Of a stretch of DNA of 64,000 nucleotides, positions 1 to 64,000 are shown in pieces. The DNA lies in the NCBI RefSeq assembly GCF_002283555.1, contig NZ_MVOI01000004.1:62001-126000 (forward strand), in the 5' to 3' direction. Position 1 is the first letter of the stretch, and the number at the start of each line of letters is the position of its first letter. The notes beneath the pieces are model-generated. The model had not been told where the DNA came from. It made no database searches and saw nothing but the letters and a program-made list of their open reading frames with translations. This DNA is from Rubrivirga sp. SAORIC476. Lineage in GTDB: Bacteria; Bacteroidota; Rhodothermia; Rhodothermales; Rubricoccaceae. A program made the position numbers and the translations under genes.

Positions 1-622
1 CCGCCCACATCGCGAGCCCGGACAGCAGCGGGACCCGGAAGTTGTCGTTGATGGGGATCGGCAGCGCCTCCAGCACCGCGCCGGTCACCGCGCCGATGAC
101 GCAGACGAGGGGCGTCAGCCCCGCACCCGGCCAGGCCGCGACGGCGAGGCCGGTCCCGAGGGCGGCCACCGCGTAGGCTGAACTTCCCTCCACCGACTTC
201 GGCGAGCGGGGCCACTTCGTCCGCCCGAGCTTGCGGCCCACGACGGCCGCGGCCCCATCGCCGACCATCAGCATTGCGAGCGCAGCGGCGCCCACTCCGG
301 GAGGAAACACCCACGCGCACACGGCGGCCGAGAGAAACATCCACACGCCGCCGTTGAACACCAGCGGACCGCCGAACGCGGGGATCTCCTCCGGCCGCAT
401 CATCCACCCGAACGCGCGTTCGACCAGCACCTCGTGTACGGCCGGGATCCGCTGCCGGGCGATGTCCAGTGCCACGGCCATCACGGCGAGGCTGGTGAGG
501 ACGATCCGGGCGAGCGGGGTCGGGAGGACGAGCAGCCCCGCCGGGAGCGCGAGCGCGCCCAGGTGGATGGCCTTGCGCTGCAGCTCGGCCGAGTAGGGAA
601 GGACGGGTGGGGAGTCGCTCAC
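1..622 (-). CDS. SEC59/DGK1/VTE5-family CTP-dependent lipid kinase-like protein (3' end beyond window)
   Basis: The reverse strand reads as an open frame from a GTG codon at 620-622 to the window edge, about 207 residues with the C-terminus missing. It is a hydrophobic, multi-spanning sequence. Its centre carries the motif series of the dolichol kinase/diacylglycerol kinase/phytol kinase superfamily: GDGAAAVVGRKLGRTKW followed by a KSVEGS motif. The remainder ends in a run containing ALPIPINDNFRVPLLSG, which also resembles this superfamily. Members phosphorylate a membrane polyprenol or diglyceride, usually with CTP; the substrate here cannot be told. It is transcribed divergently from the hydrolase at 677. 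A nearer ATG is not obvious, so the GTG start is an inference. Confidence 0.72.
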   Translation of the reverse strand, partial: MSDSPPVLPYSAELQRKAIHLGALALPAGLLVLPTPLARIVLTSLAVMAVALDIARQRIPAVHEVLVERAFGWMMRPEEIPAFGGPLVFNGGVWMFLSAAVCAWVFPPGVGAAALAMLMVGDGAAAVVGRKLGRTKWPRSPKSVEGSSAYAVAALGTGLAVAAWPGAGLTPLVCVIGAVTGAVLEALPIPINDNFRVPLLSGLAMWA

Positions 623-676
623 GCCGGAACTTACGCGGCGCCCCTCTCCGTTCCGACCCGCCCCACCGATCGATCC

Positions 677-1537
677 ATGCGTCTCTCCGCTCTCCTCATG
701 CTGGTCGCGCTGGCAGCCTGCCAGTCCACCCCCGACGATGCCGCCGAAATGCGCCGCCAGCACGACGGGGACGCGCCGACCGCGTCCGCCGCGACCGACG
801 GCGCCGGCACGCTCGCGGTCGTCTCCGAGCGGGTGACGTACGCGACCGCGGGCGGGCAGACGGTGACGGGCGTGCTCGCTCGGCCCGAGGGGGCCGAGAC
901 GGGGGTGCCGGGCGTCGTGGTCATCCACGAGTGGTGGGGGCTGAACGACAACGTCGAGGCGATGGCGCGGCAACTCGCGGCGCAGGGCTACCTCGCCCTG
1001 GCGGTGGACCTGTACGGCGGCGAGGTCGCCACCGACCCCGACGGCGCGATGGCGCTCATGCGGACTGCGATGGGACAGGAGGTCGCGCTCACGGAGAACC
1101 TCGCGCAGGCCGTCGCCTTCCTCGCCGACGACCTGGGGGCACCGCGGGTCGGCGTGATCGGCTGGTGCTTCGGGGGGATGTGGTCGCTCCGGACGGCCCT
1201 CGCCGCGTCCGACCGCGTCGACGCGACGGTGATCTATTACGGCCGTCCCGTCACCGACCCCGCTCGCCTCGGCGTGCTGACGGCCCCCGTGCTCGCGCAC
1301 TTCGGCGGCGCCGACGACTCGATTCCGGCCGACACCGTGGCGGCGTTCGAGGCGGCGCTGGCCGAGTCGGGCGTGCCGCACTCGGTGTACACCTACGCGG
1401 GCGCCCCCCACGCCTTCGCGAACCCGTCCGGGCAGGCCTACGCCCCGGAGGCCGCAGAACTCGCCTGGGACCGGACTACAGGCTTCCTCGCCGACGCCCT
1501 TCAGCCCCCCGCCGCGGCGGACGAGGTCGCCGACTGA
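677..1537 (+). CDS. dienelactone hydrolase family lipoprotein
   Basis: An alpha/beta hydrolase of the dienelactone hydrolase family, 286 residues. The start at 677 is chosen because it gives a signal peptide ending in a lipobox (LVALAAC), whereas the longer frame upstream gives none. The mature domain begins near residue 55. It shows the oxyanion-side HEWWGLND motif and a cysteine nucleophile elbow GWCFGG near residue 170, with an Asp in the FGGADD region and a His in the APHAFAN motif completing a Cys-Asp-His triad. Family members open lactone rings or act on small esters; the natural substrate is unknown. Export to the envelope as a lipoprotein is less usual than the cytoplasmic form. Its last 37 bases overlap the 3' end of thiE on the opposite strand. 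Confidence 0.88.
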   Translation: MRLSALLMLVALAACQSTPDDAAEMRRQHDGDAPTASAATDGAGTLAVVSERVTYATAGGQTVTGVLARPEGAETGVPGVVVIHEWWGLNDNVEAMARQLAAQGYLALAVDLYGGEVATDPDGAMALMRTAMGQEVALTENLAQAVAFLADDLGAPRVGVIGWCFGGMWSLRTALAASDRVDATVIYYGRPVTDPARLGVLTAPVLAHFGGADDSIPADTVAAFEAALAESGVPHSVYTYAGAPHAFANPSGQAYAPEAAELAWDRTTGFLADALQPPAAADEVAD

Positions 1538-2172
1538 ACCCACGCGTCGATCTCAGCGCGGAAGACGGCCGTCGCCGCGGTCGGGTCGTCGGCCATCGTG
1601 ACTGCGGAGAGTACCGCGACGCCCCAGGCGCCCGCATCGAGGCAGGGGCCGACGCGCGCCGGTGTGATCCCGGCGATCGCGATCACCGGAATGCCCACGC
1701 CCGCGCACGTCTCGGCCAGCCCGTCGAGCCCTTTGACGGACGCGGGATTGGCCTTCGACGAGGTCGGGAAAACCGGCCCGAAGCCGATGTAGTCGGCCCC
1801 CTCGGCCTCGGCGCGGCGGGCGGCGTCGAGCGTGGTCGCGGTGGCGCCGATGACGAATGACTCCCCGAGGCGGTCCGCGAGGCGACGCGCATGCCGGACC
1901 GGCAGGTCGGACTCGCCGAGGTGGACGCCCGCAGCTCCCGTCGCCAGCGCGAGGTCGAGGTGGTCGTCCACGAGGCACGGGACGTTCCCCGTGCGGCAGG
2001 CCGCGACGGTCGGCTCCAGGAGGCGCAGCCGCTCGCGAGGCGAGCCGGGCTTGTGGCGGAACTGGACGGCGTCAGCGCCCCCGGCGGCGGCCGCCGCTGC
2101 GATCTCGGCGTGGGACCAGCGCTGCTGATGGTCGGTGTCGGTGAGGACGTGGAGTCGCCCGATAGAAGGCAT
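1501..2172 (-). CDS. thiE: thiamine phosphate synthase
   Basis: Joins HMP-pyrophosphate and thiazole phosphate to give thiamine phosphate in the cytoplasm. The protein is 223 residues, close to the family norm, with the TIM-barrel signatures QFRHK near residue 37, a VDDHLDLAL segment, GVHLGESDLP, GFGPVFPTSSKA (phosphate-binding) and the closing IAIAGITPA and GVAVLSAV strands. The start at 2172 (MPSIGRLHV) was chosen because the first beta strand follows directly; the longer upstream frame runs antisense to the receiver gene. No other thiamine gene is nearby. The 3' end overlaps the dienelactone hydrolase gene convergently. Confidence 0.92.
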   Translation of the reverse strand: MPSIGRLHVLTDTDHQQRWSHAEIAAAAAAGGADAVQFRHKPGSPRERLRLLEPTVAACRTGNVPCLVDDHLDLALATGAAGVHLGESDLPVRHARRLADRLGESFVIGATATTLDAARRAEAEGADYIGFGPVFPTSSKANPASVKGLDGLAETCAGVGIPVIAIAGITPARVGPCLDAGAWGVAVLSAVTMADDPTAATAVFRAEIDAWVQSATSSAAAGG

Positions 2173-2278
2173 GGGATGCGTTCGAGGAGGAAGGGGGGAA
2201 GATCGGGTGCCCTCGCCGGAAGTGCCGCGCCTCGACCTCCCGCGCTCCGTACGTTGCCATAGCACCGATCCCTTTCTG

Positions 2279-2671
2279 ATGTCTACCACTCCCACCCGCG
2301 CCCTGGTCGTCGACGATGAGTCGGACGTCCAGTTTCTGTTCACCCAGAAGTTCCGCCGGGAGGTCCGGAAGGGGCTCCTCGAGTTCATCTTCGCCACGAG
2401 CGGGGAGGAGGCGCTGGGGAAGCTGCGTTCCGGCGAGGCCGCCGACGTCGTGGTGGTGCTCTCGGACATCAACATGCCGGGGATGAGCGGGCTCGACCTG
2501 CTCGCTACGGTCACGGCCGAGTTCCCGGACAAGCAGGTCTACATGGTCACGGCGTACGACGACGGTCAGTTGGAGGCGACCGCGTTGGAAAGTGGGGCGC
2601 GCGGGTACCTCACCAAGCCCATCGATTTCAACAGCCTCAAGGGTGAGGTGTTCGGGCTGGAGACGGCCTGA
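2279..2671 (+). CDS. single-domain response regulator (CheY-like receiver)
   Basis: A 130-residue stand-alone receiver domain. It has the acidic pair in VVDDES near residue 12, the phospho-acceptor aspartate in LSDINMPGMSG, the switch Thr in VTAYDD and the conserved lysine in LTKPID. There is no output domain, so it probably works by protein contact or as a phosphate shuttle or sink. It lies about 100 bp upstream of the giant hybrid kinase in the same direction, and a second regulator with a DNA-binding domain follows the kinase. The three are likely one signalling module; which receiver the kinase prefers is not visible. Confidence 0.9.
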   Translation: MSTTPTRALVVDDESDVQFLFTQKFRREVRKGLLEFIFATSGEEALGKLRSGEAADVVVVLSDINMPGMSGLDLLATVTAEFPDKQVYMVTAYDDGQLEATALESGARGYLTKPIDFNSLKGEVFGLETA

Positions 2672-2775
2672 GGCCATTCTCTACCGAGGAGAGGTGATCC
2701 TTTCGTGTGTGCGAGGGTACGTAGGGAGATGCGGCGCCGAGTCCTGGCCGTCGCGCTCCTGCTCCTCAGGTTGTG

Positions 2776-5700
2776 ATGACTTCAGACGCCGATCCTCCTG
2801 CTCCCGACCCGTTCGACGAGCACGAGACGGCTTCGGAGGCGGAGGCTGGCCCTGAGGCGGTGACGCGTCGAGAAGGGGTGGGATTTCCGGTGGTCGGGAT
2901 CGGCGCGTCGGCCGGCGGGCTGCGGGCGTTCCAGGCGTTCTTCTCGGCGCTGCCGCCGCAGCCGAACATGGCGTTCGTGCTCGTCCAGCACCTCTCGCCG
3001 GATCACGAGAGCCAGCTGGCGGAGCTGGTCCAGTCGCAGACGCAGCTGTCGGTGGCGCAGGTCGAGGATCACCCGGTCGTCCAGGCAGACCACGTGTATG
3101 TGATCCCGCCGGGCAAGCACCTGGAGATCCACGACGGCGAACTCCGGCTCGTCGGTCCTGATGCGGACCGGGGGCGTCCCTCGGCCGTCGATCGATTCTT
3201 TCGTACGCTCGCCGAGGACATGGGCGACCGCGCGGTCGCCATCGTGCTCTCCGGCACTGGAAGCGATGGAGCCCTCGGGCTGAAGACCGTCAAGGAGCGT
3301 GGCGGGCTCACGATGGTGCAGGACCCCGCCGAGGCGGACTACGACGGGATGCCGCGGAGCGCCGTCGCCACGGGCCTCGCGGACGTGGTCGGGTCGGCGA
3401 CCGACCTCGCGCGCATGCTGATCGAGGTGCGTGTGACGGCGGACCGGATTGGCCTCCCGAGCGACACCGAGAAGCCGACCGCCTACCGAGCCGTCCTGAC
3501 GCATCTCCGGAACCGCACCGGGCACGACTTCTCCGACTACAAGCCCTCCACCATCCGCCGTCGCCTCGCCCGTCGGCTGCAAGTCAACGGGCTGGCGTCG
3601 CTGGACGCGTACCTCGCCTTTCTCAAGGCGACCCCCGCCGAGTCGGTCGCCCTCCTCCGCGACGTGCTCATCTCGGTCACACAGTTCTTTCGCGACCCCG
3701 GCGCCTACGAGGCACTGGAGCAGGACATCATCCCCGGCTTGTTCGAGGGCAAGACGCGCGGCGAGACCGTCCGCGTCTGGGTGCCGGGGTGTGCGACCGG
3801 GGAGGAGGCCTACTCCATCGCGATGTTGCTGCTGGAGCACCGGGACCGGACCGATGCGCCTGTAGAGCTCCAGGTGTTCGCGACCGACATCGACGAGGGG
3901 GCCCTTCAGAAGGCGCGCGACGGGATCTACCCGATGGCGGCGACCAGCGACCTCACGGTGGCGCGGCAGAAGGCGTTCTTCGAGGAGGAGCCCAGCGGCA
4001 TCCGCGTCAAGGCCTCGCTGAGGGACGTCGTGCTGTTCGCCCGGCACAACGTGATCTCGGACCCGCCGTTTTCGAGACTGGACCTGATCTCGTGCCGCAA
4101 CGTTCTCATCTACCTCAACCGCTCCCTACAGCGGCGCGTGTTGATCGCCTTCCACTACGCCCTCGTGGATCGGGGCGTGGTGTTCGTCGGAGGCTCGGAG
4201 GGCGTGGACGCGCTCGGGAAGGGGTTCAAGGAGGTCGACAAGTACGCTCGGATCTACCGGCGTCGCAACGTCGTGCTGGGAGGCGAGAGGCGCGAACGGT
4301 TCCTGGGCAGGGCCAGGCCCAAGCAGGTCGCGGTACCCGTTCCCGCCCGGACGGAGGCCGACTTCGTCGACCGGTATGCGGCGTGGACGGCTGCGACGTA
4401 TGGCCCGCCTCGCATCGTGGTCGACGAGCACCACGAGGTCTCGCATGTCTTCGGCGGGGCGAGCAAGTACCTGCGGGAGAGGGAGGGGCCGGTCACGCAG
4501 AACATCATCGACAAGGTCCTCCGAGCGTTCCGCCTCGACCTCCGGGCTGCGCTCAGTCTGGTGTTCCGAACGGGGGAGTCCACCGATACCCGATTCCACC
4601 GGGTCACCCTCGGGACGGACGTTCGCTACGTGCGTCTCCACGTCGGGCCGGTCGGAGAGCCCGTGTCAGAGAGCGGGTTGGCCGAGGTCGTCTTCATCGA
4701 ACTCGACCCGGCGTCGCTGGAGAGTCTGTCCAAGGGCATCCTGGACACCGCCGAGGGAGAGCAGGACCAGGACCATCCCGCACTCGCGCGACTGGAGGAC
4801 GAGGTGCGCCAGACGCGGGAGCGCCTCCAGGCCACCATCGAGGAGCAGGTGACCTCGAACGAGGAGCTGAAGGCCTCCAACGAGGAACTGCAGTCGATGA
4901 ACGAGGAGCTGCAGTCCACCTCGGAGGAACTCGAGACCTCCCGCGAAGAGCTCCAGTCGATCAACGAGGAGCTGCACACCGTCAACCAGGAGCTGAAGAA
5001 CAAGGTCGATGAGCTGACGCGGTCGAACGCTGACCTGGCGAACCTCATCGCCTCGACGGAGATCGCGACCATCTTCCTCGACCACCGGCTGCGGGTGGTC
5101 CGCTACACGCCCGCGGCGGCGACGCTCTTCAACCTCATCCCCGGCGACCTCGGGCGCCCGTTCGAGCACCTCACGCATCGCCTCGAACACGACGACTTGC
5201 CGGGCCTGGTCCAGGGAGTGCTCGGCTCCTTGCGACCGGCGGAGGTGGAGGTGGAGGGAGGCCACAACCGGGCGTTCAGCGTCCGCGCCATCCCGTACCG
5301 CACGGCCGACGACCGGATCGACGGCGTGGTGGTGTCGGTGATCGACGTGACCTCGTTGAAGCGGGCCCAGCAGGAGAGCGCCCGCCGGGCCCACCAGCAG
5401 GAGGCGGTCTCCTCCCTCGGTCAGTTCGCGCTCCGCGCGACGTCCCTCGACGACGTGTTCGACCGGGCCGTGCACCTGGCGGCGGAGGCGCTCGGGGCGG
5501 AGCTGGCCAAGATCCTGTCCCACGACCCTGGTGCGGGCGTGCTTCGGCTCGAAGCCGGAGTCGGGTGGCCCGAGGGGGCGGTCGGGTCGGCCACGGTCCC
5601 CGACAACCAGGGCTCTCAGGCGGGCTTCACCCTCCTGTCCCAGCGCCCGGTGCTCGTCCCCGATCTGGCCCGCGAGGCCCGATTCGAGGGGCCGGCGTTG

Positions 5701-7734
5701 CTCCTCGACAACGGCGTCGAGAGCGGCATCAGCGTCGTCATCCCCGGGGACGAGCGGCGTCCATACGGGGTGCTGGGCGTCCATGCGCGGACGACGCGCT
5801 CGTTCTCCGAGGACGACGGCCGGTTCGTGGAGGCCCTGGCCAACGTCGTCGGCGAGGCGATCCGGCGGCACCGGGACGAGATCACCATCCGCGAGCAACT
5901 CGGGGAGATCGAGGCCATCTACGCCTCGGCGCCCGTCGGCCTGGCCACGTTCGACCGGGACCTGCGCTACATCCGCATCAACCGACAGCTCGCAGCGATC
6001 AACGGCTCGCCGCCCGAGGCGCACATCGGCCGGACCGCAAAGGACATGGTGCCGGGCCTCGGCGCGTCGCTGTATGCGATGTACCGACAGGTCCTCGAGT
6101 CCGGCGAACCCATCGAGCAGGTCGAGATCCGGGGATCGACGTCCAGCGAGGCGGGCCCCGACCACATCTGGCTCGCAACCTTCGCCCCGTGGTTCGACGC
6201 CGATGGCACCGTGCTCGGAGTCAGCGCGGCCGTCCAGGACATCACCGCGCGGAAGCGACAGGAGGAGGCACTCGCCGAGACCACGCGGCTCCTCGAACTG
6301 GCGATGTCGAGCGGTGGGCTCGGAAGCTTCGTGATGCCGGTCACGGGTCGGCGGTCGCAGATCACCTACGACGAGCAGGCCCAGGCGTTGCTCGACCTCC
6401 CGCGCGCCACCCCCCGCTCGATCCTGGACCGACGCATCCACGCCGGTGACCTCGACGCGTTCAGGAAGGCGGTCGACACCGCCTGCGGACTCGGCTCGGG
6501 CGACGACGCCTCCTCGCTGTCCGCCGAGTTCCGCTACCATCACCCCGACGGCCGGACGATGTGGATCGCGGCGCGAGGTCTCTGCACCCAGATGGAGGAG
6601 GGGCCGGCGCGCCTGACCGGCGTGCTGTTCGATGTCACGGGCTTGAAGGAAGCTGAAGCCCAGCTCCGCCGCCAACTCACCGAGATGGACGCCTACTTCG
6701 ACTCCGCTCCGGTGGGGATCGCGGTCTTCGACGCGGCGGGGGATCTGATCCGGGCCAACATGCAGCTGAACGCGTTCCTGGGGCGATCCGAGGACTCACC
6801 GATCGAGGCCCTCGGCGAGCGCGTGGCAGGGGTGCTCGATCCGATGCTACGGAGCGTTCTCGCGGGCGGAGAGCCCGTCCGCAACGTCGCTCTGTCCATG
6901 CCCGGCGCCAGCACGGCGGCGGGTTCGGGGTCGGAGTGGCTCGTCAGCCTCGTCCCCCTCCTGGACGAGGGCGTCCCGGACGGCGCGATGTGCGTGGTCC
7001 AGGATGTCACGGCGCTGCAGCAGGCCCTGGCCCGGTTGGAGATGCTGACGGCCGAGCTGGAGGCGCGCGTCGCGATGCGAACGGCAGAAGTCCGCCGCCT
7101 CGTCGGCGACCTCACCGAGGCGGAGCGGCGCGAGCGTGGGCGCGTCGCGCAGGTCCTCCACGACGACCTCCAGCAGCTCCTCTACGCCGTCCAGTTCAAG
7201 ATCGAGGCCATGCGTGATCCCGCCGATGAGCGCGTGGCCGCCCTGCTCGAACAGGCCGACGAACTCGTCGGCCGCGCCGTCCATGTGACGCGCACGCTCT
7301 CCGTGGACCTGCGCCCGCCCGTGCTCAAGGGCGAGGGGCTCGACCGCACGTTCGAGTGGCTCGGGCAGCGCATGCGAGAGGCGTACGGGATCGACGTCAC
7401 CGTCGAGGCCGACACGCCGATTCTGGCGGGCAAGACGGTCCAGGTGCTCCTGTTCCAGATCGTCCGGGAGCTTCTCTTCAACGTCGTCAAGCACGCCGGC
7501 ACGTTAGCGGCGACGGTACGCGTGGAGGCCGCCTCCGCCGAGCGCGTCCGGGTTGTCGTTACCGACACTGGGGCGGGCTTCGTGCCGAGCGAGGTCGAGA
7601 GCCAGGGTGATTCGCAGGGCGCAGGCCTGCTGAGCGTTCGGGAGCGGATCCGGTTGGTGGGCGGGACCGTCACATTCCATTCGGTCCCTCGTCAAGGAAC
7701 GTCCATCGACATCGAGTGTCCTCTGAACCTGTAG
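2776..7734 (+). CDS. CheB-CheR-PAS/GAF hybrid histidine kinase
   Basis: A ~1652-residue cytoplasmic sensor. Order, with approximate residues: CheB methylesterase 35-220 (GIGASAGG serine, QHLSPDH histidine, SGTGSDGA aspartate); CheR methyltransferase 235-490 (SVTQFFRD, CATGEEAYSIA SAM site, SCRNVLIYLN); a Glu-rich coiled coil 675-757 made of repeated SNEELQS/T heptads; a PAS domain 758-862; GAF 875-1033; three more PAS domains ~1040-1416; a HisKA_3-type DHp helix with the phospho-accepting His near 1462 in VLHDDLQQLL; and a C-terminal HATPase with the N box NVVKHAG and TGAGF. No transmembrane segment is seen. ATG 2776 is preceded by an in-frame GTG at 2773. No chemoreceptor, cheA or cheW is in the window, so the CheB/CheR parts probably serve a non-motility role. 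Confidence 0.93.
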   Translation: MTSDADPPAPDPFDEHETASEAEAGPEAVTRREGVGFPVVGIGASAGGLRAFQAFFSALPPQPNMAFVLVQHLSPDHESQLAELVQSQTQLSVAQVEDHPVVQADHVYVIPPGKHLEIHDGELRLVGPDADRGRPSAVDRFFRTLAEDMGDRAVAIVLSGTGSDGALGLKTVKERGGLTMVQDPAEADYDGMPRSAVATGLADVVGSATDLARMLIEVRVTADRIGLPSDTEKPTAYRAVLTHLRNRTGHDFSDYKPSTIRRRLARRLQVNGLASLDAYLAFLKATPAESVALLRDVLISVTQFFRDPGAYEALEQDIIPGLFEGKTRGETVRVWVPGCATGEEAYSIAMLLLEHRDRTDAPVELQVFATDIDEGALQKARDGIYPMAATSDLTVARQKAFFEEEPSGIRVKASLRDVVLFARHNVISDPPFSRLDLISCRNVLIYLNRSLQRRVLIAFHYALVDRGVVFVGGSEGVDALGKGFKEVDKYARIYRRRNVVLGGERRERFLGRARPKQVAVPVPARTEADFVDRYAAWTAATYGPPRIVVDEHHEVSHVFGGASKYLREREGPVTQNIIDKVLRAFRLDLRAALSLVFRTGESTDTRFHRVTLGTDVRYVRLHVGPVGEPVSESGLAEVVFIELDPASLESLSKGILDTAEGEQDQDHPALARLEDEVRQTRERLQATIEEQVTSNEELKASNEELQSMNEELQSTSEELETSREELQSINEELHTVNQELKNKVDELTRSNADLANLIASTEIATIFLDHRLRVVRYTPAAATLFNLIPGDLGRPFEHLTHRLEHDDLPGLVQGVLGSLRPAEVEVEGGHNRAFSVRAIPYRTADDRIDGVVVSVIDVTSLKRAQQESARRAHQQEAVSSLGQFALRATSLDDVFDRAVHLAAEALGAELAKILSHDPGAGVLRLEAGVGWPEGAVGSATVPDNQGSQAGFTLLSQRPVLVPDLAREARFEGPALLLDNGVESGISVVIPGDERRPYGVLGVHARTTRSFSEDDGRFVEALANVVGEAIRRHRDEITIREQLGEIEAIYASAPVGLATFDRDLRYIRINRQLAAINGSPPEAHIGRTAKDMVPGLGASLYAMYRQVLESGEPIEQVEIRGSTSSEAGPDHIWLATFAPWFDADGTVLGVSAAVQDITARKRQEEALAETTRLLELAMSSGGLGSFVMPVTGRRSQITYDEQAQALLDLPRATPRSILDRRIHAGDLDAFRKAVDTACGLGSGDDASSLSAEFRYHHPDGRTMWIAARGLCTQMEEGPARLTGVLFDVTGLKEAEAQLRRQLTEMDAYFDSAPVGIAVFDAAGDLIRANMQLNAFLGRSEDSPIEALGERVAGVLDPMLRSVLAGGEPVRNVALSMPGASTAAGSGSEWLVSLVPLLDEGVPDGAMCVVQDVTALQQALARLEMLTAELEARVAMRTAEVRRLVGDLTEAERRERGRVAQVLHDDLQQLLYAVQFKIEAMRDPADERVAALLEQADELVGRAVHVTRTLSVDLRPPVLKGEGLDRTFEWLGQRMREAYGIDVTVEADTPILAGKTVQVLLFQIVRELLFNVVKHAGTLAATVRVEAASAERVRVVVTDTGAGFVPSEVESQGDSQGAGLLSVRERIRLVGGTVTFHSVPRQGTSIDIECPLNL

Positions 7735-7840
7735 CCCTCGACCCGCCGGCCGGGCCGAGCGAGGCTGCTCGTCCGGCCGACGCCCCCGCTCTCCGGGACC
7801 GTCTTCTGCCCATATCGTGTGCATCGCGCACTCTCTATCC

Positions 7841-8509
7841 ATGTCCCACCGAATTTTTCTCGTCGAAGACCACCCTGTCATGCGGGAGGGGTACGTGAGC
7901 CTCCTGAATGCGGAGCCTGACCTCCACGTCGTCGCCCAGGCGGCCTCGGCCGAGGAGGGGTTCGACCTCTCCGTCGGTCTGGAGTTCGACATCGCCATCG
8001 TGGACCTGTCGCTGCCGGGCGTCAACGGGGTCGAGTTCATCAAGCGGCTGCGCTCCGTCGACCCAGACGTGAAGGTCCTCGTGGTCTCGGCGCACGACGA
8101 AGGGCTCTACGCGGAGCGGGCGCTGCGCGCGGGCGCGCGGGGGTACCTCATGAAGCACGAGTCGGCCCGGCGGTTCGTCACCGCGGTCCGCACCGTGCTG
8201 GATGGTGAGTTCTACCTCAGCGACACCCTCCAGAGCCGCTTCCTCGTCGACCGCTTCCGCCAGTCCGGGGAGACGACGCTTTCCATCGACCGGCTCACGG
8301 ACCGGGAGTTGGAGGTGTTCGAACACTTCGGGCGGGGCAAGAGCACGCGGGAGGTCGCGGAACTCCTGGGCCTGAGTCTGAAAACCATCGAGTCGCACCG
8401 CGCCAACATCAAGCAGAAGCTGGGCATCGACGGGGCGGCGGAGTTCATGCAGCGTGCGGTGGTGTGGGTCGAGTCGCCCATGCGTCCTCAGTCGCCGGAC
8501 GACGAGTAG
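7841..8509 (+). CDS. NarL/FixJ-family response regulator, LuxR-type DNA binding
   Basis: A 222-residue transcription factor with an N-terminal receiver (acidic LVEDHP, phospho-Asp in AIVDLSLPG, VVSAHDE switch, YLMKHES lysine) and a C-terminal LuxR helix-turn-helix (LTDRELEVFEHFGRGKS, then the recognition helix LSLKTIESHRANIKQKL). It starts about 105 bp after the hybrid kinase stop. HisKA_3/HATPase kinases of that type normally pair with NarL-type regulators, so it is the likely cognate output. Start 7841 puts the first beta strand (HRIFLVED) at the N-terminus. Confidence 0.93.
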   Translation: MSHRIFLVEDHPVMREGYVSLLNAEPDLHVVAQAASAEEGFDLSVGLEFDIAIVDLSLPGVNGVEFIKRLRSVDPDVKVLVVSAHDEGLYAERALRAGARGYLMKHESARRFVTAVRTVLDGEFYLSDTLQSRFLVDRFRQSGETTLSIDRLTDRELEVFEHFGRGKSTREVAELLGLSLKTIESHRANIKQKLGIDGAAEFMQRAVVWVESPMRPQSPDDE

Positions 8510-8524
8510 TCGGCCTCCGACATG

Positions 8525-9280
8525 ATGCTCCTCCTCGGCCTCGGTGTCTTGCTGGCGCAGACGGTCGCATCCGGCCCGATCCCAGCCTCGACGCGCCAAC
8601 TCGTCCTCGTGACCACGCCCGACTGGACGGCGACCTCGGGCACGCTCCAGCGCTACGAGCGCGGCGCCGAGGCGGGCTGGGTGCCGGTCGGCGACGCGGT
8701 CGCGGCGGTGGTGGGGAGGAGCGGCCTCGGGTGGGGACGGGGCCTCCACGACGCGTCCGGCCTCGTGGGGCCCAGCAAGGCGGAGGGCGACGGGCGCGCG
8801 CCCGCAGGGGTGTTTCGGTTGTCGGCGGCGTTCGGCTACGACGCGTCGCTGCCGACGGGTCTGCCGTACGTCCCTGTGCCGGGCCTCCAGTGCGTCGACG
8901 ACCCCGTGTCGGCGTCCTACAACGTCGTGCGCGCGCCCGACGACGACCCCGACTGGACGAGCCACGAGACCATGCGACGCCGGGATGGGCTGTACCGCAT
9001 CGGCGCCATCGTGGCGCACAATGGGCCCGGCGTCGATCGGGACCTCCTTCCGGCGGCGGCCTCGGTGGACGGGGCGGCCCCGGTCTCGGGCGCGGGGTCG
9101 TGCATCTTCCTGCCCGTGTGGAACGGGCCCAGGTCCACCACGGCCGGCTGCACCGCCATGGCAGATCCCGCGCTGGCGGAGATTCTCGCCTGGCTCCGAG
9201 CAGATGCCCACCCGGTTCTCGTCCAACTGCCGGCAGGGGTGAGGCGCGGACTGCAGGCGCGCTGGGCACTCCCGGAGTGA
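8525..9280 (+). CDS. L,D-transpeptidase (YkuD-type) family protein
   Basis: An exported protein of about 251 residues with a short hydrophobic leader (LLLGLGVLLAQTVA). The central region contains a KAEGDGRAPAGVFRLSAAFG motif typical of L,D-transpeptidase catalytic domains, a conserved HN pair in VAHNGPG, and a C-terminal catalytic cysteine in STTAGCTAM following GSCIFLPVW. Such enzymes cross-link peptidoglycan or attach proteins to it in the periplasm. The Cys and His residues of the active site are both present. It begins 15 bp after the response regulator gene; an alternative ATG lies at 8522. Co-regulation with the signalling module is possible but unproved. Confidence 0.8.
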   Translation: MLLLGLGVLLAQTVASGPIPASTRQLVLVTTPDWTATSGTLQRYERGAEAGWVPVGDAVAAVVGRSGLGWGRGLHDASGLVGPSKAEGDGRAPAGVFRLSAAFGYDASLPTGLPYVPVPGLQCVDDPVSASYNVVRAPDDDPDWTSHETMRRRDGLYRIGAIVAHNGPGVDRDLLPAAASVDGAAPVSGAGSCIFLPVWNGPRSTTAGCTAMADPALAEILAWLRADAHPVLVQLPAGVRRGLQARWALPE

Positions 9281-9340
9281 CCGCGAGGGGCAGGGAAAGA
9301 GCGGCTGGGTCCTCTTCACCGAGTCTCGGTGTGCGGAAGG

Positions 9341-9371
9341 TTGCCGGGCCCGCCTGCACGCCGCGTATATT
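9341..9371 (+). promoter_or_regulatory. possible promoter of tRNA-Phe
   Basis: A TTGCCG box at 9341-9346 and a TATATT box at 9366-9371 are separated by 19 bases and lie 30 bases upstream of tRNA-Phe. The -10 box stands out in a GC-rich setting. The spacer is slightly long for sigma70, so this is a tentative call. Confidence 0.4.
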
Positions 9372-9400
9372 CGCGACCCCGGTTGTTCGCAGCCGGTGCT

Positions 9401-9473
9401 GGTCGAGTAGCTCAGTTGGTAGAGCAATGGACTGAAAATCCATGTGTCGGCGGTTCAAGTCCGCCCTCGACCA
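9401..9473 (+). tRNA. tRNA-Phe (GAA)
   Basis: A complete 73-nt cloverleaf. The acceptor stem is GGTCGAG/CTCGACC, the D arm GCTC...GAGC, the anticodon stem ATGGA/TCCAT encloses CTGAAAA with anticodon GAA, and the T arm GGCGG/CCGCC encloses TTCAAGT. The discriminator base is A. The 3' CCA is not encoded; the following bases are CCCC. Confidence 0.98.
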
Positions 9474-9532
9474 CCCCGCTGGGGGATTCGCCGCTCGTCG
9501 GTTGAAGATCCAGCGGAGCGCGCCCAGGCGCT

Positions 9533-9553
9533 CGCCGACCCCCGCGGTCGGCG
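9533..9553 (+). other. 8-bp inverted repeat between the two tRNA genes
   Basis: CGCCGACC at 9533-9540 pairs with GGTCGGCG at 9546-9553 across a 5-base loop. No U tract follows, but a TAGATT box at 9555-9560, 15 bases before tRNA-Asp, could be that gene's -10 element. The stem may end the tRNA-Phe transcript or be an operator; which is not decidable by eye. Confidence 0.4.
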
Positions 9554-9574
9554 GTAGATTGGGCACACCGATTC

Positions 9575-9648
9575 GGCCCGGTAGTTCAGTTGGTTAGAAC
9601 GCCTGCCTGTCACGCAGGAGGTCGCGAGTTCAAGTCTCGTCCGGGTCG
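9575..9648 (+). tRNA. tRNA-Asp (GTC)
   Basis: A 74-nt cloverleaf with acceptor stem GGCCCGG/CCGGGTC, D arm GTTC...GAAC, anticodon stem CCTGC/GCAGG enclosing CTGTCAC with anticodon GTC, T arm GCGAG/CTCGT and the expected G73 discriminator. The 3' CCA is not encoded. Confidence 0.98.
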
Positions 9649-9659
9649 CCATCGACGAA

Positions 9660-9691
9660 CGCCCCCGCTTCTCCGGAAGCGGGGGCGTTTT
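9660..9691 (+). terminator. rho-independent terminator after tRNA-Asp
   Basis: A perfect 12-bp stem (CGCCCCCGCTTC / GAAGCGGGGGCG) with a TCCG loop, followed by TTTT at 9688-9691. It begins 12 bases after the tRNA and is the clearest classical terminator in the window. Confidence 0.92.
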
Positions 9692-9776
9692 CGTGTCTGG
9701 TCGCACGCCTCGATGCCGAGGTGGACCCGGCGAGGGCACCAGAAGAGCGAGTGCCGCTCGCTTCAGGCTCTCCCGC

Positions 9777-10646
9777 CTAAAAGACGCCGCCCTGGCCCCA
9801 CGAGAGCTTGCTCCGGATGGTGCGGAAGTAGTCCCGGTCGGGGAGCGTCACGAGGCGGACCACATGCTCAGACCGCCGGATGCGCACCGTGACGCCGCCG
9901 TCCAGCAACGTCGAGACCCCGTCGCAGGCGAAGGCAAACGGGTGGCCCCGCGTCTCGACCCGGAGCACCAGCTCGGCGTTGCAGGGCAGCACGATGGGTC
10001 GCGCGGTGAGCGTGTGCGGCGCGATGGGCGCGACCACGATCGTCTCGGAGCCGGGTACCAGGATCGGGCCGCCGACGGACAGTGCGTAAGCCGTTGAGCC
10101 AGTCGGGGTGGCCACCACGAGGCCGTCGGCCCAGTAGGTGTTCAGAAACGCGCCGTCGACCGTGGCCTCGACCTGGATCATGCTCGTCGTGCCCGACTTG
10201 TCGACGACGACATCGTTGAGCGCCCACGTCGGCGTGTCGCCGAGGTCGGGGGCGTCGACCTCGACATCGAGCGTCATCCGCTCCTCGACGCCGGTCCGCC
10301 CCGCCTCGATCGCTTCGATGGTCGCCCAAACCTCAGAAACCTCCGCCTTGGTCAGAAACCCCAGCCGTCCGATGTTGACGCCGAGGATCGGGACCCCGTC
10401 GGCGTGGTGCGCGGTCCGCAGCAGGGTGCCGTCGCCACCGAAGGAGAGGAGGAGGTCGGCGCCGTCTGCCGGGGTGTCGGTGGCGTGCGCCATCGCATGC
10501 GCGGACAGGCCGCGGTCCCGGAGGCCAGCGGCCAGCGGCTCGGCGAGGCGGAAGGGGAGGCCCTCCGCGGCCAGGGAGTCCACGAGCGCGCTGAGCGGCT
10601 GCCAGAGCGCGTCTTTCGTGGGGTTGCCAGTAATGCCGTAGGTCAT
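9777..10646 (-). CDS. nadK: NAD kinase
   Basis: Phosphorylates NAD to NADP in the cytoplasm. The protein has 289 residues, normal for the family. It shows the diagnostic GGDGTLLR motif near residue 70, the following NIGRLGFLT strand, the ALNDVV segment (NE/D motif), the GSTAYALSVGGP glycine-rich motif and the PIAPHTLTARP stretch. It is transcribed divergently from the flavoprotein at 10721, with 74 bp between the two starts. Its product could supply NADP for zwf, encoded further along. Confidence 0.96.
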   Translation of the reverse strand: MTYGITGNPTKDALWQPLSALVDSLAAEGLPFRLAEPLAAGLRDRGLSAHAMAHATDTPADGADLLLSFGGDGTLLRTAHHADGVPILGVNIGRLGFLTKAEVSEVWATIEAIEAGRTGVEERMTLDVEVDAPDLGDTPTWALNDVVVDKSGTTSMIQVEATVDGAFLNTYWADGLVVATPTGSTAYALSVGGPILVPGSETIVVAPIAPHTLTARPIVLPCNAELVLRVETRGHPFAFACDGVSTLLDGGVTVRIRRSEHVVRLVTLPDRDYFRTIRSKLSWGQGGVF

Positions 10647-10720
10647 GGGCGCGTCGGGGGAGTCGAGCGTACGTCGTGAGCCGGGCTACGTTCTGACTCC
10701 GCCGCTCCCGCCTCCTCCTC

Positions 10721-11932
10721 ATGCACGTCGTCCTCGTCGGAAATGGCATCGCCGGCGTGACCGCGGCCCGGCACGTCCGCAAGGCCGATCCGGCGGCGCG
10801 CATCACACTCGTTTCAGGCGAGGCGCGTGAGCCGTTCGCGCGGACGGCGCTGATGTACATCTACATGGGCGTTCTCACGCAGCGCCACACGTGGCTGTAC
10901 GAGGAGCGGTTCTGGGAGGAAAACCGCATTGACCGGGTCGTCGGCCAGGCCCGCGGCCTCGACAGTGGCCGTAGCATCCTGGACGTGGATGGGGCAGCGA
11001 TTTCCTACGATCGGTTGCTGATCGCGACGGGCTCGACGCCGGTGCTGCCCGACTGGCCGGGCGTCGGTCTGACCGGCGTGCAGGGACTCTACCACCTGGC
11101 CGACCTCGACCGGATGGAAGCGGCGACGGTCGGTGTCTCCGAGGCTGTGGTGGTCGGCGGCGGCCTGATCGGGGTCGAACTGGCGGAGATGCTCCGCACG
11201 CGTGGCATCCGCGTCACCTTCCTCGTGCGCGACGCCCGCTACCTGCCGCGAACGTTTTCGGAGGCCGAGAGCGCGCTGGTCGCCGAGGCCATCCGCGCGC
11301 ACGGCGTCGACCTCCGCCTCGGTGCTGAGGTGGAACGCATCGAGGGCGACGACCGTGTCGAGGCCGTCGTCACGACCGATGGGGAGCGGCATCCGGCCGG
11401 ATTCGTCGGCGTGGGAACGGGCGTTCGGCCGAGCATCGAGTGGCTGGGCGACGCGGTCGAGACGGACCGCGGGGTGCTGGTGGACGGCGCGCTCCGCACG
11501 TCGGGGGAGGGCATCTGGGCGGCGGGCGACTGCGCGCAACTCCGCGAGCCGCCACCGGGCGTCCGCGCCATCGAGCCGATCTGGTACACGGCCCGTCTCC
11601 AGGGGGCGACGGCCGGACTCGGCATGGCGGGACGGCCCCGCCCGTATGCGCCCGGCGTGTTCTTCAACTCGGCCAAGTTCTTCGACCTCGAGTGGCAGGT
11701 CTACGGCCAGACGGGAGGGGAGGGGGGGGACTGGGAATGGACCGACGGCCGCCGCAGCGTGCGGATCCGGCACTTGCGCGGCGCAGTGATCGGGGTGAGC
11801 GCCCTCGGCGTCCGTCTCCGTCAGACAGTGTGCTCGCGCTGGATCGCCGAGCGATGGGCGGTCGACCGTGCGGTGGCAGACCTGCCGGCAGCGCGCTTCG
11901 ACCCGGAGTTTTCCTCTTTCGTCGCTACATGA
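10721..11932 (+). CDS. FAD-dependent NAD(P)H oxidoreductase (pyridine nucleotide-disulfide family)
   Basis: A 403-residue flavoprotein of the Pyr_redox_2 class, related to ferredoxin/rubredoxin and nitrite-reductase-type reductases. It has an N-terminal FAD motif GNGIAGVTAA, the ATG motif LLIATGSTP near residue 108, an NAD(P) motif VVGGGLIGVELAE near residue 147, and the second FAD contact GIWAAGDCAQL near residue 265. There is no redox CxxC pair, so it is not a disulfide reductase. Its stop overlaps an ATG of the next gene (ATGA at 11929-11932). This suggests that it passes electrons from NAD(P)H to, or takes them from, that membrane polyferredoxin. Confidence 0.87.
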   Translation: MHVVLVGNGIAGVTAARHVRKADPAARITLVSGEAREPFARTALMYIYMGVLTQRHTWLYEERFWEENRIDRVVGQARGLDSGRSILDVDGAAISYDRLLIATGSTPVLPDWPGVGLTGVQGLYHLADLDRMEAATVGVSEAVVVGGGLIGVELAEMLRTRGIRVTFLVRDARYLPRTFSEAESALVAEAIRAHGVDLRLGAEVERIEGDDRVEAVVTTDGERHPAGFVGVGTGVRPSIEWLGDAVETDRGVLVDGALRTSGEGIWAAGDCAQLREPPPGVRAIEPIWYTARLQGATAGLGMAGRPRPYAPGVFFNSAKFFDLEWQVYGQTGGEGGDWEWTDGRRSVRIRHLRGAVIGVSALGVRLRQTVCSRWIAERWAVDRAVADLPAARFDPEFSSFVAT

Positions 11933-11994
11933 GGCCCTTTGGGTGGCTGGAAGAACAAGGCACGCCGACCCCCGACACATTCAATTCCGATTCC

Positions 11995-13398
11995 ATGACC
12001 CCCTCCGGCCTCCCACTCTACAACCCCGAGGCGGACCTGTCGCTGTTCTCGAACCCGGCGTTCCGACCGACGGGACTCCAGCGGTTGGGCCTCGTAGGCG
12101 TGGCCGTCGGGGTGGCGGCGTGCGTGGTGGCGCTCGCGAGTGGGCTCGGCGCGGCGCACCCGCTGGCGTTCGGCGTGACGGCGCTGCTCGGTCTTGGCGG
12201 CGGGGGCGTGCTGTATGCGCTCGGCGGGCTCGCCCATCCGGCAGGCGTCCGCACGGAGGGGACGATGGTGTCTTCGAACGAGGCACGCGGCGCCGTCGGT
12301 TGGGCGATCGGACTGGCGCTGACGGGCCTCTACGTGGTCCTTTACTTCTGGCCCGCCGGCCTGGCCGGGCTGATCCCCCTCGCCGATCCGCTGTCGCGTC
12401 TGCTCCGCGACCAGCCCGCGACGCTCGACAACGGCGGGCAGTGGTTCCTCTACACGACGCTGTACACGCTGGCGGTCGCCGTGATGGGCGTCCGCGCGCT
12501 CGTGCGGTACCGGCACAGCCGCTACCACCAGCTGCGGACACTGAGCGTCGTGTTCTTCCAGACGGTGATCGCCTTCGCGCTGCCGTTTTTCCTCGTCGCC
12601 ATCCAGCAGCCAGAGCTCTACCTCCATTACACGTGGCCGCTGGACTACGACCTGTTCTTCCCCTGGAAGATCGCAGAACTGCGCGCGGAAGGAACGCTGG
12701 GCGTCGCCATGCTGATCTGGGGCGTCGTGATGATCGCGGTCGTCACACCGGTGCTGACGTTCTTCTTCGGCAAGAGGTGGTACTGCTCGTGGGTGTGCGG
12801 CTGCGGCGGCCTCGCGGAGACGGCGGGCGACCCGTACCGCCACCTGGCCGACACGTCCACGGCGGCCTGGAAGGTGGAGCGCTGGATGGTGCACGGCATC
12901 CTCGCGGTCATCACGGCGGCGACGGTGCTGCTGGGCGTCGCCGCGGTCGCCGAGGTGGGATGGCTGGACGCAGTCGCGGGGACCGTGGGCTGGATCTACG
13001 GGCTGCTGATCGGCTCCATCTTCGCCGGGGTCGTCGGCGTCGGCTTCTATCCGATCTTCGGGACGCGGATGTGGTGTCGGTTCGGGTGCCCGATGGCGGC
13101 CATCCTGGGCCTCCAGCAGCGGTTCTTCTCGCGCTTCCGGATCACCACCAACGGCGGCCAGTGCATCTCCTGCGGCCAGTGCTCGGCGTACTGCGAGATG
13201 GGGATCGACGTGAAGGCCTACGCCCAGCGCGGTCAGAACATCGTCCGCGCCAGCTGTGTGGGATGCGGCATCTGCGCGACGGTGTGCCCGCGGGGGGTGC
13301 TGCGTCTGGAGAACGGAGCCGACACCTCGGGTGCCAGCCGGGCGGGGGTGCCGGTGAACAACCTCATCCTGGATCTCGACATTCTCCCCGACGCGTGA
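11995..13398 (+). CDS. membrane-bound polyferredoxin, NosR/NapH/CcoG-like 4Fe-4S protein
   Basis: About 467 residues with roughly seven hydrophobic segments and a C-terminal cytoplasmic iron-sulfur part. Two membrane-proximal cysteine motifs (CSWVCGCGGL and CRFGCPM) are those seen in NosR, NapH and CcoG relatives. They are followed by two 4Fe-4S clusters, CISCGQCSAYC and CVGCGICATVCPRG. The family carries electrons between a quinol or flavin donor and an acceptor at the membrane; the partner is unknown. Start 11995 follows an AT-rich leader. An in-frame ATG at 11929 overlaps the upstream stop by four bases and would add 22 residues; it is a real alternative. The upstream flavoprotein is the likely redox partner. 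Confidence 0.82.
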   Translation: MTPSGLPLYNPEADLSLFSNPAFRPTGLQRLGLVGVAVGVAACVVALASGLGAAHPLAFGVTALLGLGGGGVLYALGGLAHPAGVRTEGTMVSSNEARGAVGWAIGLALTGLYVVLYFWPAGLAGLIPLADPLSRLLRDQPATLDNGGQWFLYTTLYTLAVAVMGVRALVRYRHSRYHQLRTLSVVFFQTVIAFALPFFLVAIQQPELYLHYTWPLDYDLFFPWKIAELRAEGTLGVAMLIWGVVMIAVVTPVLTFFFGKRWYCSWVCGCGGLAETAGDPYRHLADTSTAAWKVERWMVHGILAVITAATVLLGVAAVAEVGWLDAVAGTVGWIYGLLIGSIFAGVVGVGFYPIFGTRMWCRFGCPMAAILGLQQRFFSRFRITTNGGQCISCGQCSAYCEMGIDVKAYAQRGQNIVRASCVGCGICATVCPRGVLRLENGADTSGASRAGVPVNNLILDLDILPDA

Positions 13399-13632
13399 GC
13401 GGAGCGGAGGAGCGACGGTGTGCACCGCTCTCGACCGGGTCTGTACGCTCAGCAAACCGCGTTTAGGACACCGGACGCGCGGGATCTCGTGTCCCCACAG
13501 GATTTTATGCTGACGGGGTGTCGCTTATCCGGTCCTTCATGCTAGGTTGATCCTCAATCAGAGCGTTCCGGGGTGCCCTTGGCGTGCCCGGCCGCCGAGT
13601 CGATCCTTCCCCAACACCCTCCACGGACCCTC
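13399..13632. other. 234-bp leader upstream of the curlin-like gene
   Basis: No gene is seen. GGACAC at 13466-13471 can pair with GTGTCC at 13489-13494. The segment is less GC-rich than its surroundings (for example the ATTTTATG run near 13502 and TTCATGCTAGGTTGATCC near 13535), as expected for a promoter and 5' leader. No promoter consensus could be fixed with confidence. Confidence 0.4.
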
Positions 13633-15057
13633 ATGCGTCTTCTCCCCACACTCCTGCTCGCCGCCGGCCTGACCGCCGCTGCGAGCGCCCAGTCCAATAC
13701 GGGCTCAGTGGTTGCCAGCGGCGACGCCAACGTCGCCACCATCGACCAGTCGGGCAACATCGTCAACACGGCCTCGATCGTGCAGTCGGGCGACAACAAC
13801 ACGGCGAGCCAGACGCAGGGCGCGGCCCCCGGCTTCCTGCCGCCGATTTTCTTCGATGCGACGGTCGACCAGTCGGGTGACCGAAACACCGTTACGCAGA
13901 CCCAGGGCAACCCCTTCGGCAACCCCAACTTCGGCGACACCGACAGCCGCGTGAACGCGGTCCAGAGCGGCGACGACAACTCCGCAGAGCAGACCCAGAC
14001 CAACTCGGGCTGCTGCACGGGCGGCCTGAACACGTCCGACCTCACGGTCGATCAGTCGGGCAACAACAACACGTCCGTCCAGAACCAGTACACGCTCAAC
14101 TGGGTCGGCGTCCAGGTCAACAGCGGCACGGTGATCCAGACGGGGGACGACAACACCGCCGAGCAGCAGCAGGAGGACAACTCCACCAAGACGGCCCTCA
14201 TCGACCAGAGCGGCGCCTTCAACACGGCGTTCCAGGGCCAGGATGGCAACAACAACCCCGCAGCCGGCTCGCTGGACGCCTCGGTGACCCAGTCGGGTGA
14301 CATGAACGATGTCTCCCAGTTGCAGATCGTCGCCTCGAACGCGGTCGGCCCTGTGGTGCAGGTGGCCACGGCAGATCAGTCGGGCAACAACAACGTGCTG
14401 TACCAGGAGCTGAACCACTTCGTGGGTTCGCCCTTCGGCAACGCCACGCACACCGCGACGGCCACGCAGACCGGCGACGACAACGACGGCACGCAGGTGA
14501 TCGGCCTCCTCGGCGGAGCCAGCCCGGCGGATGCGTCGATGTCTCTCGACCAGTCGGGTGACCGCAACGTCTCGACCCAGATCCAGCAGTCGGTCAACTA
14601 CGGCGGCGGCTTCAGCTTCTCGTCGGCGAGCGTCTCCCAGACGGGCGACGACAACACGGCGTCGCAGACGCAGGACGACCTCGGCGACATCGAGGCGAGC
14701 ATCACGCAGGCCGGCACGTTCAACTCGGCGACGCAGTACCAGGACGCCGAGAGCTTCGAGGGCGACCTCGACGCGACCATCTCGCAGGCGGGCACCGGCA
14801 ACGTCGCCACCCAGGACCAGCGCGTCGACGACCGTCCGGGCGTCGCGACCTTCGCGATCCACTCGGCCGACCTCACGCAGGACGGCACGATGAACACCTC
14901 GTCGCAGATCCAGTCCGGCAACGGTGGTCACACGAGCATCGCGACCCAGATCGGCGACATGAACACGTTCTCCATCATGCAGTCGGGCACGCTCGGTCAC
15001 ACGAGCACCCACACGCAGATGGGCACCAACAACAACACGACGATCGTCCAGAACTAG
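13633..15057 (+). CDS. curlin-repeat (CsgA/CsgB-like) secreted amyloid-type protein
   Basis: 474 residues with a signal peptide (LLAAGLTAAASAQ) followed by repeats over nearly the whole length. I count about 17 units with the spacing Q-x-G-x-x-N-x-x-x-x-Q, mostly written as QSGDNNTASQTQ or a variant. Regular Gln, Gly and Asn at these positions is the hallmark of curlin repeats, in which each unit forms one strand-loop-strand turn of a beta-helical fibre. CsgA has five units in about 150 residues, so this protein is much longer. Start 13633 is chosen for the signal peptide. No csgB, csgE, csgF or csgG homologue is in the window. A strong hairpin follows the stop. Confidence 0.85.
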   Translation: MRLLPTLLLAAGLTAAASAQSNTGSVVASGDANVATIDQSGNIVNTASIVQSGDNNTASQTQGAAPGFLPPIFFDATVDQSGDRNTVTQTQGNPFGNPNFGDTDSRVNAVQSGDDNSAEQTQTNSGCCTGGLNTSDLTVDQSGNNNTSVQNQYTLNWVGVQVNSGTVIQTGDDNTAEQQQEDNSTKTALIDQSGAFNTAFQGQDGNNNPAAGSLDASVTQSGDMNDVSQLQIVASNAVGPVVQVATADQSGNNNVLYQELNHFVGSPFGNATHTATATQTGDDNDGTQVIGLLGGASPADASMSLDQSGDRNVSTQIQQSVNYGGGFSFSSASVSQTGDDNTASQTQDDLGDIEASITQAGTFNSATQYQDAESFEGDLDATISQAGTGNVATQDQRVDDRPGVATFAIHSADLTQDGTMNTSSQIQSGNGGHTSIATQIGDMNTFSIMQSGTLGHTSTHTQMGTNNNTTIVQN

Positions 15058-15079
15058 GGACCCTCGACCGGTTGCTTGA

Positions 15080-15114
15080 GAGGCCCGCGGGAGACTCGCT
15101 CTCCCGCGGGCCTC
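15080..15114 (+). terminator. hairpin after the curlin-like gene
   Basis: A perfect 15-bp stem: positions 15080-15094 pair with 15100-15114 across a CTCGC loop. It lies 22 bases after the stop codon. No U tract follows, so it may act as a transcript 3' stabiliser or as a terminator without the usual U run. Confidence 0.7.
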
Positions 15115-15249
15115 GTCGCGTCTGGCGCTCCCGACGTGGCACGCTTGGGGGACGGGCACGCGGCCCTCGCCAGGAAACCAGTCTGTGAAGCACTTGTGCA
15201 GGGAGGCATTCGTGGCGACGTTGCCGAGGTCCAGTTGCCCCCTCGCGCC

Positions 15250-15732
15250 ATGCGTTTGCTGCTTCCCGTCCTCCTCTTCGTGGTCGTCCTGCTGGCGGCC
15301 TACGCGCCTGCTCCTGTTTCCCCGGTGGCGTCGCCCGAGGCGACTGTCCGCTGGGAGAACCTCCAGGTGCTCCCGGACACGCTCTCTCGCGACGCGCTCA
15401 TGGGGATCATGCGTGGCTTTACCGGCGCGCTGGGCGTCCGCTGCGACCACTGCCACGCCCGCGGGAGCGAGGGACCGCCCGATTTTCCGTCGGACGCCAA
15501 TCCCATGAAGGACGTCGCCCGCGACATGATGCGGATGACGTGGCAGATCAACACCGAGACCCTCCCGGCCATCGAGGGGCTGCAGGAGGCAGACGGGATG
15601 CAGGTCACCTGCTACACGTGCCATCGTGGGGGGACCCATCCAGCCACGAGTGCTCCTGCGGAAGGAGAGGCTGCGCCCGTGGAGCGGGACCGGAACGAGC
15701 ACCCGCACGGCGACCACGGGAGCGACGGCTGA
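15250..15732 (+). CDS. exported diheme c-type cytochrome, reaction-centre cytochrome-like
   Basis: A 160-residue protein with a hydrophobic signal sequence (LLLPVLLFVVVLLAAYAP) and two CxxCH heme-attachment motifs, CDHCH near residue 62 and CYTCH near 121. The NLQVLPD and MRGFTGALGVRC segments, and the placement of the hemes at either end, match the small c-type cytochromes annotated as photosynthetic reaction centre cytochrome c subunit-like. These are common in non-phototrophs, where they are probably periplasmic electron carriers. The His-rich tail (EHPHGDHG) may bind metal. No reaction-centre gene is present, so phototrophy should not be inferred. Confidence 0.82.
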   Translation: MRLLLPVLLFVVVLLAAYAPAPVSPVASPEATVRWENLQVLPDTLSRDALMGIMRGFTGALGVRCDHCHARGSEGPPDFPSDANPMKDVARDMMRMTWQINTETLPAIEGLQEADGMQVTCYTCHRGGTHPATSAPAEGEAAPVERDRNEHPHGDHGSDG

Positions 15733-15811
15733 ACTCATCCGCCTCGGTGCTGAGACGGGACCCTGGGCTCAGGCCGCTTCGTCAGACGCCCCTCTTCCTA
15801 CGATTGCCTCA

Positions 15812-16039
15812 ATGCCTACCCTGCCTGCTCCGCGCCCCGTCACGCCGGTCCGCGCCCTCGTGTTGTTCGTCGTCTATACGGTCGCGTTCGCGCTCGGCGG
15901 CGGGCTGGCGGCGGGCATCATGGCGTTCGTGTTCGAGGCCGTCAGCACGGAGGGCTACGACCCGACGGTCTATGCGATCACGTTCGGCGTGACCGGCTTC
16001 ATCGCGTACCGGCTGGCCCAGCGCGTGGCCGAAGGGTAG
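15812..16039 (+). CDS. small two-helix membrane protein, function unknown
   Basis: A 75-residue hydrophobic protein with two predicted membrane helices (roughly residues 14-38 and 52-68) and a short acidic loop between them. Start 15812 begins MPTLPAPRPVTPV directly before the first helix. I do not recognise a family. It lies between the cytochrome gene and comM in the same direction. Confidence 0.55.
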   Translation: MPTLPAPRPVTPVRALVLFVVYTVAFALGGGLAAGIMAFVFEAVSTEGYDPTVYAITFGVTGFIAYRLAQRVAEG

Positions 16040-16084
16040 ATCTGCGACCCTTCCGGGTCTATGGGGCGACACACCCGCCCCGAG

Positions 16085-17635
16085 ATGCTGTCGAGAGTCT
16101 GGAGCAGCGCCGTCCTCGGCGTCGACGCGCTCCCCATCGAGATCGAGACCCACACCGAGCCCAACATCCCACGCTGGACGGTGGTGGGGTTGCCGGACGG
16201 GGCCGTCCGCGAGAGCCGCGATCGGGTCTGGGCTGCGCTCAAAACGTCCGGACTGCCGACGCCGCGCGGCGCGGTGACGGTTAACCTCGCGCCCGCAGAC
16301 GTGAGGAAGGAAGGCTCGGCGTACGACCTGCCGCTCGCACTGGGGTTGCTGGCGGCCATCGGCGAGGGGCTGATCACGCAGGATGTGCTCGACGAGGTCG
16401 TGATCGTCGGAGAACTCGGCCTGGATGGTGCGGTGCGACCGGTGCGCGGCATCCTGCCGATGGCCATCGGCGCGCGTGACGATGGGCGGCGGGCGATGCT
16501 CGTCCCTCCCGAGAATGCGGCCGAGGCGGCGGTGGTGGAGGGACTGGAGGTCTACCCGGTCCGCACCCTCCAAGAAGCCTTCAACTTCCTGACGCGCGAG
16601 CGGGGGCGAGGCACGCCGGAGCCGACCCATGCCCACGTCGCCTCTGCCGTCGAAGCGGGTGGCCCCGACTTCGCGGACGTGAGGGGACAGGGGCTCGTCA
16701 AGCGGGCCCTGGAGGTCGCCGCCGCGGGCGGCCACAACGCGCTCATGGTCGGGCCGCCGGGCTCGGGCAAGACCATGCTCGCGCGCCGGCTTCCCGGCAT
16801 CCTGCCGCCGTTGTCGTCGGCCGAGGCGCTGGAAACGACCAAGATCCTTAGCGTCAGCGGGCGGTCGACCTCACGCGGGGGACTGGTGTCGGAGCGTCCG
16901 TTTCGGTCGCCGCACCACACGATCTCCAACGCGGGCCTCGTCGGCGGTGGGTCGAACCCGATGCCGGGGGAGATCTCACTGGCTCACAACGGGGTCCTGT
17001 TCCTCGACGAACTGCCTGAGTTCGACCGACCGGTGCTGGAAGTGCTGCGGCAGCCGCTGGAAGAAGGGGAGGTGACCATCGCGCGGGCGCGGGCGACGGT
17101 CCGCTACCCAGCCCGCTTCATGCTGATCGCGAGCATGAACCCGTGCCCGTGCGGCCACGCAGGCGACCCGACGCGGGCGTGCGTCTGCGCGCCGGGCCAG
17201 GTGCAGCGGTATCTCGCCAAGGTGAGTGGTCCGTTATTGGATCGGATCGATCTGCATGTCGAGGTGACGCCGGTTCCCTTCGACGACCTCAGCCGTCGGG
17301 AGGATGCCGAGCCGAGTGCGGCGGTGCGCCGGCGTGTAGAAGCCGCCCGCGAGCGCCAGGCGGTCCGCTTCGCCTCCGTCGCCGGGCGCTACTGCAACGC
17401 GCAACTGACGAGCCCCGAAGTCCGCCGCTGGTGCCGCCTGGACGACGCCGGGCGGGGCCTGCTCAAGTCGGCCCTGACGCGACTGGGCTTGTCGGCGCGG
17501 GCCCACGACCGAATCCTCAAGGTGGCGCGCACCATCGCCGACCTCGACGGCGCCGAGGCCGTCGCCCCCGCGCATGTCGCGGAGGCGATCCAGTATCGGT
17601 CGCTCGACCGGGCGGGGTGGGGCGTGGGAGGATGA
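16085..17635 (+). CDS. comM: YifB/ComM-type Mg-chelatase-like AAA+ ATPase
   Basis: A 516-residue ATPase. The N-terminal ChlI-like domain begins MLSRVWSSAVLG and includes VVGLPDGAVRESRDRV and the NLAPADVRKEGSAYDLPLALG motif. The AAA+ core starts near residue 205 with Walker A GPPGSGKTM and Walker B VLFLDELPEF, followed by the MNPCPCGH cysteine motif and a C-terminal Mg_chelatase_C part. In naturally competent bacteria ComM is a hexameric helicase that drives branch migration during integration of incoming DNA. The start at 16085 matches the family; an in-frame ATG at 16061 adds eight residues. No other competence gene is nearby. Confidence 0.93.
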   Translation: MLSRVWSSAVLGVDALPIEIETHTEPNIPRWTVVGLPDGAVRESRDRVWAALKTSGLPTPRGAVTVNLAPADVRKEGSAYDLPLALGLLAAIGEGLITQDVLDEVVIVGELGLDGAVRPVRGILPMAIGARDDGRRAMLVPPENAAEAAVVEGLEVYPVRTLQEAFNFLTRERGRGTPEPTHAHVASAVEAGGPDFADVRGQGLVKRALEVAAAGGHNALMVGPPGSGKTMLARRLPGILPPLSSAEALETTKILSVSGRSTSRGGLVSERPFRSPHHTISNAGLVGGGSNPMPGEISLAHNGVLFLDELPEFDRPVLEVLRQPLEEGEVTIARARATVRYPARFMLIASMNPCPCGHAGDPTRACVCAPGQVQRYLAKVSGPLLDRIDLHVEVTPVPFDDLSRREDAEPSAAVRRRVEAARERQAVRFASVAGRYCNAQLTSPEVRRWCRLDDAGRGLLKSALTRLGLSARAHDRILKVARTIADLDGAEAVAPAHVAEAIQYRSLDRAGWGVGG

Positions 17636-17737
17636 GAACGCTGGGGGATGACCAAAAAACCGTTTGATCCCCTGAAGCGCACGGGGAGGAGTGCCGGTCT
17701 ACCTTGCGAGCCACCCCCACTTCGGTTGATACGGCTC

Positions 17738-20700
17738 ATGCGACTTTCTGTACTCCTGGCCTTCCTGCTCACGGCGGCATCGGCTCAGGCCCAGCCCACC
17801 TTCAGTCGCTCGTTCGCTCCGAACGCCATTGGCCCAGGCAGCCAGACGACGCTCACCTATTTTCTCACCAACCCGGAGCCCGTGCGGATCGATGGCCTGG
17901 CGTTCACGGACTCCTTCGCCGGTCAAGAGGGGGTGGGCGCAGGACTCATGGTGGCGTCGCCCGCACAGGCGACCACGACCTGTCCGGCGGAGCAGGGCGG
18001 AGCCGTCGTCCTGACCGCCACCGAAGGCAGCTCGGTCGTGAGCTTCTCGGGTGCATCGCTCCCTGCGGGCGCCTCCTGCACCGTCACCGTCAACGCGACG
18101 GCGTCGACGCCCGCTGTGTATGAGACCTCGGCCGTGCTTTCATCGAGCGTGGGGGATAGCCAGCCAGCGTCCGCGACGCTGACAGTCGACGCGAACCGGA
18201 TCGGCTTCACGAAGAGCTTCGCGCCGGCCTCGGTGCCGTTTGGCGGGCGCAGCAGGCTCACGTACGTGCTCGACGCCAGCGCCTCGGGCAACTCGTTCAA
18301 CTCCCTCTCCGTGACGGACATGCTGCCGGAGGGAATCACCGTCGCCGACCCGGCGAACGCGTCGACCACCTGCGAGACGGCTCAGGTGGCCGCCTCGCCG
18401 GGTAGCAGCCAGGTGGTCCTGTCCAATCCAATCGGGGTCGTCTTCCTCTCTGCCGGAGCCACCTGCACGGTGTCGGTTGACGTGATCGGCGGCGTGATCG
18501 GGCAACTCGGCTCGGTGTCGGGCGACCTCTCGGCCCGCAATCAGACCTTCGTGATCCTGAGCAACGGACTGGCGGGAGCCACACTGGGGGTGACGGGCGG
18601 TGGGCTCCAACTGTCGAAGACGTTCGTAGACGACCCGGCGGCTCCGGGCGGCACCGTCACCGCGCGCTACCGGGTCACCAACCTGAGCCGACTCGATCAG
18701 GCCACGGCCATCGCCTTCGAGGACGACCTCGACGCGGCGCTGCTGGGCCTGGCAGCGACCGGCACCCCGACTCCAGCGTGTGGCGGAACCGTATCCGGGA
18801 CCTCGACCCTCGTCTTGAGCGATGGCGTCCTGGCTCCTGAAGCCTCGTGTTCCTTCGATGTCTCCCTTCAGATCCCCGCGGGTGCGTCCCCCGGGACGTA
18901 CCCGGCTGCCACGGGTCCGATCACCGCGACCGTGGGGGGCTCGGTGGTGACGGGTGCGCCCGCATCGGACGACCTGTTCGTGGCGTTCGTGCCCACGTTC
19001 GCCAAAAGCATCACCCCGGACCCGGCTTCAGGAGGGGAGCTGGTCACGGTCGCCTACACGATCACCAACACCGACACCGACACGGGGAATGGGCTGACCG
19101 ACCTGCGCATGGACGATCCGTTGTCGGGGGACATCGGGGGAGCAGTCATCGAATCCCTGCCCGCCAATGGGTCCTGTGGGCCAGGGTCCGTGTTCTTCGT
19201 CCAGTCGGTCGGAGGCATCTCGACCTTCAGCTTCTCGGGTGGGGCGGTCGATCCCGGCGCGTCGTGCACGTTCGACGTGGGGGTTCGGTTGGCCGCTGGG
19301 ACGCCGACCGGGGAGTATGTGACCACCTCGGGACCGCTTCAGGGGCAGTTGGGCGGTGCGGCCGTAACGGCCCCCGGCGCGACGGCCACCTTCCAGGTGT
19401 TCTCGCCGCCCGCGCTGTCGGTGTCGTTGCCTCCTGAGGCGGTGCAACCCGGCGGGACCGTCGACCTGACCATCGCCATCAACCAGAGCGATGAGGACAC
19501 CTTCGGCGCGAGCGAACTCGGGTTCACGCTCGATCTCGCCGCTTTGCCAGGCCTCAGCGCGACGGGCCTCCCCATCATGGGGTGCGGCGGCACGCTGAGC
19601 GGAAGCGCGGGCGACACCTTCCTGACGTTCTCGGGCGGGTCTCTGCTGCCTGCCGAGGACTGCACGTTCGACGTGACCCTCGCCGTCGACGGCTCGGCGG
19701 CATCTGGGACGACGACGCTCACGACGAGCCCGCTTACGGCGACGGTCTCCGGACAGGCCGTGACCGGAGTGGCGGCCTCGGCCGACCTCACCGTGTCGTC
19801 GCTGACGTTCTCGACCACGTTCGTCGGCGACCCCGTCAATCCCGGGACTGCACTCGACGTGACCTTCGACATCGCGAACGTCAGCGCCACGGCGAACGCG
19901 ACGGCGATCACCTTCACGGACAACTTCAGCAGCGTGATCACCGGCATGACGATCACGTCGGCGGGGGAGGCCGACGTGTGTGGCCCGGGGTCCCAGTCCA
20001 TCGTCTCCGGCTCGTCGTTCTTCATCGTGACCGGGGGGGCACTCGCCCCGGGCGAGTCGTGCCAGATCTCGGCGACCGTCCTGGTCCCGGCGAACGCGGC
20101 CAGCGGCGACTACACGAACGTGACGAGCGCACTGACCTTCCAGGAGGGTGGCACGAGCCGCGCCATCCCTGCAGCCACGGACGTGCTCACGGTAACGGAG
20201 AATGTGCCGCCGCTCTTCACGGCGGCCTTTGACCCGACGGTGATCGCCACGAACGGCACGAGCACCCTCACCCTCACCATCGACAACGCCGCTTCGCTCG
20301 CCGAGGCGGCTGATCTGGCCGTGGCCACAGCGCTGCCGACCAACGTGGTGGTCGCCACGCCCTCCAGCGCCTCGACCTCCTGCGCCGGCGGGACGCTGAC
20401 GGCGGCGGACGGAGGCACCTCGGTGTCGTACACGGGCGGCTCGGTCGCGGGCGGCGCCTCCTGCACGATTTCGCTCGACATCACCGGCACCGCTTCCGAC
20501 CTCTACACCGTGACGACGGGCGACCTCACCTCGTCCCTGGGCAACAGTGGCCCGGCGAGCGCCGACCTGCGCGTGGCAGAGCTGATGTTCGCCAAGACGT
20601 TCGCCGAGGACGGTGTGGCAGCGGGAGGCTCGACCGACCTGACGTTCACGCTCATGAACGGCAGCACGGCGGACACCTACCAGCGGCTCGCGTTCTCGGA

Positions 20701-23230
20701 CGACCTCGATGCCTTCCTCACCGGGGCCGTCGCCTCGGGGACGCCTCAGACGGATGTCTGTGGCACCGGCTCTCAACTCACGGGTACGTCAGTGCTGTCG
20801 CTCAGCGACGGCACGCTGGCACCGGGGGAGAGTTGCTCGTTTACCGTGACCGTCGTGCTCCCCGGTGCCGCCTCGCCCGGTGTATATGTCAACGAGACCA
20901 GTGCGCTCACCGCGCGGGTCGGCGTGGCCGACGTGACGCTCCCGGCGGCCACCGACGCCCTGCAGGTGTTCGTGCCGCCGACGTTCGCGAAGGCGTTCGC
21001 CCCGGACGCGGTCCTCTTCGGCGAGGGCAGCACGCTCACCTTCACCATCGACAACACCGCCGAGGTGGCCGCGGCGACCGATCTCGCCTTCGCCGACGAT
21101 TTCCCTGCGGGGCTCGTGATCGCGACGCCTTCCAACGCATCCACCACCTGCACGGGTGGGACGCTGACGGCGGCCGATGGCGCGTCGGCCCTCACCTACA
21201 CGGGTGGTACCGTCGCTGCGGGAACGGCGTGCGAGGTCACGGTTGACGTGATCAGCACGACACCGGGGACGTTCCTCAATACGTCGGGGGATCTCACGTC
21301 TTCACTCGGGAACAGCGGACCGGCCGCGGCGACGCTCGCGGTTGCCTCGCCCCCGCCGGCCTTCGCGAAAGCATTCTCCCCCGAGGAGATCCTCGCGGGC
21401 GGGGTGAGCACGCTCACGCTCAGCATCGACAACGCTGTCGCCACCGAGGCGGCCAGTGACCTCGACGTGACCGACAACCTCCCTGCTGGGATGACCGTCG
21501 CTACGCCGTCCAACGCGACGACGACCTGCACCGGGGGCACGCTGACCGCGGCCGATGGGGCCTCGACGCTCACGTACACCGGAGGTACCGTTGCGGCGGG
21601 CGCGTCCTGCACGGTGGCCGTGGACGTCACGAGCGCGACGCCGGGAGACCTGGTCAACACGACCGGGGAGCTGACCTCCTCGCTCGGGACCAGCGGCACG
21701 GCGTCGGCGACGCTGACGGTCTCGGCTGCGCCACCGACCTTCACGAAGGCCTTCGCTCCGGAGACGGTGGCGCTGGGGGGGCGGAGCACACTCACGCTGG
21801 TCATCGACAACGCGGCTGCGCCCGTCGCGGCGACCGATCTCACGTTCACGGACGCCCTCCCGTCGGGGATGGTGATCGCGACGCCTGGCAATGCCGCTGC
21901 GACCTGCACGGACGGGACGCTGGTCGCCATCGACGGTGCCTCGACGCTGTCGTACAGCGGAGGGACGGTGGCCGCGAGCGCCTCGTGCACGATCTCGGTG
22001 GACGTGACGGGCACGGAGGTCGGCGCCCTCGTCAACACGACGAGTGACCTGACCTCCTCCCTCGGCAACAGCGGTCCGGCGTCGGCTACCCTTACGGTCG
22101 AGCAGCCCGCGCTGCTGGCGACGAAGGCGTTCGCCCTCTTCGACCGCGACAATCCGCGCACGGCCGATGAGGGAGAGACCATCCGCTACACCATCGAGGC
22201 GTCGGTGGAGGACGGCCGGACGCTCTCCGGCGTCGTCTTCGACGACGTCCTGAGTCCCTACACGGCGCTGCGCGTGGGGTCGGTGAGCACCAACGTCGGC
22301 GTGGTGACCTCGGGTAACGACCCCGGCGACACGAGCGTGTCCGTCGACCTGGGCACGCTCACGCCCGCCTCGGGCACGGTGAAGATCACCTTCAACACTG
22401 CCGTGGTCGGCGGCATCCCGGAGTCGGTCGCGGTCCTCTGCAACCAGGGCACCTTCACGGGCGACTTCCCCGTCGTAGGAACGGATGACCCGAGTGAGCC
22501 TGGGATCAGCGACCCGACCTGCACGCCCGTGACCCAGCCCGACGTCAACATCGAGGTGGTGTCGCTGACGGCGGAGCGCGGGGGCCAGGTCGTGATGCAG
22601 GGCACGCTGACCAACACGACGGCGAACCCGATTCGCGTCCAGGTCTCGGGCCGCCTCCTGACCCCGGACGGGCAGACCATCCCCAGCGAGGGGCGTCGCG
22701 TCTCCGTTCAGCCCGGTGCGACCATCGGGCCCGCTCAGCTGATCCGCGGCATCAACCTCTCGGCGTCGGCGCCGGACGGCTTGTACCGGCTGACGCTGGA
22801 CGCGGTGACGGTCAACACGAGCCGCCTCGTGGATACGGACGTGGTCGAGTTCACCCTGACGCCCGCTGGCATGCTGGCGGACGCCTCGGACGCCACCACG
22901 GCGGACGCCGACGTGCCGGCGGCGGCCGTCGCCGCGCCCGCCGCTGCGTCGCTCTCTGCGGAGGACCTCGCTGCCATCGAGCCGGGCGCAGGGCCGAACC
23001 CGTTCCTCGGGCGGACCGTGATCCGCTACGGGCTGCCCGAGGCGGCCCAGGTCGACCTTCGCGTGTTCGACCTTCAGGGTCGGCTCGTGGCGGTGCTGGA
23101 GAGCGGCTCGCGTCCGGCAGGCCTGGAAGAGGTGGTCTTCGATGCCTCGGCGCGGCCCGTTGGCGTCTACATCTGGCGCCTAAGCATCGACGGGGAGGTG
23201 ACGACGGGCCGGGTCACGCTCGTCCGGTAG
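17738..23230 (+). CDS. giant secreted repeat protein with a type IX-like C-terminal sorting domain
   Basis: An 1830-residue protein. A signal peptide (LLAFLLTAASAQA) is followed by eleven Ig-like repeats of ~110-130 residues, each opening with a form of PPTFAKAFAPD and usually containing SxTC and TGG/SGG with SCT. A twelfth DUF11-like unit begins near residue 1460, then comes a domain starting PDVNIEVVSLTAERGG. The last ~80 residues (from about 1750, NPFLGRTVIRYGLPE to the terminal TTGRVTLVR) form a type A sorting domain of the kind that directs proteins to type IX secretion. The likely role is a surface stalk or adhesin; its ligand is unknown. Repeats 9-11 are very alike in DNA, which points to recent internal duplication. 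A 12-bp hairpin follows the stop. Confidence 0.85.
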   Translation: MRLSVLLAFLLTAASAQAQPTFSRSFAPNAIGPGSQTTLTYFLTNPEPVRIDGLAFTDSFAGQEGVGAGLMVASPAQATTTCPAEQGGAVVLTATEGSSVVSFSGASLPAGASCTVTVNATASTPAVYETSAVLSSSVGDSQPASATLTVDANRIGFTKSFAPASVPFGGRSRLTYVLDASASGNSFNSLSVTDMLPEGITVADPANASTTCETAQVAASPGSSQVVLSNPIGVVFLSAGATCTVSVDVIGGVIGQLGSVSGDLSARNQTFVILSNGLAGATLGVTGGGLQLSKTFVDDPAAPGGTVTARYRVTNLSRLDQATAIAFEDDLDAALLGLAATGTPTPACGGTVSGTSTLVLSDGVLAPEASCSFDVSLQIPAGASPGTYPAATGPITATVGGSVVTGAPASDDLFVAFVPTFAKSITPDPASGGELVTVAYTITNTDTDTGNGLTDLRMDDPLSGDIGGAVIESLPANGSCGPGSVFFVQSVGGISTFSFSGGAVDPGASCTFDVGVRLAAGTPTGEYVTTSGPLQGQLGGAAVTAPGATATFQVFSPPALSVSLPPEAVQPGGTVDLTIAINQSDEDTFGASELGFTLDLAALPGLSATGLPIMGCGGTLSGSAGDTFLTFSGGSLLPAEDCTFDVTLAVDGSAASGTTTLTTSPLTATVSGQAVTGVAASADLTVSSLTFSTTFVGDPVNPGTALDVTFDIANVSATANATAITFTDNFSSVITGMTITSAGEADVCGPGSQSIVSGSSFFIVTGGALAPGESCQISATVLVPANAASGDYTNVTSALTFQEGGTSRAIPAATDVLTVTENVPPLFTAAFDPTVIATNGTSTLTLTIDNAASLAEAADLAVATALPTNVVVATPSSASTSCAGGTLTAADGGTSVSYTGGSVAGGASCTISLDITGTASDLYTVTTGDLTSSLGNSGPASADLRVAELMFAKTFAEDGVAAGGSTDLTFTLMNGSTADTYQRLAFSDDLDAFLTGAVASGTPQTDVCGTGSQLTGTSVLSLSDGTLAPGESCSFTVTVVLPGAASPGVYVNETSALTARVGVADVTLPAATDALQVFVPPTFAKAFAPDAVLFGEGSTLTFTIDNTAEVAAATDLAFADDFPAGLVIATPSNASTTCTGGTLTAADGASALTYTGGTVAAGTACEVTVDVISTTPGTFLNTSGDLTSSLGNSGPAAATLAVASPPPAFAKAFSPEEILAGGVSTLTLSIDNAVATEAASDLDVTDNLPAGMTVATPSNATTTCTGGTLTAADGASTLTYTGGTVAAGASCTVAVDVTSATPGDLVNTTGELTSSLGTSGTASATLTVSAAPPTFTKAFAPETVALGGRSTLTLVIDNAAAPVAATDLTFTDALPSGMVIATPGNAAATCTDGTLVAIDGASTLSYSGGTVAASASCTISVDVTGTEVGALVNTTSDLTSSLGNSGPASATLTVEQPALLATKAFALFDRDNPRTADEGETIRYTIEASVEDGRTLSGVVFDDVLSPYTALRVGSVSTNVGVVTSGNDPGDTSVSVDLGTLTPASGTVKITFNTAVVGGIPESVAVLCNQGTFTGDFPVVGTDDPSEPGISDPTCTPVTQPDVNIEVVSLTAERGGQVVMQGTLTNTTANPIRVQVSGRLLTPDGQTIPSEGRRVSVQPGATIGPAQLIRGINLSASAPDGLYRLTLDAVTVNTSRLVDTDVVEFTLTPAGMLADASDATTADADVPAAAVAAPAAASLSAEDLAAIEPGAGPNPFLGRTVIRYGLPEAAQVDLRVFDLQGRLVAVLESGSRPAGLEEVVFDASARPVGVYIWRLSIDGEVTTGRVTLVR
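20978..22120 (+). repeat. three highly similar tandem ~375-bp repeats inside the giant protein gene
   Basis: Units starting near 20978, 21354 and 21735 repeat at about 375-380 bp and share long near-identical stretches, for example the TSTTCTGGTLTAADGAS-type segments near 21140 and 21515. They encode repeats 9, 10 and 11. The similarity falls off towards the N-terminal repeats, as expected when the newest copies arise by unequal exchange at one end of the array. Confidence 0.7.
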
Positions 23231-23248
23231 CGACGACTCGCCGGTTCT

Positions 23249-23288
23249 TCTCGCGGGCGCGGCTTCTTCAGAGGCTGCGCCCGCGAGA
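23249..23288 (+). terminator. hairpin after the giant repeat gene
   Basis: TCTCGCGGGCGC at 23249-23260 pairs perfectly with 23277-23288 (12 bp, 16-base loop). It lies 18 bases after the stop codon and directly before the pseudogene remnant. No U tract follows. Confidence 0.65.
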
Positions 23289-23289
23289 C

Positions 23290-23914
23290 GTTGTGATCGC
23301 ATCTCCTGCCAACGCGTCGAGCACGTGCACGGGCGGCGGGACGGCGCGACACCGGTGGTCGATGCTCCCGAAGGAAGCTCCATGCTGATCTACTCGGGAG
23401 GAGGCATCGGCGCCTCGTCTACGTGCGTGGTACGCGTCGATGTGACCAGCGCGACGCCGGGCTCGGCCACCCGCACATCGAGCGCTCTCACGTCGACGGC
23501 GAGAGCCAGCGCGGCCGCGACGGCAGACCTCACCGTGGCCACCGACCGCCCCGGATTCAGCGCGTCCCTCTCGCCGACCTCGGTGACGCTGACGGTCGGA
23601 GCGCGCTCCCCTACATCTGGGGGGCGCCATCGGTAGTCCAGCCAACGCCGCCACGACGTGCGACGGCGCGCCCGTTGGCGCCACAGAGCCAGATCGCGAC
23701 TGTCCGGTTTGAGGCGCTCAAGGCTGCAACCGTCCGTGTGGCCGTATACGACGCCCTCGGCCGCGAAGTCGCCAGCCTCGTGGACGCGCCCGTAGAGGCG
23801 GGACGCCACCAGGCGACCTTCGTGTCCGACGGACTCCCCAGCGGGACCTACCTGCTACGAATGCCCCCCTCCGAGGGCTTCGCGCAGACGCGATCGATCA
23901 CCGTGATACGATGA
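23290..23914 (+). pseudogene. decayed paralogue of the giant repeat protein (repeat fragment plus sorting domain)
   Basis: Three frames must be joined to read this remnant. Frame 1 from 23290 gives VVIASPANASSTCTGGG, the middle of one Ig-like repeat. A shift at about 23340 moves to the frame giving APEGSSMLIYSGGGIGASS through TSATPGSATRTSSALTSTA and the start of a next repeat (DRPGFSASLSPTSVTLTVG). A second shift or deletion near 23630 leads to a complete sorting domain, IATVRFEALKAATVRVAVYD to the terminal QTRSITVIR, ending at 23914. There is no start codon or signal peptide. The pieces match the neighbouring intact gene but are clearly diverged, so this is an old broken duplicate or the tail of a longer array. 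Confidence 0.85.
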
Positions 23915-23952
23915 TTCGACCTCGCTCTGTCGACAGACGTCGGAGCGGAGCC

Positions 23953-24699
23953 CTACTGGCCGACCGAGACCTGGCCTCCGTCCTGGCCCCAGGTGGTCTC
24001 GTCGAAGATGGCCCGCGCGTCTGTCAGATCCTCGTCCGACGCGCCGACGGGGGCGTGGACGAGGACCAACCGCCCGACCCCCGCGCGGGCGGCCACGTCG
24101 GCGGCCTCTGCTGGGGAGCTGTGAACCCCAGAGAGTGAGCCGGTGCCCTCATGGATCAGCACGTCGGCGCCCATGGCGAGCGCCACCACCGCCTCGCTGT
24201 GTGCGGTGTCGCACGAGTAGACGAGCGTGCCCGCCTCGGTCGTAAACCGGAGCCCGATGGTCGGCACGGGGTGGTCCACCGGTGCAGCCGAGATGGTCAG
24301 TCCGCCCAGGCGGACGACGGGAGCGCCCGGCTCCATGACCACCGGGTGGAAGCGGCGCTCGGGGAGGCCCTGCCAGTGGAGGGTATCGAATATGGCGAAC
24401 ACGGCCCGTGCCTTTTCCAGCGTCGGGGCGGGTCCGTAGATGTTTAGCGCTTCGCGCCGCCCCATCAGCCACAGCTTCTCGATCAGAAGCGGGTATCCGG
24501 AAATGTGATCCGGGTGCTCGTGCGTCAAAATGATCGTGTCCACCGCCAGCGGGTCGAGGCCGCAGGCCAGCATCCGCTGCACCGCGTCCCCCCCGCAGTC
24601 GACGAGGACCACGTGTGCCTCGTATTCCACGGCGAGCATCGTGGTGGTTCGGTCGGGGCCAGCGTGTGCGGAGCCGGTGCCCAGGAGGTGGACGGTCAT
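23953..24699 (-). CDS. MBL-fold metallohydrolase, RNase Z-like
   Basis: A 248-residue beta-lactamase-fold enzyme with no signal peptide. It begins MTVHLLGTGSAHAGPDRTTT, has the zinc motif LTHEHPDH near residue 60, a second metal histidine in PVDHPVPTIGL, the metal-bridging aspartate in YSCDTAHSE, and closes with LVLVHAPVG. This is the arrangement of the RNase Z/ElaC-like branch, whose members process tRNA 3' ends or cleave phosphodiesters. It lacks the long RNase Z exosite arm, so tRNA processing is not assured. It lies 86 bp downstream of the polyprenyl synthase gene on the same strand. Confidence 0.8.
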   Translation of the reverse strand: MTVHLLGTGSAHAGPDRTTTMLAVEYEAHVVLVDCGGDAVQRMLACGLDPLAVDTIILTHEHPDHISGYPLLIEKLWLMGRREALNIYGPAPTLEKARAVFAIFDTLHWQGLPERRFHPVVMEPGAPVVRLGGLTISAAPVDHPVPTIGLRFTTEAGTLVYSCDTAHSEAVVALAMGADVLIHEGTGSLSGVHSSPAEAADVAARAGVGRLVLVHAPVGASDEDLTDARAIFDETTWGQDGGQVSVGQ

Positions 24700-24785
24700 G
24701 GCGCGGAGAGAAACCGGAGTCTAGTGCCCCCGGTGCGTACCGTGCGCACAGAATCGGGCGCAGTCGCCGCGAATCAGGAGCGAGC

Positions 24786-25805
24786 CTATGCCTTCCGGGC
24801 GACGACGTAGGCGCAGAGGCCGACGAGCGCATCGCGGGCGTCCGAGACGGGGAACGCGCCCAGGGCGTCGGCGGCGTCCGTGGCGAGGGTGACCATGCGG
24901 GCCCGGGCTTCTGCCAGTCCCCCCGAGGTGGTCACGAACGTCACGACTTCGTCGACCTCCGCGCGGCTCTTCTTCCGCTTGCGCACGATCCGGCGGATCC
25001 GCTTCCGGGTGGGGTCGTCGGCACGCTCCAGCGCCAGGATGAGCGGGAGGGTCATCTTGCGGTCCTGGAGGTCCAGGCCGACCGGCTTGCCCGCCGTTGC
25101 GCTCGGGTCGTAGTCGAACAGGTCGTCACGGATCTGGAACGCGAGGCCGATGGTCTCGCCGATGGCTTTCGCGCGGGCGACGGTCTCCTCGTCGGCCCCC
25201 GCAGACGCAGCCCCGGCCGCCATGCAGGCAGCGATGAGCGAGCCGGTCTTGTCGGCGATGATCTGGAAGTAGCGCTCCTCGGTCATGTCCAGCTTGCGCG
25301 CTGTCTCCAGCTGGAGCAGTTCGCCCTCGGACATCCGGCGGACGGCGTCGGAGGTGATGTGAAGCAGATCGTAGTCGCGGGCGTCCAGGGCGAGCAGGAG
25401 GCCGCGGGAGAGCAGGTAGTCGCCCAGGAGCACGCCCACTTTGTTCTTCCAGAGCGCGTTGATGGACGCGACGCCGCGCCGGGTCTCTGCCTCGTCGATC
25501 ACGTCGTCGTGGACGAGCGTCGCCGTGTGGAGCAACTCGACCAGCGTCGCGCCGCGGTAGCTCCGCTCGGTGATGCCGCCGCAGAGTTCGGCCGAGAGGA
25601 GCACCAGCGTCGGGCGGATCTGCTTGCCCTTCCGCTTGAGGAGGTACTGAACGATCGTGTCCAGGAGGCGGACCCGCGACCGCATCGCCTCCCGAAAGTG
25701 CTGCCGAAAGGTGGTCAGGTCCGGTGCGACGGGACCCTGAATCGCCTTGAGGCTCAGCGGAGCGGCGTCGGAGAGGGACGGCGGGGAGGCGACGGCAGGG
25801 GACAC
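24786..25805 (-). CDS. polyprenyl diphosphate synthase (IspB-like)
   Basis: Condenses isopentenyl diphosphate units onto an allylic diphosphate, most likely to make the side chain of the respiratory quinone. The protein is 339 residues and all-alpha. It has the GKQIRPTLVLL substrate motif near residue 70, the first Asp-rich motif HDDVIDEAETRRG and the second QIRDDLFDY. The reading frame starts with GTG at 25803-25805. Chain length cannot be read reliably, but an octaprenyl or heptaprenyl product is typical for such proteins. Confidence 0.92.
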   Translation of the reverse strand: MSPAVASPPSLSDAAPLSLKAIQGPVAPDLTTFRQHFREAMRSRVRLLDTIVQYLLKRKGKQIRPTLVLLSAELCGGITERSYRGATLVELLHTATLVHDDVIDEAETRRGVASINALWKNKVGVLLGDYLLSRGLLLALDARDYDLLHITSDAVRRMSEGELLQLETARKLDMTEERYFQIIADKTGSLIAACMAAGAASAGADEETVARAKAIGETIGLAFQIRDDLFDYDPSATAGKPVGLDLQDRKMTLPLILALERADDPTRKRIRRIVRKRKKSRAEVDEVVTFVTTSGGLAEARARMVTLATDAADALGAFPVSDARDALVGLCAYVVARKA

Positions 25806-25902
25806 GCGGCGTTTTCAGTCGTGGTTGAAAGTTCCTACCGGTGCGGGGCCGTTCGGTTGCGGCACCGCAAGGCTCTCCCACGATTCTACACCCGAAGCCG
25901 CT

Positions 25903-27183
25903 CTACATGCGATCGAGCGCTGGATAGAGTGCGCGTCCGATGGCGCAGCGAGCGCAGCGCCCCTCCTGGCAGTAGGACCGGGCGAGCTGCTGGACCCCCT
26001 GCGCCTCGACCGCAGAGCGGGGTCGGAACCCCGCTTCGGCGAACGCCCGCGTGACGTGGTCCTCGGAGGTGGGAATGGATCGGTACAGGTCGAGGACCGC
26101 TCCCTCTGCGCCGGGATCCTCGCGTTGCTCGGCATCGAGCAAGAGCACCGGCAGGACAGCGTCGGCCAGGACGCGCACGGCGCGCGTGCGTCCCATCGGA
26201 GCGCTGCCGTCCGGGGGAGCCGGTCTCAGCAAGGTCAGAACGGGGTCGAGACCCGCTCGGGCTGCCTCGGCCAGGGTGGCGACCGCGTCGAGGCGGAGGG
26301 GGCCCGCGGGCGCCAGCCACGCCGCGGCCTGTGCGATGCGCCGCCGGGGCGCGTTGGCCGGGCGCCCGCCCCGGCGCCAGGCGTCGGACCGCATGGGGGG
26401 CTCGGTGGAGGTCGCCGGATCGAAGAGGTCCGTGCGCTCCAGGCCGGAGGCGGCCAGCAACCGGTCCTGGATGGCACGGCCGTCGAGGGCGCGCACGGCG
26501 GTGAGAGAGACGCGCTCCGCGAGCGTCTCGAACGCATCCGCGTTCGCCTCATAGCCGAGCGCTCGGAACATGCGCCTGACCAAGAGACGGTCGAGGTCGG
26601 GGCGCTGCCCGTACGCCCGCCCGACTTCCTGCGCGCGGTGCCGGAGCCGTTCCGTGCCCAGGTGTCGGATCCAGTCCCCGGCGAGCTTCGGGTCCACCTC
26701 ACGCCACCGCGAACCGCACTGGGGCGTCGTGGCCGCGTCCAGATGAAACGCACGCAGCAGCGCCCGGAGCGACCGGTCGAGGTGGGGGAGGAGCACCAAC
26801 TCCGGCAACTCCGATCCGTCGGCCCGTCGGAGCGTTCCGGTCCGCCGGTCCGCCGTCAGCACGACGTGCAGCACGACCCGGTCGTAGGCCGAGTCGAGGT
26901 GGTGGCGGTGCGTCTCCCACGCCGAGCTGGACGTGTGGATCTCGATGTCCCCCGCCCACAGAAGCCCCCCGATCTCGACACGCGCATCCGAGACATCGGG
27001 GCCGGAGTCCCGGTTGAGCCGCCCGGCGTCGACGAGCCGCACCGGTTGGCCGTCCGTCGTCTGCAACCGGCTCGCGTCGAAGAGGCCGCGCACCCAGGCG
27101 TCCTGGATGGCGGCCTCGGGGATCCGGGCGATGCGGTCGAGCGGTTCGGCGACGAGGGGTTCGTGGACCAGCAGGTCAGTCAT
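25903..27183 (-). CDS. DUF2851 family protein
   Basis: A 426-residue protein of a family that is widespread in Bacteroidota and related phyla and has no assigned function. The diagnostic N-terminal block runs GRLNRDSGPDVSDARVEIGG, then WAGDIEIHTSSSAWETHRH and DSAYDRVVLHVVL, at residues ~53-110. The D/E/H-rich core (SGPDV, GDIEIH, W..H) looks like a metal-dependent nuclease-type fold, but that is my inference. The C-terminus holds a compact cysteine cluster, CQEGRCARC, which suggests a structural metal site. It is followed on the same strand by the polyprenyl synthase. Confidence 0.85.
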   Translation of the reverse strand: MTDLLVHEPLVAEPLDRIARIPEAAIQDAWVRGLFDASRLQTTDGQPVRLVDAGRLNRDSGPDVSDARVEIGGLLWAGDIEIHTSSSAWETHRHHLDSAYDRVVLHVVLTADRRTGTLRRADGSELPELVLLPHLDRSLRALLRAFHLDAATTPQCGSRWREVDPKLAGDWIRHLGTERLRHRAQEVGRAYGQRPDLDRLLVRRMFRALGYEANADAFETLAERVSLTAVRALDGRAIQDRLLAASGLERTDLFDPATSTEPPMRSDAWRRGGRPANAPRRRIAQAAAWLAPAGPLRLDAVATLAEAARAGLDPVLTLLRPAPPDGSAPMGRTRAVRVLADAVLPVLLLDAEQREDPGAEGAVLDLYRSIPTSEDHVTRAFAEAGFRPRSAVEAQGVQQLARSYCQEGRCARCAIGRALYPALDRM

Positions 27184-27229
27184 CGGGGCCAGGGGAGTTC
27201 GCCCCCATAGACCCGGCAGACCCGCAGAT

Positions 27230-27967
27230 CTAACCTTCGTCGTCGTCTGCGAGGCCGGACGCGAGTTCGCGGTCGACCAGCCAGACCATCGTCCCGTCCA
27301 CCTCGACCCGCGCGATGGGAGGGCCGACGGCCTCCCCGTCGTACGCGTCGAGCACCTCGGTGAAGGCGCCGCGCTTGCCCGCGCCGGCGGCGGCCACGAG
27401 GCAGAGGTCCGCTTTAGCGAGCGCGGGGAACGTCAGCGTGAGCCGGTCACGGACTGCAGCCGACGCGGGCGCATGACCGACCGTCACGCGCCGGTCGGTC
27501 TCGCCGAGCGCGTCGGTGCCGGGGAAGAGCGACGCCGTGTGTCCGTCCTCGCCCATCCCGAGGTGGAGCACGTCGAACCGGAGGTCGGCGCCGAAAAACT
27601 GCTCCAGGGCCTGTTCGTAGACGACCGATCCCTCCGGCGGTGGGCAGTCGCCGGGCATCTTGTGGACGTTCGTCTTCGGGATGCTGGCCGGGCGGATGAG
27701 CGTCCGGTTCGCCATAGCGAAGTTGCTCTCTGGGTGGTCCGGCGGGACGCACCGCTCGTCGCCCCAGAACAGGTGCACGCGGCCCCAGTCGATGCCCTCG
27801 GCCTCGGCGAGGCGGGCGTAGGCGGTGACCGGCGTGGAGCCGCCCGTGAGGCACAGCGTCACGCGCTTTTTCTCCGTCAGCGCCGCGCGAAGGGCGGTCG
27901 CCGTCCGGTCGGCCAGCGCCTCGGCGACGGCCTGTTTGCTGGGGAGAACGATGATCTCGGCAGACAT
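27230..27967 (-). CDS. pgl: 6-phosphogluconolactonase
   Basis: Hydrolyses 6-phosphogluconolactone in the oxidative pentose phosphate pathway. It has 245 residues and shows LTGGSTPVTAYARL near residue 40, FWGDERCVPPDHPESN near 66, and GMGEDGHTASLFPGT near 137. All are family signatures. It lies 21 bp downstream of zwf on the same strand, so the first two steps of the pathway form an operon. A 6-phosphogluconate dehydrogenase gene is not in the window. Confidence 0.96.
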   Translation of the reverse strand: MSAEIIVLPSKQAVAEALADRTATALRAALTEKKRVTLCLTGGSTPVTAYARLAEAEGIDWGRVHLFWGDERCVPPDHPESNFAMANRTLIRPASIPKTNVHKMPGDCPPPEGSVVYEQALEQFFGADLRFDVLHLGMGEDGHTASLFPGTDALGETDRRVTVGHAPASAAVRDRLTLTFPALAKADLCLVAAAGAGKRGAFTEVLDAYDGEAVGPPIARVEVDGTMVWLVDRELASGLADDDEG

Positions 27968-27988
27968 GCGAATGGGAGGAGAGGGGGG

Positions 27989-29455
27989 TCAGCAGGTGTC
28001 GTCGGACGCCGCCACCTCTTCGGTCGGCGGCGCCTGGATGAGCGTCTCTGTGGCATCGGGGCCCCAGGTGCGGGACGGGTACGGGTGGACCTCGATGGCG
28101 TCGTTGTCGAGGATCTCCGAATACACGCGCCACGCTTCCTCAGCCTCGTCGCCGTGGACGAACAGCGTCGCGTCGCCGCGGACGATGTCGGCGAGGAGCG
28201 TCTCATACGCGTCCGGGAAGGCACCGAATCGGTCCTCGTAGTCGAACGACAGTTCCTGGGTGCTCACACCGAACCCGTTGCCGGGCGTCTTGACGTCGAA
28301 GGAGAGGCGGAAGCCTTCGTCGGGCTGGAGACGGAGGCGGAGTACGTTGGGCGTCGGGTCGCAGCCGCCCGACGTCTGGAAGAGCGTCACCGGCGGGCGC
28401 CGGAACACGACCGCGATCTCGGAGACGCGCGCGGGCATCCGCTTGCCGGTGCGGAGGATGAAGGGGACCCCCTGCCAGCGCCAGTTGTCGAGCTGGAGAC
28501 GGACGGTGGCAAAGGTCTCGGTCCGTGAGCCCTCGGCGACGCCCTCGTGGTCGGCGTAGCCTTCCGGATCGTCGGGGCCGGAGGCGTACTGTCCCAGGAT
28601 GACGGCGTCGGGGCGGGCGGTGCGGGTGGAGCGGAGCACCTTGATCTTCTCGCTGCGGATGCCCTCCGCGTCCAGCCGGGCCGGTGGGTCCATCGCCGTC
28701 AGCGCGAAGAGTTGCGTGAGGTGGTTCTGGATCATGTCGCGCAGCGTGCCCACGCCGTCGAAGTAGCCCGCGCGCCCGGCGGCATCGTTGGTCTCGGCGA
28801 CGGTGATCTCGACACGCTCCACGTCCTGGCGCGTCCAGGCGGACTCGAAAAAGGCGTTCGCGAACCGGAAGACGAGCAGGTTCTGGACGGTCTCTTTCCC
28901 CAGGTAGTGGTCGATCCGATAGACGACGTCCTCGGGGAAGTGCTCATGGACGATCGCATTCAACTCCCGCGCGCTGGCCAGGTCGTGGCCGAACGGCTTC
29001 TCGATGACCAGACGCACCCACGGGGCATCCTCCGCCACGTGGTCGCCGACAGTCCCGCGCTCAGCCTCGTGCTCGCCGAGGGAGGCGATGGTGCCCGGAA
29101 AGGCAGACGGAGGCAGGGCCAGGTAGTAGACGCGCTCGCCCTCCAGGTCCCGCTCCTCCTCCAGTGCGGCGGCGGCGTCGAAGACGGGCGCGAGGTCGTC
29201 GTAGGCGGTCACGCGGGCATACCGGAGCGCGGCCTCGGCCCAGGCGCGGGCGTCGCTCTCGTCGACCCCACCCTCGGTCAGTGACGAGACGGCGGCGGCC
29301 TGGAGGCGGGCGTCATCCCAGTCCGACCGGCCGACGCCGAGGATGGTCGGCTCTGGAGCGCCTTCGCGCGTCGTGACGTGGTAGAGCGCGGGGAAGAGCT
29401 TGACCGCGGCGAGGTCGCCGGTGGCGCCGAAGAGGACGAACAGGTGCGGATCCAT
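27989..29455 (-). CDS. zwf: glucose-6-phosphate 1-dehydrogenase
   Basis: Oxidises glucose 6-phosphate with NADP, the entry step of the oxidative pentose phosphate pathway. About 488 residues. The N-terminus has the nucleotide-binding GATGDLAAVKLFPALY, the centre has the active-site RIDHYLGKETVQNLL, and FILRTGKRMPA and PNVLRLRLQPDEG lie in the C-terminal half. ATG at 29455 is preferred over the GTG directly upstream (29458). It is followed closely by pgl. Confidence 0.96.
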   Translation of the reverse strand: MDPHLFVLFGATGDLAAVKLFPALYHVTTREGAPEPTILGVGRSDWDDARLQAAAVSSLTEGGVDESDARAWAEAALRYARVTAYDDLAPVFDAAAALEEERDLEGERVYYLALPPSAFPGTIASLGEHEAERGTVGDHVAEDAPWVRLVIEKPFGHDLASARELNAIVHEHFPEDVVYRIDHYLGKETVQNLLVFRFANAFFESAWTRQDVERVEITVAETNDAAGRAGYFDGVGTLRDMIQNHLTQLFALTAMDPPARLDAEGIRSEKIKVLRSTRTARPDAVILGQYASGPDDPEGYADHEGVAEGSRTETFATVRLQLDNWRWQGVPFILRTGKRMPARVSEIAVVFRRPPVTLFQTSGGCDPTPNVLRLRLQPDEGFRLSFDVKTPGNGFGVSTQELSFDYEDRFGAFPDAYETLLADIVRGDATLFVHGDEAEEAWRVYSEILDNDAIEVHPYPSRTWGPDATETLIQAPPTEEVAASDDTC

Positions 29456-29558
29456 CACGAGGTGAGAAGGGGCCTCGTGAATGTCCGAAGCACGCCGGGG
29501 TTCGCGCGGGACCCCGAACGCACACCGGCCCCGGCCGCGAGGCAGCCGAGGCCGGTTG

Positions 29559-29580
29559 GCTGACCGGTCTGAGGGTCAGC
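29559..29580 (-). terminator. short hairpin at the end of the collar-protein gene run
   Basis: GCTGACC at 29559-29565 pairs with GGTCAGC at 29574-29580 and overlaps the stop codon of the last tail-collar gene. With no U tract it is only a candidate terminator between this gene and zwf. Confidence 0.35.
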
Positions 29581-30322
29581 TACGAGACGGATAGATGCCG
29601 TACAGCGCGATCTGGTAGCTCAGCGAGAGGAAGGGGCTCCGGATGTTGAAGCTCATGTTTCCGCCCGTGCCGGAGGTCGGCGCGAGGGAGCCGTTGGCTG
29701 CCGAGGTCGGGGCATAGATCGTGTCGTTGGTGGCGTCGCCCGCCAGGATGTTGCCCGAGGGCGTCCGCTGGTCGCCCGGCGCGTTGAGCACGGGCAGGGT
29801 GTGTGCGTGCGAGGGCATGGTGGCGGACGTGAGCGTGAGGGTCTCCGCGCCGTACTTCTGACCCATCGCCACAGGCTGAAGTCCGGGCCCGGCCCCAGCG
29901 TTGACCGGAGTGCGGCCCCGCAGGTCGGGGACCCCGAACGTGGTTCGGCCGTCGCCTCCGTACGTCGTTCCGAGGATGGAGAACAGGGCGTCGTTCGAGG
30001 CCACTGCGAGCAACTGGCCGTCGCAGTTGGCCCACTGGCGGACGGCGAAGTTGCCACCGAAGAGCATGATCTCGCCCACGTAGGGCTGGTTGCCCTGCGG
30101 GTTGCGGATCGGTCGCCCGGCGGCATCGACGACGGTACCGGGGGCGATGTCCCGGGTGGCGGCTCGGGCCACCTCGGGCATCAGGAGGCCGGTGCCGATG
30201 GCGACGGCGCCGGCGCGGCGGAAAAAACGACGACGGCCGCTGTCGGCGACGGGGCGAGCCCCTCGGTCGAGGAGCGTGCGCTTGGCGGCGTCGACGAGGC
30301 GAGAGAGACGATTGTCAGACAT
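29576..30322 (-). CDS. exported tail-collar domain protein, copy 1 (downstream)
   Basis: A 248-residue member of the phage tail-collar/MdpB (microcystin-dependent protein) family. The N-terminus carries a Tat-like signal, RRRFFRRAGAVAIG and a hydrophobic stretch ending ARA. The collar fold follows from about residue 80: VGEIMLFGGNFAVRQWANCDGQ, then ILGTTYGGDGRTTFGVPDLRGR, the family hallmark, and a SHAHTLPVL segment. Two close paralogues lie directly upstream on the same strand. In phages the domain trimerises at fibre tips; in bacterial chromosomes its role is unclear. No other phage gene is near, so a domesticated, exported surface or periplasmic role is more likely. Confidence 0.85.
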   Translation of the reverse strand: MSDNRLSRLVDAAKRTLLDRGARPVADSGRRRFFRRAGAVAIGTGLLMPEVARAATRDIAPGTVVDAAGRPIRNPQGNQPYVGEIMLFGGNFAVRQWANCDGQLLAVASNDALFSILGTTYGGDGRTTFGVPDLRGRTPVNAGAGPGLQPVAMGQKYGAETLTLTSATMPSHAHTLPVLNAPGDQRTPSGNILAGDATNDTIYAPTSAANGSLAPTSGTGGNMSFNIRSPFLSLSYQIALYGIYPSRS

Positions 30323-30457
30323 GAGATCACGGGTTGGAGGGCCATCGGGCCCTGCGAGCGGAGGGAGTGTGCGGGGATCCGGCAGTGCCGGGATCGGCGA
30401 GGTGCGCGATGTCGGAGAAGGGCGCGTACACGCGCGCCCGACCCGGACGTGCGTCCA

Positions 30458-31237
30458 CTAGCTCCGCGAGGGGTAGACGCCCACAGTGGCGATCTGGAAG
30501 TTGAGCGCGAGGGAGGGACGCCGATGCGAGAAGGGGATTCCGCCGCCGGTCGCGGCGGTCGGCGCCAGCTGCGCGTTGGCCCGGCTGGCAGCGGCGTAGA
30601 TGGTGTCGCTGGTGGCGTCGCCCGCGAGGATGTTGCCCGCTGGCGTCCGCTGGTCGCCCGGCGCGTTCTTGACCGGCAGCCCGTGGTTGTGCTGAGGCAT
30701 GGTGGCGACGGTGAGCGTGGTCTGCTCCTGCCCACCCTTCATGCCCTCGCGCACGGGCTGGAGGCCGGGGCCGCTCCCGTAACTGACCGCCTCGCGCCCC
30801 TGCAGGTCCGGGACGGCAAACGTGGTCCGGCCGTCCCCGCCATAGATGGTGCCGATGATCGAGAACAGCGCCGTGTTGGCTGAGATCGGAAGCAAGGCTC
30901 CGTTGCACGGGGTGTAGCCTCGGACGGTGAAGTTGCCACAGAACAGCATGATCTCCCCGAGGTAGGTGTCCGCGCCCACCCCGTCGGGGGCCGGTCGACC
31001 CTGGGCATCGACGACGGTGCCGGGGACGATCCCGAACTGTGTAGCGCGCTCCTCGATGCCGGCCCACGCGTCGTCCGGGATCATGAGGCCGGTGCCGACC
31101 GCACCGGCGGTGACGACCCCGGCGCGGCGAAAGAAGCCTCGGCGGCCGGTGTCGGCGCCGGGAATGGGCGTCGCGCCGCGGCCGAGCAGGTGGCGGCGTG
31201 CGGAGTCGAGGAGACGGGAAAGCGGGTGGTCAGACAT
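30458..31237 (-). CDS. exported tail-collar domain protein, copy 2 (middle)
   Basis: 259 residues with the same build as its neighbours: a lead-in MSDHPLSRLLDSARRHLL, a Tat-like RRGFFRRAGVVTAGAVG signal, a linker with IVPGTVVDAQGRP, then the collar domain (LGEIMLFCGNFTVRGYTPCNG, IIGTIYGGDGRTTFAVPDLQ, MPQHNHGLPV). It keeps the shared NAPGDQRTPAGNILAGDAT block that is nearly identical in all three copies. It has an extra pair of cysteines (FCGNF and PCNG) compared with copy 1. A gap of about 135 bp separates it from copy 1. Confidence 0.85.
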   Translation of the reverse strand: MSDHPLSRLLDSARRHLLGRGATPIPGADTGRRGFFRRAGVVTAGAVGTGLMIPDDAWAGIEERATQFGIVPGTVVDAQGRPAPDGVGADTYLGEIMLFCGNFTVRGYTPCNGALLPISANTALFSIIGTIYGGDGRTTFAVPDLQGREAVSYGSGPGLQPVREGMKGGQEQTTLTVATMPQHNHGLPVKNAPGDQRTPAGNILAGDATSDTIYAAASRANAQLAPTAATGGGIPFSHRRPSLALNFQIATVGVYPSRS

Positions 31238-31327
31238 GTGCTTCGAGAGGGAGGGGCCCGAGGGGGCCAGCGTGTGCCGAGAGATCCGAGACCGGCGCGT
31301 CGACCGCGCCGTGGGGTCGGAGTAGGC

Positions 31328-32098
31328 CTAGGTGCGCGACGGGAACAGACCCTGGATCGCGACCTGAATGGAGATCACCAGGGACGGGTCGAGGACGTTG
31401 ATCGGCTGCCCGCCTCCGGACGCCTGGGTCGGCGCGAGCTGGGCGTTCGCCCGGGAGGCGGCGGCGTAGATCGTATCGTTGGTCGCGTCGCCCGCCAGGA
31501 TGTTGCCACTGGGGGTTCGCTGGTCGCCCGGCGCGTTGAGCACAGGGAGCGGGTGCGTGTGGGACGGCAGGTTCTGCTGCGTCAGCGTGACCGTCTCCTG
31601 GCCCGATCTCGCGCCCAGGGGCTGCGGCTGGAGGCCTGCCCCTGTGCCCATCCCGACCGGAGCGCGGCCCCGCAGGTCGGGCAGGGCGAACGTGGTCCGG
31701 CCGTCTCCCCCGTACGTGGTGCCGAGGAGCGAGTACAGCGACTGGTTCTGGTTGATCGGCAGCAACTGCCCGTCACACTTCATGAACCCGCGGACGGCGA
31801 AGTTGCCGCCGAACATCATGATCTCCCCGAGGTAGGGCTCTGACGTCGACGGGTTCGCTACCGGTCGGCCCTGAGCGTCGACCACGGTGCCGGGGACGAT
31901 GCCGAAGCGGCTGGCGCGTTCTTCGATGCCTGCCCAGGCCTCGTCGGGTGTCAGCAGGCCCGCGCTGAGCGCGCCCAGTGTGCCCATGCCGGCGCGCCGG
32001 AAAAACTGCCGCCGGCCGTCGTCGGCGGCAGCGGGTGGGCTCGCCTTCCGACGGCGCGTGGCGACGCGGAGGAGACGGGAGATCGGGTTGTCGGACAT
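31328..32098 (-). CDS. exported tail-collar domain protein, copy 3 (upstream)
   Basis: 256 residues from the ATG at 32098, chosen because it gives MSDNPISRLLR, matching the first residues of the other two copies; an in-frame upstream start at 32125 is less likely. A Tat-like signal (RRQFFRRAGMGTLGALSAG) is followed by the IVPGTVVDAQGRP linker and the collar domain with LLGTTYGGDGRTTFALPDLRG and SHTHPLPVL. It is the first gene of a three-copy tandem set that reads away from the GMC oxidoreductase gene. Confidence 0.85.
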   Translation of the reverse strand: MSDNPISRLLRVATRRRKASPPAAADDGRRQFFRRAGMGTLGALSAGLLTPDEAWAGIEERASRFGIVPGTVVDAQGRPVANPSTSEPYLGEIMMFGGNFAVRGFMKCDGQLLPINQNQSLYSLLGTTYGGDGRTTFALPDLRGRAPVGMGTGAGLQPQPLGARSGQETVTLTQQNLPSHTHPLPVLNAPGDQRTPSGNILAGDATNDTIYAAASRANAQLAPTQASGGGQPINVLDPSLVISIQVAIQGLFPSRT

Positions 32099-32217
32099 GA
32101 GGGTGTGGTGTGTGAGCATCGACATGAAGCCGATGTGAACCTAGCCCTGCCTGCCCGATCTCATGTCGTGGGATCAGCCGATATTCTCTGCCGCTGCGTG
32201 ACAGTTTGGAGTTGCCC

Positions 32218-33780
32218 CTATGTCCACACCTCTGTGTCGAGGTGCTCTCCGACGCGAAACGCATTCGCGGCGATGGTGAGCGTCGGGTTCGTCGCTGCCG
32301 AGGACGGGAAGACACTCGCGTCTGCGATGTACAGGTTGGTGAGGTCGTGGGCTCTGCCCACCGGGTCGACAACGCTGTCGGACGGGGCCGTGCCCATCCG
32401 GCACGTCCCGCACTGGTGGTTGACCACCGCCAGGGGCATCGGGACGCGGAGGAACCGGTCGAAGCCGATGCGGCGAAGGGCGTGCTCCAGACGGTCCATC
32501 AGGTGCTCCTGCGCCCGGCGGTTGGTCTCGGTGTAGCGCACCCGGATGCCGCCCTCCGGCCCGAGCGTGATGCGGTTGTCGGCCAGGGGGAGGTCCTCGG
32601 ATTGCACCCACCAGTCGACCGAGTGCGCGGCGATCTGGTCGGCCTCCTCCGGTGTCAACGCACCGTGCGGCAGGTCCTGAAGGATCTGCCAGCCCGCGTG
32701 CTTGCCCATCAGGTGGATGTGGCCGAGCGGCACGTTCTCCCACTCGGGATCGCCGGGAACGCCGAAGTAGAAGTCATTGACGGCGAGCGTCTTCTGGAAG
32801 CGCGTCGGGTTGGGGGTGCCGCTGGCGATGGTGTAAAACTTGGAGGTGACATGCCGCATGAAGTGGCGCCCGACGGCTCCGGAGCGGTTCGCCAGTCCGT
32901 CCGGGTGGGCGTCCGAGGCGGACCGCAGGAGCAGCGCGGCCGAGTTGACCGCCCCGGCACAGAGCGCGAACACGTCTGCGTGGAACGTCACCGGCTCGCC
33001 GTCCACGACGGCCTCGACGTGCGTGACGGTTCGCCCCGAGGCGTCGGTCACGATCCGTGTCACGTCCGCGCCGGTCACGAGGTCGACGTTGTCGTGGGCG
33101 GTGGCCGGAAGGACGGTCGCGGTCTCGGCGTCGGCCTTGAGGTGGAGGAGGTCCGGGAAGCCGTCGAAGGCGGCGCGGCCCATGGCGTCGAACGTCTCGC
33201 GGAGGATGAATGGCCCGGCACCGGGGGTCTCATGGCTGTAGCGAACCCCCATCGGCAGGTCGAACGCGTTGACGCCCTGGCGGCGGAGCCCCTCAGCGAC
33301 TTCCGCGATGCGCGCGTCGTGCGGGATCGGAGCGTGCGGGAACGGGCCGTCGGCGGGGGGCTCGAACGGATCCGCCCCGCGGTTGCCGTGCACGTGGTAG
33401 ACCGCCTCGGCCTGGTCATAGAAGGGCGCCAGATCCGCATATGAGATGGGCCAGGCCGGGGAGAGACCGTCGAGCGTCTGGAGTGCCTCGAAGTCCTCGG
33501 GGCGGTTGCGGAGCAGCGCCGAGCCGTAGACCTTCGTGTTGCCGCCGAGCCAGTAGTACATGCCCGGCCGGAAGAGGTCGCCGGTGGCATCGTCGGTCCA
33601 GCGCTCGTCGGCCTTGTACCGGTCCTCGGTGAAGAGCTTCTTTGGGTCCCAGTTCTCCGCCTCTCGCGGGAGCGAGCCGAGGCGGTTGAGGAGGAGGATG
33701 CGCTTGCCGGTCGGGGCCAGGGCGTGCGCGAGCGCGCCGCCGCCGACGCCCGCGCCGATGATGCAAAGGTCGTAGGTCAA
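32218..33780 (-). CDS. GMC-family FAD-dependent oxidoreductase
   Basis: A 520-residue glucose-methanol-choline oxidoreductase. It begins TYDLCIIGAGVGGGALAHAL (FAD motif). It includes the YYWLGGNTKVYGSALLRNRPEDF segment typical of the family, and ends with the active-site region PLAVVNHQCGTCRMG and the FAD-contacting LYIADASVFPSSAATNPTLTI. The frame starts with TTG at 33778-33780; no ATG is available near. No Tat signal is visible on this subunit. The SDR dehydrogenase next to it suggests sugar or polyol oxidation, but the substrate is unknown. Confidence 0.9.
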   Translation of the reverse strand: MTYDLCIIGAGVGGGALAHALAPTGKRILLLNRLGSLPREAENWDPKKLFTEDRYKADERWTDDATGDLFRPGMYYWLGGNTKVYGSALLRNRPEDFEALQTLDGLSPAWPISYADLAPFYDQAEAVYHVHGNRGADPFEPPADGPFPHAPIPHDARIAEVAEGLRRQGVNAFDLPMGVRYSHETPGAGPFILRETFDAMGRAAFDGFPDLLHLKADAETATVLPATAHDNVDLVTGADVTRIVTDASGRTVTHVEAVVDGEPVTFHADVFALCAGAVNSAALLLRSASDAHPDGLANRSGAVGRHFMRHVTSKFYTIASGTPNPTRFQKTLAVNDFYFGVPGDPEWENVPLGHIHLMGKHAGWQILQDLPHGALTPEEADQIAAHSVDWWVQSEDLPLADNRITLGPEGGIRVRYTETNRRAQEHLMDRLEHALRRIGFDRFLRVPMPLAVVNHQCGTCRMGTAPSDSVVDPVGRAHDLTNLYIADASVFPSSAATNPTLTIAANAFRVGEHLDTEVWT

Positions 33781-33876
33781 GAGGATGGGGAATGAGGAGC
33801 AGGGAAATGGCGGGCGACGCGACGCGGGTCCCGCGACCGGTTGCTCGCTCGTCGTTCCCCGCTCGTCAACCCCGCA

Positions 33877-34752
33877 TCACCCGCTCCAGGGGTCCTGGAA
33901 GTCGCCGTAGAGGGTCAGCCCGCCGTCGGCGATGAGCGTCTGGCCGGTGACGTAGGAGGCGTCGTCGGACGCGAGGAAGGCGGCGATGTGGGCCATCTCC
34001 TCGGGCTCGGCGATGCGGCCCATGGGAATGTGGTCCTCGACCACCTCCGTAGCCTCCTTGTCGGTGAGCCAACTCTGGATGGGCGTCCGTGTGGCGCCCG
34101 GCGCGAGGCTGTTGACGCGGATGCCGCGGGCGGCGTACTCCAGCGCCAGCGTCTGCGTGAGGCCCTTCATGCCGAACTTCGAGACGGCGTAGCTGAGGTA
34201 CTTCGGCCGCGGAATCTGCTCGTGGACGCTGGACAGGTTGACGATCACGCCGCGGCTTCCGCCCTCGCGCTCGGGCAGGTCCAGGAACCCCTTGATAGCT
34301 TCGCGCGCGCACAGGAACGCGCCCCGCAGGTTGACACCCAGCACGGCGTCGAAGTGCTCGGCGGTCGTTTCGTGGCTGGCAGGCTCCTCGATCTGGATGC
34401 CCGCGTTATTGACCAGCAGGTCGACCCGCCCGAACGCCTTCGTGACTGAGGCGAACATGCCCTCGACCTCGGACTCCCGGGAGACGTCGGCGCGCACGAG
34501 CATGCAGGTGTCCTCCTGGTTGGCCAGGGCGACACTGTGGGCGGCCTCCGCAGCGGCCCCGTGAGCGGCGGCGTACTGCCGGGCGGCCTGGTGGACGAGG
34601 CGGCGCGTTTCTTCGGCGTTCGCCCGCTCGCGCTCGAAAGGGTAGTTGATGGCGACAGTCGCACCGCGACGCGCGAACTCCACCGCGATGGCGCGGCCGA
34701 TGCCGGTAGAGGCGCCGGTGACGAGGGCGACGCGATCTGAGAGGTCAGTCAT
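33877..34752 (-). CDS. SDR-family dehydrogenase (glucose 1-dehydrogenase-like)
   Basis: A short-chain dehydrogenase of 291 residues. It shows the cofactor motif VTGASTGIGRAIA, NNAGIQ, the catalytic Ser in NLSSVHEQIP, the YAVSK Tyr-Lys pair, and the C-terminal VTGQTLIADGGLTLYGDFQDPW. The last motif is characteristic of the glucose 1-dehydrogenase-like branch. An insert of ~25 residues (Ala-rich, QAARQYAAAHGAAAEAAHS) sits before the adenine-binding Asp, longer than in typical members. ATG 34752 is preferred over a TTG ten codons upstream. It is likely co-transcribed with the GMC gene 96 bp downstream. Confidence 0.88.
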   Translation of the reverse strand: MTDLSDRVALVTGASTGIGRAIAVEFARRGATVAINYPFERERANAEETRRLVHQAARQYAAAHGAAAEAAHSVALANQEDTCMLVRADVSRESEVEGMFASVTKAFGRVDLLVNNAGIQIEEPASHETTAEHFDAVLGVNLRGAFLCAREAIKGFLDLPEREGGSRGVIVNLSSVHEQIPRPKYLSYAVSKFGMKGLTQTLALEYAARGIRVNSLAPGATRTPIQSWLTDKEATEVVEDHIPMGRIAEPEEMAHIAAFLASDDASYVTGQTLIADGGLTLYGDFQDPWSG

Positions 34753-34924
34753 GGGGGACGTGATCGTTTGTGGCTCGCTCAACCCGGCCGAACTTTCAGA
34801 GTTTCCTGAAAGCCCTGCTGTGCGGTCCGCCTCGGGCAGTCCCCGGAGAATCCTGACCTCGCCGTCGGGAGAAGCGAGCGGAAGGGAAGGAGGACGAGGG
34901 GATCTCCTGTCTGGAAAGCACTTC

Positions 34925-35683
34925 TCAGCTCCCTGGAATTACGATCACGACGCCGTTCTCCAGTCGCAGGTCGATGGTCTCGATCCCCTCGGGCGGACGG
35001 CTGTCGTACCGGAGGTCCGTGCGGACGCGCAGCTTCAGGTAGCGCGTCAGCCCGACATCCAGCGAGGCTTGCGTCAGCACCCGGAGGTCGCCGAGGTCGC
35101 GCGCACGCGGCTGGACGTACGAGACCAGCGTGAACGCCGTCCCGTTGGGCAGGGTGGCGCGGCCAGCGACGTACGTGCTGACCCGCCCGACAGCGTCCTG
35201 GCTCCCGCCGAGCGCCTCGTCCAGCACCTCGTACTCGAACATCGGTGTGACGCCAAACGCGAGGCCGACGGAGTCGCGCTGGACGATCTCGTAGCGCAGC
35301 CCGGCCCCGAGCAGCGTCCGCCGGTCGAGCGCCTCCTGGCGGTTGCGCTGGATCTGGACGAACGACTCGGCGATGAGACGGGGCGCCAGCATCCGGTTGT
35401 GGCGGAGGTGCGCGAACGACTGGTCCACGAACGCGCGCTCGTCGGTTTGGGCGAGGTCGAACCGGCCGACCAGGAACGCCGTGTTCTCGCCCACCCGCAC
35501 GTCCAGGCGGCCGCCGAGGCCGACCTGCAGGAAGTCGGTGTTGCCGGTCGCGAACGAGGCCGCGGCGTCGACCGACGCGATCACGGCGTCGTCGGTGAGC
35601 AGGCGGCGCATCCGCTCGGTGTTGACCTGGGCGGTCGCGGCGGAGGCGGTGGCGATCAGCAGGACGAGGAGCGTGCAGCGCAT
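34925..35683 (-). CDS. DUF481/YdiY-type outer-membrane beta-barrel protein
   Basis: 252 residues with a signal peptide (LLVLLIATASAATAQ). The rest consists of alternating-hydrophobicity strands: SFATGNTDFLQVGLGGRLDVR near residue 43, further aromatic and Arg-rich strands, and a C-terminal strand LENGVVIVI. The pattern and the TGNTD signature match DUF481, small outer-membrane barrels of unknown role. It lies in the same direction as the MscS gene upstream. Confidence 0.72.
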   Translation of the reverse strand: MRCTLLVLLIATASAATAQVNTERMRRLLTDDAVIASVDAAASFATGNTDFLQVGLGGRLDVRVGENTAFLVGRFDLAQTDERAFVDQSFAHLRHNRMLAPRLIAESFVQIQRNRQEALDRRTLLGAGLRYEIVQRDSVGLAFGVTPMFEYEVLDEALGGSQDAVGRVSTYVAGRATLPNGTAFTLVSYVQPRARDLGDLRVLTQASLDVGLTRYLKLRVRTDLRYDSRPPEGIETIDLRLENGVVIVIPGS

Positions 35684-35735
35684 ACCGGGCAGGAGGGACG
35701 TCAGCCGAGGATACCGGAGACGCCCCGAACGGCGG

Positions 35736-36776
35736 TCACCCGCCCGCGTCCGCCTCGGGGCCCGGCCCGAGCAGGCGCGAGCCCTGGAACGCCTTCGCCT
35801 CGTCGACGAAGAGCTGCAGGTGGGGGAACGGGATCTCGATGCCCGCCGCCTTGAGCGCCTCGAACACCTTCTCCTGATACTCCAGTCTGAGCGAGACCTC
35901 CAGCTTCGAGTCCTTCAGGTGGAGCCGCAGTTCCATGTTGACCGACGAGTCGGCCAACTCGGTGACGACGACGGCGGGTGCGTAGTCCGGGTGGAGGCGT
36001 TGGTCGCCCTCGGTGAGCGCCAGCACGACCTGGCGGGCGGCCTCGGGGCTCTCCTTGTAGGCGATCCCGAACGGCACCAGCACGCGCAGCGCGCGCAGCA
36101 TCGAGTGGTTGATGATCCGATCCGAGATCACGTTCGCGTTCGGCAGGATGGCCATCTGGTTGTCGAGCGTGCGGATCCGGGTCGTTCGCAGGGTGATCTC
36201 CTCGACCGTCCCGAAGGTGTCGTGCAGCTCGATGTTGTCGCCCACGTGGAAGGGGCGGTCGAGCAGGATCGTGATGCCCGCGATCAGGTTTTGGACGGTG
36301 TCCTGTGCCGCGAAGCCGAGTGCGATGCCCGCGATGCCGAGGCCCGCGATGAACGGCGCGACGGCGATCCCGATCTTGTCCAGCACCGCCACGACGGCCA
36401 GCGCGACGATCACGAACCGGGAGAAGCGCAGGATGAGTTGCTGGACCCCCGCGTCGATTCGCTTGGACCGTCCCAGCGCGCGCCGCAGCACGCCCAGGAG
36501 GATGCGCAGGGCGATCCAGAAGGCGACGGCAGTGATCGCCGCCGGGAGCAGGTTGTCGAACGCGAACGCCTTCAGCGACGCCGCCAGGATGCTGGCCGCG
36601 TCCTCGAAGCGCCCGCTGCCCAGGGCCTCCGCCGCCACGCCCACGTCCTGCGACAACCCCCCGATCCCGCCCGACGTGTCGACCACCGCCGAGTCGGCTC
36701 GGAGGGAGTCGGCGAGCGCGAGGGAGTCCGCCACCGCGAGCGAGTCGGCAGCCAGCGAGTCGAAGGCGGACTGCAT
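35736..36776 (-). CDS. small-conductance mechanosensitive channel (MscS family)
   Basis: A 346-residue channel. After an Asp/Ser-rich, probably periplasmic N-terminus (ADSLAVADSLALADSL) come three membrane helices. The pore helix (IAGLGIAGIALGFAAQDTVQNLIAG) precedes the beta domain DRPFHVGDNIEL, and the C-terminal alpha/beta domain ends in a Gly/Glu-rich tail. It opens under membrane tension to relieve osmotic shock. The start ATG overlaps the folD stop by one base (TGATG), so the two are translationally coupled. Confidence 0.92.
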   Translation of the reverse strand: MQSAFDSLAADSLAVADSLALADSLRADSAVVDTSGGIGGLSQDVGVAAEALGSGRFEDAASILAASLKAFAFDNLLPAAITAVAFWIALRILLGVLRRALGRSKRIDAGVQQLILRFSRFVIVALAVVAVLDKIGIAVAPFIAGLGIAGIALGFAAQDTVQNLIAGITILLDRPFHVGDNIELHDTFGTVEEITLRTTRIRTLDNQMAILPNANVISDRIINHSMLRALRVLVPFGIAYKESPEAARQVVLALTEGDQRLHPDYAPAVVVTELADSSVNMELRLHLKDSKLEVSLRLEYQEKVFEALKAAGIEIPFPHLQLFVDEAKAFQGSRLLGPGPEADAGG

Positions 36777-37654
36777 CACGCGGTCGCCCGGCGGGTGGCA
36801 GCCTCCAGGGTGTTGGCCAGCAGCATCGCGATCGTCATCGGGCCGACGCCTCCGGGGACCGGGGTGATGGCGCCCGCGACCTCCGCGACGGCCTCGAAGT
36901 CCACGTCCCCCACGAGCCGGTAGCCCCGCTCCCGCGTCGCGTCCTCGACGCGGTTGATGCCCACGTCGATGACCGTCGCTCCCGGCTTCACCATGTCCGC
37001 CGTGACGAACTCGGCCCGCCCGATGGCCGCGACCAGGATGTCGGCTTGGCGGGTGATCGACGCGAGGTCGTGGGTGCGGCTGTGGCAGACGGTCACGGTC
37101 GCGTCGAGCCCGCGCCGCAGCAGCAGGCTCGCCATCGGCTTGCCGACGATGTTGCTCCGGCCCAGCACGACCGCGTGGGCGCCCGAGGTGGGTACGTTCG
37201 TTCGGCGGAGCATCTCCACGATGCCCGCCGGCGTGCAGGGCTCCAGCGTCGGTTCGCCGAGCGACAGCTTGCCGACGTTCTCGGGGTGGAAGCCGTCCAC
37301 GTCCTTGCCTGGGTCGATGGCGCGGATGACCGCCGCCTCGTCGATGTGGTCGGGGAGAGGGAGCTGGACGAGGATCCCGTCCACGCCATCGTCGGCGTTC
37401 AGGGCCGCGATGAGCGCGAGCAGGTCTGCCTCGGGCGTGTCGGCGGGGTGGAGGAGCGTCTCGGCGTCGATGCCCGCCTCGCCTGCCGCCCGCGCCTTGG
37501 CGCGGACGTACGACTGGCTCGCCGGGTTGTCGCCCAGGAGCACGACGCGGAGGGCGGGTGCGCGACCGTGTGCCTCGGAGAACGCCGCGGCGCCCTCGGC
37601 GACCTCGGCGCGAACAGCGGCGGCGACGGCCTTTCCGTCTATGAGATGGGCCAT
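36776..37654 (-). CDS. folD: methylenetetrahydrofolate dehydrogenase/cyclohydrolase
   Basis: A bifunctional folate enzyme interconverting 5,10-methylene-THF and 10-formyl-THF. It has 292 residues, with [18 protein letters not shown] carrying the active-site Tyr and Lys, [44 protein letters not shown] and the C-terminal [12 protein letters not shown]. All signatures are intact. It begins opposite asd, with 172 bp between the divergent starts, and overlaps the MscS gene downstream. Confidence 0.96.
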
Positions 37655-37826
37655 GCGGGGGACGGGTGGCGAGGAGGCAAACTAGCGGGCCGGGACGCGC
37701 GGGTTCGATGGCGCGCGTGGGTATCGCCGGTTTCTCCACACGGGCAGCGGGCGCGAAGGGTTAGCGTCGGGGCATCGGGTACGCCACGCACCCGTCCGTC
37801 CTGCGACACCTGCTCCCTGCCATCCC

Positions 37827-38903
37827 ATGCTTCGCGTTGCCATCCTGGGCGCCACCGGCGCCGTCGGCCAGACCTTCGTCCGCCTGCTGAGCGGCCATCC
37901 GCTCTTCGAGATCGTCTCGCTGGTCGCCTCGGAGCGCTCGGCGGGCAAGCCGTACCGCGAGGCGGCCCACTGGATCCAGTCGGAGCCGCTGGACGACCGC
38001 ATCGGGGACCTCGTCGTGGAGGGCATCGATGCGGCCCCCGACGCCGACCTCGCCTTCTCCGGCCTCGACGCGTCGGTCGCGGGCGAGGTCGAGGCGGACT
38101 GGGCGCGGCGCGGCTACGCCGTCGTCTCGAACGCGCGCAACTACCGCATGGACCCGACGGTCCCGCTCCTCATCCCCGAGGTCAACGCGGACCACATCGC
38201 ACTCATCGACCGCCAGGACTGGCGCGGCGCCGACGGCCAGCCGTCGGGCGGCTTCATCGTGACCAACCCCAACTGCTCGACGGTCGGGCTCGTGATGGCG
38301 CTCAAGCCGCTCCACGATGCATTCGGCGTCGAGGCCGCGCACGTCGTGACGATGCAGGCACTCAGCGGTGCCGGCTACCCCGGTGTGGCGTCGCTCGACG
38401 CGCTGGGCAACGTGGTGCCGTACATCGGTGGGGAAGAGGACAAGCTGACCACCGAGACCCGCAAGCTGCTCGGCACGCTCGGCAGTACGGGTGAGGTGGT
38501 CGAGGCGGAAGCGGTCGTCTCGGCGCAGTGCAACCGCGTGCCGGTCATGGACGGCCACATGGAGGCGGTCTCGGTGCGCCTTGTAGGCAGCCCCTCGGCG
38601 GCCGACGTGGCGGACGCGCTCCGCTCGTGGGAGAGCCCGCTCGCCGGTCGCGGCCTGCCGACTGCCCCAGCGACGCCCCTCCTCGTCACCGACGACCCGA
38701 CGGCGCCGCAGCCCCGCACCCACGTCCACCTCGGCGGCGGCATGACGGTGACCGTCGGGCGGATCCAGGACTGCCCGGTGCTGGGGGTCAAGTTTGTGGT
38801 GCTGAGCCACAACACGGTCCGCGGGGCCGCGGGCGGCGCCATCCTGAACGCGGAGCTGCTGCACGCGGAGGGCCGCCTCGGTCGCCGCGCCGACGCCGCG
38901 TGA
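37827..38903 (+). CDS. asd: aspartate-semialdehyde dehydrogenase
   Basis: Reduces aspartyl phosphate to aspartate semialdehyde, feeding lysine/diaminopimelate, threonine and methionine synthesis. 358 residues. It has the NADP motif GATGAVGQTFVRLL, the catalytic cysteine in VTNPNCSTVGL near residue 150, and the QALSGAGYPG and QCNRVPVMDGHMEA motifs. The latter and the overall length place it in the branch shared with archaea and fungi rather than the short E. coli type. The last bases overlap a GTG start for the next gene. Confidence 0.95.
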   Translation: MLRVAILGATGAVGQTFVRLLSGHPLFEIVSLVASERSAGKPYREAAHWIQSEPLDDRIGDLVVEGIDAAPDADLAFSGLDASVAGEVEADWARRGYAVVSNARNYRMDPTVPLLIPEVNADHIALIDRQDWRGADGQPSGGFIVTNPNCSTVGLVMALKPLHDAFGVEAAHVVTMQALSGAGYPGVASLDALGNVVPYIGGEEDKLTTETRKLLGTLGSTGEVVEAEAVVSAQCNRVPVMDGHMEAVSVRLVGSPSAADVADALRSWESPLAGRGLPTAPATPLLVTDDPTAPQPRTHVHLGGGMTVTVGRIQDCPVLGVKFVVLSHNTVRGAAGGAILNAELLHAEGRLGRRADAA

Positions 38904-39376
38904 GCGTGCTCGTCCGCGAGGCTCGGTCGTCGGACCTCCCGGTGGCGCTCCCCCTGTGGTCGGCGCTCCACCGGGAGCACGAAGCGCGGGACCCGCGCTA
39001 CCGGCTCGCCGACGACGCTGAGGCGCGATGGTCGACCGACTTCCGCGACTGGACGAGGTCGGACGGCAGCCGCGTCTGGCTCGCCATCGACGCGAGCCAG
39101 CCGGTCGGGCTGCTGACAGCGCACCTCTACCAGCCTGCGCCGCTGTACCGCGAGCACCTGCTCGTGCACGTCAGTGACCTCTACGTCGCCCCCGAGGCGC
39201 GAGGGGAGGGCATCGCGGCCACGCTGCTGGACCAGGCCCGGACGTGGGGGCGCTCGGCGGGGGCGACGCACCTCCAGGCGGGAGTGCTGGCGGTCAACAC
39301 CGTCGGTCGGGCGTTCTGGGCGGCGCAAGGGGGCGAGGACTACTCGGTCACCGTCTCGATGGCGCTGACGTCGTAG
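38900..39376 (+). CDS. GNAT-family N-acetyltransferase
   Basis: A 158-residue acetyltransferase. It starts at a GTG that overlaps the asd stop (GTGA, 38900-38903) and runs VLVREARSSDLPVALPLWSALH. The acetyl-CoA binding motif A is present near residue 95 (HVSDLYVAPEARGEGIAATLL, with the RGEGI loop), followed by the C-terminal VNTVGRAFWAAQGG. The acceptor is unknown. Overlap with asd means it is likely translated from the same message. Confidence 0.85.
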   Translation: MSVLVREARSSDLPVALPLWSALHREHEARDPRYRLADDAEARWSTDFRDWTRSDGSRVWLAIDASQPVGLLTAHLYQPAPLYREHLLVHVSDLYVAPEARGEGIAATLLDQARTWGRSAGATHLQAGVLAVNTVGRAFWAAQGGEDYSVTVSMALTS

Positions 39377-39436
39377 AGGCGTCGGCGGTTTGCTGCGGCT
39401 CGTACCCTTCACCCCTCACTCTTTCTGCTGCGTCCT

Positions 39437-40630
39437 ATGTGGTCTCGGGTCATCGGCCAGCGCCGCGCCGTCGGCGTGCTCCAGCAGGCGCTCGCGCACG
39501 ACCGCGTCGCCAACACGTATCTGTTCCACGGCCCGGCCGGGTCGGGGCCGCGGGCGGCGGCGCTCGCGTTCGGGCAGGCGCTCCTGTGCGAACGTCGCGG
39601 ACGCCCTGGCGGACCGGAGGGCGACGCCTGCGGGACGTGCCTCGCCTGCACCAAGGCGGCGCGCCTCATTCACCCGGATCTCCACGTCTACCTGCCATTC
39701 CCGAAGGTCAGCAGCGGGGCCGACAAGGACGACCGGCCGTCGGACTACCCCGAGCGCATCGCCCAACTCGCGCTCGAGCCCTACGCCCCCGTCGACTACC
39801 GCCAGCGCGGCGCGCTCGGCGATGACGGGCCGAGCAAGAAGCAGGTCGAGCACCGGCGGCGGCCGACCAACGAGTTCCTCCGACGCGACATGACGTTCGT
39901 GCCCGCCGAGGGGCGCTACGTCGTCGGGGTGATGACCGACGCGGACCACGTGCGCACCGAGGCGGCCAACTCGCTGCTCAAGCTGCTCGAAGAGCCGGGG
40001 CCGGACGTGGTGCTCATCCTGACCGCAGAGCGGGTCGAGAATGTGCTCCCCACGATCCTCTCGCGGTGCCAGCGGGTCCGCTTCGACCCGCTCCCGGCCG
40101 AGGCCATCGAGGAGGCGCTGGTGGCCCGCTCCGGCGTGCCGCCCGGCGACGCGGGCGTCGTGGCGCGCATGGCGGACGGGTCGTTCACCCGCGCCCTCGA
40201 AATCTGGAGCAGCGAGAGCGTCAAGGAGAAGCGGGCCCTCGCGCTCGACTTCGTGCGCAAAGCCTACACGGGCCGCCCGGAGCTCGTCGCGCCCGTCATC
40301 CAGCAAGCGTCCACCGGCGGGCGGGAGGCCATCAAGTCGTGGCTGGACCTCGTCGCGCTCTGGGTGCGGGACCTCGTGCTGGCGCAGGCCGTCGGTGCCG
40401 AGGCGCAGCTCGTCAACGTGGATCAGGCCGACGCCGTGCACCGGTTCGTAGCCGCGCTCCCCGAGGCGGACCTGGGCGCGATGGCGACGCTGGTGGCCGA
40501 AGCGACCGAGGCCATCGAGGCCAACGGCTCGGCCGGTCTCATCCTGCCGACGCTCGCCTTCGGCCTCCGAGACGCGATGTTCGGGCAGTCGTCGGGCCAC
40601 CTCGTGACGCCGCTCGACGCCCCGGCCTGA
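39437..40630 (+). CDS. holB: DNA polymerase III delta-prime-like clamp-loader subunit
   Basis: A clamp-loader AAA+ protein of 397 residues. It begins with a typical VIGQRRAVGVLQQAL RFC-box segment. The P-loop is replaced (GPAGSGPRAAA lacks the Lys), as expected for a delta-prime subunit that does not hydrolyse ATP. A zinc module (CERRGR...ACGTCLACTKA) follows near residue 50, and SRC is present in PTILSRCQRVRF. An insert near residue 95 to 150 (GADKDDRPSDYPERIA and onward) is longer than in E. coli HolB. The GNAT gene lies 60 bp upstream. Confidence 0.88.
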   Translation: MWSRVIGQRRAVGVLQQALAHDRVANTYLFHGPAGSGPRAAALAFGQALLCERRGRPGGPEGDACGTCLACTKAARLIHPDLHVYLPFPKVSSGADKDDRPSDYPERIAQLALEPYAPVDYRQRGALGDDGPSKKQVEHRRRPTNEFLRRDMTFVPAEGRYVVGVMTDADHVRTEAANSLLKLLEEPGPDVVLILTAERVENVLPTILSRCQRVRFDPLPAEAIEEALVARSGVPPGDAGVVARMADGSFTRALEIWSSESVKEKRALALDFVRKAYTGRPELVAPVIQQASTGGREAIKSWLDLVALWVRDLVLAQAVGAEAQLVNVDQADAVHRFVAALPEADLGAMATLVAEATEAIEANGSAGLILPTLAFGLRDAMFGQSSGHLVTPLDAPA

Positions 40631-41509
40631 CTACATCCGCCTCGGCTTGTACCCGGCCCGCCGGAGCAGGTCCACGACGTTGTCGCGTCCGACCAGGTGC
40701 CCTGCACCGAAGATCACGAGCGAGACGTCGCCCTTGCGTGCGAGCAGCGTCTCGATGGTGGGGATCCACGACCGGTTGCGGCCGATGAGGATCGACTCGA
40801 ACACGTCGGGCTGCTCGAACTCGTCGCTCAGGACGCCGGTGAGACGGGCATCATCGCCCGCGGCCCATGCGTCGATCAACTCGTCGAACTGCGGCCCCGC
40901 CTGATCCGCCGACGCGACGAGGCTCATCAGGTACTCCACCTGGCTCGCGTCCGGGAGGTCGTCGAAGGCCGCGATCTGGTCGGCCAGCGTCTCCAGCGCG
41001 ACGATCTCCTTGCCGTCGAATCCAGCGCGCTCGAAGAAGTACTCGTCGACCCCCTGTCCGAAGGCTTGCTCCTGGCCCTGGAGCGACAGCATGCCGTAGC
41101 TCATGCTCCCGAACCACGGCTCGAAGGCGTCGAAGCTGGGGCCGGGGTAGCCGAACTCGCGAAGGGAGGCGTGGAGCGTCTCGCGCTGCTCGTCGTCCAG
41201 CAGGTCGCCGATGAGCGCCTCGTCGGTGGCGGCGGAGACCAACTCCGGGTAGAGGTCCGCCGACATCGACAGGTCGACCTCGAAGCCCACGACGGCCGCC
41301 GCGGTGTAGATCGACTCGATGTGGTCCGGCATCGGCAGCGCGCCGACGGGCAGGACGTGGACGGAGCCCAGCAGATAGACCTTCGCTCCCTCGTGCTCGA
41401 CGAGGTAGAGGGGCGGACGTCGGGCGTCGACCTGCGCGCTCGCGGCGGCGGCGAGGCCCGCGAGCAGCGTGAGGGCGAGGAAGCGACCAGAGAGCAGGAG
41501 GAACGGCAT
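40631..41509 (-). CDS. TraB/GumN-family protein
   Basis: 292 residues with a signal peptide (LLSGRFLALTLLAGLAAAASAQ). The family motif YLLGSVHVLP appears near residue 43, then EVDLS. Near the C-terminus are GDVSLVIFGAGHLVGRDNVVDLLRRAGY. These Gx2H and GxxH elements are the conserved, possibly metal-binding, residues of TraB/GumN proteins, proposed to be metalloproteases related to TIKI. Function here is unknown; it is exported. The start at 41509 is chosen for the signal peptide. It is convergent with holB, the two stops abutting. Confidence 0.85.
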   Translation of the reverse strand: MPFLLLSGRFLALTLLAGLAAAASAQVDARRPPLYLVEHEGAKVYLLGSVHVLPVGALPMPDHIESIYTAAAVVGFEVDLSMSADLYPELVSAATDEALIGDLLDDEQRETLHASLREFGYPGPSFDAFEPWFGSMSYGMLSLQGQEQAFGQGVDEYFFERAGFDGKEIVALETLADQIAAFDDLPDASQVEYLMSLVASADQAGPQFDELIDAWAAGDDARLTGVLSDEFEQPDVFESILIGRNRSWIPTIETLLARKGDVSLVIFGAGHLVGRDNVVDLLRRAGYKPRRM

Positions 41510-41577
41510 GACGCGTCGGGGGGGATCGGCAATATCCGACACCGGCAATGGGACGCGGGGGCGCTCTATCTTGCGGT

Positions 41578-43287
41578 ATGGAGCTTCCGCGCCTCACCCC
41601 CAACGCCCTCCGCGCCCAGACCCTCGGCGCCGATGCCGTCGTTCAGACGCCCTTCGGCGAGCGACCGCTCGTCTACGCCGACTTCACGGCCAGCGGGCGG
41701 CAACTCGCCTTCGTGGAGGACTACCTCCGGTCGCTGGCGCCGCTGTACGCCAACAGCCACACGGAGGACAGCCTGACCGGTCGCACGGCGACGCACCTGC
41801 TGCATCAGGCCGAGCACGCCATCAAAGAGGCCGTCCACGCCGGGCCGTCGGGCCGGGTCGTGTGCTGCGGCAACGGGTCGACGGGTGCCATCCACAAGCT
41901 GCAGGAGATCCTCGGGGTCGCCATTCCGCCGGCCACGCTGCGCGACCTCGGCCTCCGGCTGACCGGCGCGCTCGGCGACGAAGCCGCGGGACGGCTGATG
42001 TACGACCTCCGCGAGAAAGGCCCCGTCGTGTTCGTCGGCCCGTACGAGCACCACTCGAACGAAGTCACGTGGCGCGAGGGCCTCTGCACCGTCGTCGAGG
42101 TGTGCCTCAACGAACAGGGGCAGATCTGTCTCGACGACTTGGAGCGACACCTGACCGATCCCCAGTGGGAAGGCCGGACGCTGTACGGTTCCTTCTCGGC
42201 GGGCTCCAACGTGACCGGCGTGCTCGCTCCGGTGCACGACATCGCGCGCGTGCTGCATCGCCACGGGGCGCTGGCGTTCTTCGACTACGCGGCGTCCGGC
42301 CCGTACGTCGAGATCGACATGGCGCCCGACGGCGACCCTGACGGTCGGCTGGATGCCATCTTCCTCTCGCCCCACAAGTTTCTCGGCGGTCCGGGGTCGT
42401 CCGGCCTGCTGGTGTTCGACGCCGCCATCTACCCCGACGGCCTCGCGCCGACGGTCGGTGGCGGCGGGACGGTGGTGTATGTCAACGCGACTCACCACGA
42501 CTACACGGACGACATCGAGGCCCGAGAGACGGCCGGAACGCCGGGCCTGTACCAGACGCTCCGTGCCGCCATCGCGATGCAGGTCAAGGCGGCCGTCGGC
42601 GTGGACGCCATCCGAGCGCGCGAGCATGCCCACCTCGAGCGCGTGATCGACCGGTGGGCTGCCGACGAGCGGATCGAGATCCTGGGTCCGGGCGCGGAGG
42701 TCGAGCGGCTCCCCATCGTATCGTTCAACGTCCGCGACCCCAAGGAAGGCCTCTTGCACCCTCGGTTCGTGACGGTGCTGCTGTGCGACCTGTTCGGCAT
42801 CCAGAGCCGGGCCGGCTGCTCGTGTGCAGGGCCCTACGGTCACCATCTGCTCGGCATCACCGAGCACATGAGCACCCGCTTCCGCCAGTGCATGGCGGAC
42901 GGCATCCACGGCCTCAAGCCCGGCTGGGCGCGCATCGGCTTCCACTACACCCACGACGACGACGAGGTGGACTTCCTCATCCGGGCGGTCGAGTTCGTGG
43001 CCGACTATGGGGCTCGCTTCCTGCCGCTGTACGCGTTCGAGGTGGAGACCGGGGCCTGGACGCTTCGGGAGGACCGCGCGCCCGATGTCGCGCTCTCCAT
43101 CGCCGACGTGCTCGCGGGCGCCGCGCCGCTGGGCGTGGGGGTCGCCTCCGGGGCAGACCGTCGGCGACTGCTGGCCGAGACGCTGGCCCAGGCGGAACGG
43201 ATCGCCCTCGACCTGCCCGAGCCGACCCATTCGGGTCGACTCGCGGACGACTTGGCTGACCTCCAGTTCTTCGCCCTGCCCGCGTGA
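41578..43287 (+). CDS. PLP-dependent aminotransferase class V (cysteine desulfurase-like)
   Basis: 569 residues, longer than a typical cysteine desulfurase (~400). It has YADFTASGRQL and LANSHTED-like segments, the GSTGAIHKL cofactor loop, VGPYEHHSNEVTWRE, the aspartate in LAFFDYAASGPYV and the Schiff-base lysine in SPHKFLGGPGSSG. The C-terminal half contains a cysteine loop, GIQSRAGCSCAGPYG, and FMSTRFRQC-like sequence. The family removes or transfers amino groups or sulfur; the reaction here is unknown. It overlaps the peptidase gene by four bases (GTGA), so they form an operon. Confidence 0.85.
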   Translation: MELPRLTPNALRAQTLGADAVVQTPFGERPLVYADFTASGRQLAFVEDYLRSLAPLYANSHTEDSLTGRTATHLLHQAEHAIKEAVHAGPSGRVVCCGNGSTGAIHKLQEILGVAIPPATLRDLGLRLTGALGDEAAGRLMYDLREKGPVVFVGPYEHHSNEVTWREGLCTVVEVCLNEQGQICLDDLERHLTDPQWEGRTLYGSFSAGSNVTGVLAPVHDIARVLHRHGALAFFDYAASGPYVEIDMAPDGDPDGRLDAIFLSPHKFLGGPGSSGLLVFDAAIYPDGLAPTVGGGGTVVYVNATHHDYTDDIEARETAGTPGLYQTLRAAIAMQVKAAVGVDAIRAREHAHLERVIDRWAADERIEILGPGAEVERLPIVSFNVRDPKEGLLHPRFVTVLLCDLFGIQSRAGCSCAGPYGHHLLGITEHMSTRFRQCMADGIHGLKPGWARIGFHYTHDDDEVDFLIRAVEFVADYGARFLPLYAFEVETGAWTLREDRAPDVALSIADVLAGAAPLGVGVASGADRRRLLAETLAQAERIALDLPEPTHSGRLADDLADLQFFALPA

Positions 43288-44249
43288 CTCGTCGCACTCT
43301 CTGGCTCGCCCTGGCGGGCCTCGTCGTGGCCGCAGTCGCGGTCGGTATCGTTCTGCGGTGGGCCGACCGGCCCGCCCCGCTTCCCGCTTTCGAGGAGGAA
43401 CGCGCGTACGCGCTGGTGTCCGAGCAGACCGACTTCGGCCCCCGCGTGCCTGGCACCGCGGCCCACGACTCGGCGCGCGTCTGGCTCCAGGCCCGCCTCG
43501 GCGTGTACGCCGACCGGGTGGTCGAGCAGCAGATCGAGATCCCCGATCCCGCCGACACGACGCGGACCTTCCGCGGAACGAACATCGTCGCCTCCTGGCA
43601 GCCCGGCCTGCGGCGGCGCATCCTGCTGGCGGCCCACTGGGACTCGCGCCCGATCGCCGACAACGATCCGGACCCGGCGCGGCGGCTGGAGCCCGTGCTC
43701 GGCGCCAACGACGGCGCATCCGGCGTGGCCGTGCTGTTGGAGATCGCTCGCCTGCTGGATGCGCAGCCGCTCCAGCGGCCCGTCGGCGTGGACATCATCC
43801 TGTTCGACCTGGAGGATCTGGGGACCATCGACCCGGCGGTGCCGGAAGGCGACCGGGTGCCGTTCGCGATGGGGTCCGAGATGTTCGTGCTCCACAACCC
43901 TGGCTACCGGCCCGTCTGGGGCGTCTTGCTGGACATGGTGGGCGACACCGACCTCCGCATCCCGAAGGAAGGCTATTCCTTGCAGCATGCCCCGGAGCTG
44001 GTGGACCGCATCTGGGCCGCTGCGCGGCGGGTCGGGTCTACGGCCTTCCTCGACGAAGTCGGCCCCGCGATCCAGGACGACCACGTCCCGTTCCTCCGGG
44101 TGGGCATCCCGATGGTGAACCTGATCCAGACGCCGTTCCCCGATACGTGGCACACGACCTCCGACACACCTGAGAACGTCAGCGCGGAGAGCCTCGGCCA
44201 GGTCGGCCGCGTTCTCGTGGACCTGCTCTGGCGTCCGGACGCCGAGTAG
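43284..44249 (+). CDS. M28-family zinc peptidase, glutaminyl cyclase-like
   Basis: A 321-residue protein with an N-terminal membrane anchor or signal (LWLALAGLVVAAVAVGIVL) and an M28 catalytic domain. The metal ligands are visible: AAHWDSRP (His, Asp), GANDGASGVAVLLE (Asp), and a FDLEDLG (Glu/Asp) motif, with a final TWHTTSDTPENV His. In many members this set binds zinc and cleaves N-terminal residues or cyclises N-terminal Gln. The VPGTAAHDSARVWL opening is typical of the glutaminyl-peptide cyclotransferase branch. Start is GTG at 43284, overlapping the aminotransferase stop. Confidence 0.87.
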   Translation: MTRRTLWLALAGLVVAAVAVGIVLRWADRPAPLPAFEEERAYALVSEQTDFGPRVPGTAAHDSARVWLQARLGVYADRVVEQQIEIPDPADTTRTFRGTNIVASWQPGLRRRILLAAHWDSRPIADNDPDPARRLEPVLGANDGASGVAVLLEIARLLDAQPLQRPVGVDIILFDLEDLGTIDPAVPEGDRVPFAMGSEMFVLHNPGYRPVWGVLLDMVGDTDLRIPKEGYSLQHAPELVDRIWAAARRVGSTAFLDEVGPAIQDDHVPFLRVGIPMVNLIQTPFPDTWHTTSDTPENVSAESLGQVGRVLVDLLWRPDAE

Positions 44250-44252
44250 GGA

Positions 44253-45035
44253 TCAGGGGAGGCTGGGCCGGTTGCGCGGCGTCAGGTCTGTGAACAGCGC
44301 CTCGTCGATCTCCAGGAGCGCCTCAGGCTCAGTGAGGATCGCCGAACCGCCTGCCCGCGACGCCTTCTCGGTCGCGAACGAGAGCGGACCCAGAGGCGTG
44401 TCGAGTTCGATCGGGTCGAGCCAGATGAAGTCGCCCTCGTTCCCGCTCTCCAACACGAAGGCCCAGCCGGTGGTCGCACCCGAGCCGTCGTCCACTGCCA
44501 GCCAGTAGCGGTCCCCGGGTGTCAGGCCGACGCCCTCGAAGGACAGCGCGAGGCCGACGACGTTGTCCCGGGTCTCGACGGCCCGGACCACGCCGGGGTC
44601 GAACACCTTCAGGGGTGCCAGGAGCCAGTAGCTGTCGTTGATGAACCGGCTCTGCGCGCCCGTCAACTGCTCGGACGCGATCTCGCCAGAGAGGATGGTC
44701 CCGTTCAAGGCCGCCTGGCCCACTGGAGATGCCGGGTCGAAGGTCGAGGGGGAGAACACCGCCACGACGACGCTGTCCGCGCCGATCTGGAACTCGCTCC
44801 GGACCCGGTCGCCTGTCTTGTCCCACACGTGCCAGTTGCGAGCGACCTCCACAGAGTCGCGGACGACGGCCCACTCGAAAGCGATGCCTGGCAGCGCCTC
44901 CCAGGTGTCGAGCCCGCCCGCAGCCTCGGTGACGCGGAAGGCGAGGCTGTCGGCCGCCGTGTCGAGGCGGGGCGCGTCGGGCGACCCGCAGCCGACCAGC
45001 GCGAGGAGCAGAGCGGCGAGGGAGGGCGTGCGCAT
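44253..45035 (-). CDS. putative lipoprotein of unknown function
   Basis: 260 residues beginning MRTPSLAALLLALVGCG, a clear lipobox. The mature part is beta-rich with no known motif I can name with confidence. GGLDTWEALPGIAFEW and the DRVRSEFQIGADSVVVAVF segments are reminiscent of exported LolA-fold-like carriers seen in this phylum, but that is only an impression. It is convergent with the peptidase gene, three bases apart. Confidence 0.65.
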   Translation of the reverse strand: MRTPSLAALLLALVGCGSPDAPRLDTAADSLAFRVTEAAGGLDTWEALPGIAFEWAVVRDSVEVARNWHVWDKTGDRVRSEFQIGADSVVVAVFSPSTFDPASPVGQAALNGTILSGEIASEQLTGAQSRFINDSYWLLAPLKVFDPGVVRAVETRDNVVGLALSFEGVGLTPGDRYWLAVDDGSGATTGWAFVLESGNEGDFIWLDPIELDTPLGPLSFATEKASRAGGSAILTEPEALLEIDEALFTDLTPRNRPSLP

Positions 45036-45172
45036 GGGCGAGGGGAGAGGGCGTTGGGCGAGAACGACATGGCCGGATCTGGCTCGGAGAGCCGTCCCGC
45101 CGAAGCTCCGAAGCCAGAAGGGTACGATGTGGACGGGGGTGGATATGTGGGGAACTTAACCGTTGGTTCATC

Positions 45173-45201
45173 TTGACTCCGCAGGATCTCCCCGGTACTA
45201 T
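45173..45201 (+). promoter_or_regulatory. sigma70-like promoter heading into the gene-free region
   Basis: TTGACT at 45173-45178 and TACTAT at 45196-45201 are separated by exactly 17 bases, the optimum spacing. It stands out in a GC-rich genome and no coding frame begins within range on the plus strand. A transcript would start near 45208, at the first hairpin. Confidence 0.6.
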
Positions 45202-45207
45202 GGGTCA

Positions 45208-45846
45208 CTGCCTTCGGGCAGGCGGCCCTCCGGGGTCGCGTTCCTTGACACAGTGCGTCTCATTGCTGGAAGAGGGCTTCCTCACGGAATGCCCTGCGTG
45301 TACAAGGCCCCGCCTCGGTGGGGCGAGAGGAGCGTCGCCCTCCAGGCCATTCATCGAACGGCCACCGAAGGCCCTCACGGGCCCTCCGGACGACCCGACT
45401 CTCCGCTCGTACGCTGGACCCATTCTCGCCCCGACTCTCTGTGAAAAGAGAGATCCGGGTCGACATTTTGGTGGCCAGACCGTACCGCACGCCCGACCGA
45501 ACTTCGGTTCGGAAGGACAGCCCCGGCTGCTTCGGTGGGCGGGATGCTGTGGGCGAGACGTCCCGAGAGGCTTTCGAGCCCCGTGACGCCCGACCTGTTC
45601 CGTACAGGAGGACCCAGCACGCGCGACGGACGCGACCGGGGATTCGTCCTCGATCGCTCAGACGCCCTGCGAAGACCCCCACGTCGTCGCTGTCAGAGCC
45701 CGCTGTCTCAGCGGTCCTCAGACGGCCCACGACGGTCTCGTAGACGGACGCACTCGGCCCTCGAACCGGAGCTACGGCTCGCGGGACGATGGGCCATCAA
45801 GGATCTCGAACGGGGGCCTGCCGCTTGTCGGTGGGCCCCCGTTCAC
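45208..45846 (+). ncRNA. candidate large structured non-coding RNA, class unknown
   Basis: About 640 bases between a sigma70-like promoter and an 11-bp stem at 45808-45818/45834-45844. Perfect local stems include CTGCC-TTCG-GGCAG at 45208-45221, GCCCCGC-CTCG-GTGGGGC at 45307-45324 (one G-U), GGCCC-TCAC-GGGCC at 45370-45383, a CTCTCT/AGAGAG hairpin with GTGAAA loop inside an outer CCCG/CGGG pair at 45430-45459, CCGAAC-TTCG-GTTCGG at 45497-45512, GGCT-TTCG-AGCC at 45569-45580, and CCGCTG-TCT-CAGCGG at 45700-45714. Three TTCG tetraloops and A-rich loops are unusual for coding or random DNA here. It does not contain the conserved segments of RNase P RNA, tmRNA, SRP RNA or a group II intron domain V. 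Function and exact ends are inferred. Confidence 0.4.
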
Positions 45847-46102
45847 GTTCTGGAAATCCGTGAGGGGACGGCGGGCCGATCGAGTTGTGGGGCGCGATGG
45901 TGGAACGCCGAGGTGCCGTCGTGGCGTTGACTGCTTCCACTTCACCCCAGCCAGTGTCTGTCCCCGACGGGTTTCGATCCTCCCGCCACGTCTTCTCCTT
46001 ACGACGCCTCTCTGGGGGGTGGTCGGGTGACGTTCAGGCCGAGCCCGCGGTGGGCTACGGGCTCCGTGAGGAGCCTCTCACCCCGATGAGAGAGGTCGCC
46101 TG

Positions 46103-46939
46103 ATGGAACCGATCCGACCGCCTCGAGGCCCAGTACTGCGCGCTCGCCGTGCGGCGAGCATCCGGTCGAGCGCGCGCGCGCGCGCCGCGGTGCCCAACTT
46201 CTTCACCCTGATGAACCTGCTGGCCGGGTTCTTCTCGCTGATCCAGACGGCCGCGGGCAACCTGGAAGCCGCCGCCTGGCTGGTGGTGCTCGCAGCGTTC
46301 TTCGACCTCCTCGATGGCCTGATGGCCCGCCTGGTGGGTGTCTCGGGCGAGTTCGGCGTCGAGCTGGACTCGCTGAGTGACATCGTCTCGTTCGGCGTCG
46401 CGCCGAGCTTTCTGCTGTACATGTTCGGGCTGAACCAGCTCGGGCCGATGTGGGGAGGGTTGCTCGCGAGCCTGCCGGCCCTCTTCGGCGCCGTTCGGCT
46501 GGCCAAGTTCAACTCGATGGCCGAGGCGGGCGCCAAGTCGACCGAGTTCACCGGGCTGCCGATCCCCGCGCAGGCCGGGACGGTGGTCGTGTTCATCCTC
46601 ACCTTCATCGGCCGCCCCTGGTTCGACGTGCTGGCGAGGCCGCAGCTCTCGGTCCTGATCACGCTGGTCGTCGGTCTCTCGGCCCTGATGGTGGCGCCGA
46701 TCTCGTTTCCTGCGCTCCCTCAGCCCAACCGCGCCAACCTGCGGACGTACCGGTACCGGTTTCTCCTCTTCCTGCTGGCGATGTTGCTCGGCGTCATCTT
46801 CCAGGAGATCGGTCTGCTGGTCGCCGCCGTTATCTACCTGCTGTGGGGCCTTGGTCGGGCATTGCTGTGGGCCGTCCGCGTGGCTACCGACACGGAGCCG
46901 CTCGCGGATGCCGACGCGGACCCTGGCGTGACGCCGTAG
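46103..46939 (+). CDS. pssA: CDP-diacylglycerol-serine O-phosphatidyltransferase
   Basis: Makes phosphatidylserine, the precursor of phosphatidylethanolamine, in the inner membrane. 278 residues and strongly hydrophobic. It begins at VPNFFTLMNLLAGFFSL and shows the CDP-alcohol phosphatidyltransferase motif DLLDGLMARLVGVSGEFGVE followed by LDSLSD, with all the aspartates present. The membrane topology and the FPALPQPN loop agree with bacterial type II PssA. The Arg-rich N-terminus before VPNFF is longer than usual, so the true start could be a little further in. The partner decarboxylase gene (psd) is not next to it. Confidence 0.92.
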   Translation: MEPIRPPRGPVLRARRAASIRSSARARAAVPNFFTLMNLLAGFFSLIQTAAGNLEAAAWLVVLAAFFDLLDGLMARLVGVSGEFGVELDSLSDIVSFGVAPSFLLYMFGLNQLGPMWGGLLASLPALFGAVRLAKFNSMAEAGAKSTEFTGLPIPAQAGTVVVFILTFIGRPWFDVLARPQLSVLITLVVGLSALMVAPISFPALPQPNRANLRTYRYRFLLFLLAMLLGVIFQEIGLLVAAVIYLLWGLGRALLWAVRVATDTEPLADADADPGVTP

Positions 46940-46965
46940 CTTTCTGACCCGCATTCGCCTCCCCG

Positions 46966-47232
46966 ATGTACACCGCCACCGTCCACGTCACGCTCCGCCC
47001 CTCCATCCTGGATCCGCAGGGGAAGGCCATCCAGTCGGCCCTCGGCGACCTTGGCATGCCCGAGGTCGAGGAGGTTCGCACGGGCAAAGTGTTTTCCCTC
47101 CGTGTTGCCGCGGACTCCGCCGAGGCGGCCGAGGCCAGCGTCCGGCAGGCGTGCCAGAAGTTGCTCGCCAACCCGGTGACGGAGGACGTCGAGATCCTGT
47201 CGGTCGATGCCGTGGAGACGGCCGCGGCGTGA
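46966..47232 (+). CDS. purS: phosphoribosylformylglycinamidine synthase subunit PurS
   Basis: 88 residues, the normal size for PurS. It runs MYTATVHVTLRPSILDPQGKA, then EEVRTGKVFSLRV, matching the ferredoxin-like PurS fold. PurS helps PurL and PurQ form the fourth-step purine synthesis complex. Neither purL nor purQ is in the window, which is unusual but not rare. Its stop is followed within two bases by the next gene's ATG. Confidence 0.92.
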   Translation: MYTATVHVTLRPSILDPQGKAIQSALGDLGMPEVEEVRTGKVFSLRVAADSAEAAEASVRQACQKLLANPVTEDVEILSVDAVETAAA

Positions 47233-47234
47233 GC

Positions 47235-47543
47235 ATGCGTAGTCTCGGAACGCTCGCAGGCGCCGCGACCCCGGAGGTCGCCCCCGTCTTCGAGGCGGAC
47301 ACGGACGTGGAGGTGGAGACGCCCTGGCGTGTCATCCTCTATGACGACGACATCCACACCTTCGAGGAGGTGATCCTCCAGTTGATGAAGGCCACCGGCT
47401 GTACCGCCGAGCAGGGTCAGTTGCACGCCCTCACCGTCGACGCGACGGGCAAGGACTGTGTCTACCAGGGCGACTTCTTCGACTGCTTCCGCGTCCAGGG
47501 CGTGCTGCGCGAAATCCAGCTCGTGACCGAGATCGAAGGCTAG
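47235..47543 (+). CDS. clpS: ATP-dependent Clp protease adaptor ClpS-like
   Basis: About 102 residues. A ~28-residue N-terminal extension precedes a ClpS domain starting WRVILYDDDIHTFEEVILQLMKATG, where the usual ND(D/E) pair is DDD and the following His-Thr-Phe contacts N-end-rule substrates. The C-terminal part (CVYQGDFFDCFRVQGVLREIQLVTEI) is more divergent than the E. coli form. Adaptors of this family deliver destabilised N-terminal substrates to ClpA/ClpC. An in-frame GTG at 47229 overlaps the purS stop. No clp ATPase is nearby. Confidence 0.78.
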   Translation: MRSLGTLAGAATPEVAPVFEADTDVEVETPWRVILYDDDIHTFEEVILQLMKATGCTAEQGQLHALTVDATGKDCVYQGDFFDCFRVQGVLREIQLVTEIEG

Positions 47544-47553
47544 CGAGCTCGCA

Positions 47554-50019
47554 CTACCGCATCACCAGGTAGCTCAGCTTCACGAGGAAGACGTTCTCCG
47601 GGAACACGCCGAAGGTGTCGGCGAACTGCTGGGAGGTGGAGGTGTCGAACGGCGAGGCGCTCATCCCGTCGGCGAACAGCAGATCCTCGAACGCCGACGT
47701 ACCGCGCGCCTGCGACCAGACGACGTACAGCGAGGACCCCGGCCGGTACTCCCAGCGCAGGACCGCGTTCGTGTTGAAGTCCGAGAACGAGAAGTCGCGG
47801 CGGCGCGGGTACGCGTCGAACGGACGGAGGTCGTCGGTGGAGGCGAGCAGGCGGAAGTCTTCGTACTGGCCGCGCGCCGAGAACAGTTGCCCGTACAGCT
47901 GGACGGAGAGGTCGGCGCTGAAGAGGAGGTTGGCGCGGGTGGTGAGGCTGGCCGACCGCGTGTCGCGGGAGGCGAACACCGGTCGGTAGAACCCGCCGTT
48001 GACGCGTGCCACGCCATCGAAGAGGGTGCCTGCCTCGGTGGACGAGAGAGGGAGGAGGACGAGCGTCTCCGGGTCCAGGTCAGATGGCAGGCCCGATGTG
48101 GGGCCCACGGCCAGCCCGTCAGCCGTCTCGACGAAGCCCTCGTTGAGCACCCAGGCCCGTTCGCCAGTCGCCGCGGCGATCTGCCCTTCGAGCGCCAGCG
48201 TCAGCCGGTCGCTGACGGTCCAGTCGATCGCGGCACCGGGCGAGAAGCTCCGCCCGCCGTCCTCGTAAACCTGTCCTCGGAGGCCGAGGCCGAGCTGGAA
48301 TCGCCGCCGCTGGTCCGTCGTGACGTCGACCGAGAGGGCCGCGCCAGGCACGTTGACGACCGGGTCGAGGCCACGCGTCTCGCGCACGTCGACGCCGCCG
48401 AGGCCGAACACGTTGGCCTGTAATCCCGCGCTCTGGAAGCCGAAGAAGTCCGCCCCGAGCCGTGCCGTGCCCTGGAAGCCCCGGTTGGCGCCGTCGGTGT
48501 AGCGGAACTCCTGGGTCCCAAACCCGAACACGCTGAGGCGCCGGAACGGCCCGACCGGCTGCCCGCGGTTGAGCAGCAGTTGCGTGCCCCCCCGGAGCGA
48601 GATCAGGTCCGTCTGCCGAAACCGCCCCACGTCGTTCAGGCGGAACGCCTCTGAGTACACCCGGAGGCCGAAGCCGGGCTTGAAGTAGCCCTGGACCTTG
48701 TCCAGGCCGAGGTACACCGCGTACCCGAGGTCCGGGTCTGCGCCATCGGTCGCGCGGGCGGTCGCGCTGGTGGTCCCCTCGAACAGCCAGTCGAGCGTGT
48801 CGCCGAGGCGGAAGGCCCAGTCGGCTCCGACCGAGGCGCTCCGGGGCGACGCGCTCTCCATCCACGACGAGTAGGCCGTCGCGCCCAGGCCGACCGCGCT
48901 CTGGTTGGGCAACTCCTGCTTGAGTCGGGCAGCCGCGTAGAGGCGGCTCGGGTCGAAGTCGTCGCCCGTGGTGGCACCGAGGACGCCGAAGGAGAGGCCC
49001 CCGTCGGTGCGGCCGGTCAGCTTGGCCGCCCCGATGATCGGGCTCGACCCGCCGATGCGGCGCGTGTAAAGCAGCGCGCCATCGCCGGAGGCGTAGTCGA
49101 GGTCGAAGATCTGGGTGCCCTCCAGGAAGAACGGCCGCCGCTCGGAGAAGAAGGTCTCGAAGGTCGACAGGTTGAGCTCGGCCGGGTCCGCCTCGACCTG
49201 TCCAAAGTCCGGGTTGACCGTAACGTCGAGGATGACGTTGGAGGTGAGGCCCAGCTTGAGGTCGAGCCCGGCCTCGCTTCCGTAGGCGGCGGTCGGCACG
49301 CCTGGTGTGTCGGCTTCGAACCGCCTTGCGCGGGCCAGCGAGTAGGGCAGCGCCTGCACGACGCGCTTCGGCTGGAGCCCGGCGACGCCCTCCAGGCGGC
49401 CGAGGTCTTCGAGGAAGGCGCTCTCGCGTTCCCGCGTCAGCGGCGACCAGAAGACCTTCTCGTTGAGCCGTTGGATCTGGCGGACGAAGTTGACGCCCCA
49501 CACCGGCTCGGTGCCGGTGAACCGCAGCTGCGAGTACGGGATTTCGATCTCCGCGACCCAGCCCTCCTCGGTGACGCGCGTCGCCGACCCCCAGATGGCA
49601 TCCCACGACTCGTCCTCGTTCTGCCGTGTCGCCAGCGCATCGAACTGGACGTTGGCGGCCGTGACCGCGAACTCGTAGGCCGACCGACCGTCACCGTAGG
49701 CGTCGAGGGCGACCAGGAAGAAGTCCCCGTCGGGGTTGTCGCGGCGGCTGAGGGTCGTCCGGATGCCCTCCGGGTCGCTGTCCCGCATCACCGCGCCCAC
49801 GTACAGGGCGTCGGCGCCACGGAGGATGCGCACCTCGGTCGTCTGGGTGGCTGGGGCGCCCTCGGTGGGCTCGAACTGGACGAAGTCGGTCGCGACCTCG
49901 GCCGTCGTCCAGGCCGCCTCGTTCAACTCCCCGTCCACGACGACGCGGTCGGCGGTGCCCGCTCGCAAAGTGGGCGGAACGAGCGTGAGGAGGGCGGCGA
50001 GACCGGTGGCGAGGAGCAT
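47554..50019 (-). CDS. DUF5916 family outer-membrane-type protein with CBM9-like N-terminal domain
   Basis: 821 residues from the ATG at 50019, chosen for the signal peptide (LLATGLAALLTLVPPTLRAG). The first ~200 residues (VVDGELNEAAWTTAEV, VRILRGADALYVGAVMRDSD) form a carbohydrate-binding-like domain of the CBM9 type. The remaining ~600 are beta-strand-rich, with FFSERRPFFLEGTQIFDL and YTRRIGGSSP, hallmarks of DUF5916, and end in the aromatic strand VKLSYLVMR. The architecture suggests an outer-membrane barrel with a periplasmic sugar-binding part. Function is unknown; it is common in Bacteroidota and relatives. Confidence 0.85.
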   Translation of the reverse strand: MLLATGLAALLTLVPPTLRAGTADRVVVDGELNEAAWTTAEVATDFVQFEPTEGAPATQTTEVRILRGADALYVGAVMRDSDPEGIRTTLSRRDNPDGDFFLVALDAYGDGRSAYEFAVTAANVQFDALATRQNEDESWDAIWGSATRVTEEGWVAEIEIPYSQLRFTGTEPVWGVNFVRQIQRLNEKVFWSPLTRERESAFLEDLGRLEGVAGLQPKRVVQALPYSLARARRFEADTPGVPTAAYGSEAGLDLKLGLTSNVILDVTVNPDFGQVEADPAELNLSTFETFFSERRPFFLEGTQIFDLDYASGDGALLYTRRIGGSSPIIGAAKLTGRTDGGLSFGVLGATTGDDFDPSRLYAAARLKQELPNQSAVGLGATAYSSWMESASPRSASVGADWAFRLGDTLDWLFEGTTSATARATDGADPDLGYAVYLGLDKVQGYFKPGFGLRVYSEAFRLNDVGRFRQTDLISLRGGTQLLLNRGQPVGPFRRLSVFGFGTQEFRYTDGANRGFQGTARLGADFFGFQSAGLQANVFGLGGVDVRETRGLDPVVNVPGAALSVDVTTDQRRRFQLGLGLRGQVYEDGGRSFSPGAAIDWTVSDRLTLALEGQIAAATGERAWVLNEGFVETADGLAVGPTSGLPSDLDPETLVLLPLSSTEAGTLFDGVARVNGGFYRPVFASRDTRSASLTTRANLLFSADLSVQLYGQLFSARGQYEDFRLLASTDDLRPFDAYPRRRDFSFSDFNTNAVLRWEYRPGSSLYVVWSQARGTSAFEDLLFADGMSASPFDTSTSQQFADTFGVFPENVFLVKLSYLVMR

Positions 50020-50085
50020 AGCTTGCGACAGAGAGGATGGGCGGGTGTCGCCGCGTCCCGAGGGTACGGCGCGCTGCCATTTCGA

Positions 50086-50694
50086 ATGACCGACACGTTC
50101 CGAACGCTGGCCGCCCCGGCCCGTGCAGAGCCTCCTAAAACGAAGGGCTCCCGCTTCCTGGCCGAGGTCGTCCCCGCCGCCGATGCGGAGGCCGCCCTGG
50201 AGCACCTCGCGACGGTACGTGCCCGCGAGTACTCCGCGACGCACCACTGCTGGGCCTATCGTCTCGGCCCTGACGCGCCCGCGCCGCGCAGCAGTGACGA
50301 CGGCGAGCCGAGCGGGTCCGCAGGGGCGCCGATCCTCCGCGAGATCGAAGGGCGGGATCTGTACCACGTCGCCGTGGTCGTGACACGGTACTACGGCGGC
50401 ACGAAGCTGGGCGTCGGCGGGCTGGCACGGGCCTACGGGGAGGCCGCGGGCGTCGCACTCGACAGCGCCCGACTGCGGACCGTGACGCTCCGCGTGCCCG
50501 TGACGCTCGCCTTCGCCTTCGACGACACCTCGCCCGCGATGCGCCTCCTCGACCAGTTCGACGCCGAGGTGGCCGATCAGCGCTACTCGCCCTCAGGTAC
50601 GGAGCTCGAACTCGCAGTCCGCCGGTCCGAAGCGGACGCGTTGCGAGCCGCGTTCGTCGAAGCGACCTCCGGGCGAGGCGAGATCCTCGACTGA
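50086..50694 (+). CDS. IMPACT/YigZ family protein
   Basis: 202 residues. The N-terminal UPF0029 domain shows the family signature: KGSRFLAEVVP, then ATHHCWAYRLG, DDGEPSGSAGAPIL and VVTRYYGGTKLGVGGLARAYG. A ferredoxin-like C-terminal domain follows. Relatives are linked to translation-stress responses and ribosome-associated quality functions, but the bacterial role is not settled. The start at 50086 gives an N-terminus of family length. Confidence 0.9.
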   Translation: MTDTFRTLAAPARAEPPKTKGSRFLAEVVPAADAEAALEHLATVRAREYSATHHCWAYRLGPDAPAPRSSDDGEPSGSAGAPILREIEGRDLYHVAVVVTRYYGGTKLGVGGLARAYGEAAGVALDSARLRTVTLRVPVTLAFAFDDTSPAMRLLDQFDAEVADQRYSPSGTELELAVRRSEADALRAAFVEATSGRGEILD

Positions 50695-50762
50695 GCCGGT
50701 CGAGAACTCGCCTCGTCATCCTGAGCGGGCCGAATCTGGCTAGCGCCGTCGTAGACTCCGGC

Positions 50763-51890
50763 ATGGACCGTCGTCGCTTCGTCACTGCCGCCGCTCTCGG
50801 GGCAGGCGCCACCCTCGCCGCCTGTGGCCCCGGCCCGGGGCATGGGCGCCGCAACACGGGCGAGGTCGCCGAGGTGGACGCGCCCGGCATCGTCACGCGG
50901 CCGCGGATCCGGTGGCGGCTGGCGTCCAGCTTCCCGCGGTCGACCGAGATTCTGTACCGCGCCGCCGAGCACTTGGCGGCCCGCGTCGGGGCGCTGACGG
51001 ACGGGCGCTTCGAGATCGAGCCCTCCGAGGCGGGCGCGCTCGTGCCCCCGCTCCAGGTGCTCGACGCCGTCCAGGCAGGGTCGGTCCCCATCGGGCACAC
51101 GGCCAGCTACTACTACCTCGGGAAGACGCCCGCGCTGACGTTCGAGACGGCGGTGCCGTTTGGCATGCAGGCGCGGCAGCACGACGCCTGGATCCGCCAC
51201 GGCGGCGGGCGGGACCTGACGCAGCAGGTCCTCGACGGCTTCGACGTGATCGGTCTCCTTGGCGGCAACACCGGCACCCAGATGGGCGGCTGGTTTCGCG
51301 AGCCGGTCCGCTCCCTCTCCGACCTCCAGGGGCTGACGATGCGGATCCCCGGCCTGGGCGGGCGCGCGATGGAGCGCCTCGGCGTCGTCGCGCAGACCCT
51401 GGCCGGCGGGGAGATCTACGGGGCCCTCGAGCGTGGCGCCATCGACGCGACGGAGTGGGTGGGGCCGTACGACGACGAGAAGATGGGCTTCTACCGCGTC
51501 GTCAAGACGTACCACTACCCCGGCTGGTGGGAGCCAGCCGCGGCGCTCTCGTTCTACGTCAACCGGACCGCGTGGGAGGGACTGCCGTCGTCGTATCGGG
51601 AGGCGCTCCAGAGCGCGTCCGACGAGGTCAACGCGACGATGCTCAGCGAGTACGACGCCCTCAACCCGGCCGCGCTGGCGTCGCTGCTGGACAAGGGGGT
51701 CCGCACGGTGCCCTTCCCCGACGATGTGATGGCCGCTGCCGCGACGGCGTCGCGCGACCTGATGGACGACGCTGCCGCAGGCGATGCCCAGACGCGGGAG
51801 CTGCTGACGAGCTACCGCGCCTTTCAGTCCGCCTCGGACCGGTGGTTCGGCCTCGCCGAGTGGGGCATGGCGAAGAGCAAGCTCCGCTAG
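50763..51890 (+). CDS. TRAP transporter substrate-binding lipoprotein (DctP/TakP type)
   Basis: 375 residues with a Tat-type lead (DRRRFVTAAALGAGATLAAC) that also ends in a lipobox. The mature protein has RWRLASSFPRSTEILYRAAEHLA, then a GWFREPVRSLSDLQGLTMRIPG motif and RGAIDATEWVGPYDDEKMGFYRVVKTYHYPGWW, which resembles the alpha-keto-acid TakP branch. It binds an organic acid in the periplasm for the membrane components encoded just downstream on the other strand. Its stop overlaps that of the large permease gene (CTAG). Confidence 0.9.
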   Translation: MDRRRFVTAAALGAGATLAACGPGPGHGRRNTGEVAEVDAPGIVTRPRIRWRLASSFPRSTEILYRAAEHLAARVGALTDGRFEIEPSEAGALVPPLQVLDAVQAGSVPIGHTASYYYLGKTPALTFETAVPFGMQARQHDAWIRHGGGRDLTQQVLDGFDVIGLLGGNTGTQMGGWFREPVRSLSDLQGLTMRIPGLGGRAMERLGVVAQTLAGGEIYGALERGAIDATEWVGPYDDEKMGFYRVVKTYHYPGWWEPAAALSFYVNRTAWEGLPSSYREALQSASDEVNATMLSEYDALNPAALASLLDKGVRTVPFPDDVMAAAATASRDLMDDAAAGDAQTRELLTSYRAFQSASDRWFGLAEWGMAKSKLR

Positions 51891-53230
51891 TCCCCCACGA
51901 ACGCGAGCACCAGCTCTGGGAAGGCGACCACGAGGCCCAGCGCGAGCAGCTGGATGGCCACGAACGGAAGGGCGCCCCGGTAGATCTGGCCCGTCGACAC
52001 GTCGGGCGGCGCCACCCCGCGGAGGTAGAACAGCGAGAACCCGAACGGTGGGGTCAGAAACGAGGTCTGGAGATTCATCCCCAGGATCACGCCGAACCAG
52101 ACGAGGTCGATGCCCAGCGCGGCGGCGGCGGGCGCCAGCAGCGGGACCACGATGAAGGCGATCTCGAAGAAGTCGATGAAGAAGCCCAGCACGAACACGA
52201 GCACGTTCGCTACCAGCAGCAGCCCCACCACTCCGCCCGGCAGCCCGGTCAGCGCCTCCTCGATCCACAGGTCGCCGTAGAGGCCGCGGAAGACCAGCGC
52301 GAATGCGGTCGAGCCGACGAGCAGGATCAGGACCATCGTGGTCAGCTTCGCGGTGGACCGGGCGGCGTCCCAGACCAGCGGGCGCGACAGCCGCCGGTTG
52401 AGTGCCGTCAGCACGAGCGCGCCGACTGCCCCGAGGGCGCCCGCCTCGGTGGGCGTGGCGACACCCGCGAAAATGCTCCCGAGCACGACCAGGATGAGCA
52501 GCAGCGGGGGGAGCAACACCGTCACGACGCGGCGGACCAGCGCCCAGCCCTGCTCGGTCCGTTCTTCGAGCGGCAGCGCGGGCGCGGCCCCGGGGTGTCG
52601 CCACGCGACCCAGCCCACGTAGAGCGCGAACATCGTCGCCAGCATCACGCCGGGCACGAGCGCTCCCGCGAACAGCGCGCCGACGCTCACGCCCAACTGG
52701 TCGCCGAGCACGATCAGGACGATGGAGGGCGGCACGATCTGGCCGAGCGTCCCCGACGCCGCCACCGTCCCGGCTGCGAAGGAGGGCTTGTAGCCGTGCC
52801 CCAGCATCACCGGCAGCGCGATCGCGCCCATCGCGACCACGCTCGCGCCGACGACGCCGGTCGCTGCGGCCAGCAGCGCCCCCACCAGGACGACCGCCAG
52901 CGCCAGTCCGCCGCGCACGCGCCCGAACAGCGCGCCGATGGTCGTCAGCAGGTCTTCCGCGAGGCGGCTCTTCTCCAGGATGACGCCCATGAAGATGAAG
53001 TACGGGATCGCGAGCAGCACCGGATTCTGCATGATCCCGAACAGCCGATCGCCCAGCGCGAGCAGGAACGGCGGGTCGAAGTAGCCCGTCGCCAGTCCCA
53101 GCAGCGCGAACAGCACCGAGACACCGCCGATAGCGAACGCGACCGGGTAGCCCGAGAACACGAGCGCCAGCACGACGCCGACCATGATCGGCCCCAGCCA
53201 GTCGGCGACGTGGGCGAGGAGCGGCTCCAT
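51887..53230 (-). CDS. dctM: TRAP transporter large permease (DctM)
   Basis: A 447-residue membrane protein with about twelve hydrophobic segments. It carries the TRAP large-subunit motifs IPYFIFMGVILEKSRLAEDL, SGTLGQIVPPSI and ATPTEAGALGAVGAL, and GMNLQTSFLTPPFGFSLFYL near the C-terminus. Paired with DctQ upstream (one base between the genes) it forms a Na+-driven importer for an organic acid caught by the binding lipoprotein at 50763. That binding-protein gene is convergent to this one rather than in the same operon, which is less usual. Confidence 0.92.
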   Translation of the reverse strand: MEPLLAHVADWLGPIMVGVVLALVFSGYPVAFAIGGVSVLFALLGLATGYFDPPFLLALGDRLFGIMQNPVLLAIPYFIFMGVILEKSRLAEDLLTTIGALFGRVRGGLALAVVLVGALLAAATGVVGASVVAMGAIALPVMLGHGYKPSFAAGTVAASGTLGQIVPPSIVLIVLGDQLGVSVGALFAGALVPGVMLATMFALYVGWVAWRHPGAAPALPLEERTEQGWALVRRVVTVLLPPLLLILVVLGSIFAGVATPTEAGALGAVGALVLTALNRRLSRPLVWDAARSTAKLTTMVLILLVGSTAFALVFRGLYGDLWIEEALTGLPGGVVGLLLVANVLVFVLGFFIDFFEIAFIVVPLLAPAAAALGIDLVWFGVILGMNLQTSFLTPPFGFSLFYLRGVAPPDVSTGQIYRGALPFVAIQLLALGLVVAFPELVLAFVGD

Positions 53231-53755
53231 TCAGCGACCGGCGGGCGCACGGCCCGCGATCTCGGCTACGGCGCGGACCGCCTGCACGAGCGCCTGGAGC
53301 GCCAGCAGCCCGATCCCGAGCAGCACGAGCAGCTTGACCGGCCACCGCACCAGACCTCCAGCGTCGAGCGCGCCCTCCCGCAACGTCACCGACTCGACGA
53401 CGGCAGGCCACGACGCCCACAGCACGAGTGCGCAGAAGGGCAGGAGCAGGACGACGGTCCCGATCAGGTCCACCCAGGCTCGGCGCGTCGGGGAGAGGCG
53501 CCCGTAGACCACGTCCACCCGGACGTGCGCATCCTCGGCGAGCACCCACGCTGCGCCGAGCAGGAAGACGCCGCTGAACAGCATCCACTGCACGTCGCCG
53601 ATGGCGTTGAGTGCGGGCGTGATGCCCAGCACGGGGGCGAGGTAGCGAAGCACGGCTCCGAGCGCTCCGGCCCCGACCATCACCACAATGAGGCGGGCGC
53701 ACAGCCACCCGATGGCGGCACTCAAGCGGTCGGCGAGGCGAAGGACGCGGGACAT
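53231..53755 (-). CDS. dctQ: TRAP transporter small permease (DctQ)
   Basis: 174 residues with four membrane helices. It begins MSRVLRLADRLSAAIGWL and contains the family motif MLFSGVFLLGAAWVLAEDAHVRVDVVYGRLSP. It pairs with the large permease directly downstream (stop at 53231-53233, large permease start at 53228-53230). Together with the binding lipoprotein it makes a three-part importer. Confidence 0.88.
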   Translation of the reverse strand: MSRVLRLADRLSAAIGWLCARLIVVMVGAGALGAVLRYLAPVLGITPALNAIGDVQWMLFSGVFLLGAAWVLAEDAHVRVDVVYGRLSPTRRAWVDLIGTVVLLLPFCALVLWASWPAVVESVTLREGALDAGGLVRWPVKLLVLLGIGLLALQALVQAVRAVAEIAGRAPAGR

Positions 53756-53850
53756 GTCCGAACGTACTGACAGGGAGACGACGGACGCTCACCCGCCGCT
53801 CGCCCATGTCGGCCCGCTCCTCCATGGTGCCGAGGCCGACGGGACGCGTG

Positions 53851-54315
53851 TCACATCTCGGCCATCAGCGTCCGCATCGCGCCCACCGCGAGCCCATCCA
53901 CGTGCTCGTTGAGGGGGACGCCTGCATGACCCTTGACCTTCACCCACGTCACCTCGTGGCGCTGGTTCTGCGCGTCGAGGCGCTCCCAGAGGTCGCGGTT
54001 CAGCACTGGCGACTTGTCGGCCTTCCTCCAGCCGCGCTTCTTCCAGCCGTCGATCCAGCGGGCATTGAAGGCGTTGATGACGTAGGCGCTGTCCGAGTGG
54101 AGGCGAACGCGGCAGGGCTCTCGGAGGGCTTCCAGGGCCTCGGCCGCGGCGCGCAGTTCCATCCGGTTGTTGGTGGTCTCCGCCTCGGCGCCCTTGATGT
54201 CGCGGGTGATCTCGTCGGGCGGCGAGCCGTAGATGAGGTGCGCGCCCCAGCCGCCGGGGCCCGGGTTGCCCGAGCATGCGCCGTCGGTATAGATGGTAAC
54301 GTCTTTCAGAGGCAT
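53851..54315 (-). CDS. rnhA: ribonuclease HI
   Basis: 154 residues, as in E. coli RNase HI. It degrades the RNA of RNA-DNA hybrids in the cytoplasm. The catalytic residues are visible: the Asp in [16 protein letters not shown], the Glu in [13 protein letters not shown], the Asp in HSDSAYVI, and a final Asp in [13 protein letters not shown]. The basic loop ([20 protein letters not shown]) is also present. Start 54315 ([12 protein letters not shown]) matches the family. It is divergent from obg. Confidence 0.95.
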
Positions 54316-54464
54316 GGGGCCGGGGAGAGAGGGCGTGGGAGGACCACAAGAAGCTAGCAGAGGTCTCGCGGCGCCTTCGCGAGGTTTAGACCTATGCTCA
54401 CGGTGCGTGAGCGTGCGACCGGTCGACCGTCTCATGCCCTCTGCTTCACGCCCCGAGCCCCGAA

Positions 54465-55502
54465 ATGAAATTTGTCGACTACGTCACCGTCACTGTCCGG
54501 AGCGGGAAGGGAGGGGCCGGGAGCGTCCACTTCCGCCGCGAAAAGTTCGAGCCCAACGGCGGGCCGGACGGCGGCGACGGCGGCCAGGGAGGCTCGGTGA
54601 TTCTGGAGGCCGACAGCCACCTCTACACGCTGCTCGACCTCCGCTACAACCGACACCACTTCGCCAAGGCGGGTGAGCCGGGTGGTGGCTCGCACAAATC
54701 CGGAAAGGCGGCCGATGACATCATCCTGCGCGCCCCGCTGGGAACCGTCGTCAAGGACGGGACGACGGGGGAGATTCTCGGCGAGGTCGTCACGCAGGGG
54801 GAGCGGATGGTCCTCGCGCAGGGCGGTCGTGGCGGACAGGGGAATGCTCACTACAAGAGCCCGACCAACCAGGCGCCGCGCTACGCGCAGCCTGGCGAGG
54901 CGGGGGAAGAGCGAGAGATCGTGCTGGAGCTGAAGCTCCTCGCCGATGTCGGGCTGGTCGGCTTCCCGAACGCGGGCAAGAGCACCCTCGTGAGCAGCCT
55001 CAGTGCCGCCAAGCCCAAGATCGCCGACTATCCGTTCACGACGCTGGAGCCCAACCTGGGCATGGTGTCGGTCGGCGACTGGCGCTCGTTCGTGATGGCC
55101 GACATCCCGGGCCTCATCGAGGGGGCCTCGGAAGGTCGGGGGCTCGGCCACCAGTTCCTCAAGCACGTCGAGCGCAACGCCGTGCTCTTGTTCTGCGTCG
55201 CCGCGGACGCCGAGGACCCCGGCGCGCGGTACGCGACGCTGCTGGGGGAGTTGGAGGCATTCAGCCCGCACCTGCTCAGCAAGCCGCGCATGGTGGCGCT
55301 GACCAAGATGGACATCGTCGGGCCGGAACTGGCCGCCGAGTGGGTCGCTCAAGCCCGCGCGGGCTTCCCCGACGACGTGGAGGTGATGCCCGTCTCGGCC
55401 GTCGCCCGTCAGGGCCTGGACCCGCTCAAGGAGCGCCTCTGGACGTTCGTGGAGGCCGAGCGAGAGGCGGCCGAAGCGGACGCCGACGATTTCGAGGTCT
55501 GA
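54465..55502 (+). CDS. obgE: GTPase Obg/CgtA
   Basis: A ribosome-associated GTPase of 345 residues with the two conserved Obg domains. The N-terminal glycine-rich fold runs [20 protein letters not shown], and [11 protein letters not shown] follows. The G domain has GFPNAGKST (G1), [12 protein letters not shown] (G2), [22 protein letters not shown] (G3) and the TKMDI motif (G4). It lacks the long C-terminal OCT extension of some Gram-positive members and ends in an acidic tail. Confidence 0.97.
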
Positions 55503-55516
55503 CCCGACGGCGCCCG

Positions 55517-55539
55517 CCTCGGCGTCGGCTCAGCCGAGG
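55517..55539. terminator. shared hairpin between convergent obg and PNPOx-like genes
   Basis: CCTCGGC at 55517-55523 pairs with GCCGAGG at 55533-55539 across a 9-base loop, between the two convergent stop codons. It could end transcripts from both sides. There is no U tract. Confidence 0.4.
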
Positions 55540-56042
55540 TCGACCTTCTCGTTCTCGCCGAGGTCGGTCGCGGGCTCGCCCGTGATCTTCGACTTCAGGT
55601 AGCCGAGCGCATACACGATCGGGCTCGACGGCGAGTCCCAGTACTCGGCGCGCTCGACCTCGACCTTGATCAATCGCAGGTGCGAGTCGTGGACGCCCTT
55701 CGGAAACCACGCCTCCAGGGCCTCGGACCACATCTCCTCGGCCTTCTGCTTGTCCTTGACGATGAGCGCGGTGCCCGCCATCGTGACGTAGTCCTGGCGC
55801 TTCGGGTGGGAGAAGCTGACGCCGACCTTCCGGTTCCGTTCAATGTGGTCGACCTTCTCGGAGTCGTCGCGAGTGAAAAACCACAGGTCGCCGCCGAAGC
55901 CAACCTCCTGGACGGCCATCGGGCGGCTCCAAGGCTTGCCGTCGGTGTCGACGGTGGTGAGCATGCAGATGCGGATGTCCTCGATCAGTTCGGCCAGCTT
56001 GGCGATGCGCTCCTGGCGCTCGGCGGGGGAGGGGGTAGACAT
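55530..56042 (-). CDS. pyridoxamine 5'-phosphate oxidase-like flavin-binding protein
   Basis: 170 residues of the split-barrel fold. It contains MLTTVDTDGKPWSRPMAVQE near residue 27, then GDLWFFTRDDSEKVDHIERN and VGVSFSHPKRQDYVTMAGTA, matching the general stress protein 26 branch. These proteins bind FMN or FAD and are not true PdxH enzymes. Its ligand is unknown. It is convergent with obg. Confidence 0.88.
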   Translation of the reverse strand: MSTPSPAERQERIAKLAELIEDIRICMLTTVDTDGKPWSRPMAVQEVGFGGDLWFFTRDDSEKVDHIERNRKVGVSFSHPKRQDYVTMAGTALIVKDKQKAEEMWSEALEAWFPKGVHDSHLRLIKVEVERAEYWDSPSSPIVYALGYLKSKITGEPATDLGENEKVDLG

Positions 56043-56133
56043 GGGAGACAGGGGGGTGGAAAGGAAGGGATGAACGGCTTCGGCCTCGCGCCGGTTCGGC
56101 GTACCCTAGGGCCCCGGTCATCCCCTACGATTC

Positions 56134-56973
56134 ATGCCCCGCTCGCTCGCCCTCTTCGTCCTGTGCCTGCTCGTCGGGTGCGCCGGTGCGTCGCCCTCCG
56201 GCGGTGCCGATTCGAGCGCGTCGCGCGCCGTCCGCCTCGTCTGGGCCGGGCTCGACGACGCCGCGGCCCGCTTCGTCGAGCAGGGCGACCGCGGCCCGGC
56301 CCTGGACGCCGTCGAGACCTGCGACGGCCCCTTCGAGACGTGGTTCGCTGACTTCGGCGTCCGCGGGCTCGCCTGCACCGCCGCGCAGGTCGTCCAGCCG
56401 ACGACGTTGCTGGCGCTCGCGCCCACCCAGCCGTTCCAGAGCGGCCCTCACAGGGCGTCCGCGGACGGGCTGGACCTGGACCTCACATCGGATCGAGCGT
56501 TCGGGCACTACGACCCCTCGTTCGTCCGCTGGGCGTGGAGCGCGGCGATCCCCGACGGAACGGCGGAGCAGGCGCTGATCCAGCCCATCTACCGCCGCCA
56601 CGTCGCCCGTCTGGCGCGCATCTACTGGCTGACCCACCAGGACCTCGTCGATGGAGGCTTCCCGGACGCGACGCCCATCGGTCCGCTCAAGGACTACGCC
56701 CGCTTCCTCGACGGCGGCCCCGTGCCCGCGGGCGCCGAGTCGTACGAGAGTGCCGGGTTCAGCGTGTTCGCCTTCACCGACCGTAGCGAGACGCTGCTGT
56801 CCGAGATCGGACTGCCGGTCGGCAACGAGTGGGAGCTGAAGTACGAGGCCAACACGGCGTACGGCTTCTGGCTCCGCCGCCGCGCCGACGGCACGCACGC
56901 CGACTTCCGCGACGGCCTCCGCAGCCTCCTGTCGGCGCTGGACGCCGAGTGGCTGGCCACCCATAGCGGTTGA
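56134..56973 (+). CDS. putative lipoprotein of unknown function
   Basis: 279 residues with a lipobox (LCLLVGCAG). The first mature stretch is Ala/Ser-rich, then an all-alpha, Trp/Tyr-rich region (AFGHYDPSFVRWAWSAAIPD, RRHVARLARIYWLTHQDLV) and a C-terminal GFWLRRRADGTHADFRDGL. No domain was recognised. A hairpin follows within 10 bases of the stop. Confidence 0.68.
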   Translation: MPRSLALFVLCLLVGCAGASPSGGADSSASRAVRLVWAGLDDAAARFVEQGDRGPALDAVETCDGPFETWFADFGVRGLACTAAQVVQPTTLLALAPTQPFQSGPHRASADGLDLDLTSDRAFGHYDPSFVRWAWSAAIPDGTAEQALIQPIYRRHVARLARIYWLTHQDLVDGGFPDATPIGPLKDYARFLDGGPVPAGAESYESAGFSVFAFTDRSETLLSEIGLPVGNEWELKYEANTAYGFWLRRRADGTHADFRDGLRSLLSALDAEWLATHSG

Positions 56974-56979
56974 CCCTCG

Positions 56980-56999
56980 CCACCTCGGCACCGAGGTGG
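56980..56999. repeat. hairpin with motif also found upstream of lpdA (copy 1)
   Basis: CACCTCGGCACCGAGG and its flanks form a 9-bp perfect inverted repeat at 56980-56999, just after the lipoprotein gene. The same 16 bases recur near 58638, on the other side of lpdA. Confidence 0.55.
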
Positions 57000-57011
57000 G
57001 CAGACACGGAA

Positions 57012-57041
57012 CCGCCCCGCTGGCGACGACCAGCGGGGCGG
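57012..57041 (-). terminator. hairpin downstream of lpdA
   Basis: A 12-bp perfect stem, CCGCCCCGCTGG/CCAGCGGGGCGG, with a CGACGA loop. It lies 28 bases after the lpdA stop on the minus strand and is the likely transcript end. Only two T residues follow in that direction. Confidence 0.6.
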
Positions 57042-57068
57042 AGAGCACTGCGGGCCGGAGCACGCAGC

Positions 57069-58511
57069 CTATGCGTTGATCGCCTGGCCGTAGGCGTCGC
57101 GGAAGGCCTCCATGACCGCCTCCGAGAGCGTCGGGTGCGGGTGCATCGCCTCCATGACCTCGTGGGCCGTCGTCTCGAGCGCGCGCGCCGTGACCACCTC
57201 CGCGATCATCTCGGTCGCGTCGTGGCCGATGATGTGGGCGCCCAGGACCTCGCCGTACTTGGCATCCACGACCACCTTCACGAAGCCGGTCTGGTCGCCG
57301 ATGGCCGCCGCCTTGCCGGACGCCGCGAAGGGGAACTTGCCGACGAGCACGTCGAAGCCCGCCTCCTTGGCCTTCGCCTCCGTGTAGCCGACCGACGCGA
57401 TCTGCGGCAGGCAGTACGTGCAGCCGGGCACGTTGAGGTAGTCCACGGCGTGGGGCGCGTGGTCCAGCTTGCCCATCTCGTGGGCGATGTTCTCGACGCA
57501 GACGATGCCCTCGTGGCTCGCCACGTGCGCCAGCCACGGCCCGCCGATCACGTCGCCGATGGCATACAGTCCGTCGACGTTGGTGCGGTACATGCTGTCT
57601 ACCTTGATCGCGCCGCGGTCGTACTCGACGCCGACCTCGTCCAGGCCGAAGCCCTCGACGTTGCCGACCACTCCGACCGCCGAGAGGACCTGCGCCGCCT
57701 GGAGCGTCTCGGTGCCCTTCTTGGTCTCGACCGTCACCACGCAGCCCTCGCCGGACGTGTCGACGTTCGTGACCTGGGCGCCGGTCATGACCTTGACGCC
57801 CATCTTCTTGTAGGCTCGCGCGAGCTCCTTCGAGACGTCCTCGTCCTCGACCGGAACGAGGCGGTCCTGGAGTTCGACGATAGTGACCTCGGTGCCGAGG
57901 TTGTGGTAGACGTAGGCGAACTCGACACCGATGGCCCCGGCGCCGACGACGACCAGCGACTCCGGCTGTTCGGTCTGGAGCATCGCCTGCTTGTAGTCGA
58001 CGATCTTTTTGTCGTCGACCGGGAGCGTCGGGATGGCGCGGGCGCGGGCGCCCGTGGCGATGATGATGGCCTTGGCCTCGATCTCGGTCGCCTCGCCGAC
58101 GGTCTCGCCGTCCATTGTCTCGGAGGGCTCGACGGACACCTTGCCGCCGCCCAGAAGCGTGGCCTTGCCCATGAACACGTCCACCTTGTTCTTCTTCATG
58201 AGGAACTGGACGCCCTTGTTCATCTTGTCCGCCACGCCGCGGGAGCGCTTGACGATGGCCGGAAAGTCGGCCTGGATCGACGCGCCGTCGCCGGAGAAGC
58301 CGTAGTCCGAGATGTGGGCCAGCTGGGAGGCGATCTCCGCGCTCTTGAGCAGTGCCTTGGTCGGGATGCAGCCGATGTTGAGGCACACGCCGCCGAGCTT
58401 GTTCTTCTCGACGATGGCGGTCTTGAGACCGAGCTGGTGGGCGCGGATGGCGGCCTCGTAGCCACCGGGGCCGGAGCCGATCACGAGGATGTCGTAGGGA
58501 GCGTTCGCCAT
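57069..58511 (-). CDS. lpdA: dihydrolipoyl dehydrogenase (E3)
   Basis: Reoxidises dihydrolipoamide in pyruvate and 2-oxoglutarate dehydrogenase complexes, making NADH. 480 residues with FAD motif GSGPGGYEAAI, the redox-active disulfide in GGVCLNIGCIPTKALLKS, the NAD motif VVGAGAIGVEFA, GLYAIGDVIGGPWLAHVAS and the C-terminal HPHPTLSEAV with the catalytic His-Glu. All catalytic residues are present. It stands alone: no E1 or E2 gene lies beside it. Confidence 0.96.
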   Translation of the reverse strand: MANAPYDILVIGSGPGGYEAAIRAHQLGLKTAIVEKNKLGGVCLNIGCIPTKALLKSAEIASQLAHISDYGFSGDGASIQADFPAIVKRSRGVADKMNKGVQFLMKKNKVDVFMGKATLLGGGKVSVEPSETMDGETVGEATEIEAKAIIIATGARARAIPTLPVDDKKIVDYKQAMLQTEQPESLVVVGAGAIGVEFAYVYHNLGTEVTIVELQDRLVPVEDEDVSKELARAYKKMGVKVMTGAQVTNVDTSGEGCVVTVETKKGTETLQAAQVLSAVGVVGNVEGFGLDEVGVEYDRGAIKVDSMYRTNVDGLYAIGDVIGGPWLAHVASHEGIVCVENIAHEMGKLDHAPHAVDYLNVPGCTYCLPQIASVGYTEAKAKEAGFDVLVGKFPFAASGKAAAIGDQTGFVKVVVDAKYGEVLGAHIIGHDATEMIAEVVTARALETTAHEVMEAMHPHPTLSEAVMEAFRDAYGQAINA

Positions 58512-58635
58512 GGTCTGAGGGGGGAGGGAGGCTGAGAATACCCTGCCGAGTGACTCTGGGACCCCGGTGAGGCTTGAAGAGGGGGTGAGTCAGCGGCCCC
58601 GGCCGAGCCGGGGCGGGACGCAGGTGCCCGGTCCC

Positions 58636-58656
58636 CCACCTCGGCACCGAGGCGGA
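58636..58656. repeat. motif copy 2 of the lpdA-flanking hairpin
   Basis: CACCTCGGCACCGAGG recurs here, then diverges (GCGG instead of TGGG). The inner stem still pairs. A GCCCCGGC/GCCGGGGC hairpin lies about 25-40 bases to its left. Confidence 0.5.
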
Positions 58657-58668
58657 CCGAGCGGAAGG

Positions 58669-58974
58669 TCAGCCCGAGACGCTGTCGGCCAGCGACCACT
58701 CGTCCACGACGGCGACGATGATCACGTTGGCGGGCGTCGGGAGTGAACCGACGCGGTCGCCGTCGAGTAGTGTCGCCACCACGGCGCCTTCTTTGGCGAT
58801 CAGGACCGCGTCGCCCACCCCCGCGCTCAGGCCTGGGTCGAGCGCGATGTCCTCGGTCGCGTCCCGTAGACTGCCGTCGAGATCCAGCCGCCGGACGACC
58901 AGGAGACGCTGGCCGGCCAGAGGGGACAGTTTTTGGCTTGCCACGACGGCGCCGGTGACTCGTGCGAGATACAT
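58669..58974 (-). CDS. EutN/CcmL-family pentameric vertex protein (solitary)
   Basis: 101 residues, the length of a bacterial microcompartment vertex protein. It opens MYLARVTGAVVASQKLSPLAGQ, then RLLVVRRLDLDG, where family members carry a VGxVVATxK and L(L/V)xVxxxD pattern. A GVGDAVLIAKEGAVVATL segment matches the conserved GxGDxVL core, and ANVIIVAVVDEW the closing strand. In carboxysomes and metabolosomes such proteins form pentamers that cap the shell corners. No BMC shell hexamer or encapsulated enzyme gene is in the window. Calls of this kind on a lone protein are less secure, but the motif order is convincing. Confidence 0.82.
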   Translation of the reverse strand: MYLARVTGAVVASQKLSPLAGQRLLVVRRLDLDGSLRDATEDIALDPGLSAGVGDAVLIAKEGAVVATLLDGDRVGSLPTPANVIIVAVVDEWSLADSVSG

Positions 58975-59096
58975 CAGGGCGGATAAGACGGAGAACTGAG
59001 AGTTGGAACGGGAGTTTTTATTAGTTTAGGCGCTGCGGTGCCCACCACACACAGCGCCGCACGCTCTACCACACCACTTCTTACCCCCCCACCCGG
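58975..59096. other. AT-rich leader with inverted repeat before the antitoxin-like gene
   Basis: This divergent intergenic segment is markedly AT-rich for this genome (for example TTTTTATTAGTTTAGG near 59015-59030). GGCGCTG at 59029-59035 pairs with CAGCGCC at 59052-59058, which could be an operator for the Phd-like protein or a leader hairpin. Promoter boxes were not fixed with confidence. Confidence 0.45.
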
Positions 59097-59285
59097 ATGT
59101 ACAGCACCCAGGGCATCGAGGCCATCGCCACCGTGACCGAACTCCGCTCCAAAACGTCGGCACTGATCGACCAGGCGAAGGATCTCAACACAGGCATCAT
59201 GATCCAGAAGAACAACGAGCCGGAAGCCGTCCTGCTCTCGTACGACCTGTATCAGAAGATGCACAAGGCCTACCACAAGAAGTAG
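59097..59285 (+). CDS. Phd/YefM-like antitoxin (no toxin gene seen)
   Basis: 62 residues. It starts MYSTQGIEAIATVTELRSKT, the N-terminal DNA-binding part of the Phd/YefM fold, and continues MIQKNNEPEAVLLSYDLYQKM, the typical EAVLLSxxxY motif. The C-terminal toxin-neutralising tail is very short. Antitoxins of this type bind their own promoter and inhibit a toxin such as Doc or YoeB. No toxin frame lies next to it; the next gene is a convergent AAA ATPase. It may be an orphan regulator. Confidence 0.75.
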   Translation: MYSTQGIEAIATVTELRSKTSALIDQAKDLNTGIMIQKNNEPEAVLLSYDLYQKMHKAYHKK

Positions 59286-59291
59286 CGCCCG

Positions 59292-61160
59292 TCATCGCTC
59301 GCCCACCAGTCGTTTGAGCTCACCGACACGCCGGACGGTTGCCTCTCGATCGAGAGAGCGGAACCGTTCGGGGAGCATCGAACGACTGGTGCATTCCATC
59401 ACGGCGACGAGCGTCTGAAGCTCGACCTGAAGCGGATACGAGGGCGGAACGAAGTCCTCCACGACGGCCTGGAGGATCTCGCGGTCGATCGGCTTCGGCC
59501 CGGCGTCGGAAGCCTTTAACTCGCTCGGTGCGAGCGGAACGTCGGGTTCGGCCATTCCATCGCCAGACGCGAGGTCGGCAGCGGACTCGGGGGCGGGTTC
59601 GTCGAGCGCGTGAGTGGCGGCGCGGAATTTTGCCCGCGTGAGCAGCGCCTCCATGTCGGCTCCGGAGTAGGTCCGTTCGCCGTCGAGGAGCGCTTCCGGG
59701 ATCTCGGACATCTCCACCTCCACGCCGGTCTTGCGCATCATCACCTTGATGAGCTCCTCGCGGTCGGAGCGCGTCGAGGGATAGAAGAGGCCCAGGTGCT
59801 CCTCGGCGCGGCCCTGGCGCTTGAGGTCGACCGGCATGAGGTCCGGGCGCGCCGTGACCAGGAACCAGATGATCTTGCCGCGGAACCGGGTGTCGGACAT
59901 GGCCTGCGCGATCTGACCAAACACGCGGCTCGACACGCCTGAATCGCCCGACGCGCTGCGGTCCCCGAGTGCGGCATCCGCCTCGTCGATCATGACAGCG
60001 ACAGGGTTCATGGCCCGGAGCAGCGTGAGGATCTTCTCGAGGTTGCCCTCTGTGACGCCCTGCCACTGGCTGCGGAAGTTCTTGAGCTTGACCATGGGGA
60101 TCCCGATCTCCCCCGCGAAGGTGGTCACCATGAACGTCTTACCGGTGCCGACCGGGCCGGAGACGAGGTAGCCCATCGGCATCACGTCCGGGCGGCCCGC
60201 CTTGATGGCCTCGGCAGCGGCGCGGAGGTGAGCTTTCGCCTCGGCGTGCCCGGCGACCATGTCGAGCGTGTAGTCGGTCTCGACGAACTCCAGCAGGCCA
60301 TAGGCCTCGGCTTCGATGAGCTCCTTCTTCTTCTCGCTCAGCGTCTCAAAGGTGAGCGGGCGCTCGTTTTCGAGGACATCTGCCAGGATGGTCCGGAGCT
60401 GGACATAGCCCAGTCCGGCGGTGTTCTGCGCCAGTGTCAGGTCCCCGACGGAGGAGAGGCGGTCGAACCGGCCCCGGCCATCGCGTTGTGCCGTTAGGAA
60501 CCAGCGGACGAATCCTTCTCGCTCCTCGTGGCCGGGGAAGTCGATCTCCAGCTCTGCGTTGTAGGGGCTCTGGATGAACGCTCGCGAGAGGTCGTTCAGG
60601 TTCTCGGCGATGAGCGCCAGCGTGAAGTCGCTCCGCAGCAGAAGCGGGTCGTGGGCCCACTTCTGGAGCGTCACGAGCGCGGAGCGGTCCTCGGTCGAGT
60701 AGCTCGCCGCCTCCGACATCGGGATGATGGTCTCGGCGTAGTCCACCACGCAGGCGACGCGCTTGCCGTCGGCCAGCCGCAGGCGGAAGTAGTTGTCGAG
60801 GAGCGCGAACACCCGGGCCGGGTCCTTCGGGAGCTTCTTCGCGTACTCGGTGCCGAAGATGGTGTCGTAGCCGCTCAGCGCCCGGTTGAAGTCCTTGCGG
60901 CTCTCCGCGTCCTCGAAGTGGATGCCGTCGGAGCGGTCGTAGAAGACCACCACGTCGCGTCCGGCGAACAGGTCCTCGGCGAGGAACTCGCGGAGCGGGA
61001 CGTAGGCACGCTCCCCGCGGTCGTCGACCGTCGGCACGAGGTCTCGGACGTTGCCGTGCAGGATGAACTGGTTGAGCGTCTTGGTGAAGTAGCGGCGGGC
61101 GAGCTCGCGCGCCCAACGGGGGTAGTGGGCGAGCGGGTCGGCGGCGGGCGTGTCGGGCAT
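59292..61160 (-). CDS. two-module AAA ATPase, Ycf46-like arrangement
   Basis: 622 residues. The N-terminal part (FTKTLNQFILHGNVRDLVP, VVVFYDRSDGIHFED, VVDYAETIIPM) looks like a degenerate AAA module without a P-loop. A middle helical linker precedes the active AAA domain from about residue 320: Walker A GPVGTGKTF, Walker B VMIDEADAAL, a Ser/Gly sensor loop, and VTARPDLMPVDLKRQGRAE with the arginine finger. This degenerate-plus-active layout is shared with Ycf46-type proteins of unknown role. Start 61160 is chosen over a longer frame. It is divergent from terC by 176 bp and convergent with the Phd-like gene. Confidence 0.82.
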   Translation of the reverse strand: MPDTPAADPLAHYPRWARELARRYFTKTLNQFILHGNVRDLVPTVDDRGERAYVPLREFLAEDLFAGRDVVVFYDRSDGIHFEDAESRKDFNRALSGYDTIFGTEYAKKLPKDPARVFALLDNYFRLRLADGKRVACVVDYAETIIPMSEAASYSTEDRSALVTLQKWAHDPLLLRSDFTLALIAENLNDLSRAFIQSPYNAELEIDFPGHEEREGFVRWFLTAQRDGRGRFDRLSSVGDLTLAQNTAGLGYVQLRTILADVLENERPLTFETLSEKKKELIEAEAYGLLEFVETDYTLDMVAGHAEAKAHLRAAAEAIKAGRPDVMPMGYLVSGPVGTGKTFMVTTFAGEIGIPMVKLKNFRSQWQGVTEGNLEKILTLLRAMNPVAVMIDEADAALGDRSASGDSGVSSRVFGQIAQAMSDTRFRGKIIWFLVTARPDLMPVDLKRQGRAEEHLGLFYPSTRSDREELIKVMMRKTGVEVEMSEIPEALLDGERTYSGADMEALLTRAKFRAATHALDEPAPESAADLASGDGMAEPDVPLAPSELKASDAGPKPIDREILQAVVEDFVPPSYPLQVELQTLVAVMECTSRSMLPERFRSLDREATVRRVGELKRLVGER

Positions 61161-61336
61161 CGGGCGGGGAGGGGCGTCCAGGTCGAGGAAGGTACCGAGG
61201 CGGGGGTTCGGGGTTCGGCCCGTCGGAGATGCAGGCACGCGCCGATCTCGGCCGGGCGGATACGAAACACGCTCGCCGCCCTCGCACCGACGGGCACCGG
61301 CGGCTGCTAGATTCGGATTCCCCTCTGCACACGCAC

Positions 61337-62245
61337 ATGTTCGACTGGATCGCCGACCCCAACGCCTGGATCGCGCTCGCGACGCTGACGACGCTGGAGA
61401 TCGTCCTCGGCATCGACAACATCATCTTTATCTCGATCCTGACGGGGCGGCTGCCTGAGCACCAGCAGCCGCGGGGGCGGACCATCGGCCTCGGGCTCGC
61501 GATGGGCATGCGCATCCTGCTGCTGCTCTCCATCTCCTGGGTAATGGGCCTCACGTCGGTCCTCTTCGATGTGGCCGACCTGCTGCCCTTCCTCGCCGAT
61601 CTCCAGCCGCTCGGCGAGACGGCGCGCGAAGTCGGCGGGCATGGCGGCCCGGCGACGCTGGACGGCCCGACGGCCATCACCGGGCGCGACATCATCCTCC
61701 TGCTGGGCGGCATCTTCCTCGTCGGCAAGGCGACGCATGAGATCCACCACAAGCTGGAGGGGGATGGCGAGCACACGGCCGAGAAGCCCAAGGCGGCGTC
61801 GTTCGGCGCCGTGCTGTTCCAGATCGCGCTTCTCGATATCGTGTTCTCGCTCGACTCGGTCATCACGGCCGTCGGCATGGCGGACGACATCGCGGTGATG
61901 ATCATCGCCGTCGTGATCGCGGTCGGGGTGATGATGCTGGGCGCGGGGCCCATTTCGAGCTTCGTCCACCGGCACCCGACAGTCAAGATGCTCGCGCTCG
62001 CGTTCCTGATCCTGATCGGCGTCACGCTCGTCGCCGAGGGGCTGAACCAGCACATCTCCAAGGGCTACATCTACACCGCGATGGCGTTCGCGCTGATCGT
62101 GGAGTTCCTCAACATCCGGTCGAAGCGGGGCAACGCGACGCCGTCGGTCGAACTCATCGAGCCGTACGCGACACCCGGGGCCACCGGCGTTCCGAGCATC
62201 GACCAGGTCGAGCGTCCCGCGGCGCTCATTCGCCCCCAGGTGTGA
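61337..62245 (+). CDS. TerC-family membrane protein
   Basis: 302 residues with about seven membrane helices. It begins FDWIADPNAWIALATLTTLEIVLGIDNIIFI, the conserved LGIDN motif near residue 25, and has a second DIVFSLDSVITAVGM motif near residue 180. These aspartate-bearing helices are thought to bind metal ions. TerC proteins handle manganese export or tellurite resistance, and co-occur with metal-loading of secreted enzymes. No tellurium gene set is nearby. Confidence 0.9.
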   Translation: MFDWIADPNAWIALATLTTLEIVLGIDNIIFISILTGRLPEHQQPRGRTIGLGLAMGMRILLLLSISWVMGLTSVLFDVADLLPFLADLQPLGETAREVGGHGGPATLDGPTAITGRDIILLLGGIFLVGKATHEIHHKLEGDGEHTAEKPKAASFGAVLFQIALLDIVFSLDSVITAVGMADDIAVMIIAVVIAVGVMMLGAGPISSFVHRHPTVKMLALAFLILIGVTLVAEGLNQHISKGYIYTAMAFALIVEFLNIRSKRGNATPSVELIEPYATPGATGVPSIDQVERPAALIRPQV

Positions 62246-62294
62246 CTTCAGATCTTCCCCGAGCGGCTTGATGGACACATCCTCCGCCCCCCGC

Positions 62295-63122
62295 ATGCGC
62301 GTGCTCGCGCTCCTGTCCCTGATCGCGCTGGCCTCCATCGGGTGCCGCGCCCAGACGCCTGCGTCCGCCCCCGTCCCGTCGCGCGAGGCCGACACGGTGG
62401 GCCAGTCGCTCGCACCCGCACCTCGTGATGCGACCCAGGGGATGGGGTTCAGCAGCCGGGGGATGGCCCCCCAGGCCACGGTGGTGTACGAGGAGGGGCC
62501 GGCGTCGGCGGACGGCACCGGGCGCTACTTCATGGGCCGCGAGATCGCCCGCGTGATGAGCCACCGCGGCGCGGCCTGGCTTGAGCGGGCCGACCGCGAG
62601 CGTGAGGAGCAGCCCGACGTCCTGATCGAGGCGCTCGGCCTGGACCGCGACGACGTGGTCGCCGACCTCGGCGCGGGCACGGGCTACTTCACCTTCCGGA
62701 TCGCGCCGCTCGTGCCCGACGGCCGCGTCTACGCGGTCGACATCCAGCCTGAGATGCTGCGGATCATCGAGGACCGTGCCCTGGAAGAAGGGTTTGGGAA
62801 CGTCGCCCCGGTGCTCGGCTTCGAGACGTCCACGGGCCTGCGGCCGCGGTCCACCGACCTGACACTGCTCGTCGACGCCTACCACGAGTTCTCGCACCCG
62901 CGCGAGATGCTGGCCTCCATCTTCGAGGCGACCCGACGCGGGGGGCGCCTGGTGCTGGTCGAGTACCGTGCCGAGGACCCCGACGTGCCGATCCGGCGCC
63001 TCCACAAGATGACCGAAGCGCAGGCTCGGCGCGAAGTGGAAGCGGCGGGCTTCCGGTTCGTCGAGAACCTGAACCTGCTCCCCCAGCAGCATCTCCTCGT
63101 GTTCGAGCGGTCAGCGGAGTAG
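62295..63122 (+). CDS. lipoprotein with a class I SAM-dependent methyltransferase fold
   Basis: About 275 residues starting at 62295 (MRVLALLSLIALASIGC, a lipobox); an in-frame ATG at 62271 and TTG at 62268 extend it. Behind a ~70-residue Ala/Pro-rich linker is a methyltransferase-like domain with VVADLGAGTGYFTFRIAPL (motif I) and GRVYAVDIQPEMLRII (motif II), and a LVLVEYRAEDP strand. The SAM site looks intact, yet the protein appears exported. Either the signal is real and the domain does not use SAM as normally supplied, or the true start is internal. Confidence 0.75.
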   Translation: MRVLALLSLIALASIGCRAQTPASAPVPSREADTVGQSLAPAPRDATQGMGFSSRGMAPQATVVYEEGPASADGTGRYFMGREIARVMSHRGAAWLERADREREEQPDVLIEALGLDRDDVVADLGAGTGYFTFRIAPLVPDGRVYAVDIQPEMLRIIEDRALEEGFGNVAPVLGFETSTGLRPRSTDLTLLVDAYHEFSHPREMLASIFEATRRGGRLVLVEYRAEDPDVPIRRLHKMTEAQARREVEAAGFRFVENLNLLPQQHLLVFERSAE

Positions 63123-63272
63123 GCGGGCAGGAGGACCCAACGCGTGGGCCGACTTTCCCGGCCCGGTCAGCCGGCAGACCCCGAACTGTGGACGGTGACG
63201 GTGGGAGGCACAGCGTGACCGAAGGCGGCTCGGGGGCGTCCGGCCAGACGCCTCCGTAGCGAAGCCGACGCG

Positions 63273-63962
63273 CTACCGGTCCGACAGCGCCAGTCGGAGC
63301 GTCACGCCGACGTTGCTCGCGTCGAACTCGGTTCCGTCCTCTGACGTGTAGCGGATAGCGGTGTAAGACGCCCCGATCCATCGCCAGCCTGCCGCGAGGG
63401 TCGCGCCGTCGGCAGCGTCGAAGTCGACGTCCGAGAAGAAGTCGTCACCGTAGAGGGTGATGCCGGCGTGCCGCGTGTAGGCAGCCTCGGCCCACACGGC
63501 ATCCGTGACATCGGCTCGGAGTCCAAACTCGATGGGGATGCGGGTCAGCCGGATGTCGGCGTTGTCGGAGGCGTTGAGCACGAACTTGTAGCCGATCGAC
63601 CCGAACAGCGACAGCGGAAGCGTCGCGACGGGGCGCGCCCGGAGGCCTGCCGCGAAGGTGCCGCCCTGGCCCGCGCTCAGCGTCTGGCTGCCCCCGTCGG
63701 TGAGGAGCAACTCGATCACGTCGTCTCCGCCGACCTCGACGGCGAACTCCCCGTACACATCGAACACGGGAGCCGCTGTCTCCGGCTTCGCCGCGGGGGC
63801 TCGCGCTGTCGCCGAGGTGGGCCGTGCCGGCGGTGTGCCGGACCGGGGCTCGGGACTCGATTCAAGCCACGGGGCAGGCAGAACCGCAGCGACGGAGTCG
63901 GGGGCCGTCTGTGCGAGAACAGGAGCGGCGAGGACCGCGAGGAGCGGGAGAAGCGTGCGCAT
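63273..63962 (-). CDS. exported beta-barrel-type protein of unknown function
   Basis: 229 residues with a signal peptide (LLPLLAVLAAPVLAQ). A Pro/Ala-rich linker is followed by alternating strands: YGEFAVEVGGDDVIELLL, SLFGSIGYKFVLNASD, and a C-terminal strand VGVTLRLAL. The pattern suggests a small outer-membrane barrel. No family was recognised. Only 38 bp of its upstream region is in the window. Confidence 0.62.
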   Translation of the reverse strand: MRTLLPLLAVLAAPVLAQTAPDSVAAVLPAPWLESSPEPRSGTPPARPTSATARAPAAKPETAAPVFDVYGEFAVEVGGDDVIELLLTDGGSQTLSAGQGGTFAAGLRARPVATLPLSLFGSIGYKFVLNASDNADIRLTRIPIEFGLRADVTDAVWAEAAYTRHAGITLYGDDFFSDVDFDAADGATLAAGWRWIGASYTAIRYTSEDGTEFDASNVGVTLRLALSDR

Positions 63963-64000
63963 CGGGGAGACGGGCGGGAACGGGCGACGAAGATCGCCCC

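Follow-up and report, generated by a model that had tools for sequence, protein, structure and literature searches.

A large structured non-coding RNA of the Rhodothermales with a predicted small antisense partner

The intergenic block upstream of pssA in Rubrivirga

The window analyzed here, a stretch of 64,000 nucleotides from the genome of Rubrivirga sp. SAORIC476 (G000), contains a gene-free block between a divergent gene and a pssA-like phosphatidyltransferase gene (Table 1). The latter, whose nearest named relative belongs to a Rubrivirga MAG (87%), is followed by PurS and ClpS-like genes. The promoter proposed for the block in a first-pass annotation was present, with its -35 element TTGACT at 45173 and its -10 element TACTAT at 45196, separated by a spacing of 17. 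The TTCG, CTCG and GTGAAA hairpins named there were likewise all found in their places, and the only two TTCG hairpins with five perfect base pairs in the whole 64 kb both lie inside the block. The terminal stem had been described as 11 bp long and needed correction to 16 pairs. Unlike the window RNA, most relatives end in a U-run terminator.

Table 1. Features of the large RNA locus in the window (positions are those of the window).
Feature	Position	Strand	Basis or remark
Divergent flanking gene, no Pfam match	44253..45035	-	same neighbor in genera g2, g3
TGTGGA / GTGGATA / TGTGGG repeats, counterpart of the DnaA-box-like array of relatives	45128..45155	+	sequence
Sigma70-type promoter TTGACT-17-TACTAT	45173..45201	+	sequence; predicted start near 45208
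Large structured non-coding RNA (supported by comparison)	45208..45846	+	homology, fold z -7.2, covariation, no codon signal
5' UUCG hairpin	45208..45221	+	position equals GUGCCUUCGGGCAC / GUGCCUGACGGCAC of relatives; helix 2
Hairpin CTGCCTTCGGGCAG	45208		
Closing helix P1, 5' strand UUCCUUGA	45241..45248	+	consensus fold, helix 4
Helix GUGCGUC/GACGCAC, 5' strand	45253..45259	+	helix 5, unchanged in three congeneric species
Decayed counterpart of the small RNA's second target	45265..45275	+	sequence comparison
Hairpin CCCCGCCTCGGTGGGG	45308		
Hairpin CTCTCTGTGAAAAGAGAG	45435		
Hairpin CGAACTTCGGTTCG	45498		
Hairpin TGCTTCGGTGG	45528		
Helix GUGCGUC/GACGCAC, 3' strand GACGCAC	45747..45753	+	helix 5
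P1, 3' strand UCAAGGA	45797..45803	+	consensus fold
Terminal hairpin, 16 pairs	45808..45844	+	helix 32; without clear U-run
CDP-alcohol phosphatidyltransferase (pssA-like) gene	46103..46939	+	neighbor also in f1, f10, sometimes after psd

Against dinucleotide shuffles, the predicted fold of the + strand (-342 kcal/mol) had a z score of -7.2 and that of the - strand one of -3.3. The excess stability of -44.7 kcal/mol made 45208-45846 the most over-stable fold of the window, well below the 146 background windows (-1.5 ± 8.6, minimum -23.9 kcal/mol), and the earlier impression that stability features are concentrated in this block was borne out. The covariance search proposed in the first-pass annotation did not refute its reading, as no Rfam family matched any tested member at gathering or permissive thresholds (zero matches among 4227 families, Rfam 15). 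No conserved segment of RNase P RNA or tmRNA had been noticed in the block; consistent with this, the covariance models of both (RF00010 and RF00023) gave no match in the block, and both genes lie elsewhere in the genome (rnpB at G000:C2:121261, tmRNA at G000:C6:123354). Across the window, Rfam models matched two tRNA genes at 9401-9648 on the + strand and nothing else.

The whole block, from promoter to terminal hairpin, is kept in the same place at 70-71% identity in two of the three congeners (G001 and G003). No copy was found in the third, G002, whose two flanking genes are on different contigs. Both congeners retain the -35 element TTGACT, with TACTAT or TACCAT as the -10 element. An alignment of the window genome with G001 and G003 yielded a three-way consensus fold of 222 pairs, in which 95% of the 659 pair cells were paired. 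Double compensatory pairs numbered 30, compared with 10.7 ± 2.6 in shuffled alignments (0/500 as high) and 2-7 when the alignment was slid by 1-3 columns, so that the stems, whose conservation in relatives had been named as a check, showed covariation far above both controls. High G+C (~68%) and long chance ORFs running across the block could point to a compositional artefact or an overlooked coding sequence, but this explanation is excluded by the dinucleotide-preserving shuffles, the slid controls and the codon-position test, and we regard its probability as negligible. The trio showed no codon-position signal and no conserved protein frame across the block; substitutions were even over codon positions and indels were mostly of 1-2 bases, so the block does not code for protein, as its description as gene-free implied. 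Comparison of the three genomes thus supports 45208-45846 as a real, structured, stand-alone non-coding RNA of ~640 bases. With stems conserved, no Rfam match and no protein frame, the original proposal of a large structured RNA of a possibly new class stands.

Relatives of the RNA across the Rhodothermales

A model of the large RNA core (R2) matched 59 of 114 Rhodothermales genomes at E < 1e-4, with one copy in each; this count includes three genomes, those of the window's genus, that had entered the R2 seed. Matches spanned families f1, f2, f5-f10 and f12-f14, whereas nothing fell below E 0.003 in ~370 other genomes of the phylum. The exact core pattern was present in 7 of the 114 genomes of the order (reversed control, 0), and viral, plasmid and phage records gave no core match. 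The class was therefore found only in Rhodothermales as far as tested, in line with the suggestion that it is lineage-specific. A match in G030 fell in an ORF-rich stretch without sign of an RNA and looks like chance. No paper on this RNA was found in a literature search whose reach left out most subscription journals.

Members range in length from ~450 nt (G004) to ~1000 nt (G005), with constant ends and core and a variable interior; a tandem array of UUCG hairpins is expanded in G005 and G008. The g3 RNAs carry in their 5' part an array of ~29-31-nt units, mostly with a UUCG hairpin (L058:1670-1990 and, on the minus strand, L060:2200-1950), and the L058 array contains a 120-nt super-repeat whose copies are 86% alike. 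The RNAs of g2, g3 and f10 share the core TTCCTTGACGCGACTGA...CCAGGCTGCATGAGG. Homologues in g2 and g3 occupy the same address as the window RNA, with the divergent gene on one side and pssA or psd-pssA on the other, and those of f10 lie upstream of pssA or psd. This recurrent position in the window's family and f10 would suit a cis-regulatory, riboswitch-like leader of the downstream pssA. Such a role is nevertheless extremely unlikely: the terminal hairpin ends ~259 nt before the gene, most relatives have strong intrinsic terminators, and the neighbors vary by family, f5 members being flanked by genes for a rhomboid protease and, in convergent orientation, a HAD hydrolase. These last two genes abut in G031 (L258) and G091 (L252) of family f13, which indicates that the locus was lost or never gained there. 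Behind the rhomboid gene of families without an R2 match no diverged RNA was recognized. Several lineages of the order lack the locus, so it is not essential to the Rhodothermales.

The core has drifted in the window's genus, and a profile built without this genus gave the window core an E value of about 6.5 in a 0.56-Mb search, which is not significant. Membership of the window RNA therefore rests on other features: its gene address, which matches that of g2, g3 and f10 members; the promoter motif GTTCAYCTTGACT shared with the syntenic G004; the 5' hairpin followed by GTTCCTTGA; the helix P1 between the 5' core and the 3' end; the terminal hairpin; and collinear similarity. The 5' strand of P1, UUCCUUGA, is one of the best conserved motifs in the RNA family, and the role of its 3' strand is filled in relatives by CGCGUCAAGG, GCGUCAAGG, GUCGCGUCAGGAA or CGCGUUGAGGAA. 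Similarity of the window RNA and its G001 and G003 counterparts to homologues, which have a UUCCUUGA..GCAYGAGG-type 5' core behind a 5' hairpin, was collinear but weak, with empirical p values from <0.0003 to >0.1 per comparison (mostly 0.0003-0.02, some not significant). On these features the window RNA very probably belongs to the two-RNA class described below.

The small antisense RNA and the junction of the large RNA

Nearly all members outside the window's genus have a second RNA gene of ~90 nt, with its own predicted promoter and terminator, on the same strand and 200-580 nt upstream of the large RNA. Its product repeats the 36-nt 5' core of the large RNA, CGCGACUGAG-linker-GGCUGCAUGAGG, in antisense, with a hairpin breaking the copy in two. 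The two arms of the small RNA, CUCAUGCYGCC and CUCAGUCGCG, are conserved and form the reverse complement of this core in antiparallel order, while the hairpin between them is variable in sequence. A model of the small RNA (R1) gave E values of 1e-7 to 1e-23 in families f1, f2, f5, f7, f10 and f12; in f13 and f14 the small RNA was read upstream by eye and not from R1. The model had no match in the window genome, and a weak match in G001 (C184) proved to be coding sequence. No upstream small antisense RNA gene was found in the window, where only 137 bp separate the flanking gene from the promoter, and the window member is a solo derivative of the class.

Pairing between arms and core was assessed in 47 genomes, where 945 of 1034 cells held standard pairs. 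Reassigning partners between genomes gave 925 ± 2.4 pairs, and 0 of 2000 trials reached 945, a result that looks stronger than the independent events (about four) warrant given the relatedness of the genomes. Because such reassignment disrupts relatedness along with pairing, and because the automatic arm search was doubtful in some genomes (G017, G032, G041, G045, G047 and G102), separate double changes weigh more. These were CAUGU/ACAUG in f2 (G009, G043), CUCC/GGAG in f12 (G019) and UUCAUG/CAUGAA in f13 (G074). A free search in shuffled upstream DNA with wobble allowed also reached 17-18/22, so that the score of a single genome is no proof, whereas the fixed position and sequence are. Cofolding in 10 genomes gained -20 to -33 kcal/mol, compared with -6 to -11 kcal/mol with a shuffled small RNA. 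Comparison across genomes shows that most members of the class comprise two genes, a predicted large RNA being accompanied by a predicted small antisense RNA.

The small RNA can carry a third element, AUGGGCA, matching a UGCCCAU loop close to the large RNA's 3' end. It was present in both partners in f2, f5, f7 and f12 and in neither in f10 and in g2 and g3 of f1; in f5 this contact surrounds the apical loop AUCGU-GUGCCCAU-ACGAU. The main rival to the switch proposed below is a two-piece RNA, in which the small RNA would permanently belong to the complex and complete the large RNA's fold through contacts at two or three sites. The third contact near the 3' end, found in both partners or neither, would suit such a subunit, as would the almost invariant arms, an order and spacing fit for a multi-way junction, and the covariation of the two RNAs. 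We nevertheless consider a permanent two-piece RNA rather unlikely, as each of the two genes has a promoter of its own, preceded by sites that differ between them, the large RNA of the window's genus is fully structured although no small RNA was detected there, and the pairing destroys helices of the large RNA, P1-P3, that covary in their own right.

These helices were defined in a consensus fold of eight f5 sequences, where P1 pairs UUCCUUGACGCGA with the 3' end, P2 is GAGUCUC/GAGACUC and P3 is the hairpin GGCUGC...AGCC. Double changes affected 65 of the 163 pairs in this fold, compared with 30 ± 3.5 in shuffled and 15-21 in slid alignments. Since P1-P3 are built from the strand targeted by the small RNA, closure of the junction and pairing with the small RNA are mutually exclusive. 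Both targets have drifted in the window's genus. The first, CGCGACUG in relatives, is replaced by one strand of a new cis helix, GUGCGUC/GACGCAC, which is invariant in three species, and the counterpart of the second reads GCUGGAAGAGG in the window and GCUGCACGAGG in its congeners, compared with GGCUGCAUGAGG in other families. Loss of the partner together with decay of its target is what a real interaction predicts, and the genus, having lost both, serves as an evolutionary control.

Promoter sites, the proposed switch and known systems

Sites of the TGTGGA or TGTGNATA type were found upstream of the large RNA in 42 of 46 genomes, at a density of 16 per kb compared with 0.23 in flanking DNA; exact TTATNCACA 9-mers occurred at 0.00-0.015 per kb in the sampled chromosome. 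The dnaA genes of G015, G019 and G029 carry the same TGTGGATAA-type sites upstream, so that the array sites look like DnaA boxes, and their sequence makes it likely that this is what they are. TGTGGA-type repeats also precede the block in the window and in both congeners, the window versions being weak. Upstream of the small RNA a different motif, GTTATTG, was found in 44 of 46 genomes, usually in two copies spaced by 52-56, 62-64, 73-76 or 84-85 nt. These spacings correspond to whole helical turns, as if one factor bound both sites on the same face. Examples of such pairs, reading CCGTTATTG/CTGTTATTG, are those of L060 (minus strand), L079 and L175.

We lean towards interpreting the two genes as an RNA switch, in which a closing junction would be opened by antisense invasion and synthesis would be tied to DnaA. 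DnaA bound to the promoter boxes would link synthesis of the large RNA to the replication initiator, and a putative regulator on the two helically phased GTTATTG sites would set the level of the small RNA. By binding the nascent large RNA, the small RNA may block the closing of P1-P3 and so inactivate or destabilize it; once closed, the large RNA would be active and work in trans, either as RNA or within an RNP. In the window's genus, with the antisense gene lost, the targets decayed and P1 reinforced by GUGCGUC/GACGCAC, the RNA would be permanently closed. From these comparisons we infer transcription of both RNAs, repression by the small RNA, control by DnaA and trans action of the closed form. 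More tentatively, the system could be a DnaA-coupled chromosomal switch that links the initiator to cell physiology, with the partner-less genus locked shut in cis; we hold this broader interpretation to be possible but doubtful. The small antisense partner with its co-varying contacts makes the pairing predictions testable by compensatory mutations, and the DnaA-box-like promoter sites make the link to the replication cycle directly testable.

In type I systems such as hok/sok and OrzO/ZorO, a helix closing the 5' end on the 3' end competes with antisense pairing, and the antisense gene is adjacent. The Rhodothermales locus resembles them in the competition of 5'-3' closure with antisense pairing and in its neighboring antisense gene, and the complementarity of the small RNA to the 5' part is likewise interrupted. 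The large RNA might accordingly be the mRNA of a small membrane toxin with the small RNA as antitoxin, but unlike those systems it has no conserved or hydrophobic ORF. No ORF was conserved beyond the level of the reverse strand, hydrophobic short ORFs were no commoner than expected (4 of 50 RNAs, compared with 11% in shuffles), and the window trio lacked a codon-position signal; we judge a toxin-antitoxin function very unlikely.

In split tmRNA, two RNA pieces pair at separate sites, as the two RNAs here are predicted to do; unlike that case, an ordinary one-piece tmRNA was present elsewhere in 9/9 genomes tested. The ColE1 RNAI/RNAII system has a folded RNA of ~500 nt whose 5' region is the target of a small antisense RNA (see also PMC11012335). 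The likeness lies in the antisense RNA aimed at the 5' portion of a long folded partner, whose co-transcriptional folding it would alter, and the corresponding pairing is seen by sequence in relatives of the window's genus and not in that genus itself. Unlike in ColE1, both Rhodothermales genes are on the same strand, with the antisense gene 200-580 nt upstream and split by a hairpin, and the locus is chromosomal, with no plasmid and no origin. A long folded RNA, an antisense RNA to its 5' region and DnaA-box-like sites could still suggest that the large RNA serves as a preprimer of the RNAII type or marks the chromosome origin, with the small RNA as an analogue of RNAI. This is highly improbable: by GC skew the locus lies in the middle of an arm in G032 and a long way from the origin in G003, dnaA is 0.45 Mb away in G019, 0.73 Mb in G015 and 2.35 Mb in G003, and some lineages lack the locus. 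A chromosome origin at the locus is ruled out by this skew sampling and these distances. By its logic the system is closest to ColE1 RNAI/RNAII, and to hok/sok for the 5'-3' closure; being away from the origin and lacking a conserved ORF, it belongs to neither group.

The E. coli loci datA and DARS are non-coding stretches of the chromosome that act on DnaA at a distance from oriC (PMC5010248). They do so as DNA, whereas the boxes described here lie directly upstream of the promoter of a structured RNA. OLE, GOLLD, ROOL and raiA are large ornate bacterial RNAs of unknown function (PMC12286853), which the Rhodothermales RNA resembles in size and in its elaborate covarying fold. It differs from them in having no gathering-score match to OLE, GOLLD, ROOL or other Rfam 15 classes. 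To our knowledge, none of these RNAs has an antisense RNA of its own or a promoter with an array of DnaA boxes. We regard the RNA as new as a class and as an arrangement, although the principle of antisense control is old; being order-wide, the class extends the large bacterial RNAs beyond OLE, GOLLD, ROOL and raiA.

Two minor observations concern chromosomal position and strand composition. On a 4.71-Mb contig of G003 the locus (L004, G003:C1:2793362) lies almost exactly opposite dnaA (441579), a position absent in G015 and G019 and thus probably due to chance. Within the window, AT skew reached +0.30 over 2 kb at 52001-54000, far from the rest of the window.
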